From assembly GCA_024644005.1 (NCBI GenBank), contig JAHELU010000012.1, positions 1 to 39,991 of the forward strand: DNA of 39,991 nucleotides, in the 5' to 3' direction. Under the pieces are notes generated by a model, which saw only the letters and a list, made by a program, of their open reading frames with translations, was not told where the DNA came from and did no database searches. The DNA comes from Acidimicrobiales bacterium (lineage in GTDB: Bacteria; Actinomycetota; Acidimicrobiia; Acidimicrobiales; SZUA-35). A program made the position numbers and the translations under genes. Shown here piece after piece: positions 1 to 39,991 of the stretch (the first letter of the stretch is position 1; the number at the start of each line of letters is the position of its first letter).

Positions 1-43
1 CCTGATAAGGGTGAGGTCACAAGTTCAACTCTTGTTAGCCCCA
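1..43 (+). tRNA. tRNA-Ile (GAT), 3' part
   Basis: The window opens inside a tRNA. Positions 2-8 form the anticodon loop CTGATAA with anticodon GAT (isoleucine). Positions 9-13 are the 3' side of the anticodon stem. The T arm is ACAAG (19-23), loop TTCAACT (24-30), CTTGT (31-35). The acceptor strand TAGCCCC (36-42) is followed by discriminator A43. The next bases are CGC, so CCA is not encoded. The 5' half lies outside the window. Confidence 0.9.
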
Positions 44-48
44 CGCAG

Positions 49-73
49 AAACCCGCTCCAGCAGCGGGTTTTG
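49..73 (+). terminator. Hairpin terminator after tRNA-Ile
   Basis: A 9-bp perfect stem (49-57 with 63-71), AAACCCGCT pairing with AGCGGGTTT around a 5-nt loop, ends in a short T run (69-72). It lies 5 nt after the tRNA, as expected for an intrinsic terminator of a single tRNA transcript. Confidence 0.8.
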
Positions 74-85
74 TCGTTACTCGTG

Positions 86-1140
86 CTATGGCTCGGCGGT
101 CGAAGTCGGCGCTGGTGGCCCAACCTGTGGCCTACGTTCTCCGAGGGCGTCTCCGAGGGCGTCCACTAGCTCATGCACACGGCAGACAACGACAGGTCGC
201 TCCGTCCCTAGAGCGACGAGGTCTCTGGTCGGGTGCCAGTCGACCGAGTGGGCTCGCTCCGCTAGGCATACCAGGCTGTCCGCAGCGGGGTCGAGCCGAT
301 GCACGCCTACCAATCCTCCGGCGTCGGTGGTTGCGAGGCGGGTGCCGTCTGGTGATCAGGCCACCGACCCCACCCAGTCGGTCTGGCCGGTGATGGTCCG
401 GATGCAGTGAGGACTCTTGTTGTCGACTACCCACAGCGGCGTCAGCGAGCATGGTCCGAGACGATCGAGTGCTACCAGGTCCTTGAGTGGGAAGAAGTGT
501 CGATGCAGCGTCGTCGACAGATCCACAGCCTCTGATCGCCCAGGGCTGATGAGGTGAGCGCTCTGTTGGAGGCGCCGATGGCACCATTCCGCCACCTCGT
601 GGCCTGGCTCTCTTGCCAGCGCCGCTTCCAGATCACGCTCCGCTGCCAGCGTCCCCAGCTCCATTGCCTTGAACGTGTTTGCGTAAGGGTGGCCGATGAA
701 TCCCCGCGTTTCCGTTGTCAGCTCCGCGACCGCCGATTCCCAACTGTGCCGACCCCGACCGATCGCAGCTCCGACAAGCGCAACCGCCAAGGCCACCCTT
801 CCTGTTGCATCGAGAACTGACTCGATCAGATCCGGTTCGGCGAGCGCCATGTCGACAGCGAGCTCGCCAAGGCGGTGCGAAGCTCCTTGATACCCTGCGC
901 CGCTGACCGAGTTTCCACACCAGTGACGTTCGACAGCTGAAGCAGCTCGACTTGGTTGGCTACCAGGTCAGCATGTTCGCCAAGGGTGATCCAGTACACC
1001 CCATCGGGGAAGTGTCGCTGCACACGTTCGTTCCGGACCAGCTGCCGTGAGCTTGTCCAACAGATCCCGAGTCTCGGCTTCACGAGCTACGAACCCCGGC
1101 GGCAGAGGTCCCGGCAGTTGTCGAGGCGGAGGTTGCTGGC
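86..1140 (-). pseudogene. Decayed NB-ARC / WD40-repeat protein gene
   Basis: Three reading frames on the minus strand hold consecutive pieces of one STAND-type protein. Near 1120-1060 a frame reads LPPGFVAREAETRDLLDKL, the usual lead into an NB-ARC domain. The frame then changes and the P-loop expected next is absent. 1040-830 reads VRNERVQRHFPDGVYWITLG, a typical NB-ARC segment after the P-loop. After another frame change and loss of most of the domain, 850-359 reads a helical NB-ARC end (GRVALAVALVGAAIGRGRHSW) and the start of a WD40 repeat (QTDWVGSVA). A TGA at 358-356 stands where WD40 repeats have Trp. The same frame stays open to 86 and continues the repeat (SPDGTRLATTDAGG, HSVDWHPTRDLVALG). 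Family assignment is from motif recognition. The number of lesions makes a working gene unlikely. The upstream boundary is approximate. Confidence 0.75.
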
Positions 1141-1288
1141 GTCCGCGTTCAAGCGCTCATCCTCTTTCAAAGGTCGAGAGCCTCCGCGGATCCTAGGGCG
1201 GATCACTCAGCCTCAGGGGACCAAAAGACCCTGTCAGTCGCATGATGCAATCCGCAACCTTGAGTCAGGACGGAAAAGGACCTGGACC

Positions 1289-1627
1289 ATGGCCAAGAGC
1301 ACACCCATACCAATTGACCACCCATACGACCGGGTCTTCGAGACGGTGGTGGCGGTGCTACCTCAGAACAAGATGAAGGTGCGCTCGGCCGATCAGTCCA
1401 CCGGGGTGATCACTGCCAGAACGGCGGCCAACCTGATGACCTGGGGCGAAAACATCACGATTCGCCTGAGTTCACCCGAAGCCGGCGCCACGACCACGAC
1501 GATGGTCATCGAGTCGACGCTCCGTTTTGGGCTGGCCAGGAGCTTCAACGCCAAGAAGAACTTCGCCACAATCACCAACGCCACCAAAGCCGCCTTGGGC
1601 GGTGGGCAGGACCTGAAGCGGGGCTGA
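1289..1627 (+). CDS. Small conserved-looking protein of unknown function
   Basis: This 112-residue ORF starts at ATG 1289, with an AAGGA ribosome site (1276-1280) 8 nt upstream. The frame stays open further upstream but shows no coding character there. The product has no signal peptide or membrane segment. It alternates short beta-like stretches (VITARTA, ITIRLSS, TTTMVIESTLRFG) and ends in an amphipathic helix rich in Ala and Lys. The layout resembles small alpha/beta proteins such as DUF1499-type proteins, but I do not recognise a family. It stands alone between decayed genes, so its role cannot be read from context. Confidence 0.6.
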   Translation: MAKSTPIPIDHPYDRVFETVVAVLPQNKMKVRSADQSTGVITARTAANLMTWGENITIRLSSPEAGATTTTMVIESTLRFGLARSFNAKKNFATITNATKAALGGGQDLKRG

Positions 1628-2154
1628 TTCGTTGTCCGATCGGGTGCTCGGCCAGATGCAACAGTCCCGAGCGCCACGACGCGGTGTCTCGTGCCAGGTC
1701 CACGAGGAGTATCTAGCCGAGTAGCGTCGGAGGCTGGGCGATGTCGGGCGGAGACTGACGGTCCGTGGTTGCTAGCCGAACCGTGCGGCGCGGGCTGTGT
1801 GACCTTCGTCCGGAGCCCGGACTCCGGAGTCCGGACGCCGGCTTCCGAGCCGTCCAGCCGTCGAGCGGCGCCGTCACTATCGAGCGCACGAGGGCTTGGT
1901 CGATCCGCGCTCGTGTCATCCGGGAACTCGCCCCGCAGATACAGGCGGTGGTCGAGCGGATCCGCCGGATCCACGCCAAGTCGCGTGGCAACAAGGCTGC
2001 AGCCAACAACAGGTTGATCCGCCGGCCGATCCCGCGGTTGTCGCGTGGCCGCCAGGCATCACGAACGTCGAGGTCGACCACTTGCGGAGCCAAGGCCGCG
2101 CCGCCCGCCAGCGCGTGGGATCTCGACAGCGTCTTCAAGAGCGCTGCCGACGCG
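1628..2154. other. Non-coding or degraded stretch
   Basis: No convincing gene is visible. Open frames exist on both strands but have the Arg/Ser/Pro-rich composition of GC-rich shadow frames. A perfect 18-bp palindrome lies at 1817-1834. From about 2120 a plus-strand frame acquires normal protein character and runs into the next feature, so this stretch may contain the eroded 5' part of that gene. Confidence 0.5.
1817..1834. repeat. 18-bp perfect palindrome
   Basis: CCGGACTCCGGAGTCCGG equals its own reverse complement. Near-copies of the half-site flank it on both sides (CGGAGCCCGG at 1811, CCGGACGCCGG from 1831). No gene start lies close by, so a role as an operator is not evident. Confidence 0.5.
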
Positions 2155-2493
2155 ATGAGGGGGATCGACGCTGGCGAGCAGTCCGCCCTCGGCCCGCTTG
2201 TGGCGAGCCTCGACGAGGTGGCGGAGACATTTGACGAGCTTGACGGTTCGATCCAGGCAACGATCGAACGGTTCGACTCGCCTACAGAACTGGAGCTGGT
2301 CGCCGTCACCGCGACCGAGGTCTACTTCGTCTGGGAGGGCGAGTCCGTGGAAAGCGGGCTAGATCCCAGGCTGTTCTTGCGAGCGCTCTCAGCAGGCACC
2401 AGCGTGAACCGCGAGGCAGAGCAACTCGAGCTCTCGGGGTGCGCGACCTTCGAGCCCCCCGGTGGCTCTCCTGTTGACGAGGGAGGTTCGTAG
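2155..2493 (+). CDS. Hypothetical protein, possibly 5'-truncated
   Basis: From ATG 2155 the ORF encodes 112 residues with balanced composition and strong GC preference at third codon positions, unlike the surrounding sequence. It has an acidic helical first half (LVASLDEVAETFDELDGSI) and a beta-like second half (LELVAVTATEVYFVWEG). Coding character starts about 10 codons before the ATG (WDLDSVFKSAADA) with no start codon there and no clear ribosome site. The true N-terminus is therefore probably lost or eroded. I do not recognise a family. Confidence 0.4.
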   Translation: MRGIDAGEQSALGPLVASLDEVAETFDELDGSIQATIERFDSPTELELVAVTATEVYFVWEGESVESGLDPRLFLRALSAGTSVNREAEQLELSGCATFEPPGGSPVDEGGS

Positions 2494-2950
2494 ACACCAC
2501 CCGCGACGCCTCGGCCGTGGCCGACTGGTCGTCGACCAACACGCTCGGACAACGGCCTGCCCTGGCGGGCACACCGTGACACTCATCCGCGCGAACAACG
2601 CCGGTCTCTGGCCTGCCACACGGCCCGAACGCGCTTCTCGAATGATCCTCACAGCGCTCGACCGCCGACCGAGACGCGCTCGCCCACGCGCTCGAGACCA
2701 CGGTCGATCCGGAAGTGATGCGCAGTTGGCTGATGACATCGGACTCTGGACCGAGTGATCGTCGACGCCGCCACCGTTCCGACTCGCTCAGTCCCGCGAT
2801 CCGCCCATGTCGAGATGCCGCAACTCAGGGGTCGACCCGGATGTGGTCGAAGTCGAAGGTGGCAGAAGCCCAGGTCGATCGAGTCGTCGGGTCGTAGCCA
2901 GGCGTTCACGAAGAGGTCGGGGTTGCTGGCTGCGCAGCGCCGGTTCCAGA
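2494..2950. other. Gene remnants, no intact gene
   Basis: Two short stretches look like former coding sequence. On the plus strand around 2660-2750 a frame reads DRDALAHALETTVDPEVMRS and lacks a start. On the minus strand, directly after the lipid kinase stop, 2950-2825 reads NPDLFVNAWLRPDDSIDLGF, then needs a one-base frame change to continue as FDFDHIRVDP and a stop. Neither has a usable start or ribosome site. The rest shows no gene. Confidence 0.4.
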
Positions 2951-3850
2951 TCAGGAGGTCAGCGGGTAGGCGGCGAGTTGGAGGGCGGCGGGCACGAGCT
3001 CGATCTCGGTCGGCGTCGAACCGACGATCTCGCCATCGGCTCGGATCTGGTGGGATTCGTCGCTCTCGATCGTCACTCGGGTGCCACGATAGACGTGAAC
3101 CGCTGCGTGCTGGACGTGACGGCCGGTACGGACCTCCGGGAGAAGGCGTAGCATCGTGGTCCGAGAGGCGGGCCCGACCACGACCATCTCCATCCGGCCG
3201 TCGTCCGGGCGGGCGCCGGGTGCGATCTTCATGCCGCCGCCGAAGATCGAGGTGTTGGCGAAGGCCAGCAGGTTTGGTGATACCTCGAGACGCCGCCCGT
3301 CGAGGTGAAGGGTGAGCGAATAGCGGCGCAGGTTGGCGAGCTCGTGGAGTGCGGCCGCCGTGTACTTGGCCGGCCCACGAGGCCAGCGCGCGATCTCGGC
3401 ACGCTGGTTGACCGCCACCGAGAACCCGAGGGTTGCCACCGTTGCGCCGTAGCGGTCATCGATGCGGAGCAGATCGATGGCCGCTGACGGACCGAGGGCA
3501 CGGTCGATGGCGGTACCGGGAGCCGTTTCGAGACCCAGTGCCCTGGCCAGATCGTTGCCCGTACCAGCCGGAACGACTCCCACGACGAGCGATGTCCGCG
3601 CCGCGACCTGGATCGCATGGTGCACGGTCCCGTCGCCGCCGACGACGACAAGTCGGTCGATGGCTTCGGCCGTGACCTCTTCGGCGGTTGTTTCGACGGC
3701 TCGAGAGCAGTCGGAGGGCAACAAGGCAGCGTCGTGACCCCGGCTGAGAGCCTCGTTGAGCGCTCGCTCCGCGAGCGCTCGGGCCGCGCCTCGACCGGCG
3801 CAGGGATTCCACCACACGCGGATTCGCTCCCGTGCTCCGGAACCGCTCAT
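2951..3850 (-). CDS. Diacylglycerol kinase family lipid kinase (YegS/DgkB-like)
   Basis: The 299-residue protein fits the DAGK catalytic fold, which phosphorylates diacylglycerol or a related lipid with ATP at the inner membrane face. It has the nucleotide-binding GGDGT at residues 71-75 (VVVGGDGTVHHAI), GTGND at 96-100, and the C-terminal lobe with SIFGGGMKIAPGARPDDGRMEMVVV. This is normal full length for bacterial members. Start ATG 3850 has a GGGGAGG ribosome site 7 nt upstream. Other family members phosphorylate sphingoid bases or phosphatidylinositol precursors, so the substrate is inferred only as a membrane lipid. The CBS protein gene on the same strand ends 59 nt upstream of this start. 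Confidence 0.9.
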   Translation of the reverse strand: MSGSGARERIRVWWNPCAGRGAARALAERALNEALSRGHDAALLPSDCSRAVETTAEEVTAEAIDRLVVVGGDGTVHHAIQVAARTSLVVGVVPAGTGNDLARALGLETAPGTAIDRALGPSAAIDLLRIDDRYGATVATLGFSVAVNQRAEIARWPRGPAKYTAAALHELANLRRYSLTLHLDGRRLEVSPNLLAFANTSIFGGGMKIAPGARPDDGRMEMVVVGPASRTTMLRLLPEVRTGRHVQHAAVHVYRGTRVTIESDESHQIRADGEIVGSTPTEIELVPAALQLAAYPLTS

Positions 3851-3908
3851 GGCGCACCTCCCCGGTCGAGGGTGGGCTCATCCGCCAACAGCCCGGTGAG
3901 CAACAGGC

Positions 3909-4307
3909 TCAGGTGGGATCGATGACGATGGCCTCGAGCAGGTCCAAGCTGCTCAGGATCCCGACCACCTCGGACTCCCCATCGACCTCGTCGTCGACCA
4001 GCAGGTGGTGGGTGCGGCCAACGACCATCACATGGGCCGCATCCCGTAGCGGCGTCTGGACGCTTATCGACACCGGGGCCTGCGTCATCACGGTTGCGAT
4101 GGGTTCGTCGTCGGGCCAGCTGTCGAGCAGATCGGTGCTGGTGACGATGCCGCGCACGTCGTTGCCGTCCATCACCAGCACCGCGTGAACCCCATTCGAC
4201 ACCATCACATGGCGGGCCCGGCCCACGTTGTCGTGGGGCAGGATGGACAGCAGATCCTCGGTCATCAGATCAGCCACCGTGACCGGCGGCCGGTCGCCGC
4301 GCTTCAT
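3909..4307 (-). CDS. CBS-domain pair protein
   Basis: The 132-residue protein consists of two CBS motifs. The first runs from VADLMTEDLLSILPHDNVG to DVRGIVTSTDLLDSW, the second from VMTQAPVSISVQTPLRDAAHVMV to EVVGILSSLDLLEAI. Stand-alone Bateman modules of this size bind adenosyl nucleotides and act as energy or redox sensors. The frame is open well upstream, but coding character begins at ATG 4307. A strong AGGAGG lies 30 nt before that ATG, which is too far. A TTG or unannotated start between the two is therefore possible and would add up to 10 residues. The gene is divergent from a universal stress protein, a common functional pairing. Confidence 0.85.
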   Translation of the reverse strand: MKRGDRPPVTVADLMTEDLLSILPHDNVGRARHVMVSNGVHAVLVMDGNDVRGIVTSTDLLDSWPDDEPIATVMTQAPVSISVQTPLRDAAHVMVVGRTHHLLVDDEVDGESEVVGILSSLDLLEAIVIDPT

Positions 4308-4640
<333 letters not shown>

Positions 4641-5063
4641 GTGAAGTTGCTGATCGCAGTGGATGACGACGAGGCCTCCCACGATGCCGTGGCCTTCGCC
4701 AGGGACGTGGTGCCAGACGACGCCGAGATCCTGCTCCTGAACGTCACCCGGTTCGCCTGGGCCCCCTATGTTGGGCCGATGGGTGGGGTTCTGATCCCGC
4801 ACGAGCCCCCGGACTACCAGGCCGAGATCGACGAGCAGGGTGCGAGCGTGGCCGATCGGGCGGCCGAGATCTTCGCGGCGGCCGAGACCCAGGTCGACCA
4901 CGGCGAGCCCGGCCCGGTCATCTGCGCCTTGGCCGAGGAGCAGGACGTCGACCTCATCGTGGTCGGGACCCACGACCGAGGTCGGTGGGGCCGCATGTGG
5001 TACGGCTCGGTGTCACGCCACGTCGTCGATCATGCCCCGTGCTCGGTACTGGTCGTCCGCTAG
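4641..5063 (+). CDS. Universal stress protein (UspA family)
   Basis: From GTG 4641 the product is 140 residues, the usual length for a single UspA domain. It begins with the family's beta-1 strand (VKLLIAVDDDEASHDAV). It ends with the ATP-binding signature, where GTHDRGRWGRMWYGSVS (residues 109-125) resembles G-x2-G-x9-G-S, followed by the closing strand CSVLVV. The longer open frame upstream runs through the 9-bp tandem repeat and is not protein-like, which supports the GTG start; the ribosome site is weak. It is likely a cytoplasmic ATP-binding stress protein. Its divergent CBS-pair neighbour suggests shared control by energy state. Confidence 0.88.
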   Translation: MKLLIAVDDDEASHDAVAFARDVVPDDAEILLLNVTRFAWAPYVGPMGGVLIPHEPPDYQAEIDEQGASVADRAAEIFAAAETQVDHGEPGPVICALAEEQDVDLIVVGTHDRGRWGRMWYGSVSRHVVDHAPCSVLVVR

Positions 5064-5122
5064 GTCGAGTAGGCGGATCAGTCGGGCGACGGCGTTGGTG
5101 GCCCGCCGATAGCGGCCGCCGC

Positions 5123-6148
5123 TCAGGCCCAGTCGAGGACGACCTTGCCGCACTGGCCGCCGGCGACGATGTCGAAGGCCTCCTCGAACCGCTCCGCCGG
5201 GAAGTGGTGGGTGATGATCGAGCTCACGTCGAGCCCGCTCTGCAGCATCGCCGCCATCTTGTACCAGGTCTCGAAGATCCGGCGGCCGTAGATCCCCTGC
5301 ACATCGAGGCTCTTGAAGATCACGTCGTTGATGTCGAGCGTGAGCGGTCCCGATGGGATGCCGAGCACGGCGACCCGTCCACCGTGGTTCATGACGTCCA
5401 GCAGCTGGTTGAACGCAGACTCGGCGCCCGACATCTCGAGTCCGACATCGAACCCCTCGGCCATGCCCAGCTCGTCCATCACCGGGGCCAGCTCCTCACG
5501 TGACACGTCGACCACTCGGGTTGCGCCGAGCCTCGCCGCCAGCCTGAGTCGGTAGCCGTTGATGTCGGTGACGACGACATGGCGAGCCCCGATGTGCTGC
5601 ACGATCGCCGACGCCATGGCCCCGATCGGCCCCGCCCCGGTGATGAGGATGTCCTCGCCGACGACGTCGTAGCGCAGGGCGGTGTGGGTGGCGTTGCCGA
5701 GTGGATCGAGCACCGCGGCGATGTCGTCGTCGATGTGGTCGGGGACGGCGAAGATGTTCTCGGCCGGCAGCACGAGGTACTCGGCGAACGCCCCCGGTCG
5801 GGTGATCCCGACGCTGAGGTGGTTGTGGCAGAACACGCGTCGACCGGCCCGGCAGTTGCGGCAGTGCCCGCAGGTGATGTGACCCTCGCCGGCGACCCGT
5901 TGACCGACATCGAGGCCCTGGACGAGGCGGCCGACCTCCGTGACCTCGCCTGTGAACTCGTGCCCGACAACCATCGGGACGGGTATCGTCTGCCGGGCCC
6001 AGGGGTCCCACGAGCGGATGTGCAGGTCGGTTCCGCAGATCGACGTCTTGTGAACCCTGATGAGCACGTCGTGCGGACCTGGTGTCGGCTGGTCGACGTC
6101 CTCGGCCCACAGACCCGGCTCGGGCTTGGCCTTGACGAGGGCTCTCAC
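5123..6148 (-). CDS. tdh: L-threonine 3-dehydrogenase
   Basis: This 341-residue zinc-dependent medium-chain dehydrogenase oxidises L-threonine with NAD+ to 2-amino-3-oxobutyrate. It has the catalytic zinc Cys in [17 protein letters not shown], a structural zinc loop with four Cys ([15 protein letters not shown]), the Rossmann motif [10 protein letters not shown], and the Tdh-typical C-terminus with [19 protein letters not shown] chose GTG 6148 because its GTGA overlaps the stop of the preceding micro-ORF. GGAAGG lies 8 nt upstream, and the protein then begins VRALVKA like its homologues; a GTG at 6169 is also open. It is the last gene of kbl-ORF-ORF-tdh, whose product is the substrate of Kbl. 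Substrate assignment rests on the kbl neighbour as well as on sequence. Confidence 0.93.
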
Positions 6149-6246
6149 CGGCGTACCTTCCGCTCCCACATGTAGGGCTCCAGCGGAGGATGTTCCGCCG
6201 GACGGCGAAACTCCCGGAGGAGCGCCTCCGGCGCTTCGGCGCTCAC
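6145..6246 (-). CDS. 33-residue micro-ORF, copy 2
   Basis: GTG 6246 to TGA 6147-6145. The product begins [13 protein letters not shown] and ends [12 protein letters not shown]. It is charged and has no signal or membrane segment. It differs from copy 1 by Ala instead of Val at residue 3, plus one silent change (CGC for CGG). Its GTG overlaps the stop of copy 1 and its TGA overlaps the GTG of tdh (4 nt each), so translation would be coupled through the whole operon. GGAAGG near its 3' end also serves as the tdh ribosome site. No family recognised. Confidence 0.6.
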
Positions 6247-6344
6247 CGCCGTACCTTCCGCTCCCACATGTAGGGCTCCAGCGGAGGATGTTCCGCCGGA
6301 CGGCGAAACTCCCGGAGGAGCGCCTCCGGCGCTTCGACGCTCAC
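6243..6344 (-). CDS. 33-residue micro-ORF, copy 1
   Basis: GTG 6344 to TGA 6245-6243. The product begins [13 protein letters not shown] and ends [12 protein letters not shown], nearly identical to the next ORF. The GTG overlaps the kbl stop by 4 nt and the TGA overlaps the start of copy 2 by 4 nt. Being open, in phase with both junctions and preserved in two copies argues for translation. Because the duplication is 98 bp, exactly 102 minus the 4-nt overlap, it preserves the overlapping arrangement. A role in the Kbl/Tdh pair is inferred from position only. Confidence 0.6.
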
Positions 6345-7546
6345 GACACGACCCCCATCTCGTGCCCCACCCGTGTGAAGGCGTCGATCGCCTGGTCGAT
6401 GTCGGTGTCGGAGTGGGCGGCCGACATCTGGGTGCGGATCCGGGCCGTGCCCCGAGGCACGACCGGAAAGGAGAATGCGATCACGTAGAGGCCTTCGATC
6501 AGCAGCCGATCCGCCATCTCGCCGGCGACCCTGGCGTCGCCGAGCATGACCGGGATGATCGGGTGGCCGGCACCGGCGAGGGTGAAGCCGGCGGCCTCCA
6601 TGCCGGACCGGAACCGCTTCGAGTTGCGCTCGAGCTGCTCGCTCAGATCGGGCGCAGCGCGGAGCAGGTCGAGCACCCGCAGGGTCGTCGCTGCGATGAC
6701 CGGGGCGAGCGAGTTGCTGAACAGGTACGGCCGCGAGCGCTGCCGCAACCACTCGATGATCTCGCGCCGGCCGGTGGTGTAGCCGCCCGATGCGCCTCCC
6801 ATCGCCTTGCCGAGGGTGCCGGTGACGATGTCGACCCGGTCGGCGACGCCGCAATAGGCCGGCGTGCCCCGTCCGCCGGGTCCGACGAAGCCGACGGCGT
6901 GAGCGTCGTCGACCATCACCATGGCGTCGTAACGATCGGCGAGCTCGCAGATCGAGGCGAGATCGGCGATCACGCCGTCCATCGAGAACACCCCGTCGGT
7001 GGCGATCAGCCGGTAGCGGGCGTCGCTCGCCTCCTGCAGCCGTTGCTCGAGTTGCGCCATGTCGTTGTTGTCGTAGCGCAGCCGCTGGGCCTTGCTGAGC
7101 CGGATGCCGTCGATGATGGAGGCGTGGTTCAGCGCATCGCTGATCACGCAGTCCTGCTCGTCGAGGATCGTCTCGAACAGGCCGCCGTTGGCGTCGAAGC
7201 AGGACGAGTAGAGGATCGTGTCCTCCGTCCCCAGGAATCCGCTCAGCTGGCGCTCCAGCTCGCGGTGCACCGTCTGCGTGCCGCAGATGAACCGCACCGA
7301 CGCCATCCCGTACCCGTAGCCGTCGAGCGCTTCGCGGGCGGCCTCGATCAACGTCGGGTGATCGGCCAGGCCGAGGTAGTTGTTGGCGCAGAGGTTCATC
7401 ACCGACCGGCCGTCGTCGAGCTCGATATGGGCCGACTGCGGCGATGCGATCACCCGTTCGTGCTTGTACAGACCCTCGTCCTCGAGCGCGGCGGAGCGAC
7501 CGGCGAGATCGTCGAGCATCGCCTGTCGAGAGGTGTCGCCGCCCAT
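6341..7546 (-). CDS. kbl: 2-amino-3-ketobutyrate CoA ligase (glycine C-acetyltransferase)
   Basis: About 401 residues, a class II PLP-dependent alpha-oxoamine synthase that splits 2-amino-3-oxobutyrate with CoA into glycine and acetyl-CoA. It shows [12 protein letters not shown] near the N-terminus, [12 protein letters not shown], the cofactor-binding [17 protein letters not shown], and the Schiff-base lysine in [15 protein letters not shown] (about residue 237). Length and motifs match Kbl rather than the serine palmitoyltransferase or BioF branches, and tdh lies downstream in the same operon. ATG 7546 is preceded directly by an in-frame GTG (7549); no strong ribosome site decides between them. 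Confidence 0.93.
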
Positions 7547-7768
7547 CACCGGTCCGATCCCGGTGGGACGGTGTCGGACGGGGCGCGGTGCTCGGCGGTG
7601 AGCGCGTCCCCGTTGCCCGAGCGCCTCCCCCCTCGGAGTCGGAGGCGAGCGAGGACATCGTCCACGCTGGCCACGCCGGCCACGCCGGCCACGAGGTTCC
7701 CGAGGTTCCCGAGGTTCTCCGGCACGGCAACGAGCTTAGCCGTGGCCCGGCCGGCCGGTCTCGTGGCG
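7547..7768. other. Intergenic region upstream of kbl
   Basis: The 222-bp gap before kbl should carry its promoter. It contains two adjacent 9-bp tandem repeats. No riboswitch-like or clear operator structure was seen. Confidence 0.5.
7663..7719. repeat. Two adjacent 9-bp tandem repeats (3 copies each)
   Basis: 7663-7689 holds three copies of CACGCCGGC (the first with T for the second C of GCC). Three bases later, 7693-7719 holds three copies of GAGGTTCCC (the last GAGGTTCTC followed by C). Both lie between the SCO6745-family gene and kbl, about 120-170 bp upstream of kbl. Confidence 0.9.
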
Positions 7769-8671
7769 TCAGCCGGCGGCCCGCTTGTAGGCGTTGGGTG
7801 GGAAGGCCGAGGCCTCGACGCAGCGGGCCGACCACGCCGTCAGATCGGCGATGAGACCATCGACGTCGTCGCCGAGACGGGCCACCAGCTGCGCCTGGGC
7901 ACGATCGGTCGCGTGCTCGATGTGGTCCCGCAGGGTCCGACCATCCGCGCTGAGCCGATCGCCGTCGAGCAGGCCGTCGCCGCGCAGCGTCTCGGCGGTC
8001 GCCTCGATGGCCTCGGGGGCCCAGCCTCGGGTTCCCGAGTACTCGCCGAGACCGAACCCGACCCACAGCTCCGTGAGCACGTTCATGGCGATCGGATCCA
8101 GGCCCTCGGCCACGCAGGCCGCGATGTGGCCGTCGCCGCGGTGCTCGCGGATCATCTCTGCGCTCCGCCACAGCATCTCGACCGGGTCGTCCGAGAGCGG
8201 GATCTCGGCCAGCCCTGCGTACAGCGGGCGGCCGCTGCGGTCGAGGTCGAGCGCAGCGTTTCGCAGCCGGGTCGCGGCGCTGGTGACGTCGACCCCGTCG
8301 AGCACGCCGGTCAGGCTGGCCGTGGTTGCTCGAAACCTCGTCGACAGGACCTGGTCACGACCGCAGGCCGCCCGCCCGGCCTCGTAGACGCCGGAGATCA
8401 GCGTCGGCTCGAACACCGCGAACGACGACACCACCACGGCCGGCGCCGCTTCACCCAGTGCGGCGGCCCGACCCCAGGCGTAGCCCGAGAAGAAGTCGAG
8501 CCCCAGCCCGGCCATGGCCTCGTTGTTGTGCCGCGACCACACCGGATGCATGGCGATCGGCTCGATGGCGTCCCGCAACCGGCGGGCCACCGACGCTCGC
8601 TTGGTCGGTTCCGGCACCGTGTCCTCGGGTGAGGGCACGAAGAAGGCTTCGATGGCGTCGTCGTACTGCAT
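7769..8671 (-). CDS. SCO6745-family protein
   Basis: The 300-residue protein carries the actinobacterial signature of this family near the N-terminus (ARRLRDAIEPIAMHPVWSRHNNEAMAGLGLDFFSGYAWGRAA, residues 28-70), followed by AVFEP. The C-terminal half is helical with a winged-helix-like end (LDGDRLSADGRTLRDHIEHATDR). The biochemical role of the family is unknown to me. Start ATG 8671 follows GGAGAACCACC. The ThDP-enzyme gene on the same strand ends 27 nt upstream, so the gene may be the third member of the ligase/ThDP-enzyme operon. Confidence 0.75.
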   Translation of the reverse strand: MQYDDAIEAFFVPSPEDTVPEPTKRASVARRLRDAIEPIAMHPVWSRHNNEAMAGLGLDFFSGYAWGRAAALGEAAPAVVVSSFAVFEPTLISGVYEAGRAACGRDQVLSTRFRATTASLTGVLDGVDVTSAATRLRNAALDLDRSGRPLYAGLAEIPLSDDPVEMLWRSAEMIREHRGDGHIAACVAEGLDPIAMNVLTELWVGFGLGEYSGTRGWAPEAIEATAETLRGDGLLDGDRLSADGRTLRDHIEHATDRAQAQLVARLGDDVDGLIADLTAWSARCVEASAFPPNAYKRAAG

Positions 8672-8698
8672 GGTGGTTCTCCTGATCTCCGGGACTGG

Positions 8699-10459
8699 TC
8701 AGCTTCCGATTCGTCGTTTCTGCTCGGCGTCGTCCCACGCCGCGAGCGGCTGGTAGGTCGGCACCCAGCCGAGGCCCTTGGTCGCGTCGGACGAGATGAC
8801 GGCCTGCGAGGTGACGACGTCGATGACGGCCGGCGCGTCGGCCAGGGCTCGCTCCAGCGCGCCCGGCAACTCGTCGGCCGAGGTGACACGCTCGCCGTGG
8901 GCCCCGAGGGCGACGGCCATGGTGGCGTAGTCGGAGTCGCGCAGCGTCGTGCCGACCACCCGACCCCCGTAGTTGATCTCCTGGTCGAACCGCTCGATGT
9001 TCCATGCACCATTGTTCGACACGATGAACACGGCCCTGGCCCCATGCCGGACCGCGGTGTCGATCTCCATGGCATTGATCCCGTAGGCGCCGTCACCGGT
9101 GACGCAGATCACCTGCCGGTCGGGGTGGGCCAGCGCTGCGGCGTTGGCGAACGGCACCCCGACCCCGAGGCAGCCGAAGGCGCCGGCGTCGAGGTAGGTC
9201 GAGGTGTCGAGTCCGATGCGGGCGAACGACAGGAAGTCGCCACCGTCGGCGATGCCGATGTAGTCGGGCTCGGCCACCTCCCGGATGGCGGCGAACACCG
9301 CCATCGGGTGCACCCTGTCGTCGTCCCCGGCCGCCGGCACCTCCCGGGCCGCCCCGGCCGCCAGCCGCTCGTCGTGCGCGGCCCGCAGCCCGTCGGCCCA
9401 GGTGGTGTCGATCTCGCCGTTCCCTCCCCGGGCCGCCAGTGCCTCGGTGATCGCTTCGAGTGCCGGCCCGACCGAGGCCAGCAGCTCCGGATCGCCCCGT
9501 CGGTTGTCGATCAGCTCGCCCGCGGTGTCGGCGATTCGCAGGAACCGGGCGTCGCCGAACACGGCCGGCGATCCGAACCCGAGCTGGTAGTCGAGCCGCC
9601 GCCCGAGCGTGATGACCAGATCGGCCTGGGTCATCGCCGCGGCCCGGACCGCCCCGACCACCGACTCGTGGTCGGCCGGCACCAGCCCACGGCTCTCCTG
9701 GGTGTCGAGATAGCGGGCGGCGGTGGCGTCGAGGAACCGCACCAGCTCCTCCGATGCCCCCACCGCACCCCGGCCCGAGATGACCAGCGGCCGCCGGGCC
9801 GCCCGGATCGCCTCGACTGCGGCCGCCACCGAGTCGGGATCCGCAGCCAGGCGCCGCCGGGGCTTGGGTCCGAGCCAGTCGTCGAGCACGAGCTCCGGCG
9901 GCACCGTCACCCGCAGCACGTCGGTCGGGAGCTCGATGTACGAGGGGCCCGGATCGCCCAGGTCGCCATTGGCCCGAGCGATCGCCTCGTCGAGCTCCCG
10001 CACCGCCTGCTCCGGCACCCGGGCCGTCCGGGAGTACCGGGTGATCGGGGCCAGGATGTCGGCGTGGGCGATGTCCTGCAGCGGCCCCATGTTGGCCTGG
10101 GGCCGGGGCGGGCACCCCCCGATCAGCAGCACCGGCACCCGGGCCAGGTGGGCGTTGGCCACGCCGGTCACGCAGTTCGTCACCCCCGGCCCGGCCGTGG
10201 CCAGGCACACGCCGAGCGTGCCGGTCAGCTCGGCGTGGGCGTGGGCCATGTGGACCGCGGCGGCCTCGTGGCGGACGTCGATGATCTCGACTCCGGCCTT
10301 GGCCAGGAAGTCCCAGATCGGCTGAACGTGCCCGCCTTGGAGACCGAATACCCGGTGCACCCCGCGCTGCACGAGTGAGCGGGCCACCCAGGCGGCGACG
10401 CTGTGGTCGTCGTCGTTCAGATCCTCCGGGAGGCTGGGGTCGGGGTTCTTCATGCTCAT
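8699..10459 (-). CDS. ThDP-dependent enzyme (acetolactate synthase / 2-hydroxyacyl-CoA lyase-like)
   Basis: A 586-residue thiamine-diphosphate enzyme with three domains. The N-terminal PYR domain has the catalytic glutamate in [12 protein letters not shown] (E65) and [11 protein letters not shown]. The central domain has [13 protein letters not shown]. The C-terminal PP domain has the metal/ThDP motif [13 protein letters not shown] to VSNN (about 455-483). It resembles large subunits of acetolactate synthase, but there is no small-subunit gene and the neighbour is an acyl-CoA ligase. A lyase or decarboxylase acting on a 2-hydroxy- or 2-oxoacyl-CoA is therefore just as plausible. ATG 10459 has GGAG 11 nt upstream; a GTG at 10471 overlaps the ligase stop by 4 nt and would add four residues. 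Substrate unknown. Confidence 0.8.
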
Positions 10460-10467
10460 GTTCGTGC

Positions 10468-12048
10468 TCACTCCGGTCGACCGCCGTCTACGGGGGTGCG
10501 GTACATCTCGCGCAGCGCTCGGTGCAGTATCTTGCCGGTGGCGTTGCGGGGCATCTCCTCCGGGGTCAGGAACACGATCTCGCGGGGCCGCTTGTAGCCG
10601 GCCAGCCGGTCGGTCGACCAGGCCGCCAGCTCGTCGGCTCGAGGCGACACCCCGGTCCGGGGCACCACGGCGGCCACAACCCGTTCGCTCCACTTCTCGT
10701 CCGGCACCCCGAACACGGCCACGTCGGCCACCTCGGGATGCTCGGCCAGCACCTTCTCCACCTCGGCGGGGTACACGTTCTCCCCGCCGGTCACGATCAT
10801 GTTCTTCTTCCGGTCGAGCAGCCGGATGAACCCCTCCCCGTTGCGCCTGGCGATGTCGCCGACGCTCAGGTAGTCGCCTCGCATGGCCTCGGCCGTCTTC
10901 TCCGGCAGGCGCCAGTAGCCGTCGAACTGGTAGGGGCTGGACGAGAACAGCTCGCCCGGCTCGCCGTCGGGCACCTCGTTGCCGCTGTCGTCGAGTAGCC
11001 GGATCGGGGCCGAGCCCACCACCTCCCGGCCCACGGTGCCCACGTGGTCGAACTGCTCGTCTGGGTGGAGCATCGTCACCCACCCGGCCTCGGTCGACCC
11101 GTAGAGCTCGTAGAGCCCGGAGTTGGGGAACATCTCCATGATCCGGCGCTTGGTCTCGACATACGCGGTGGCCGACGAGACGAGCAGCTTCTCCACCGAC
11201 GACGTGTCGGGCCGTCGGGCCTCGGGGATCTCCAGCATCATCGAGTAGTGGGTCGGGACCAGCGAGGAGAAGGTGGCCCGAGCGAGCTCGGCCAGGCAGA
11301 GCTCCGGGTCGAAGCTGGCCAGGGAGAACACGGTGATCGGGGCCCGCCGGTACAGGAAGCTGACGAAGAAGTAGAGCGAGTTCGCGTGGCACATCGGCAT
11401 CACCAGCAGCCCGACATCGCTCGGGTGGAGCCGGAACTCCAGTCCGGTGACCAGGGCCAGCATCGCCAGGCCCCGGTGGCTGCGGATCGCCCCCTTCGGG
11501 TGGCCGGTGGTGCCCGAGGTGTAGAGCAGGCAGGCGGTGTCATCGGGCCCGACCGCCACGTCGGGCTCGGCCGCCGCACCGCCGGCCAGGAGCGCTTCGT
11601 AGGCCTGGTATCCCGGCGGCGCCGACTCGCTGTTGTCGGGTCCCCCGATGTGGACGTACAGGTCGGCCGGGACCGCCAGCTCCGACCGAACCTCGTCGAC
11701 CGCGCCGACCAGGGCGTCCTCCACGATCAGCGCCGCTGCCTCGGCGTCGTCGACTATGTATGCCACCTCGGCCGGAGTGAGGCGGAAGTTGATGGGGACG
11801 GCGACCAGCCCGGCCTTGGCCGTCGCGGCGTAGATCTCCAGCCACTCCAGCCGGTTGTGGGCGAGCACTGCCACCCGCTGGCCCTTGGTCAATCCCAGAC
11901 CGAGCAGGGCGTTGGCCAACCGGCAGGCCCGCTCGTTCCACGCCCCGTACGTGACCGACCGGACGAGGTCGCGGGCCCCGAAGGCGCCGGGTCGGACCCG
12001 GGCGTGGGCCGAGAGGACTCGACCGACGGTCGGCAGGATCGGGTTCAT
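10468..12048 (-). CDS. Acyl-CoA synthetase / AMP-dependent ligase
   Basis: The 526-residue ANL-superfamily enzyme activates a carboxylic acid via acyl-AMP to the CoA thioester. Motifs in order: the P-loop [13 protein letters not shown] (about 174-186), [11 protein letters not shown], the hinge aspartate region [36 protein letters not shown], and the C-terminal catalytic lysine in [11 protein letters not shown]. This is the usual length for class I fatty/aryl acyl-CoA ligases. ATG 12048 has GAGG 5 nt upstream; the open frame continues further upstream but is not protein-like. It is translationally linked to the ThDP enzyme, which suggests the two act on the same acid. The substrate cannot be read from sequence. 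Confidence 0.88.
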
Positions 12049-12501
12049 CTGGCCTCGACGGTCATCGCCCGGCGGTGGCCGCCTCACCAGGTGGAGCCGG
12101 CCGCAGCCCGCACACGGATCTCGTGCAGGCTCGGTTTCCGGCTGTGCGCTCGGACGGCTGCAGTGAGGTCCAGGCCGACGGGTTTGGCGTACTCGGATCC
12201 TCGGTGGCCACGTCCCGAGGTTCGCATGGCGTTGGCGACGATCGCAAGGCTGGGTCGACGATTGCGCCGGGTGGTGCGCGGCGGAAGAGCTGGTGCGGCG
12301 CCGTAGCAATGATGTTTCACGGACCGCGAGGGCCGGTTCAAGCCCGTGGCGTGAGGCGGCCCGGATCCACCCACCCCCTCGACCGGGGCGAGTCTCGTGC
12401 GGGCAAGGCCCGCCGATAGCCCATAGAACCGGGAGATCCATCGCTGACCATCGACACCGAACCCGGTCGCCAACCGCATCCGACCGTGGTCGCCCATCTG
12501 G
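12049..12501. other. Intergenic stretch without recognisable gene
   Basis: 453 bp between the acyl-CoA ligase start and the ATP-grasp stop. All open frames, on both strands, are Arg/Pro/Ser-rich and lack ribosome sites. It probably contains the promoter of the minus-strand ligase operon. No hairpin terminator with a T run was seen. Confidence 0.5.
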
Positions 12502-13902
12502 TCAGGAGTCTTGCTCCGGCACGGAGATCAGCAGGCCGCCGCCCGGACGGCCGTCCGACGTGTCCTGGGCGACGTTGAGGATGGGACCGGCGGCGGCCCT
12601 GCGCAACGATGGGCCGACCCGATTGCCGTACACGTAGAAGTTGCAGTCCACCAGCTCGGTCTCCCAGGTCGTCTGCCATTCGTCGGCGGGGTCGGCGACC
12701 GGCAGCTCCATCAGCTGCGGAGCAACGTATTCCATGACGATCCACCCTCCCGACATGGCACGGCCGACGGCCCCATCCCAGTCGTGCTGGGTGGCGCTAC
12801 GACCGACGAGCACCCCCTCGCCGTGGCTCCCGATGGCGGGCTTCAGGACGAGGTCGTGTCGGTGCTGGCTCACCCACGGGAGCATGTCGGGGAGCAGTGA
12901 TCCATCGCGGTGATGCGATGGGCCGTCGTGGAGCTCTGCCGTCCACGGCACCATCATCCGGATGGCGGCCTGCTCGCGGGCCGAGAAGAGGCTCTGGGCG
13001 TCGGGGCTCCACAGCACCTCGAAGAGCCACTTCGACCCGAGCAGGCGCCCCACGACGTCGTTCAGCACCACCAGCTCGGCGGGATCCGTTCGAGGGAGGT
13101 GGACGAAGGGCATCTTGTCGAGCCCGTCCGGGTACAAGGGGCCGGTGTTCTTCCAGAGCAGATCGATCCCGTGGCCGTCGAGCACCCAACCCCGCCGGGC
13201 TCGCTCGAGCGAGCGGACGTCAGCGGTTACCACCTCGATCCCGGTCCCATGGCTCCACCGGCGGAAGCACTCGGCGGCTGCGGCGAGCTCCACATCCTTC
13301 ACCTTGTTCCCAGGGTCCCAGGCGATGCCGATCGTCGGCGCGTCGGGCGCCGTCCGGTGTGCCCGGAAGCGCGTCAGCAGCCAGCCCCAGAGCTGCTCCA
13401 GAGAAGTCGGGGATGCCGCCGGCAGCGACAGGCCGAGCTCGCTGGCCAGATCTCGCAGACTGCCGATGGAGAGGTGTTGGTACACCGAGCCCTCGACGTT
13501 GTTGAAGTTGGCCTCGATGACGCGGGGTACGATCTCCTGCCCCTGCCGTTGGAGGAAGGTGTCATAGCGACCCATGAGGTCGGCAGCTCGAGGGGTCCGC
13601 CCGACATCGAGGAGGCGGACCACCTGCGCGTTCTGCAGCGAAGCCAGGACGCGGGCCCGGGATGTCGGCACCTCCAGCGAGCGGGCCAGTGCCTTGTGCA
13701 GCGCGCTCGTCAAGTAGGGGAGGTGGGTCCGAGCCAGCTTCTGGGCCGATGCAGGAGTCTCGTCGATCGTCAGGAAGACGGGGAGCCTCTCGGTCCCCAG
13801 CCGAAAGCCCGATGCCCCCAGCTCGGCCTCCCAGACCGGTTGGTACTCGCGGATGAAGCGCTCACCACCCAACCTCTCGATGCGCTCGATGACAGGGATC
13901 AA
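12502..13902 (-). CDS. Circularly permuted ATP-grasp protein (glutathionylspermidine synthase-like)
   Basis: The 466-residue protein has the features of the permuted ATP-grasp fold: IEANFNNVEGSVYQH (about 128-142), the glycine-rich ATP loop LVLKPAIGSHGEGVLVG (about 355-371), WIVMEYVAP, and a C-terminal strand pair ending YGNRVGPSLRRAAAGPILNVAQ. Such enzymes make amide bonds between a carboxylate and an amine using ATP; the substrates here are unknown. The only usable in-frame start is TTG 13902, with GAGG 8 nt upstream. Just before it, an ATG opens another frame (MTEYAPPELLAPEH) that would join smoothly with a one-base shift, so a frameshift at the 5' end is possible. It stands downstream of the SARP regulator on the same strand, 142 bp away. 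Confidence 0.7.
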   Translation of the reverse strand: MIPVIERIERLGGERFIREYQPVWEAELGASGFRLGTERLPVFLTIDETPASAQKLARTHLPYLTSALHKALARSLEVPTSRARVLASLQNAQVVRLLDVGRTPRAADLMGRYDTFLQRQGQEIVPRVIEANFNNVEGSVYQHLSIGSLRDLASELGLSLPAASPTSLEQLWGWLLTRFRAHRTAPDAPTIGIAWDPGNKVKDVELAAAAECFRRWSHGTGIEVVTADVRSLERARRGWVLDGHGIDLLWKNTGPLYPDGLDKMPFVHLPRTDPAELVVLNDVVGRLLGSKWLFEVLWSPDAQSLFSAREQAAIRMMVPWTAELHDGPSHHRDGSLLPDMLPWVSQHRHDLVLKPAIGSHGEGVLVGRSATQHDWDGAVGRAMSGGWIVMEYVAPQLMELPVADPADEWQTTWETELVDCNFYVYGNRVGPSLRRAAAGPILNVAQDTSDGRPGGGLLISVPEQDS

Positions 13903-14044
13903 CGCATCAACCTCGTCGATGTTCCGGGGCGAGCAGCTCGGGCGGCGCGTATTCGGTCATCGCCTCGAATCAACCACGCCGACGGCCGCGGCGAAAGGGT
14001 CCACGGTCCCAACGAGAGGCGCGCCCGACCCGTCGGCTCCCTAC

Positions 14045-17000
14045 TCACGGTTTCGGGGACTTTGACCGGCAGCGGCCCGGGATCGACCCCTCTCGAGCCG
14101 TTGCCGGATGCGTCGGACCGTCAGGGTCGGCGGTCGATGCCGGGAACAGGCTGCGGGCGAACGCTGCGGCTTCTTCGACCGACAGCTCCCTGCCCCGCTG
14201 CTGGGCCTCGAGGAACCGCTCTGGCTCGGTGTCCGCCCGTAGCGCACCGAGTAGCCGATCGGATGCCGGTGGCTCCAGCATGCTCGCCCTCTCTCGCGCC
14301 GCGCCGGCCGCTGACACCAGGGTGGTGGCTGCGAGCGCCCTTCCTTCTCGGCCGAGCACCACACCGAGCCCGTCGAGGCACTCGGCCACACCGGCGAAAT
14401 CGCCGACGTCTTGTCGCACCGCTCCTGCGGCCAGGAAGCAGCGCGTCGCCTCGTCGAGCTGCCCGCGTCGAGTCGCAACCTCCCCCAGGTTCTTCGGCGT
14501 CGACGCCGTGCAGCGCGGATCGCCGAGGCGGCGGTACTCGTCCAGCGCATCGCGGTAGTGCTCGGCCGCCGCGTCGAGGCGCCCCTCGAGCAGGTCGATG
14601 TCGGCCAGCGTCGAGCGCACGTGCAGCGCGGCAATGCGGTTCCTCAGGCCGGTCCAGAGCTGGACGCTCTGCTCGCACCAGGCGGCGGCTGCGTCGAGAT
14701 CACCATCGAAGCGGGCGAGGGAACCGAGGTCCCACAACGTCCTGGCCTCGCCGCTCCTGCACCGGCGCCGTCGCCAGTCGGCGAGGCTGGCCTGCAGCAG
14801 CGCTCGGGCCTCGGCGTGCTCCCCTCGCATCATGACCAGCCAGGCGAGGTAGCGCCGAGCCCGATGGAGATAGTGGTCCGGGTCGGCGCGCTCGAAGATC
14901 TCGATGCTCGAGCGCAGGAGGCGCTCGCCCTGGTCCAGCTGGCCGCAGTCGCGGCGGGCCAGCCCCAGCGCGGTCTGAGCCCTTGCGACGCCCACATCGT
15001 CACCCAGCCGGCGGAAGATGGTCAACGCCTGCTCGGCCAGCGGAATCGCCCGCAGCCCCTCGCCGTGATCGGCGGCTGCGTCACCAGCGAGCCAGGCCGC
15101 TCGTGCCCGCCGGAGCGGATCGAGCTCGGGTCTGTCGACGAGCCGCTCCAGCGTGTCGATCAGCTCCGGGACCTGGTAGGTCATCGTCCAGTAGCGATCG
15201 AGGCACACCGCCAGGTCGACCGCGGTGGCCGGGTCCTCCACGCTGGCGAACCGCAGCGCGCTCCACACGTTCGCGTCGTCGGCCTGGACCAGCTCGAGCC
15301 ACGCGAGCTCGTCGGGGCCATCGAGGTGGCGGGCTGCTCGGCCGGCGACCTCGAGGTAGTGGCGGCAGTGGCGTCGCTGGGCGGTGCCGAGCGCATCGCT
15401 CGAGCGGAGGCGCTCGCGGGCGAACTCGCGAAGCGTCTCGAGCAGGCGATACCGAGCACGATGGCCGACGCTCGTCGTCTTCATGACGAGCGACTTGTCC
15501 ACGAGCTCGCTCACGACGGCGAGAACGTCGTCGCTCCCGATGCGTCGGGGCGCGCACACCGCCTCCACCGCCTCCAGGTCGAAGCTCCCGGCGAACACGC
15601 CCATTCGCTCGAAGACCGCCTTGGCGTGATCGGAGAGCAGCTCGTAGCTCCAGGCGATCGCAGCGTCGAGGTTCTCGTGATGCGCCAGCTCGCCTGCCCG
15701 GGCCGGGGCCAGATCGACGCGACGGTCGATCAGGTCGAGGATCTCCTCGAGCTCGACGACGCGCACACAGCTCGCGGCGATCTCGATGGCGAGCGGGAGA
15801 CCGTCGAGACGGGCGCACACGTCTTCGACGACTGCTCGATTGCGGTCGTCGACCCCGAAGCCGGGCGCGACCAGCGATGCTCGCTCGGCGAAGAGCGCCA
15901 CAGCCTCGGCCTCACCCGGGTCTTGGATGGGGGAGTGGAGGGTGAGTGGCGGAATCGGCACGATTCGCTCGCCGGCCACACCGAGTGGCTGGCGGCTGGT
16001 GGCCAGCACCGTGACGCTCGGGCAGGAACGGACCACGCGGCTCGCGAGGTCGGCGGCAGCCTCGACGAGGTGCTCACAGTTGTCGATGACCAGCAGGGTG
16101 GGCCCGAAGTGGGCCAGGGCCCGGACGACGACATCGTCGATCGTCAAGCCGGGCTGCTCGCCCAGGTCGAGCACGCCTGCGACGGTGCGGGCCACCTGGG
16201 CGCCGACGGAGAGCGGCGCCAATTCGACGAACCAGATGCCTCCCTGGTGGTGGGAGGCGACGCTGCGGGCGACTTCCATCGCGAGACGGGTCTTGCCCGT
16301 GCCGCCTGGCCCGGTCAGGGTGACGAACCGGCTCTCGTGCAGCAGCTCGGCCAGCCGTTGGCACTGGTCGCGCCGACCGACGAAGCTCGTGAGCAGGACC
16401 GGCAGGTTGGTCGGTGGGTCTGCCGGCCCGCCCGCCGCTGCCGGGGTCACCGCACCATCGAAGACCTGCCGCTCGAGCTCTTGGAGCTCGGGCCCTGGTT
16501 CGATCCCGAGCTCCTCCCCGAGCCTCGCCCGGACCCGCTGGTAGGCCCGCAGTGCCTCCGCCTGACGGTTCGATCGGCCGAGGGCGAGGATCAGCAGGCG
16601 CCACAGGCCCTCGTGGAGAGGATGGAGCGCAACGAGGTCCTCCAGCTCTCCGACCACCTCCCGGTGGCGGCCCTGCTCGAGCTCCACTTCGAGCCGTTGC
16701 TCCTCGATCGCCACCCGCAGCTCGGCGAGCCGCGCCCGCTCGGCCGATGCGAAGCCGGCATCGATGTCGGCGAGGGGCTCGCCACGCCACTGGTCGGCCG
16801 CCCTCGCGAGCGCATCGCTCGCCTCGGGGAGCCGGCGGGCGGCCCGGGCTCCTCGCGCCCGCTCGACGAGCGCGAGCACGTCGTCGGCGTCGACCACGCA
16901 GTCGCCGATGATCGCGTATCCCCCGTGCCTGCTGACCAGCACCTCGCTGCCGCCGCGATGCAAGACCTTGCGCAGCTCGGACACGTACTTCTGCAAGGTC

Positions 17001-17182
17001 TTCACCGCCGTTGCCGGCGGAGCGCTGTCCCAGACCGCATCGATGAGCGCGTCCGTGGACACCACGCGTCCGGCGTCGACGATCAACCGGGCCAGGACCG
17101 TGCGCTGGCGGGCGCCACCGAGCGGGAGCTGCTGGCCGTCTCGCACGGCCTCGAGGGGACCCAGGATCCGCAGCTCGAGCAA
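14045..17182 (-). CDS. SARP/AfsR-type regulator: BTAD, NB-ARC and TPR domains
   Basis: This 1045-residue transcriptional activator begins with an OmpR-type winged helix (about 17-95, ending VSRHGGYAI), then a bacterial transcriptional activation domain (about 97-243). A STAND ATPase follows, with Walker A GPGGTGKT (291-298), Walker B TLLVIDNCEHL (about 366-376) and ATSRQPLGVAGE. The C-terminal third is helical TPR-like repeats. AfsR proteins use ATP binding and oligomerisation to control DNA binding at direct repeats. The start is TTG 17182, with AGAGGA 8 nt upstream; from it the protein reads MLELRILGPLE, the usual SARP opening. Three 11-bp direct repeats lie 36-71 nt upstream, and the gene is divergent from the DsrE/methyltransferase operon, its likely target together with itself. 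Confidence 0.92.
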   Translation of the reverse strand: MLELRILGPLEAVRDGQQLPLGGARQRTVLARLIVDAGRVVSTDALIDAVWDSAPPATAVKTLQKYVSELRKVLHRGGSEVLVSRHGGYAIIGDCVVDADDVLALVERARGARAARRLPEASDALARAADQWRGEPLADIDAGFASAERARLAELRVAIEEQRLEVELEQGRHREVVGELEDLVALHPLHEGLWRLLILALGRSNRQAEALRAYQRVRARLGEELGIEPGPELQELERQVFDGAVTPAAAGGPADPPTNLPVLLTSFVGRRDQCQRLAELLHESRFVTLTGPGGTGKTRLAMEVARSVASHHQGGIWFVELAPLSVGAQVARTVAGVLDLGEQPGLTIDDVVVRALAHFGPTLLVIDNCEHLVEAAADLASRVVRSCPSVTVLATSRQPLGVAGERIVPIPPLTLHSPIQDPGEAEAVALFAERASLVAPGFGVDDRNRAVVEDVCARLDGLPLAIEIAASCVRVVELEEILDLIDRRVDLAPARAGELAHHENLDAAIAWSYELLSDHAKAVFERMGVFAGSFDLEAVEAVCAPRRIGSDDVLAVVSELVDKSLVMKTTSVGHRARYRLLETLREFARERLRSSDALGTAQRRHCRHYLEVAGRAARHLDGPDELAWLELVQADDANVWSALRFASVEDPATAVDLAVCLDRYWTMTYQVPELIDTLERLVDRPELDPLRRARAAWLAGDAAADHGEGLRAIPLAEQALTIFRRLGDDVGVARAQTALGLARRDCGQLDQGERLLRSSIEIFERADPDHYLHRARRYLAWLVMMRGEHAEARALLQASLADWRRRRCRSGEARTLWDLGSLARFDGDLDAAAAWCEQSVQLWTGLRNRIAALHVRSTLADIDLLEGRLDAAAEHYRDALDEYRRLGDPRCTASTPKNLGEVATRRGQLDEATRCFLAAGAVRQDVGDFAGVAECLDGLGVVLGREGRALAATTLVSAAGAARERASMLEPPASDRLLGALRADTEPERFLEAQQRGRELSVEEAAAFARSLFPASTADPDGPTHPATAREGSIPGRCRSKSPKP

Positions 17183-17217
17183 GCGACCGTCCTCTCACAC
17201 GTGGCTTCTACCGACTC

Positions 17218-17253
17218 CCCACCAGCTTCCCACCAGCTTCCCACCAGCTGGTG
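17218..17253 (-). promoter_or_regulatory. Candidate SARP operator: three 11-bp direct repeats
   Basis: On the minus strand AGCTGGTGGGA is repeated with exact 11-bp spacing, giving heptamers AGCTGGT separated by 4 bp; the last repeat ends GGGG. After the third heptamer come 8 bp and then GGTAGAAG, a possible -10. Heptameric direct repeats spaced 11 bp and set 8 bp from the -10 are the known binding layout of SARP activators. The outermost copy also lies in the 12-bp palindrome CACCAGCTGGTG (17242-17253). The site sits in the 97-bp gap between the SARP gene and the divergent operon. Binding is inferred. Confidence 0.65.
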
Positions 17254-17279
17254 CCAACGTCGACCCTACCGATGAGTAG

Positions 17280-17375
17280 ATGCGACTGGAGACGCCGATG
17301 GACGAGGAGACGCCAGTGGTCGACGGATTGGTCGACGCGCTGGTGGACGAGGACCGCAAGGTCCTGTGGCTGTGA
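17280..17375 (+). CDS. 31-residue possible leader/small ORF
   Basis: ATG 17280 to TGA 17375 encodes a short acidic peptide (METP, DEETPVVDGLVDALVDED, ending KVLWL). Its acidic, regular composition is unlike shadow frames. It ends 11 nt before the first DsrE gene, and the GGAGGA ribosome site of that gene lies between the two. An internal ATG (17298) is an alternative start. The upstream ribosome site is weak. It may be a small operon member or a fragment. Confidence 0.35.
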   Translation: MRLETPMDEETPVVDGLVDALVDEDRKVLWL

Positions 17376-17386
17376 TCGGAGGAGAC

Positions 17387-17785
17387 ATGACCAAGACCCT
17401 GACGATGGTGTTGATGGATCCGCCCTACGAGACCGAGACGACGACGACCGCACTGCGCATCGCCGATGCCGCGATGGGCAAGGATCATCGGGTCCAGGTC
17501 TTCGCCTATGAGGGCGCGGTCAACCTGACCATGGCCGAGCAGGCCCCGCACCCCAATCCGGTCAAGGGAACGTCGGTGGAGGAGGAATCGCATCCGACGA
17601 CGAAGGACTGGATCGAGGCGCTCTATGCGGCTCACGGCGATCAGCTCGATTGGATCAACTGCGGGCTCTGTGTCGACGAGCGCGGCGCAGGCCGCACGAT
17701 CCACGGGCCCCGGCGAGGTGGACCGGGTGACTTCGTGTCGTGGATGGAGGCATCGGATCAGACGCTCGTCATCCCGACACGGTGA
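17387..17785 (+). CDS. DsrE-family protein
   Basis: The 132-residue product starts at ATG 17387 behind GGAGGAGAC. It has the DsrE opening strand and loop (LTMVLMDPPYETETTTTALRIADAA), a second strand HRVQVFAYEGAVNL, and a CGLC pair (residues 92-95) in DWINCGLCVDERG. DsrE/TusD-type proteins carry sulfur on cysteines in relay pathways or act as small oligomeric scaffolds. The Cys pair near the end of the third strand is compatible with thiol chemistry. It is the first sizeable gene of the operon divergent from the SARP regulator. Confidence 0.75.
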   Translation: MTKTLTMVLMDPPYETETTTTALRIADAAMGKDHRVQVFAYEGAVNLTMAEQAPHPNPVKGTSVEEESHPTTKDWIEALYAAHGDQLDWINCGLCVDERGAGRTIHGPRRGGPGDFVSWMEASDQTLVIPTR

Positions 17786-17819
17786 ACGACATGAAGGCAC
17801 GACGAAGAAGGAGCGAACG

Positions 17820-18203
17820 ATGACCAGTGTGTTGAGCGTGGTTTCCACCGGCTACCGGGCGACGATCGAGGAGCAGGACGACACGATCCTGTGGTTCACC
17901 GCCATGTGCAGCAGCGCAGGGGTCGACGTCTCGGTACTGCTCGAGGGCAATGCCGTCAACTATCTCGTGACCGGCCACGATGTCGGCGGCCTGCGCTTCG
18001 GCGAGCTCGAGGTCGAGCATCCCCCGGTTCTCGACCGGGATGTCGCTGATCTCGTTGCCAAGGGGGTGAAGATCCACTACATCCGTGAGGACCTGGATGC
18101 GCTCGGTGTCGCCGAGGATCGACTACTCGATGGGGTCACGCCGGTGAAGCGCGCCGAGTTGCCCGTGCTGTTCTCGAACCATGGTCAGATCTGGCGGTGG
18201 TGA
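17820..18203 (+). CDS. Second DsrE/F-like protein
   Basis: The 127-residue product starts at ATG 17820, with AAGGAG 8 nt upstream. It shows a cysteine-containing first half (FTAMCSSAGVDVSVLLEGNAVNYLVTG) typical of DsrE/F/H folds, and a C-terminal part (VKIHYIREDLDALGVAEDRLLDGV) resembling the helix-strand end of TusC/DsrF-like proteins. It follows the first DsrE gene by 34 nt and overlaps the methyltransferase start by 23 nt. The two DsrE-like proteins probably form a hetero-oligomer, as DsrE/F/H proteins do; this is inferred from pairing. Confidence 0.65.
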   Translation: MTSVLSVVSTGYRATIEEQDDTILWFTAMCSSAGVDVSVLLEGNAVNYLVTGHDVGGLRFGELEVEHPPVLDRDVADLVAKGVKIHYIREDLDALGVAEDRLLDGVTPVKRAELPVLFSNHGQIWRW

Positions 18204-18963
18204 GGAGCGCGGGTACACGACCCGGGCCCAGGCCGACCGGATCGGTGAGCTGGCCGGCCTCGGCCCCGGCGTCCGGGTGCTCGACATCGGCACCGGGGCG
18301 GGCTGGCCCGGGCTCTACCTGGCGGCGAAGACCGGATGCGAGGTGGTGCTGTCGGACGTGGCGCACGCGGGGCTGGTGGAGGCGGCTCACCGAGCTCGGT
18401 CCCGGAGGATCACCGGCCACGTCGGGGCGATGATCTCGAGCGGGTCGGCGCCCGGAGCTCGCTCGGCGTCGATCGACGTCGTGTTGCACGGCGACGTGCT
18501 CTGCTGCCTCGAGGACAAGGAGGCCATGCTGGAGGAGACCCACCGCGTGCTGCGATCCGGTGGCCTGACCGTCTACACCGCGATCCACACCGCACCGGGT
18601 CTCGACCGTGCCATCCACCGCCGTGCGGTCACAGTCGGTCCGCCGTTCTGCGACGCTGTGGCGTCCTATGACGTGCTGACCGAGCGAGCGGGCTTCGTCG
18701 ACGTGGAGGTGCACGACGTCACCGCCGAGTACCTCGCGGTCGCACGGCGCAAGCTCGAGGCCACCGAGCGGCTCGCCCCGCAGCTGAGCCAGTGGTCGGG
18801 GCAGGCCGAGGTGGCCGAGCGCATCCGGCGACGAAGCGATGCGGTGGAGGCGATCGAGGCCGGGTTGCTGCGCCGAAGCATGGTTCTCGGACGGCGGCAG
18901 GCTGTTCCGCCCAGCACGGCGGCAGGCTGTTCCGCCCTGCTCAGCCGATCGAGCCCTCGGTGA
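18181..18963 (+). CDS. Class I SAM-dependent methyltransferase
   Basis: The 260-residue protein has motif I VLDIGTGAGWPG (about 33-44), the acidic end of strand 2 in EVVLSDVA, motif IV-like IDVVLHGDVLCCLED and the post-motif HRVLRSGGLTVYTAIH. Start ATG 18181 lies inside the end of the upstream DsrE-like gene, suggesting coupled translation. The substrate is unknown. A 25-bp-period duplication near the 3' end (18891-18937) changes the reading frame relative to itself. The last 20 or so residues (AVPPSTAAGCSALLSRSSPR) are therefore probably a recent, disordered tail. Confidence 0.8.
   Translation: MVRSGGGEERGYTTRAQADRIGELAGLGPGVRVLDIGTGAGWPGLYLAAKTGCEVVLSDVAHAGLVEAAHRARSRRITGHVGAMISSGSAPGARSASIDVVLHGDVLCCLEDKEAMLEETHRVLRSGGLTVYTAIHTAPGLDRAIHRRAVTVGPPFCDAVASYDVLTERAGFVDVEVHDVTAEYLAVARRKLEATERLAPQLSQWSGQAEVAERIRRRSDAVEAIEAGLLRRSMVLGRRQAVPPSTAAGCSALLSRSSPR
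18891..18937. repeat. Direct repeat 22 bp, 25-bp period
   Basis: 18891-18912 and 18916-18937 are identical (beginning ACGGCGGCAGG, ending TTCCGCCC). They lie inside the 3' end of the methyltransferase gene. Because the period is not a multiple of three, the two copies are read in different frames. Confidence 0.9.
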
Positions 18964-19114
18964 CCGGCGCCGCGCTCGGATCGTGACTCCAAGAGACTGA
19001 CGTCCGGCCCTACGGATCGCTCGTGATGACGCCCATGATGAGGGTGGCATCGACGAAGGGACTCCACGATCCGGACCTGTGCGAGCCGGATTGCCCTCGA
19101 GCTCGGAGGGCCTC

Positions 19115-22100
19115 ATGGCTGATGTGTTCATCTCCTACTCACGACAGGATCGAGCGGTGGTCGGGCGACTCGATGCCGCTCTCCAGCGAGCGGGCATCGA
19201 TACATGGGTCGACTACGAGGACATTCCGCCGTCGTATGACTGGCTCCAACAGATCAAGGAGGGCATCGACGAAGCGTCTGCGGTCGTCTGTGTCCTGAGC
19301 GACGACTACCTCGACTCGGAGATATGCACCATCGAGTCCGGCTACGCGGAAGAGGCCGGCAAGCGAATCATCCCCGTGGTCATCGAAGACCTGGAGCGAC
19401 GGTCGATGCCGACTTCGGTGTCCACACCCAACTGGATCCTCGTCGAGTCGACCGACGACCTGGACGAAACCGTCCAGCAGCTCTCGGTCGCGATCACGGC
19501 GGACCCGGACTGGACCAGGCTCCACACGCGCTTGGTGATCCGTGCCAGGGATTGGGACGGGGCGGGCAGGCGCCGACACGGTGTGCTGCGGGGCCGTGAG
19601 CTGCGAGCTGCGGCCGAGGCGATCGACGTGGCTCGCCCGGCCGGCCAGCCGCAGCCGACCGATCTCCAGCGGCAGTTCGTGGCCCATAGCCAGCACGTTG
19701 CCTCCACCCGGCGGGCGATGGGGGTTGGCACGGCGATCCTGGCTGCGGCCGGCCTCCTGGTCGCCGGTGTGCTCGTGCTCGTCGAGCGCCAGCGCGCCCA
19801 ACGGAGTGAAGCGGTGGCGGACTCGCAGGAGCTCGCAGCGCTGGCGGTCGAACACCTGGAGGACGATCATGACCTCGCCCTCCTGCTGGCGGTCGAGGCG
19901 GCGCAGACCGACCTCAGCCGCGAGGCGTACGGCACGCTGATCCAGGCGGCGCTCCATCTCCCGAACATCGAGCATCACCTCCACGGCTTCGATGGACAGA
20001 TTCGCGGCGCCGCGTTCGTGGCGGGCGGTCGACGTCTGGTCGCAGCCGGCGAGGGCGGCCGGCTCATGGCGTGGTCGGTCGACGACGGTGAACCGGTCGC
20101 CGACGTCAGGGGCGGCGTGCTCTCGATCCACGCGGTCGCCGGCTCCCCTGACGGCGAGCGCCTCGCAACCGGGGACGACTCGGGGAACGTGATCCTGTGG
20201 GACGTCGAGACGCTCGAGTCTCGGCACGTGCGCACTGCAGACGGGAGTGGCGGCGTTCGCAGCCTGGCATTCTCACCTGACGGACACCTCCTGGCGAAGG
20301 GTGGCGCCGACGGCGTCGTCGAGATCTGGGCGACAGACGACCTCGACGCACCGCTCGACAGCGTGCTCGCGCAGACGACCGAGATCCGGGATCTGGCGTG
20401 GTCACCGGACGGCGGCCGGCTGGCGGTCGTCCATGGTCGAGGCGTGGACATCCTCGATCACGCCGCAGGCTACTCGCTCGAGCACTCCATCGAGATCGGC
20501 GAGCCGTCGGTCGCGTCCTGGGAGGCCGACAGCTCCGCCCTGGCGGTCGGCGGTCGCGACGGGTACGTCCACCTGTACGCCGTGGGCGGTCGGGACGGGG
20601 CCGACGACGACTTGATCTGGCGGTCCACCAGCCGGCACGACGGCTGGGTCACCGCGATCGATCACGGACCGGACGGCAAGGTCCGATCGGCCGATTCGCA
20701 CGGCACCGTCCGCGTGTGGAACCCACCGGGCGATACGGATGCCGAGGCCGTGTGGACGGCACACGCGGGCCGGATCACGGCGCTCGTGCACTCCGATGGA
20801 CGATTCGCAACCACCGGCGTCGACGGCACCACCGTCCTCTGGACCACTGGCCGCAGCCCCGGGTTGTTCGAGCCGATCGTCGACTACGACACGCTGACTG
20901 GACTGGCGGGCGAGCCGTGGCAGTCGATGACCGCCGCGAGCCTGTTCGACGGGAGCATCGTCACCCACGACGAAGCGGCTTCGGAGACGATCGCCGTGAT
21001 CGACACCGTCGACGGCAAGATCCGAGATCTCGTGCTCGCACGGGAAGGTACCGTCGTCATCGCCGTCGACGACGCCGGGAGGATCATGCAGGCGGCCGTC
21101 GACAGCACCGGGGGCGGGCCGGTCCAGTTGTCCCAGGGGTCCTCGCCGGTCGGCGCCATCACCACCGATCGCGACGGTCGCCTCGTGTCGTGGGTCAGCG
21201 ATGATGGATCGGTCACACTGTACGACGCAGCCAGCGGATCGGTCCTGGCACGGGCCGAGACCGAGCTCTCCGACGCCGTCGACATGTCGCTGGATCTCGT
21301 CCGCAACGAGCTGGCGATCGTTGGTGCCAGCGAGCGGGTGACGCGTCTCGCCCTCGACGACCTGGCGCCGCTCCCACCGCTCGGGAGCGTCCACGAGGAC
21401 TGGATCGATGCGGTGGCCTACTCGCCGGACGGGTCCGCGCTCGTGACCGGTGGGTCGGGAGAGTTGGTGGTGTGGGAGCTCGATACCGACGCGCACCGCG
21501 TGCTGCCCGACTTGCATGGGGCCCGCATCATGGCGATGGACTTCAGCCTCGACGGTTCGCTGCTGGCGACCGGCGACGCGGCCGGCACCGTGATCCTCTG
21601 GGCCGCTGATGCGGGCTGGCAGCCGCTCGGCGCCCGGATCGGACTCCCCGAGATGTCGTCGGGCGTCGAGGAGATCGTCTTCTTGCCAAGGGGTTCCCTG
21701 ATCCTGGCCGGGGGTGGACTGGCGACGGTCGTCAGCCTCGAGCCCCTCGCTGTGCAAGACGTGCTCTGCGACGTCGCAAACCGTGCGCTCACCGACGAGG
21801 AGAAGGAGCGATTCGGGATCCGGGCCGACCGGGACGACGCATGCGCCACGGCCGTGAGCTCCCCGGCGGCAACCCGATCTGCTCCATCCGACGGCACGAC
21901 CCTCGATGGGGAGGTGTCACCGGCTGCGCCGGCGCCCCACGTCGAGGCGACGCCGGGCGGCCAACCTGTCCCGATCGTCCTGACGGGCCACACCGACTGG
22001 GTGTTCTCGGTTGCCTGGTCGCCGAGCGGTTCGCTCCTCGCATCGGCCAGCGGCGACCGCTCGGTCGTGCTGTGGGACACCACGAGCGGCGAGCCCATCG

Positions 22101-22855
22101 GTCCGTCGCTAACCGGTCACGACGACGAGGTGAGGACGGTCGCCTGGTCACCGGATGGCATGACCCTGGCGTCGGCGGGCGGCGAGACGATCGTGCTGTG
22201 GGACGCCGCAGGCGGCGACCCGATCGGCGCGCCGCTCACCGGCCACGGGGGCAGGATCAATGCTGTGGCGTGGTCACCTGACGGCACGCGCCTGGCGAGC
22301 GCGAGCGGGGACGGCACGGTCCGGATCTGGGATGCTTCGGGCCGCGAATCGGCGCGCGGATCCCCGAGCGACCCCGCCGCCGCGGTCCGCTCGGTCGCCT
22401 GGTCTCCCGACGGCCGGCGACTCGCCGTCGTGACGATGGACGGGACCATTGCGCTCTGGGACAGCCCCGACGTCGAGCTCGACCCACGACTCGTCATCGG
22501 ATCGGAGGCTTGGACGCTCGCGTGGTCGCCCGACAGCACCCGCCTGGCGAGTGGTGGTCAGGACAAGACCATCCGACTCTGGAATGCCGATACCGGCGAC
22601 CCGATCGGCGAGCCGTTGGTCGGTCACGATCTGTGGGTGAACGCGGTCGCCTGGTCGCCGGGCGGCGATCGGCTCGCCAGCGTCAGCGATGACGGCACCG
22701 TGCGCCTCTGGGACCCGGCGTCCGGTGAGCAGATCGGGGTCGAGCTCATCGGACACACCGACTCGGCGCTGGCGATCGCCTGGTCGCCCGACGGGCAGCG
22801 CGTCGCCTCGGCGGGAGCGGACGGAACCATCCGGATCTGGACGGTCACGTCCTGA
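19115..22855 (+). CDS. TIR domain - transmembrane - double WD40 protein
   Basis: The 1246-residue protein starts at ATG 19115 behind GGAGGG. Residues 1-140 form a TIR domain: DVFISYSRQDRAVVGRLDAAL, then YLDSEICTIESGYAEE, where E74 fits the catalytic NADase glutamate. One membrane helix follows (about 203-225, TAILAAAGLLVAGVLVLV), then a helical segment (SQELAALAVEHLEDDHDLALLLAVEAA) common in membrane WD40 proteins. A first, irregular set of WD40 repeats ends in the family's usual closing motif (DVLCDVANRALTDEEKERFGI). A Pro/Ala linker leads to a second, very regular propeller with seven VAWSPDG-type repeats. Bacterial TIR domains cleave NAD+ or make signal nucleotides in anti-phage defence, and WD40 propellers sense ligands. 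A cytoplasmic sensor-effector at the membrane is my inference. Confidence 0.9.
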   Translation: MADVFISYSRQDRAVVGRLDAALQRAGIDTWVDYEDIPPSYDWLQQIKEGIDEASAVVCVLSDDYLDSEICTIESGYAEEAGKRIIPVVIEDLERRSMPTSVSTPNWILVESTDDLDETVQQLSVAITADPDWTRLHTRLVIRARDWDGAGRRRHGVLRGRELRAAAEAIDVARPAGQPQPTDLQRQFVAHSQHVASTRRAMGVGTAILAAAGLLVAGVLVLVERQRAQRSEAVADSQELAALAVEHLEDDHDLALLLAVEAAQTDLSREAYGTLIQAALHLPNIEHHLHGFDGQIRGAAFVAGGRRLVAAGEGGRLMAWSVDDGEPVADVRGGVLSIHAVAGSPDGERLATGDDSGNVILWDVETLESRHVRTADGSGGVRSLAFSPDGHLLAKGGADGVVEIWATDDLDAPLDSVLAQTTEIRDLAWSPDGGRLAVVHGRGVDILDHAAGYSLEHSIEIGEPSVASWEADSSALAVGGRDGYVHLYAVGGRDGADDDLIWRSTSRHDGWVTAIDHGPDGKVRSADSHGTVRVWNPPGDTDAEAVWTAHAGRITALVHSDGRFATTGVDGTTVLWTTGRSPGLFEPIVDYDTLTGLAGEPWQSMTAASLFDGSIVTHDEAASETIAVIDTVDGKIRDLVLAREGTVVIAVDDAGRIMQAAVDSTGGGPVQLSQGSSPVGAITTDRDGRLVSWVSDDGSVTLYDAASGSVLARAETELSDAVDMSLDLVRNELAIVGASERVTRLALDDLAPLPPLGSVHEDWIDAVAYSPDGSALVTGGSGELVVWELDTDAHRVLPDLHGARIMAMDFSLDGSLLATGDAAGTVILWAADAGWQPLGARIGLPEMSSGVEEIVFLPRGSLILAGGGLATVVSLEPLAVQDVLCDVANRALTDEEKERFGIRADRDDACATAVSSPAATRSAPSDGTTLDGEVSPAAPAPHVEATPGGQPVPIVLTGHTDWVFSVAWSPSGSLLASASGDRSVVLWDTTSGEPIGPSLTGHDDEVRTVAWSPDGMTLASAGGETIVLWDAAGGDPIGAPLTGHGGRINAVAWSPDGTRLASASGDGTVRIWDASGRESARGSPSDPAAAVRSVAWSPDGRRLAVVTMDGTIALWDSPDVELDPRLVIGSEAWTLAWSPDSTRLASGGQDKTIRLWNADTGDPIGEPLVGHDLWVNAVAWSPGGDRLASVSDDGTVRLWDPASGEQIGVELIGHTDSALAIAWSPDGQRVASAGADGTIRIWTVTS

Positions 22856-22988
22856 CGCAGCACACCCGGCCACGAGTTCCGATATCGGGAGCCAGATCGG
22901 GTTCGACGGCACTGGTCGAGATCCCCGCGCCGCGTCGTACTACAGTGTCCCCAGTGCGGCTGGCGAGTGGCCGACAAGGGGGCGAACG

Positions 22989-24125
22989 ATGCGTCGTGTG
23001 GTAACCGTGATCATCTCGGTGTTGAGTGTGGCGGCGCTGACCGGCACCGCCGGCGCCGTGGAGCCTGTCGATCGGCCCACTGCTGTGGTCGCGCTGGGCG
23101 ACAGCTACATCTCCGGCGAAGCCGGCCGCTGGGAGGGCAACAGCTCGTACGACTTCGGCGATCGGCGAGGCACCGATCGGGCTGCGTATCGCAATCGGTG
23201 GGGTTGGTGGCGCTACGACCAGCGCCGCGTCTACGGCGAGACCGGGGCGTCGGGCTGCCACCGATCCGATGTCGCTCCCGTGCTCTCGAGCGGCATCGCC
23301 GTCGACGAGCTGATCGACCTGTCCTGCTCGGGCTCCGCCACCCGCAACCTGATCCGAGCGGCCAATGGCGGGTCCGGTCGGAGGGGCGAGGCGTCCCAGG
23401 CCGATCAGCTGGCGGCGGTGGCCACGACGCACGACATAGAGATGATCGTGGTCTCGATCGGCGGGAACGATCTCGGGTTCGCCAGCATCATCATCGACTG
23501 CGCGCTCGACTACCTGTTCAGCACGCCGCGGCGACCCAGAACCTGCAACGAGGACCAGCAGCGGGCCATCGACGAGAAGATGGTCGCTGCCATGACCGGC
23601 GTCGGCGCGGCGCTCGACGAGATCCGGGCGGTGATGAGTGATGCCGGCTTCGCCGATGCCGACTATCGGCTCGTGCTCCAGAGCTACCCGTCGCCGGTTC
23701 CGAGCGGCGACGAGTTCCGCTATCGCGAGTCGGGCTGGAGCCGAATACTCAGCGGTGGCTGCCCGTTCTGGAACGAGGACGCAACCTGGGCCCGGGACTC
23801 GTTCGTGCCACAGTTGAGCGCCAACCTGGCGGCGGTGGCGGCGTCCCGGGGGGTGGAGTTCCTCGACCTGCAGGACGCGCTCGAAGGGCGTGAGGTGTGC
23901 GCCACGACGACCTCCCAGGGCAGCGGTGCCGACGCCGAGTGGGGCCGGTTCCTGGTCACCGGCCTGCTGCAGGGCGAGGCCCAGGAGTCGCTGCACCCGA
24001 ACGCCCTCGGGCAACGGGCCAACGGCACCTGTCTCGGGCTCGTGTTCGCCGCCCCGTCAGGTGACTACCGCTGCGACAACGTGGCCGGCGCCGGACCGGA
24101 GAAGATGATCCTCACCGCCCTATAG
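22989..24125 (+). CDS. Secreted SGNH/GDSL-family hydrolase
   Basis: The 378-residue protein begins with a signal peptide (MRRVVTVIISVLSVAALTG, cleavage near AGA-VEP, residue 23). It carries the SGNH blocks: GDSY (37-40, nucleophile S39), a glycine block in the region of LIDLSCSGSATRN, GGND (about 158-161), and the catalytic histidine in SLHPNALGQ (about 335). Several Cys pairs fit an extracellular protein. Family members hydrolyse esters of lipids or polysaccharides outside the cell; the substrate is unknown. Start ATG 22989 follows AAGGGGC. The 133-bp gap after the TIR-WD40 gene suggests its own promoter. Confidence 0.85.
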   Translation: MRRVVTVIISVLSVAALTGTAGAVEPVDRPTAVVALGDSYISGEAGRWEGNSSYDFGDRRGTDRAAYRNRWGWWRYDQRRVYGETGASGCHRSDVAPVLSSGIAVDELIDLSCSGSATRNLIRAANGGSGRRGEASQADQLAAVATTHDIEMIVVSIGGNDLGFASIIIDCALDYLFSTPRRPRTCNEDQQRAIDEKMVAAMTGVGAALDEIRAVMSDAGFADADYRLVLQSYPSPVPSGDEFRYRESGWSRILSGGCPFWNEDATWARDSFVPQLSANLAAVAASRGVEFLDLQDALEGREVCATTTSQGSGADAEWGRFLVTGLLQGEAQESLHPNALGQRANGTCLGLVFAAPSGDYRCDNVAGAGPEKMILTAL

Positions 24126-24138
24126 GCCTGTAAGAGGA

Positions 24139-24813
24139 TCAGCCGGTAGGCGGACCGGTTCGGAAGCGACGCCGACGGCCCGAGCCGGACTCCGCTCGTG
24201 ACGGCGATGCGCTGCTCGTGGGGCCCAACCCGAGCAGCCACGCGATCGCCAGCCCGGTCGTGAACAGGACCAGCAGCAGGCGACCGAGCATGACGAGCTG
24301 ACGATCTCCGGCGACGCCGGGTGGATCGAGGCCGATCACGACCAGCGTCGCCACGATCGTCAGGATCAGCGCGACGACGATGTAGGGGATCGCCAGTCTC
24401 CTCGCGGGAAGGCCGGCGATGCGCCCGGTCACGACCGACATGGCCACGGCTGCGACGGCGACCAGTAGCACGACGACGAGTCTCATCGCTCCGTCGCCCT
24501 GTCCCGGATTGGCGGCGGCGAGCAGGAGGAGGGTGGCGGCGATGAGGGAGTAGGCAGCAGCGAATCCGACGAGCAGAGGCTGCTGCTCGCCTGCGCCGTA
24601 ACGCGAGAGCCCTGCGGCCAGCACGAAGGTCGCAACCGCCAGCAGCCCGACGACCAGAGCCTGGAGACCGGACACACGGCCGAGCAGGAGTTGGACGATC
24701 AGGGTCACCAATATGACGATGGCGGCCACGTAGGCCACCGTCCCCCCCAGTCTGGCGACCGGCCGGGTGATGTTCGTTGCGGGCTCGGCGCCGCCTGCCG
24801 GACCTTCGGACAT
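24139..24813 (-). CDS. Integral membrane protein, unknown function
   Basis: This 224-residue protein has about six membrane helices (for example VAYVAAIVILVTLIVQLLL, ALVVGLLAVATFVLAAGL, LVVVLLVAVAAVAMSVV, IVVALILTIVATLVVIGL, LGRLLLVLFTTGLAIAWLLG). It ends in a basic cytoplasmic-type tail (SGSGRRRRFRTG). No family motif recognised. It lies on the same strand as the prepilin peptidase, 62 bp downstream of that gene's position on the map but upstream in transcription. It converges with the hydrolase 13 bp away. Confidence 0.65.
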   Translation of the reverse strand: MSEGPAGGAEPATNITRPVARLGGTVAYVAAIVILVTLIVQLLLGRVSGLQALVVGLLAVATFVLAAGLSRYGAGEQQPLLVGFAAAYSLIAATLLLLAAANPGQGDGAMRLVVVLLVAVAAVAMSVVTGRIAGLPARRLAIPYIVVALILTIVATLVVIGLDPPGVAGDRQLVMLGRLLLVLFTTGLAIAWLLGLGPTSSASPSRAESGSGRRRRFRTGPPTG

Positions 24814-24875
24814 GTCGTCACGAGTCTAGTATCAGCTCGCCCTGCGCCTGGCCGGAATCCGGGGCGGGCGATCGA

Positions 24876-25445
24876 TCAGAGGCCGGCCACCACCATGCCG
24901 GCCACCGAGCCGAGGGCCAGGAACGGCCCGAAGCCGAAGGTCACATCCCGGCGGCGGTGGACGACGATGAGGATCAGGGCCACCGCGGCCCCGGAGATCG
25001 CGCAGACGTAGACGGTGGTCATCACCACGTCCCGACCGAACCAGCCGGCGATCGTGCCGACGGTGAGCGCCAGCTTGGCATCCCCCAGTCCGAACCGCAG
25101 GACCACGAATGCCAGCGCGAAGGCCAGGCCGATCCCCAGTGATCCGAGCGCGGCGGTGGCGTCGGAGCGGGCGATGCTGCCGCCGAGCACGGCCAGCGCG
25201 GTGGCACCGGCCAGGGGCAGGGTGATCCGGTTCGGCAGGCGCTGCTCGGCGACGTCGATGACCGACAGCACCCCGTACGACAGCACCGCGATCGACAACA
25301 GGAGGGCAACGGCGGGATCGGCCCGGTGGCCGGCGGCCACGGCGATGGTGGCCACGGCGGTGGCGGTACCGATGGCGACCCGGACCGCAGCGTGATCGGT
25401 GGTCAGGTCGCGCTCGGTTGCACAGGCAACGGCCGACCGGCTCAC
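24876..25445 (-). CDS. Prepilin peptidase, A24 family (TadV/CpaA-type)
   Basis: The 189-residue membrane protein has the two catalytic aspartates of A24 aspartyl proteases: D64 in SVIDVAEQRLPNRITLP and D122 in the GxGD motif FGLGDAKLALTVG. It lacks the N-terminal cysteine-rich methylase domain of PilD, as Tad-type peptidases do. It should cleave the Flp pilin and TadE leader peptides at the inner membrane. Start GTG 25445 overlaps the response-regulator stop by 4 nt (GTGA); a start at 25469 is also open. The Flp gene lies 2.1 kb away on the other strand. Confidence 0.88.
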   Translation of the reverse strand: MSRSAVACATERDLTTDHAAVRVAIGTATAVATIAVAAGHRADPAVALLLSIAVLSYGVLSVIDVAEQRLPNRITLPLAGATALAVLGGSIARSDATAALGSLGIGLAFALAFVVLRFGLGDAKLALTVGTIAGWFGRDVVMTTVYVCAISGAAVALILIVVHRRRDVTFGFGPFLALGSVAGMVVAGL

Positions 25446-26107
25446 GCCTGGTCCGCCCCCGGGCTCCACCGGCTCTGGTGGGCCATCGCGACGGCCTGGA
25501 GCTGGGAGGTGACACCGAGCTTGCGCAGCACGCTCTTGATCTGGGCCCGGATCGTGGACACCGAGACGTAGTTCTGCTCGGCCAGCAGTGCGGGGCTCCG
25601 ACCGTCCATCAACCCGGCCAGCACTTCCCGCTCGCGGGGCGAGAGCTCGGCGAAGAGGGCCTGGCGCTCGTCCTGCTCGGCCATCAACCGGTCGAGCTGA
25701 ACCGCCAGCTCGGCTCGCTGAGTGGCCCGGACCGCCTGCCCCCCGGCCACCTGGAGGATCGTCTCGACGATGTCGGTCAACGGCTCCGACTTGGACAGCA
25801 CAGCCTCGGCCCCCGCGCCCGACGATCGGGCGAGGAGCTGCAGCTCGGTCTCGCCGGTCAGGACCACGACCCGGATCTCCTGCTCCGCCAACGGGCTGAT
25901 GAGGGCCGACCCGCCACCCGGGAACGGCAGGCCGAGGTCGACGACGACGCAGTCCGGCGGGCGGGACGAGATCGTGTCCAGCAGCTCCTCCGCGCCGACC
26001 GTCGGGTCGAGCTGGTCGGTGTCGACCCCCGAGCGCTCGAGCTCGTTGCGCAGCGCCGTCGCCAGCAGTGGGTGGTCTTCGATGATGGCGATCCGCCGCT
26101 GCTCCAT
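25442..26107 (-). CDS. NarL/LuxR-type response regulator
   Basis: The 221-residue protein has a receiver domain (1-120) with acidic pair E10-D11, phosphoacceptor D57 in CVVVDLGLP, T84 in VVVLTGE and K106 in LSKSEP. A LuxR-type helix-turn-helix follows at about 150-215 (LSPREREVLAGLMDG, VSVSTIRAQIKSVLRKLGV). Its ATG overlaps the kinase stop (TGATG) and its TGA overlaps the peptidase GTG. Kinase, regulator and prepilin peptidase are therefore one coupled operon. The likely target is the Tad locus next to it, by position. Confidence 0.92.
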   Translation of the reverse strand: MEQRRIAIIEDHPLLATALRNELERSGVDTDQLDPTVGAEELLDTISSRPPDCVVVDLGLPFPGGGSALISPLAEQEIRVVVLTGETELQLLARSSGAGAEAVLSKSEPLTDIVETILQVAGGQAVRATQRAELAVQLDRLMAEQDERQALFAELSPREREVLAGLMDGRSPALLAEQNYVSVSTIRAQIKSVLRKLGVTSQLQAVAMAHQSRWSPGADQA

Positions 26108-27324
26108 CAGGCCACCGCCACCGGGGCCAGGGACCTCAGGCTGAGGACGAAGGTGGTGTGACCGGCTGCGGCAGGACCCACGCGCAGCTCGGCACCGTTG
26201 ATGTCGGCCAGCATTCGGGCCCGGGCCAGGCCCAGCCCCTCGCCGTCGGGATGGGTGGTGAGCCCCCGGCGGAAGACGGCGTCGGGCTCACCGGCCGGCA
26301 GCTCCCCGGGATTGGACACCGAGAGCCGGGTGATCCCGTCGCCGGTGACGATCTCGACCGCGATGGGGCCGGGGCGACCGTGCCGCTCGGCGTTCGACAG
26401 GAGGTTGTCGACGATGGCGAGGACCTCCGACTCCTCACCCCAGGCTGTGGCCTCCCCGGGGGTTCGGAGGCAGATCTGGACCCCTGCTGCTCGGCGGGCG
26501 GCCACCAGGTTCCCGACCCTTTCGACCAGATCGAAATCGGCGACCGTGCGGGCTCCGGTGAGCGTCAGGCGGCGGAGGCGGGCGGCCTCGGCCCGCAACG
26601 GTCCGGCCAGCTCGTCATCGAAGGAGCCGATCGCGGCCTCGATGGCCAGCAGCCCGCTTCGCAGGTCGTGAAGCAGTTCCTCGACCTGCGAGACCTCGTG
26701 CTCGATGCGCTTGCGGGACTCGATCAGCTCGACCAGGGAGCGGTGCTCGGCCAGCTCGAGATCGACCAGCAGGCCGTAGAGGCAGATCATGCCCGCAACG
26801 GCCGCCAGCAGGGCAGGGGAGGTGGAATCCGTGGCGGCGGGGTCGACCCGGACCAGGGCGGCCACGATCGCCAGGCCGCACGAGCCCAGACCTCCGAACA
26901 CCTCGAGCCAGTGGGCCAGCCGCAGGCCCTTGGTCAGGAGCGCGACGGCCAGGGTGCCGGCGGCCAGGACCACCAGCGACGTGAGGATCCGGGAGCCGGG
27001 ACCGCCGGCGACGAAGGTCGACCACGACCAGACCGCCCCCGGGCCGATGAGGACCGCAGCGATGGCGCCGGCCCACCCGTTGCGGATGGCCAGCGCCCGG
27101 TGGGCGGCGAGAACACCGGCGATGGCGAACGTGGTGGCGGCGACGACCCCGAACTGGGACGAGGTGCCGGCAGGTAGGTCGATGGCGCCTGCCAGTTCGG
27201 CCGCGGCCAAGCTCAGCAGGATGGCGATGACCGCCGTGAAGGCGACGAACGCCCGGCCGACCGGCGGTCCGGCCCGCGCTCCCGTTGGGTTCCGTGCGTA
27301 CTCAGCGATCGACGACGTGGTCAT
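26107..27324 (-). CDS. Membrane sensor histidine kinase
   Basis: The 405-residue protein has 6-7 N-terminal membrane helices (about 25-190) with almost no extracytoplasmic domain, which suggests sensing within the membrane. The dimerisation helix carries H219 in ELLHDLRSGLLAIEAA (HDLR type). The ATPase domain has N311 in VDNLLSNAERHG and the G box DGEGLGLARAR. ATG 27324 has GGAG 7 nt upstream. It is the partner of the overlapping response regulator. The gene is divergent from the Flp pilin gene across a 257-bp gap. Confidence 0.9.
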   Translation of the reverse strand: MTTSSIAEYARNPTGARAGPPVGRAFVAFTAVIAILLSLAAAELAGAIDLPAGTSSQFGVVAATTFAIAGVLAAHRALAIRNGWAGAIAAVLIGPGAVWSWSTFVAGGPGSRILTSLVVLAAGTLAVALLTKGLRLAHWLEVFGGLGSCGLAIVAALVRVDPAATDSTSPALLAAVAGMICLYGLLVDLELAEHRSLVELIESRKRIEHEVSQVEELLHDLRSGLLAIEAAIGSFDDELAGPLRAEAARLRRLTLTGARTVADFDLVERVGNLVAARRAAGVQICLRTPGEATAWGEESEVLAIVDNLLSNAERHGRPGPIAVEIVTGDGITRLSVSNPGELPAGEPDAVFRRGLTTHPDGEGLGLARARMLADINGAELRVGPAAAGHTTFVLSLRSLAPVAVA

Positions 27325-27581
27325 GCCACAGCTCCATGAATGAGCCCTCCGTACCGCGCCGCATTCGACAATAACAAGCCGCTGGCTGCCTGCCTACCCC
27401 ACACTCCAGAAAGGTGCAGGGTAAAGTCACATGTGCTTGTCGAAGCATTGCGCCGCATGGACCGGGATGAAGCGAGGTTCTTCTGGCTCCATCTCCATCA
27501 AATCCCAAATATGGGGGATGTAGTGGCCGGCCCCTGGGCTCATGATGACGGTGCAAGCTACCACAAGGCGAGGAGTACCTC
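27325..27581. promoter_or_regulatory. Divergent promoter region kinase/Flp, with inverted repeat pair
   Basis: This gap has lower GC than its surroundings. It contains TTCGACAA (27364-27371) and its exact reverse complement TTGTCGAA (27437-27444), each bordered by GC on the outer side. Such spaced inverted copies could be operator half-sites for a regulator of both directions. I could not fix a -10/-35 pair with confidence. Confidence 0.4.
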
Positions 27582-27788
27582 ATGATCAAAATGGTTCTTT
27601 GGACAGGTTGGTTCAAAGCGAGTCTGAGCAGCGAGCGGGGGGCCGGCCTGGCCGAGTACGCCCTTCTGCTGTTCGTCGTGGCAGTGGCCGCCGCCACCGT
27701 CATCACGGCTTTCGGTGCTGACATCATCGCTGCCTTCCAGGAGGCCACCGACTCACTTCCCTCCGAAGCACCGGCGCCCGCACCTTGA
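27582..27788 (+). CDS. flp: Flp-type major pilin
   Basis: The 68-residue prepilin has a leader ending SSERG, then AGLAEYALLLFVVAVAAATVI. After cleavage behind G20, E25 and Y26 take the conserved +5 and +6 places of Flp pilins and start the hydrophobic assembly helix. It ends in a short Pro/Ala tail. ATG 27582 has GAGGAG about 8 nt upstream. It should be cut by the A24 peptidase encoded across the divergent gap and polymerised by the TadA/B/C machine downstream. A strong hairpin after the gene may separate its expression from the rest. Confidence 0.92.
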   Translation: MIKMVLWTGWFKASLSSERGAGLAEYALLLFVVAVAAATVITAFGADIIAAFQEATDSLPSEAPAPAP

Positions 27789-27872
27789 GGAATCTCCTCA
27801 GCGGAGGGTCTCCGGAGGCCTGACAACCGGGCCCTCCGGCTGCAACGGCGGTCCCCGTGCCGCCGCACAGCG

Positions 27873-27912
27873 GGAGCACCCTGTCGCAACCGCCGCAGCG
27901 ACAGGGTGCTCC
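27873..27912 (+). terminator. Strong hairpin downstream of flp
   Basis: A perfect 15-bp stem, GGAGCACCCTGTCGC (27873-27887) with GCGACAGGGTGCTCC (27898-27912), around a 10-nt loop. No T run follows, so it may act as a terminator or attenuator, or as a 3' stabiliser of the abundant pilin mRNA. Confidence 0.7.
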
Positions 27913-28280
27913 TACATCCGCCGGCCAGGTGACAGGGGACCGACGATGACTGGGTGTATAGACCAGAATCATCCGACGTGTCTAACAATTTTTCACAACC
28001 TCTCACCATGGTTGAGCGCATACCTCTTTCTAGAAAAGGGTGCCTGTAACTGCGGCTTCCCCCCACTAGCTGTGTGTTGCTTCATGTCGAACTATTGCCA
28101 TAGAAGAGTCAGCACGGGACCAGTTCCTAGCTGATTTTGCTGCGGTCAGCAACCTCAAAATAAAACAACCAAATGAATCGCCATTGACCCTTGTCAAAGC
28201 GTGTCATCCGTCGCTAGTTTGCTCCAGGACGGGTGCGGGCCCGAGAGAGTCGGGCAAACGGCACCCGACGGAAGGAAGCG
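27913..28280. other. AT-rich gap upstream of the Tad machine genes
   Basis: About 27940-28215 is markedly poorer in GC than the rest of the window and contains runs such as CAATTTTTCACAA and AAAATAAAACAAC. No ORF with coding character is present. It contains the inverted repeat TTGAC-CCTT-GTCAA (28184-28197), about 85 bp before TadE, a candidate operator. This is the likely promoter region for the TadE-to-TadC operon. Confidence 0.5.
28184..28197. promoter_or_regulatory. Inverted repeat TTGAC-N4-GTCAA
   Basis: A 5-bp perfect inverted repeat with a 4-bp spacer, upstream of TadE in the AT-rich gap. The left arm also matches a -35 TTGACC. It could be a promoter element overlapped by an operator. 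No clear -10 at the usual distance was found. Confidence 0.35.
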
Positions 28281-28706
28281 ATGAGGCGACTGCGGAGGAC
28301 GGGAGCGGGAGGCCGGTGTCCCGTGCCGAGCGAGCGAGGAGCCAGCCTGGCCGAGTTCGCCCTGGTGCTGCCCGTCCTGTTGATGGTCCTGTTCGGGATC
28401 ATCGAGTTCGGGCTGGTCTTCAGTCGGTCCCAGGCAGTCGAGGCCTCGGCTCGGGAGGGCGGCCGCCTGGCGTCGCTGTCGTCGACCACGAGCGCTGACG
28501 TCTCGAACCGGGTCGACGCAACCCTGGGTGGTACGACGTTCTCCAGCCCGCCCGAGGTCTCGATGGTCCCCGCCGGCGGCTGCGCCGGCCGAGAGGGTGA
28601 GTCGGTGACGGTGACCGTCAGCGCCCCGCACCGGATCGCCATCCCCTTCGTCCTGGACCGCGAGGTGACCCTGACCGGTCAGGCGGTGTTCCGATGCGAG
28701 GCCTGA
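28281..28706 (+). CDS. TadE-like pseudopilin
   Basis: The 141-residue protein has a prepilin-type leader ending PSERG, then ASLAEFALVLPVLLMVLFGIIEFG. E25 and F26 fall at +5/+6 after G20, so it should be processed like the Flp pilin. The C-terminal two thirds form a small exported domain with Cys residues (AGGCAGREGE, FRCEA). ATG 28281 follows GGAAGGAAGC. The TadG-like gene starts inside its last codons. In Tad systems TadE is a minor pilin that helps assembly. Confidence 0.88.
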   Translation: MRRLRRTGAGGRCPVPSERGASLAEFALVLPVLLMVLFGIIEFGLVFSRSQAVEASAREGGRLASLSSTTSADVSNRVDATLGGTTFSSPPEVSMVPAGGCAGREGESVTVTVSAPHRIAIPFVLDREVTLTGQAVFRCEA

Positions 28707-29752
28707 TCGCGTCGGCCGCTGCCAACCAGGTCTTGCGTCGCCGGCTGCGGGCCATCCGCTCCGACGAGCGGGGGGCTTCGCTGGCCCTGGTGGCCCTGTC
28801 CCTCGTGTGGATTCTGGGCCTGGCCTCCCTGGTGGTCGACGTCGGTGACGGCTGGCTCAGCCGTCAGACGCTGATCTCGGCCACGGACGCCGCAGCCCTC
28901 GCCGCAGCCCAGGATCTGGTCGCACAGCCCTGGGACGAGGCGGGGGCGTGCGCCACCGCAGGTACCTACGTGGCCGGCAATGCGGTGGCGGCCACCATGA
29001 CCAGCTGTGAGGTCACCGCCCTCGGCAACGGAGGGCGGATCACCGTCACCGCCTCCGAGGACCTCGAGACCACCTTCGTCGAGCTCGGGACCGAGGGCGG
29101 GGGGTCGGTCCACTCGGTCTCCACCGCCACCTGGGGGCCGCCCCTCACCGTGACCGGGCTCAGCCCGTTCGGCCTGTGCTACGACGGGTCGTCCGAGCTT
29201 CGCCAGCTGATCGACAACCCGCCGACCGCACCGACCTGGGTCCAGGTGGACTACTTCAAGGACGACCCGGCGGCCTGCGGCGGCCCGTCCAGCGCCGGCA
29301 ACTTCGCCACTGTCGACTTCGAGGGCGGGACAGGAACCACCGAGATCCGGGCCTGGATGCTCGATGGCTATCCGGGCCAGCTCGGCTTCGAGCCCCCGAC
29401 CGCTTCCAACTGCGACGGCGGTGTCACCTGCTACGAGCGACCCTACGCCAGCAGCGCCATCATGGGGGAGCTCCAGCTGCTCCGGAGCAGCCAGAGTCAC
29501 GTCGGCTTTCCGGTGTTCGACTACGCCGACGCAGACGAGGTCCATCTCATCGGCATGGTTCGGGCCCGCCTCCACGACTTCGAGCTCGACGGGTCACCGG
29601 CGAGCTGGAACATCGAGCTGAAGGTCGATCCAGGGCTCGTCACGGGAACCTGCTGCGGGCCGCCCGGTTACCTCTCGGGCAACGAGGTCATCGCCATCTG
29701 CGGGGTCGATCCCGGCGCCTATCTGGCCTGCGAGCCGAGCACCGGCCCATGA
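28694..29752 (+). CDS. TadG-like protein (Flp pilus minor component)
   Basis: The 352-residue protein has a TadE/G-type N-terminal helix (DERGASLALVALSLVWILGLASLVVDVGDGW), then the conserved QTLISATDAAALAAAQDL segment of TadG-like proteins. A large exported Cys-rich domain follows (for example GTCCGPPGYLSGNEVIAICG). At +5 it has Leu (L32) instead of Glu, so prepilin processing is not expected. It overlaps TadE by 13 nt. The role as a cell-surface or anchoring component of the pilus is inferred from position and family. Confidence 0.8.
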   Translation: MRGLIASAAANQVLRRRLRAIRSDERGASLALVALSLVWILGLASLVVDVGDGWLSRQTLISATDAAALAAAQDLVAQPWDEAGACATAGTYVAGNAVAATMTSCEVTALGNGGRITVTASEDLETTFVELGTEGGGSVHSVSTATWGPPLTVTGLSPFGLCYDGSSELRQLIDNPPTAPTWVQVDYFKDDPAACGGPSSAGNFATVDFEGGTGTTEIRAWMLDGYPGQLGFEPPTASNCDGGVTCYERPYASSAIMGELQLLRSSQSHVGFPVFDYADADEVHLIGMVRARLHDFELDGSPASWNIELKVDPGLVTGTCCGPPGYLSGNEVIAICGVDPGAYLACEPSTGP

Positions 29753-29786
29753 GTCGAGAGGAAGCGATCGGTCGGGAGGGGAGCAC

Positions 29787-30611
29787 ATGACCAGGCGCAT
29801 CGTCGGGGTCGTCGTCGCCATCCTGCTGGCCCTGGTCGGGACGCTGGCGCTGGTGGCCTACGTGAGCAGTGCCGAGCAGCGTGCTCTGGCCGGTGAAGAG
29901 CTGGTCGAGGTCTACGTCGTCGCCACCCCCATCGCCAGCGGAACCGCCACCGAGGACATCGAGGCCCTCGTCACCGTCGAACGGGTCCCGGTCAAGGTCC
30001 GGGCTCGGGGAGCCGTCGACAGCCTCCCGGCGCTCGCCGGCCAGGTGGCGGCTGTCGACCTGATGCCGGGGGAGCAACTGGTGGCCGGCCGATTCGTGCA
30101 GCGGTCGGAGTTCGCCGATCGGGCGATCGGGATCGACGTCCCCGAGGACATGGTCGAGGTCACCGTCGAGCTCGACCCGCAGCGAGCGATCGGCGGGTTG
30201 CTCGAAGCGGGCCAGACCGTTGCCGTCTTCGCCTCGTTCGACCCGTTCCAGCTCAGCCGGACCGTGGTGCCCATAGATGGCGAGGCGGTGCCGGTGCCCT
30301 CCGCGGTGGCCGACGATGTCGTCGGCACCACCCCCAACACCACCGACCTGCTGTTGCGGAAGGTGCTCGTGACCGCGGTCCAGGAACGATCGGACCCGTC
30401 GGTCCAGGATGACGACCGGCGCCTGAGCACCGCCCCCGAGGGCACGGTGTTCGTGACCCTGGCCCTCGCTCCCTTCGATGCCGAGCGGCTGGTGTTCACC
30501 GCCGAGTTCGGCGAGCTCTGGCTGGCCATCGAGCGGGAGACCGTGCCCGAGACCGACGAGCCAGGTCAGACCAGGGGCAGCGTGCTGCTCGACCGGCCGG
30601 GGCCGAGATGA
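29787..30611 (+). CDS. cpaB: CpaB/RcpC-family pilus assembly protein
   Basis: The 274-residue protein has a single N-terminal membrane helix (RIVGVVVAILLALVGTLALVAYV), then an SAF-like domain with EVYVVATPIASGT and VDLMPGEQLVAGRF. The CpaB central part follows (VTVELDPQRAIGGLLEAGQTVAVFASF, VLVTAVQ), and then LALAPFDAERLVFTAEFGELWLAI. ATG 29787 has GGGAGGGGAGC upstream. In Gram-negative Tad systems CpaB works with the secretin. Without a secretin here it probably acts in the cell wall zone as an assembly factor. Confidence 0.88.
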   Translation: MTRRIVGVVVAILLALVGTLALVAYVSSAEQRALAGEELVEVYVVATPIASGTATEDIEALVTVERVPVKVRARGAVDSLPALAGQVAAVDLMPGEQLVAGRFVQRSEFADRAIGIDVPEDMVEVTVELDPQRAIGGLLEAGQTVAVFASFDPFQLSRTVVPIDGEAVPVPSAVADDVVGTTPNTTDLLLRKVLVTAVQERSDPSVQDDDRRLSTAPEGTVFVTLALAPFDAERLVFTAEFGELWLAIERETVPETDEPGQTRGSVLLDRPGPR

Positions 30612-30621
30612 TAGGGGCGAA

Positions 30622-31809
30622 ATGAGCGGAATCACGATCTTGTCGGGAAACCCCGGCCTCGAGGACGTCTTCGTCGACCTGTTCGGCCGGGCGGTGCCGG
30701 TGCGCCGGATCTGGTCCGACCAGTGGCGGGACCCGATCGAGGTGGCCATGGACGCGTGCGCCGCCGACCCCGAGCTCGTGGTGCTCGGAGCCGACGCCGG
30801 GATCGACCTGACCCAGCTCGTCGTTCCCGAGATCGACCGCCTGTTCCCGTCGGCCACCATCTTGTGCCTGGTGGCCCGACTCGATGTCGCCACCTCGCTC
30901 ACCCTGCTCAGGCTGGGAGCCCGCGACGTGGTCCTCGAGGCCGGGACCCGGCGGGAGTTCCAGACCGCCGTCGAGCCGATCCTCCACCTTGCCCAGTCCC
31001 GTCACCGGCAGCGACGCCAGGCGGCGAGCCAGATCAGGCGACGGGTCATCACCGTGGTCAGCCCGAAGGGAGGCAGCGGCAAGACCACCGTGGCGGTCAA
31101 CCTGGGGATCGGGCTGGCCCGCCGAGCTCCGAAGCAGGTCGTGCTGCTCGACTTCGACGTCCAGTTCGGCGACTGTGCAGCGGCGCTCGGCCTTCGGCCC
31201 GAGTACTCGCTGGTCGAGGCCGCCGCTGCGGCCGACCACGAGCGGAGCGCACTGAAGGTGTTCCTGTCGAGCCACCCGTCCGGGCTGGCAGTGCTGGCCC
31301 CGCCCGACGATCTGGTGGCGGTCGACGACATCGAGCAGGATGCCGTGAAGCGGACGCTGGCCGCCTTCGCCGAGGAGTTCCCGTTCGTCATCGTCGACAC
31401 GGCGAGCGGGGTCGACCGCTTCTCCCTGGCCGCCATGGAGCAGTCGACCGATCTGCTCGTCGTGTCGACGACCGACGTGCCGTCCATCCGAGCCGTTCGC
31501 CGTCAGCTCGACGTGCTCGACGAGGTGGGCTACGTCTCCCAGCGCCGAACGTTCGTGCTCAACCGGGCCAACGCCAAGGTCGGCCTGTCGGTGGCCGAGA
31601 TCGAGACCGCAGTCGGCCTGGAGGCCAGCTTCCAGATCCCCAGCACGCGGCTGATCCCGGTCTCGACCAACGAGAGCACGCCGGTCATCGAGCGCAGCGG
31701 TGGGGGCAACGTGGCGAACCGGTTCGACCGGATCGCCGAGTTCTTCGCACCCACGCCGGACGGTGACGGGCGCCCGTCCCGGCGGTCCCGGTGGAAGGGT
31801 CACCGATGA
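30622..31809 (+). CDS. tadZ: TadZ/CpaE-type ATPase
   Basis: The 395-residue protein has an N-terminal atypical receiver-like domain (about 1-120) lacking a clear phosphoacceptor set. A ParA/MinD-type ATPase follows, with the deviant Walker A VVSPKGGSGKTTVAVN (about 147-162), LLDFDVQFGD, and the Walker B-like FPFVIVDTASG. TadZ proteins place the Tad machine at its site in the cell. ATG 30622 follows GGGGCGA. The stop overlaps the TadA ATG by 4 nt (ATGA). Confidence 0.9.
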   Translation: MSGITILSGNPGLEDVFVDLFGRAVPVRRIWSDQWRDPIEVAMDACAADPELVVLGADAGIDLTQLVVPEIDRLFPSATILCLVARLDVATSLTLLRLGARDVVLEAGTRREFQTAVEPILHLAQSRHRQRRQAASQIRRRVITVVSPKGGSGKTTVAVNLGIGLARRAPKQVVLLDFDVQFGDCAAALGLRPEYSLVEAAAAADHERSALKVFLSSHPSGLAVLAPPDDLVAVDDIEQDAVKRTLAAFAEEFPFVIVDTASGVDRFSLAAMEQSTDLLVVSTTDVPSIRAVRRQLDVLDEVGYVSQRRTFVLNRANAKVGLSVAEIETAVGLEASFQIPSTRLIPVSTNESTPVIERSGGGNVANRFDRIAEFFAPTPDGDGRPSRRSRWKGHR

Positions 31810-33224
31810 ACATCGCCGAGCTGCTGCGTCAATCGGAGTCCCGCCAGCCGTCCGGACACAGCATCGTCGTCGATGGGGGGGAGCCCCCATCCCACGGCGA
31901 TTCCCAGTTCCGGGACCCTCTGTTCCGACTCCGGTCCCGAGCCCAGCAGGCCCTCTTCGACCGCCTCGGCAACCGGCTCTTCGATCCCGAGATGAGCGAG
32001 GAGCAGTTGCATGCCCACGTGGTCCGGGAGCTCGACGAGATCCTGTCGGCCGAAGCCACCCAGCTGTCCAACGACGAGCGGCGGAGCATGGTCCGCTCGA
32101 TCGGCGCCGACGTTCTCGGTCTCGGCCCCATCGAGCAGTTCCTCTCGGATCCGACCGTCACCGAGGTGATGGTCAACTCCAATGACGCCATCTTCATCGA
32201 GCGAGCCGGCCGGCTGCAGCTGACCGGGGCCCAGTTCATGACCGCCCAGCACGTCCGGCAGGTCATCGAGAAGATCGTCGCTGCAGTCGGTCGCCGGATC
32301 GACGAGTCATCACCGCTGGTCGACGCTCGACTGCCCGACGGCAGCCGGGTAAACGCGGTCATCCCCCCGCTGGCCGTCGACGGGCCGATGCTGACGATCC
32401 GCAAGTTCGCCAAGACCGCGCTCACGACCGCCGACCTGGTCCGGACCGGGATGGTCCCCGGAGAGGCGGTGGAGTTCCTCGAGGGCTGCGTCAGGGACCA
32501 CCAGAACATCCTGATCAGTGGCGGCACGGGCTCGGGCAAGACGACGTTGCTGAACGTGTTGTCGTCTTTCATCCCCGAACAGGAGCGGATCGTGACCATC
32601 GAGGACGCCGTCGAGCTCCGGCTCGACCAGCGCCACGTGATCCGGCTGGAGGCCCGACCGCCGAACCTGGAGGGCAAGGGCCAGATCTCGATACGCGATC
32701 TGGTTCGCAACTCCCTGCGGATGCGACCAGACCGGATCGTGGTCGGTGAGGTCCGGGGCGGCGAGGCGCTCGACATGCTCCAGGCGATGAACACCGGTCA
32801 CGAGGGCTCGCTGTCCACCCTCCATGCCAACACCCCCCGCGACGCCCTCTCCCGGTTGGAGACGATGGTGCTCATGGCCGGACTGGACCTGCCGGCCCGC
32901 TCCATTCGGGAGCAGATCGCCTCGGCCGTCAATCTGATGGTTCACCTCAGCCGGATGGGCGACGGGAGCCGCCGCGTCACCGAGATCGCCGAGATCACGG
33001 GCATAGAGGGTGACACCATCACCCTGTCGACCCTCTTCGGCTTCGACCATCGAGACGCTTCCGCCACGGCAGGCTCGGGACGAGCCGGCCCGAGGATCGG
33101 TGCCCTCCGGGCAACGGCGGCAGGTACACGTTTCATGGAGCGCGTGCACAGCCGCAGAGCCGGTGCGCCGGACGGGCTGGCCAGAGCATTTCCCGGCTCC
33201 GACGTCCGGGAGGACCGTTGCTAG
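31806..33224 (+). CDS. tadA: TadA/CpaF secretion ATPase
   Basis: The 472-residue type II/IV secretion ATPase powers Flp pilus assembly. It has the N-terminal CpaF helices (LFDRLGNRLFDPEMSEEQLHAHV), VTEVMVNSNDAIFIER, Walker A ISGGTGSGKTTLLN (about 238-251), Walker B VVGEVRGGEALDML (about 311), and the His box NTGHEGSLSTLHAN. ATG 31806 overlaps the tadZ stop; a GTG at 31791 is in frame but less likely. The last 30 residues are basic and probably disordered. The next gene starts inside its end. Confidence 0.95.
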   Translation: MNIAELLRQSESRQPSGHSIVVDGGEPPSHGDSQFRDPLFRLRSRAQQALFDRLGNRLFDPEMSEEQLHAHVVRELDEILSAEATQLSNDERRSMVRSIGADVLGLGPIEQFLSDPTVTEVMVNSNDAIFIERAGRLQLTGAQFMTAQHVRQVIEKIVAAVGRRIDESSPLVDARLPDGSRVNAVIPPLAVDGPMLTIRKFAKTALTTADLVRTGMVPGEAVEFLEGCVRDHQNILISGGTGSGKTTLLNVLSSFIPEQERIVTIEDAVELRLDQRHVIRLEARPPNLEGKGQISIRDLVRNSLRMRPDRIVVGEVRGGEALDMLQAMNTGHEGSLSTLHANTPRDALSRLETMVLMAGLDLPARSIREQIASAVNLMVHLSRMGDGSRRVTEIAEITGIEGDTITLSTLFGFDHRDASATAGSGRAGPRIGALRATAAGTRFMERVHSRRAGAPDGLARAFPGSDVREDRC

Positions 33225-35239
33225 CCGGTCGCCTCCCTCGGCTGGCCGAAACCGCCATGATCGCGCTCACCGCCCTGGTCGTGTCGACGATGATGGCCAC
33301 ACTGGTGGTGCTGTCCACCGAGGGCCGGGCCGAGGCCCGGTCGTCGCTTGCCGACCTCGATCTTGAAGCCGACCTCGATCTTGAAGCCGACCTCGATCCC
33401 GGAGACCGGATCCAGATCCTGGGCGTGGTCGAGACGGCTGACGAGGTCGTGCTGGAGGTTGCGGTGCCCCCGGCCATCGGAGAGTTGGCGCCGGTCGATA
33501 CCAACTTCGCCGTGACCGACGGGGGCCGACTGGTCGACCTCGCCGTTGCGCCGGTCGGGACCGCAACAGACACCGTCATCGTGCTCGACACGTCGGGCAG
33601 CATGCGGGGATCGGCGCTCGCCGCCGCCAAGGCCGCCGCCAGGAGCTTCATCGAGGCCCTCCCCGACGATGCCAGGGTCGGGCTGATCAGCTTCGGCGAG
33701 ACGGTGGTGACCCACCGACGTCCCAGCCTGGAGCGCGCCGGCGTCCTGGCCGAGCTCGACGGACTCGCCGCCGCCGGCGAAGAGACTGTCCTGTGGGATG
33801 CGCTGATGGTCGCAGCCGACATCGGCGGCGGGTCGGAGGCCGGCCAGGCCTCGGTCGTGGTCCTGTCCGACGGTGACGACACGGCCAGCGCGGCCGTCCC
33901 GTCGGACGTGGTGAGCCGACTCAGCAGCGGTTCCACCGTGCTCTACGCCGTGGCCATCGAGAGCCCCGACACCGACCTGGCCGCCTTGGAGGAGACCGTG
34001 GATCTGGTCGGCGGGCAATTCGTGGCCACGACCGACATCGGCCAGCTCGACTCGCTCTACACCGAGATCGCTGGACGGTTGGCAAACCGGTACCGGCTCC
34101 GGTTCACGCCGGCCCAGCAGGGGACTCGGACGGTGGTGGTCTCCGTCGCCAACAACGGCAGCGTGGCAACGGCCCGCACCACCATCGGCGACGGCGAGCC
34201 GCCCGGCAGTTCGGCCCCGGTCACCGGCGAGCCACCCGGCAGTTCGGCCCCGGTGCTCAACGTCGACGATCAACCGGTCCTCGGTGCCGTAGCGACCCCG
34301 GTGCCGGGCCGCTTCGGCGACCCGATGATGCTGTGGGTCGGGCTGGGTTCGATGTTCGGGGCCTTCGCCCTCGTCGCGCTCATCGCCTTGCGTCCGACGG
34401 CCCGGATCCGGCTGAACGCCGCCGCCGGCGCCGACCGCCTCGGCGGCATCAACGCCCGGCTGGGCCAGGCCGCCGACCGGATGATCTCCCGCCACGACCG
34501 GGGCCGCCGGATCGACACCCGTCTCGAAGCGGCCGACATCGACCTCCGACCCGGCGAGTTCGTCCTGGCCTGGGTACTGGCGACGGCGGCGGCCGGCCTG
34601 GTCGTCTCGTCGCTGGCCGGCCTCGCAGCCGCAGCGCTGGTCATCCCCGGTTCGGCCCTTGCCGCCCCGCTGCTCCTCGGCATTCGAGCCAATCGGCGGC
34701 GCTCTCGATTCGCCGACCAGCTGACCGAGACGCTCGGGATCATGGCCAGTAGCCTGCGGGCTGGTCAGAGCCTGCCCCGATCGATCGAGCTGGTGGCATC
34801 GGAGGCCGCATCACCCACCGCCGAGGAGTTCCATCGGATCTCCTTCGAGATCCGGGTCGGGCGGGATCTGACCGAGTCGATCCAGGATGCGGCCCGCCGC
34901 ATGGCGAGCCCCGACCTGGAGTGGTTGGCCCAGGCGGTCGACATCAACCGCGAGCTCGGTGGCGACCTGACCGAGATCCTCGACAACGTGGCCGCCACCA
35001 TCCGGGAGCGGCGGACCGTCTCCCGCCAGATCGACGCCCTCTCGGCCGAGGGCAGGGCCACCGGGTGGGTGCTCCTCGCCATGCCGATCATCCTGTTCTT
35101 GTTCGCCTGGTGGCGAACGCCGGCCAGCATCGGGGCGCTCGTCACCGAGCCGATCGGCCGGGTGCTGCTGGTTGCCGCAGTGTCCGGCATGACGGCCGGC
35201 CACCTCTGGATCCGTCACCTGGTCAAGCTCAAGTACTGA
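33218..35239 (+). CDS. VWA domain fused to TadB (T2SSF) membrane protein
   Basis: A 673-residue fusion. It has an N-terminal membrane helix (about 14-34) and an acidic DLDLEA repeat. A von Willebrand A domain (about 110-300) carries an intact MIDAS: DTSGS at 124-128 and VVVLSDGDD. Two copies of GEPPGSSAPV form a linker, then come a membrane helix (about 370-391) and the TadB-type T2SF domain (about 470-673; SLRAGQSLPRSIELVASEA, NRELGGDLTEILDNVAATIRER). TadB proteins normally have about 300 residues, so the VWA half is added and would lie outside the membrane. TTG 33218 has GGGAGG 5 nt upstream and overlaps the tadA stop. Confidence 0.88.
   Translation: MLAGRLPRLAETAMIALTALVVSTMMATLVVLSTEGRAEARSSLADLDLEADLDLEADLDPGDRIQILGVVETADEVVLEVAVPPAIGELAPVDTNFAVTDGGRLVDLAVAPVGTATDTVIVLDTSGSMRGSALAAAKAAARSFIEALPDDARVGLISFGETVVTHRRPSLERAGVLAELDGLAAAGEETVLWDALMVAADIGGGSEAGQASVVVLSDGDDTASAAVPSDVVSRLSSGSTVLYAVAIESPDTDLAALEETVDLVGGQFVATTDIGQLDSLYTEIAGRLANRYRLRFTPAQQGTRTVVVSVANNGSVATARTTIGDGEPPGSSAPVTGEPPGSSAPVLNVDDQPVLGAVATPVPGRFGDPMMLWVGLGSMFGAFALVALIALRPTARIRLNAAAGADRLGGINARLGQAADRMISRHDRGRRIDTRLEAADIDLRPGEFVLAWVLATAAAGLVVSSLAGLAAAALVIPGSALAAPLLLGIRANRRRSRFADQLTETLGIMASSLRAGQSLPRSIELVASEAASPTAEEFHRISFEIRVGRDLTESIQDAARRMASPDLEWLAQAVDINRELGGDLTEILDNVAATIRERRTVSRQIDALSAEGRATGWVLLAMPIILFLFAWWRTPASIGALVTEPIGRVLLVAAVSGMTAGHLWIRHLVKLKY
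33353..33397 (+). repeat. 18-bp in-frame repeat (2.5 copies) in VWA-TadB
   Basis: GACCTCGATCTTGAAGCC occurs twice exactly (33353-33370, 33371-33388), plus half a copy. It encodes DLDLEA repeats just outside the first membrane helix. Length changes would keep the frame. Confidence 0.9.
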
Positions 35240-35327
35240 TCTTCCCGAGAACTGATTCCCCGAGAACTGATTCCCAGAGAACTGATCTTCTCGACAGCTG
35301 ATTCCCAGAGAACTGATTCCCCGACAA
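35236..35327. repeat. Six-unit 15/16-bp tandem repeat between tadB and tadC
   Basis: Six imperfect units starting CTGAT and mostly reading CTGATTCCCCGAGAA occur at 35236, 35252, 35267, 35282, 35298 and 35313. The array begins inside the last codons of the VWA-TadB gene (its stop lies in unit 1) and ends directly before the AAGGAG ribosome site of tadC. It fills the whole gap between two genes that would otherwise adjoin. Confidence 0.9.
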
Positions 35328-35343
35328 CAAGGAGACCAACATC

Positions 35344-36243
35344 GTGTCCATCGTCCTCTGGTCGGCGTCGACCATGGTGGTGACCTCTATCCCCGTGGCC
35401 TGGTGGGCCCTCTTCGCCGACCGACCGGCGAGCCAGCGGGCCAGCCAGAACCTGGCCGGCTACAACCCCACGATGCGCCAGACCGTCCTGCAGCGGTCGC
35501 CCGTCGAACGACTGGTGCTCCCGGTGACCCGCCAGATCGGGGCCCGGCTCGTGCGCTTCACCCCGATCGGGTGGGTCGAGCGGCGCAACCTGACCCTGGC
35601 CAAGGCCGGACTGTCCGGTCGGGTGACCGCCGAGCAGATCCTGGGCGCGAAGCTGGTCCTGCCGGTACTGGTGGCCGCCGTGCTCGGCCTCCGGCTCGTC
35701 GGCGACGCCCAACTGCGCTCGCTCGTCCTGATGGTGGCCTCCGCTGCCGTCGGGTTCTTCGCCCCCGACATCCTGATCCGGGCCAAGGCCGACCGGCGAG
35801 GCGACGCCATCACCCGGGCTCTGCCGGACATGCTCGACCAGTTGACCATCTCCGTCGAGGCCGGGCTGGGCTTCGAGTCCGCGCTGGCCAGGACCAGCGC
35901 CGGCCAGACCCATCCGCTGGCCCAGGAGTTCCTTCGCATGCTCCAGGACGTCCGCCTGGGGTCGACCCGGACGGATGCGCTCGGCGCGCTGTCTCAGCGG
36001 GCGCAGGTCGACGACCTGAGGACGGTGGTACTGACCCTGCGTCAGGCCGACTCGCTCGGGGTACCGCTGGCTCGAACACTGCGCACCGTCTCCAACGAGA
36101 TGCGGGAGAAGCGGCGGTTCCGGGCCGAGGCCCGAGCGCAGCGCCTGCCGACGTTGATGATCTTCCCCCTCGGCCTCTGCATACTCCCTGCTCTCTTCAT
36201 CGTGATCCTCGGTCCGGCGATCGTGTCCAGCCTCGGCCGATGA
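35344..36243 (+). CDS. tadC: TadC (T2SSF-family) membrane protein
   Basis: The 299-residue protein has an N-terminal membrane helix, a pair of central helices (LVLPVLVAAVLGLRLVG, LVLMVASAAVGFFAPDILI), and the T2SF domain (about 160-280; RALPDMLDQLTISVEAGLGFESALA, LRQADSLGVPLARTLRTVSNEMREKR). A C-terminal helix LMIFPLGLCILPALFIVILGPAIV closes it. GTG 35344 has AAGGAG 9 nt upstream. It should pair with the TadB domain as the inner-membrane platform. It is the last gene of the Tad operon. Confidence 0.92.
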   Translation: MSIVLWSASTMVVTSIPVAWWALFADRPASQRASQNLAGYNPTMRQTVLQRSPVERLVLPVTRQIGARLVRFTPIGWVERRNLTLAKAGLSGRVTAEQILGAKLVLPVLVAAVLGLRLVGDAQLRSLVLMVASAAVGFFAPDILIRAKADRRGDAITRALPDMLDQLTISVEAGLGFESALARTSAGQTHPLAQEFLRMLQDVRLGSTRTDALGALSQRAQVDDLRTVVLTLRQADSLGVPLARTLRTVSNEMREKRRFRAEARAQRLPTLMIFPLGLCILPALFIVILGPAIVSSLGR

Positions 36244-36336
36244 GGCACTGAAGCTCGATCAGCGCCAATCGCCTCCTCTCGCATGCACCATGGCGAGCGG
36301 GTAACTTCTGTGTACATCTCGCAAAGGTAGGCAGGA

Positions 36337-37296
36337 ATGACGCGAATGAGTGACGACGCATTCCGGATCTTCGTCAGTCACAAGCACGAGGATCACGACC
36401 TCGCAATGGTGGTGAAGGAGCAGCTCGAGGGGCTCATGACCGTCGAAGCGGCCGACCGGCCGATCGAGTGCTTCGTCTCCGGTGCCGACATCGTCGCCGC
36501 CACGGACTGGGACAGCACGATTCGCCGGGCACTCGACCGCAGCCACCTGTTGCTCCTGCTGTTCACGAACTCGAGCCACCGCTGGGACTGGTGCCTGTAC
36601 GAGACAGGCCTCTTCACCCGATTCGACACCGCCGAGGTCCATGCCGTGGCCTGCCTGCACGCCGACGGTGGTGCCCCGCCGGGTCCGCTGGGATCGGTGC
36701 AGGCGGTGCCCATGGGCCTGGATTCGGTGACGAAGTTCGTGAAGCACCTCTGCTACGAGACCCACGAGATGTCCGACAATTGGCGGCGCGGCCCCCTGGC
36801 CAAGGACGGCGATATCGAAGAGCGTCACATGAAGAAGGTGGCGAAGACCATGGTCGACGCCTTCAACAAGACCTTGGCCGGAGTGGAGGGCTACTACTAC
36901 CCGTGCCATCGTGTGGTGCTCGACGTCGGGACCGCAGACGACGAGTCCGGGATACCGATGGACGGCAGGGTGGTCGTCGGCGTTGGCCAGACATCGAGCT
37001 TCACCCTGTCGCTGTTCGGCTACGGCTCCGTGCCACCGAATTGCACGTGGGAGGACATCCTCACCCATCTCGACGCGATCGAGGCGGATTGGCGCAAGGA
37101 GCTCGACCGGGCCTACGAGAACGCGCTGAAGGGAAAGCTCTTCACCCCGGTTTGCGCCACCCTCACCGCATGGGATGACCAGGGGAACACCTCGCGCTCG
37201 TACAAGCCCCTCCTCTACGAGATCCAGCGCCGCTCGGGGGACCGCAAGCCGGTGAGCGTCACCATCGTCTTCGACCGGCTCCCCGACGGGGGCTGA
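36337..37296 (+). CDS. TIR-domain protein with unknown C-terminal domain
   Basis: The 319-residue soluble protein has a TIR domain at about 9-150: RIFVSHKHEDHDLAMVVKEQL, IECFVSGADI, DSTIRRALDRSHLLLLLFTNSS, and RWDWCLYETGLF, where E89 fits the catalytic glutamate of NAD-cleaving TIRs. Residues 170-319 form a separate domain with a beta-rich part (GRVVVGVGQTSSFTLSLFGYG) and helices (WRKELDRAYENALKGK), which I do not recognise. ATG 36337 is close to AGGCAGGA; ATG 36346 has better spacing and would remove three residues. It follows tadC by 93 bp but is unrelated to the pilus, and converges with the next gene. Confidence 0.82.
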   Translation: MTRMSDDAFRIFVSHKHEDHDLAMVVKEQLEGLMTVEAADRPIECFVSGADIVAATDWDSTIRRALDRSHLLLLLFTNSSHRWDWCLYETGLFTRFDTAEVHAVACLHADGGAPPGPLGSVQAVPMGLDSVTKFVKHLCYETHEMSDNWRRGPLAKDGDIEERHMKKVAKTMVDAFNKTLAGVEGYYYPCHRVVLDVGTADDESGIPMDGRVVVGVGQTSSFTLSLFGYGSVPPNCTWEDILTHLDAIEADWRKELDRAYENALKGKLFTPVCATLTAWDDQGNTSRSYKPLLYEIQRRSGDRKPVSVTIVFDRLPDGG

Positions 37297-37323
37297 CGCC
37301 GCCGCCGGTGGTCGTGACTCGCC

Positions 37324-39507
37324 TCAGCACTCGGGCAGCGTGAGGACGTCGCCCGGATCGATGGTGTTGGGGCCGGGGAGGCTGTTGGCGGTGGTGAGCT
37401 TCTCGACGTAGTCGGCGCTCGTCGCCTCGGGGCAGACCCGGGCCGCCAGGCCGCTCAGGCTCGTCGTCGGGTCGACGACCGCTGCGACCGTCACCGACAC
37501 CCGGATCGAGTGCCCGGACCGGCGATCGGTGACGATCACGTCGACGTCGTGCCGCGGACCCGCCTCGAGGATCGCCTCGCCGCTGACCCTCGTCGTGAGG
37601 TTCCCCGCGTCGTCGACGCCGAACAGCTGGCCGCTCCTCGCCCCCTGGGCGAACTCGACCGCGTCGCTCGGCGCGCCCAGCACGGTCAGGGAGGCGACCT
37701 GCACGCCGGGCTCGCTGGTCGAGCGCAGGACGTCGTACTCGATCTTGCGGACCACCGCGATCGTGGCGACGGCTTCGAGGTCTGGCCGTTCCAGCGTGCG
37801 GTAGGTGAAGGCGTCGGCCTCGGACTTGTCGCGGTGGCGATACCTGAACGCCCCGCTCGTTGAGTTCTCGTCGAGCGAGCCCCACTCGGGACGGGCCGTG
37901 ATCTCGACGCTGATGCCGGCCTCTTCCTGCTCCGGGGTGAGCAGGCCGTCCCCGGCCCCCACCTCGAGGACCCCTCCGTCCTCGACGAGGTAGTGACGAG
38001 GCGAGGCTTGCGCCAGGGCAGCGGTGGCCGGCGCCATGCCACCGGCGTCCACCGCCACCCGCACGACCAGGGAGGTCGACTTCCCGTCCGGGGCCGATTC
38101 GATGCGGACCGTGATCAGCCGCTCTGGTGAGTCCGCTGCGAGCGCGCTGTTGAGCGACAGCACGCCCGTGCGCTCGTCGATCTCGAAGTGGTTGCTCGAA
38201 TCGCCCTCGATCGAGTAGCTGGGTCGGCGCCAGGACTCCGGGGCCTGCACCCGGCCGATCCGACTGCCGCTCTGGGTGTCGGCGGCGACCAGGTAGGTCA
38301 GCGCCGGCTCGATGTCGATCGTCTCATCGTCGAGCGCGATGTGCACGGGGATGTGGTCCTCGGCAGGCCCCCGCAGTCGCACGCAGAACTGCGGCCGTGG
38401 CCGGTTCTCGCCGCCGACGAGGAGCTCGTCGTCGAGCACCTTGGCGATGGTGACGACCCCGGTGTGACGATCGATCGCGAAGTGGCTGGCCAAGCCCTTC
38501 GGGTACTCCCGGCAGGAGCCCACGTCGGCGATGTCGTACTCGATCGACCCGGCATCCGGATGGCTCGTGGTCACCCGACCGACGACCGAGCCGAACGGCT
38601 CGTCGGTCGACACCAGGAAGGCCACGTAGGGCTGCTCCTCGGACGACGGTCGCGGCTCCTGCCGCTCGGGCGCGCAGGTGAACCGGCCGTCGGCGTCGGG
38701 GGCGGCCGGCGGGCCCTCGGGAACGGACTCGTCCTGGCCGTCGCCGGGACAGCGGGTCTCCCGGCTCAGCACGACGGGATCGTCCTCGGGCTCGACGAAG
38801 CCCACCACCCCGGTCAGGTCGGCCCCGCTGAGATTGGCCCCGCCCAGTTTGGCTTCGGTGAGATTGGCCGACCGCAGGCTCGCTTGGGTCAGATCGGCTT
38901 TTTCGAGGTTGGCGCCTTCGAGGTTGGTCGCCCTGAGGCGGGCGCCGCGCAGCTCGGCGTTGCTCAGGTTCGCTTCGGTGAGATCGGCGAACGAGAAGTC
39001 GAACACATCGGTCTCGGTCCGGTTCAGCGCCATGCCGCTCAGATCGAATTCCCGCATGTCCTGCGTGCGGAAGCTGAACTGCTCCCGTCGGTTCATGGTG
39101 AGCCGGGTCTCGGCCACGCGCCGGGCGGTGTCGCGCTCGACCAGCGCGCTGGTCAGCACGGTGTTCAGCGCGAAGGCCGCACCGGCGATGATGAGCCCGC
39201 TGAGCAGGGCGACGCCGATCTCCTTGGCCGACGAATCCTCGGAGATGAAGATCACCAGCCACAGCGCGATCCAGAAGACCACCACCACGATCAGCAACGA
39301 GATGCGCAGGACCTCGTTGTCGAGCAGGGCGAAGCCGACGACGCTGACGACGGCGAGCGTGCCGAGAGCAGCGGCCAGCGTCCGGCCTGCGCCCTCGTTC
39401 CTGAACCCGAGCTTGTCGATGAGCCCTCTTCGCGACTTCTCTTCTAACGGCTCTGACGGCTCTGACGGCTCTGACGGCTCTGACGGCTCGGACGGCTCGG
39501 TGACCAT
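37324..39507 (-). CDS. Membrane protein with pentapeptide repeats, cadherin-like modules and LysM-like tail
   Basis: The 727-residue protein has an N-terminal tract of EPS repeats and three membrane helices at about 45-125 (LAVVSVVGFALL, ISLLIVVVVFWIALWLVIFI, LLSGLIIAGAAFAL). About 18 pentapeptide repeats of A(D/N)LxxA type follow (about 150-240; ANLSNAELRGARLRATNLEG). Two or three cadherin-like segments come next (HFAIDRHTGVVTIAKVLDDE, HFEIDERTGVLSLNSALAA). The end (LTTANSLPGPNTIDPGDVLTLPEC) resembles a LysM motif. Three helices would put the repeats outside or inside depending on topology. The cadherin and LysM-like parts favour outside, facing the cell wall. Function unknown. Confidence 0.75.
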   Translation of the reverse strand: MVTEPSEPSEPSEPSEPSEPLEEKSRRGLIDKLGFRNEGAGRTLAAALGTLAVVSVVGFALLDNEVLRISLLIVVVVFWIALWLVIFISEDSSAKEIGVALLSGLIIAGAAFALNTVLTSALVERDTARRVAETRLTMNRREQFSFRTQDMREFDLSGMALNRTETDVFDFSFADLTEANLSNAELRGARLRATNLEGANLEKADLTQASLRSANLTEAKLGGANLSGADLTGVVGFVEPEDDPVVLSRETRCPGDGQDESVPEGPPAAPDADGRFTCAPERQEPRPSSEEQPYVAFLVSTDEPFGSVVGRVTTSHPDAGSIEYDIADVGSCREYPKGLASHFAIDRHTGVVTIAKVLDDELLVGGENRPRPQFCVRLRGPAEDHIPVHIALDDETIDIEPALTYLVAADTQSGSRIGRVQAPESWRRPSYSIEGDSSNHFEIDERTGVLSLNSALAADSPERLITVRIESAPDGKSTSLVVRVAVDAGGMAPATAALAQASPRHYLVEDGGVLEVGAGDGLLTPEQEEAGISVEITARPEWGSLDENSTSGAFRYRHRDKSEADAFTYRTLERPDLEAVATIAVVRKIEYDVLRSTSEPGVQVASLTVLGAPSDAVEFAQGARSGQLFGVDDAGNLTTRVSGEAILEAGPRHDVDVIVTDRRSGHSIRVSVTVAAVVDPTTSLSGLAARVCPEATSADYVEKLTTANSLPGPNTIDPGDVLTLPEC
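39449..39502 (-). repeat. 9-bp tandem repeat encoding Glu-Pro-Ser
   Basis: Six consecutive 9-bp units (GGCTCTGAC four times, then GGCTCGGAC, GGCTCGGTG on the plus strand) encode the EPS tract at the extreme N-terminus of the membrane protein. Copy-number change would keep the frame. Confidence 0.9.
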
Positions 39508-39720
39508 GTCGCTGGTGGATCGCGGATCGGATCAGCGGGTCTGTCGCCAGCGGGACGCCGAGTCCGCCTGGCGCCTGACTGTGAGATCGACCCGTTTCAC
39601 GTTGTTTCCCCGACGCCAACGTTAGCACCTCTTGTCGCATCGCATCGCTGATCACGACCCTCTACCTCCCCTCCCGCCGGGTCGGTCGCCATGCCGATGG
39701 CTCGGCGGTCTCGCGTTCGC
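39508..39720. other. Intergenic region
   Basis: 213 bp between the membrane protein start and the ATPase stop, both on the minus strand. No gene is visible, and no hairpin with a T run was seen. Confidence 0.5.
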
Positions 39721-39991
39721 TCAGGGTCGGGTGAATCGCGACGCTCGTCGCTCGAGCCTGCGCTCCGCAGTCGAGCGAGGCTGGGCGATGGTGGCCCCGG
39801 GTCGAGGGAGGTGCCGGTAGAACCAGCTCTTGGCCGTCTCGACCAGCGCGAGGTAGGAGAGGACGAGGAGCGCGATGGTTGCGAGGAGCGCCCAGGAGGG
39901 CCTGATGAATCCGAACGAACCAGCCAGGGGTCCGAACGGGAACGCCACGGCGAGAGCCGCGCACGCGAGCGTCGTCAGCAGCAAGGACCGG
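39721..39991 (-). CDS. P-type cation-transporting ATPase, C-terminal end (partial)
   Basis: The frame enters from the right edge and encodes the last 89 or so residues: two membrane helices (SLLLTTLACAALAVAFPFGPLAG, PSWALLATIALLVLSYLALVE) joined by a short loop (SFGFIRP), then AKSWFYRHL and a basic tail. The closing YLALVExAKxWFYR is typical of the last helix of magnesium-type (MgtA-like) P-type ATPases. The ion is not certain because the catalytic parts lie outside the window. Confidence 0.75.
   Translation of the reverse strand, partial: RSLLLTTLACAALAVAFPFGPLAGSFGFIRPSWALLATIALLVLSYLALVETAKSWFYRHLPRPGATIAQPRSTAERRLERRASRFTRP

Follow-up and report, generated by a model that had tools for sequence, protein, structure and literature searches.

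An array of 11-bp direct repeats upstream of a large SARP gene in an Acidimicrobiales bacterium is probably the operator of the regulator's own promoter

The window analysed here is a stretch of 39,991 nucleotides from an Acidimicrobiales bacterium (contig JAHELU010000012.1). On its minus strand, positions 14045–17182 encode a large SARP of the AfsR type, 1045 amino acids in length, with a winged helix, a BTAD domain, a STAND ATPase and TPR repeats. The winged helix and BTAD portions that characterise the N-terminus of large SARPs are matched by Trans_reg_C (1e-8) and BTAD (1e-38), and the STAND ATPase and TPR portions of the C-terminus by AAA_16/NB-ARC, near the cut-offs, and TPR_12 (1e-21). 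The best match among solved structures is AfsR, which aligns with residues 3–882 (E 2e-50). The start codon is a TTG at 17182, with a probable ribosome-binding site, GAGAGGACGG, ahead of it at 17187–17196 on the minus strand. Eight BTAD genes are present in the genome. Downstream of the SARP gene, on the same strand (8699–13902, minus), is a frame of 466 residues with no confident Pfam match and a weak ATP-grasp hint (E 0.11), followed by frames that by eye are AMP-forming ligase-like and thiamine-diphosphate enzyme-like; these are possibly a small biosynthetic set. In the divergent direction lies a plus-strand operon with a DsrE-like pair and a methyltransferase gene (17387–18963). Also on the plus strand, positions 19079–22855 encode a protein of 1258 residues that combines a TIR domain with many WD40 repeats, an architecture that recalls signalling or defence proteins.

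The repeats are situated just upstream of the SARP gene, between it and the divergent operon, as had been described in an initial reading of the sequence alone (hereafter, the sequence-only reading). On the plus strand, CCCACCAGCT begins at 17218, 17229 and 17240, giving three exact 10-bp copies with a period of 11 bp. Read on the minus strand from 17249 to 17218, the unit is AGCTGGTGGG, repeated three times at an exact 11-bp period: copy 1 at 17240–17249, copy 2 at 17229–17238 and copy 3 at 17218–17227. The array in this direction is AGCTGGTGGGA AGCTGGTGGGA AGCTGGTGGGG, then AGTCGGT. The three AGCTGGT heptamers reported at 11-bp spacing are thus found on the minus strand; of the claim that the repeats are exact over 11 bp, the period and the 10-bp identity stand, but the eleventh base is T, T and G, so that identity over 11 bp extends to just two of the three copies. 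AGTCGGT, at 17210–17216 on the minus strand, is a degenerate fourth copy with two mismatches. The 12-bp palindrome described for the outer copy, CACCAGCTGGTG, is present at 17242–17253, where copy 1 and the adjoining bases form it. Since AGCT is its own reverse complement, just four more matching bases on one side are needed for the palindrome, which has no sign of function.

The array contains more than the two direct repeats of about 7–9 bp, spaced 11 bp (or 22 bp) start to start, by which a SARP operator is recognised. With up to three mismatches allowed, the triple heptamer pattern matches the window at this site only and is found in 0 of 100 dinucleotide shuffles. An exact 7-mer triple at period 11 is likewise absent from every shuffle and occurs in the window here only; the remaining exact 7-mer triples have periods of 9, 15 and 18, all divisible by three, as repeats within coding sequence should be. 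Exact tandem repeats with a 9-bp period, probably intra-coding, are seen at 39447–39474 and 4544–4558. The repeats near the SARP gene are confirmed as a real observation.

A candidate −10 element for the SARP gene, TAGAAG, placed by analogy with the AfsR geometry, is located at 17205–17210 on the minus strand, where it is overlapped by the fourth repeat copy, and a transcription start is predicted near 17198. TAGAAG is without the final T of a good −10, and a consensus promoter scan of 17150–17420 returned no promoter, did not pick up TAGAAG and indicated a poor −35. SARP repeats have been described as 11 or 22 bp apart, with the 3' repeat 8 bp from the −10 (PMC10936776; also PMC4393881). The sequence-only reading had proposed the same 8-bp distance for the AGCTGGT heptamers; the hexamer found there is GGTAGA, and the gap from AGCTGGT to the predicted −10, TAGAAG, is 10 bp. 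The distance of 8 bp applies when the unit is taken as the 9-bp AGCTGGTGG, and the register of the AfsR box is kept. The starts of copies 2 and 3 are 28 and 17 nt from TAGAAG. If, as we assume for this comparison, the −10 corresponds to −12 to −7, these distances give the AfsR register, with repeats starting at −40 and −29, where the two 11-bp repeats begin in the AfsR–RNA polymerase structure and overlap a poor −35 (PMC10936776). Copies 2 and 3 would accordingly take the places of the upstream and downstream AfsR repeats, and copy 1 would be expected at about −51 to −42. Overall, the proposed SARP-site layout of 11-bp direct repeats beside a weak −10 agrees with that published (PMC4393881, PMC10936776).

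Comparison with characterised systems brings out both the likeness and the differences. The afs box, through which AfsR binds the afsS promoter, likewise comprises 11-bp direct repeats, one per winged helix, which cover the −35 position ahead of a weak −10, with equal distances from the repeat starts to the assumed −10; the domain order of AfsR and of this SARP is identical (PMC10936776). The afs box unit is, however, CGTT(T/C)AT in two copies, whereas here AGCTGGT is present in three to four, and the afs box precedes a target gene whereas this site precedes the gene of the regulator itself. The AfsR contact residues W74, P79, S91, R94 and K95 are unchanged in the SARP, whereas the base-reading T88 and R92 are replaced by K and E, residues that are rare at these positions in the family (2/123 and 3/123). 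This replacement would be in line with a different heptamer. OtcR sites in the oxytetracycline promoters are also 11-bp direct repeats, with the downstream repeat 8 bp from the −10, but they differ in sequence from this site and OtcR is a SARP that acts on biosynthetic genes (PMC4393881).

The nearest homologues of the SARP, L254 (genome G512, 40%) and L002 (G089, 37%), share the rare K/E helix. The promoter of L254 reads CGGTGGTTCCG-GAGCAGCAGAG-AACGGG-TAGACG and that of L002 is similar, with CGGTGGT in both located 28 nt ahead of TAGACG, which occupies the same place as TAGAAG. The repeats had been expected to recur in orthologous loci. No close orthologue of the SARP gene was found, and these two homologues retain one half-site (5/7 to AGCTGGT) and the −10 in register, while the triple repeat is absent.

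The upstream regions of BTAD genes retrieved with the SARP protein were then used as a family set, with thresholds (7-mers, 17/21 matches) that were set after seeing this case and with all periods scored alike. Of 123 such regions, 13 carry triples of similar heptamers at 11 bp, where shuffles predict 0.7 (at most 3), and 19 carry identical heptamer pairs at 11 bp, where 1.9 would be expected; 22-bp pairs are also in excess. With the upstream regions of other genes from these loci as controls, 11-bp pairs are found in 18/122 BTAD upstream regions versus 4/214 controls (Fisher 8e-6), and triples in 12 versus 6 (p 0.01). An independent set of the 43 closest homologues gave 12 pairs and 6 triples at 11 bp and 0–2 at any other period. 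In all of these homologue sets the promoters are not fully independent of one another, and start codons were taken from the alignment. Enrichment was weak in 60 further BTAD genes, where 3 triples and 5 pairs at 11 bp compare with 3 and 4 at period 14. In two sets the repeated words favour the regulator's own strand (CTGA by 9 to 0 and GCTG by 8 to 1), and GCTGGTG of this site has the same polarity. The 11-bp layout is strongly enriched before homologous regulator genes.

The repeat unit also covaries with the protein. In 37 repeat-bearing promoters, similar 11-bp units tend to go with more nearly identical recognition helices (Mantel r 0.27, p 0.0002), and the correlation persists once identity of the rest of the N-terminus is removed (partial Mantel r 0.24, p 0.0002). 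Helices of the ARATLQTHVS type pair with TCGGTG, RHALQVHVS and WHAIHVYVS with GCTCAA, VLQS(H/N)(L/I)S with TGCAAGC, and several NALQ or NGLQ helices with GCTGAC. Such matching between a repeat unit and the recognition helix encoded downstream is what self-recognition would predict, and the covariation points to it; common descent of promoter and gene is another possible source, which the partial test removes only in part. As a separate observation, class-specific 11-bp repeats lie upstream of loci L279, L293, L298 and L289, of L261, L263, L266 and L270, and of L264 and L295, and their repeats (GCTCAAC, GTCGGTG and TGCAAGC) agree with the recognition-helix classes of their large SARPs.

A genome search for AGCTGGT repeats had been put forward as a route to the regulon. 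In the 83%-complete genome (G000), however, this is the sole occurrence of the exact double site. Allowing up to two mismatches gives 61 matches in G000, fewer than for the reversed control (231), and of the three one-mismatch sites two are inside long open frames, while the placement of the third is not clear. In a search of 99 genomes for the site in relatives, just one genome besides G000 had a match, elsewhere and imperfect, and plasmids and viral contigs returned none. The SARP either acts at this site alone or has targets with more degenerate sites.

Taken together, the layout, the AfsR-type gene, the family enrichment at 11 bp and the repeat following the recognition helix make autoregulation, as the sequence-only reading suggested, the best-supported interpretation. 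We estimate a probability of about 0.7 that the repeats act as operator for the promoter of the SARP gene itself and serve in an AfsR-like activation of that gene. Side-by-side SARP protomers would bind the AGCTGGT units one helical turn apart, cover the position of the missing −35 and hold RNA polymerase on the weak −10 TAGAAG, as AfsR does at afsS, and the regulator would most likely activate its own gene from about 17198. Copies 1 and 4 may add affinity or cooperativity. We infer the binding, its positive sign and the start site from these comparisons. Counting against an own-promoter operator are the missing triple in the nearest homologues, the weak 60-gene sample and the imperfect TAGAAG. 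By analogy, PimR is an explicit counter-example, being a large SARP with three heptamers in its own intergenic region that is not autoregulated (PMC3367932).

The SARP could also bind the repeats and repress its own gene. Since the degenerate fourth copy and the −10 overlap, filling of all the sites could shut off the promoter, and copies 3 and 4, overlapping the promoter core, would then provide negative feedback. We regard this as unlikely, as copies 2 and 3 are exactly at the AfsR activating positions, the poor −35 resembles those of activator-dependent promoters, and the SARPs in the cited papers are activators. A very improbable binder is another OmpR-type regulator, such as a PhoP-like response regulator, a kind that likewise uses 11-bp direct repeats; AfsR and PhoP do share sites at afsS (PMC10972967), but a common binder should give one motif everywhere, whereas the repeat sequences differ gene by gene, following each recognition helix, and the site is unique in the 83%-complete genome. 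Least plausible of all is a neutral, functionless tandem repeat produced by slippage. The near-perfect head-to-tail copies and the further short tandem repeats in the window would suit such an origin, but the array has the position and period of a SARP site, and homologous genes, unlike control genes, show an enrichment of period 11 upstream. A chance tandem repeat is rejected on the same family-wide evidence.

That the repeats mainly serve the divergent DsrE/methyltransferase operon, or both genes, is quite unlikely, although their place between divergent genes and the palindromic copy readable from the plus side would allow it. So would the PimR operator in the pimR–pimM intergenic region, which likewise has three heptamers with 4-bp spacers, a large SARP gene and a divergent neighbour, and through which PimR regulates that neighbour and not itself; the PimR site, however, is 55 nt upstream of the pimM −35, whereas the present repeats lie directly against the −10 of the SARP gene (PMC3367932). 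On the plus side no −10 is found 8–10 bp past the repeats, the first intact gene is 134 bp from them, and in the family the CTGA/GCTG repeats are almost solely on the regulator's strand, all of which speaks against such a role; the suggestion that the site is read in both directions is not supported either. Moreover, the first gene of the operon looks truncated. A 31-codon frame at 17280–17375 (plus) resembles the end of a DsrE/DsrH-like gene; the match to the relatives' gene (VDGLVDALVDEDRKVLW) is weak but in the same place in two relatives, G049 (L159) and G062 (L160), where an intact gene of about 110 codons lies just before the same DsrE gene. Its missing 5' part was not recognised elsewhere in the window. 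The DsrE-like gene at 17387 has homologues (75% and 68%) in only these two of the other relatives searched, and at E 1e-20 in no other genome of a 396-genome phylum sample, a rarity suggesting horizontal spread. Neither G049 nor G062 has a BTAD match, nor was the methyltransferase found next to the DsrE gene in either. Given the remnant here, and the intact gene without BTAD in the relatives, the SARP gene and repeats appear to abut the truncation breakpoint of the first DsrE-like gene, a position that speaks against an ancient divergent control region common to both sides. Control of the operon by the repeats, also suggested at the outset, was not borne out and is weakly supported.

Taken alone, the site would be an ordinary operator for a known type of regulator, and it is the comparative result that could matter. 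We give an even chance to the broader proposition that many large BTAD/STAND regulators of actinobacteria and their relatives are self-controlled via 11-bp repeats in their own promoters that co-evolve with the recognition helix. In the literature searched, the coverage of which was incomplete, no description was found of repeats at the regulator's own promoter as a rule that holds for large SARPs in general. If the proposition is true, each promoter would reveal the DNA code of its regulator, and the targets of uncharacterised SARPs would become predictable. This could provide a cheap readout of the binding motif, and hence of candidate targets, for many large SARPs that are still uncharacterised, including some that guard silent biosynthetic clusters.
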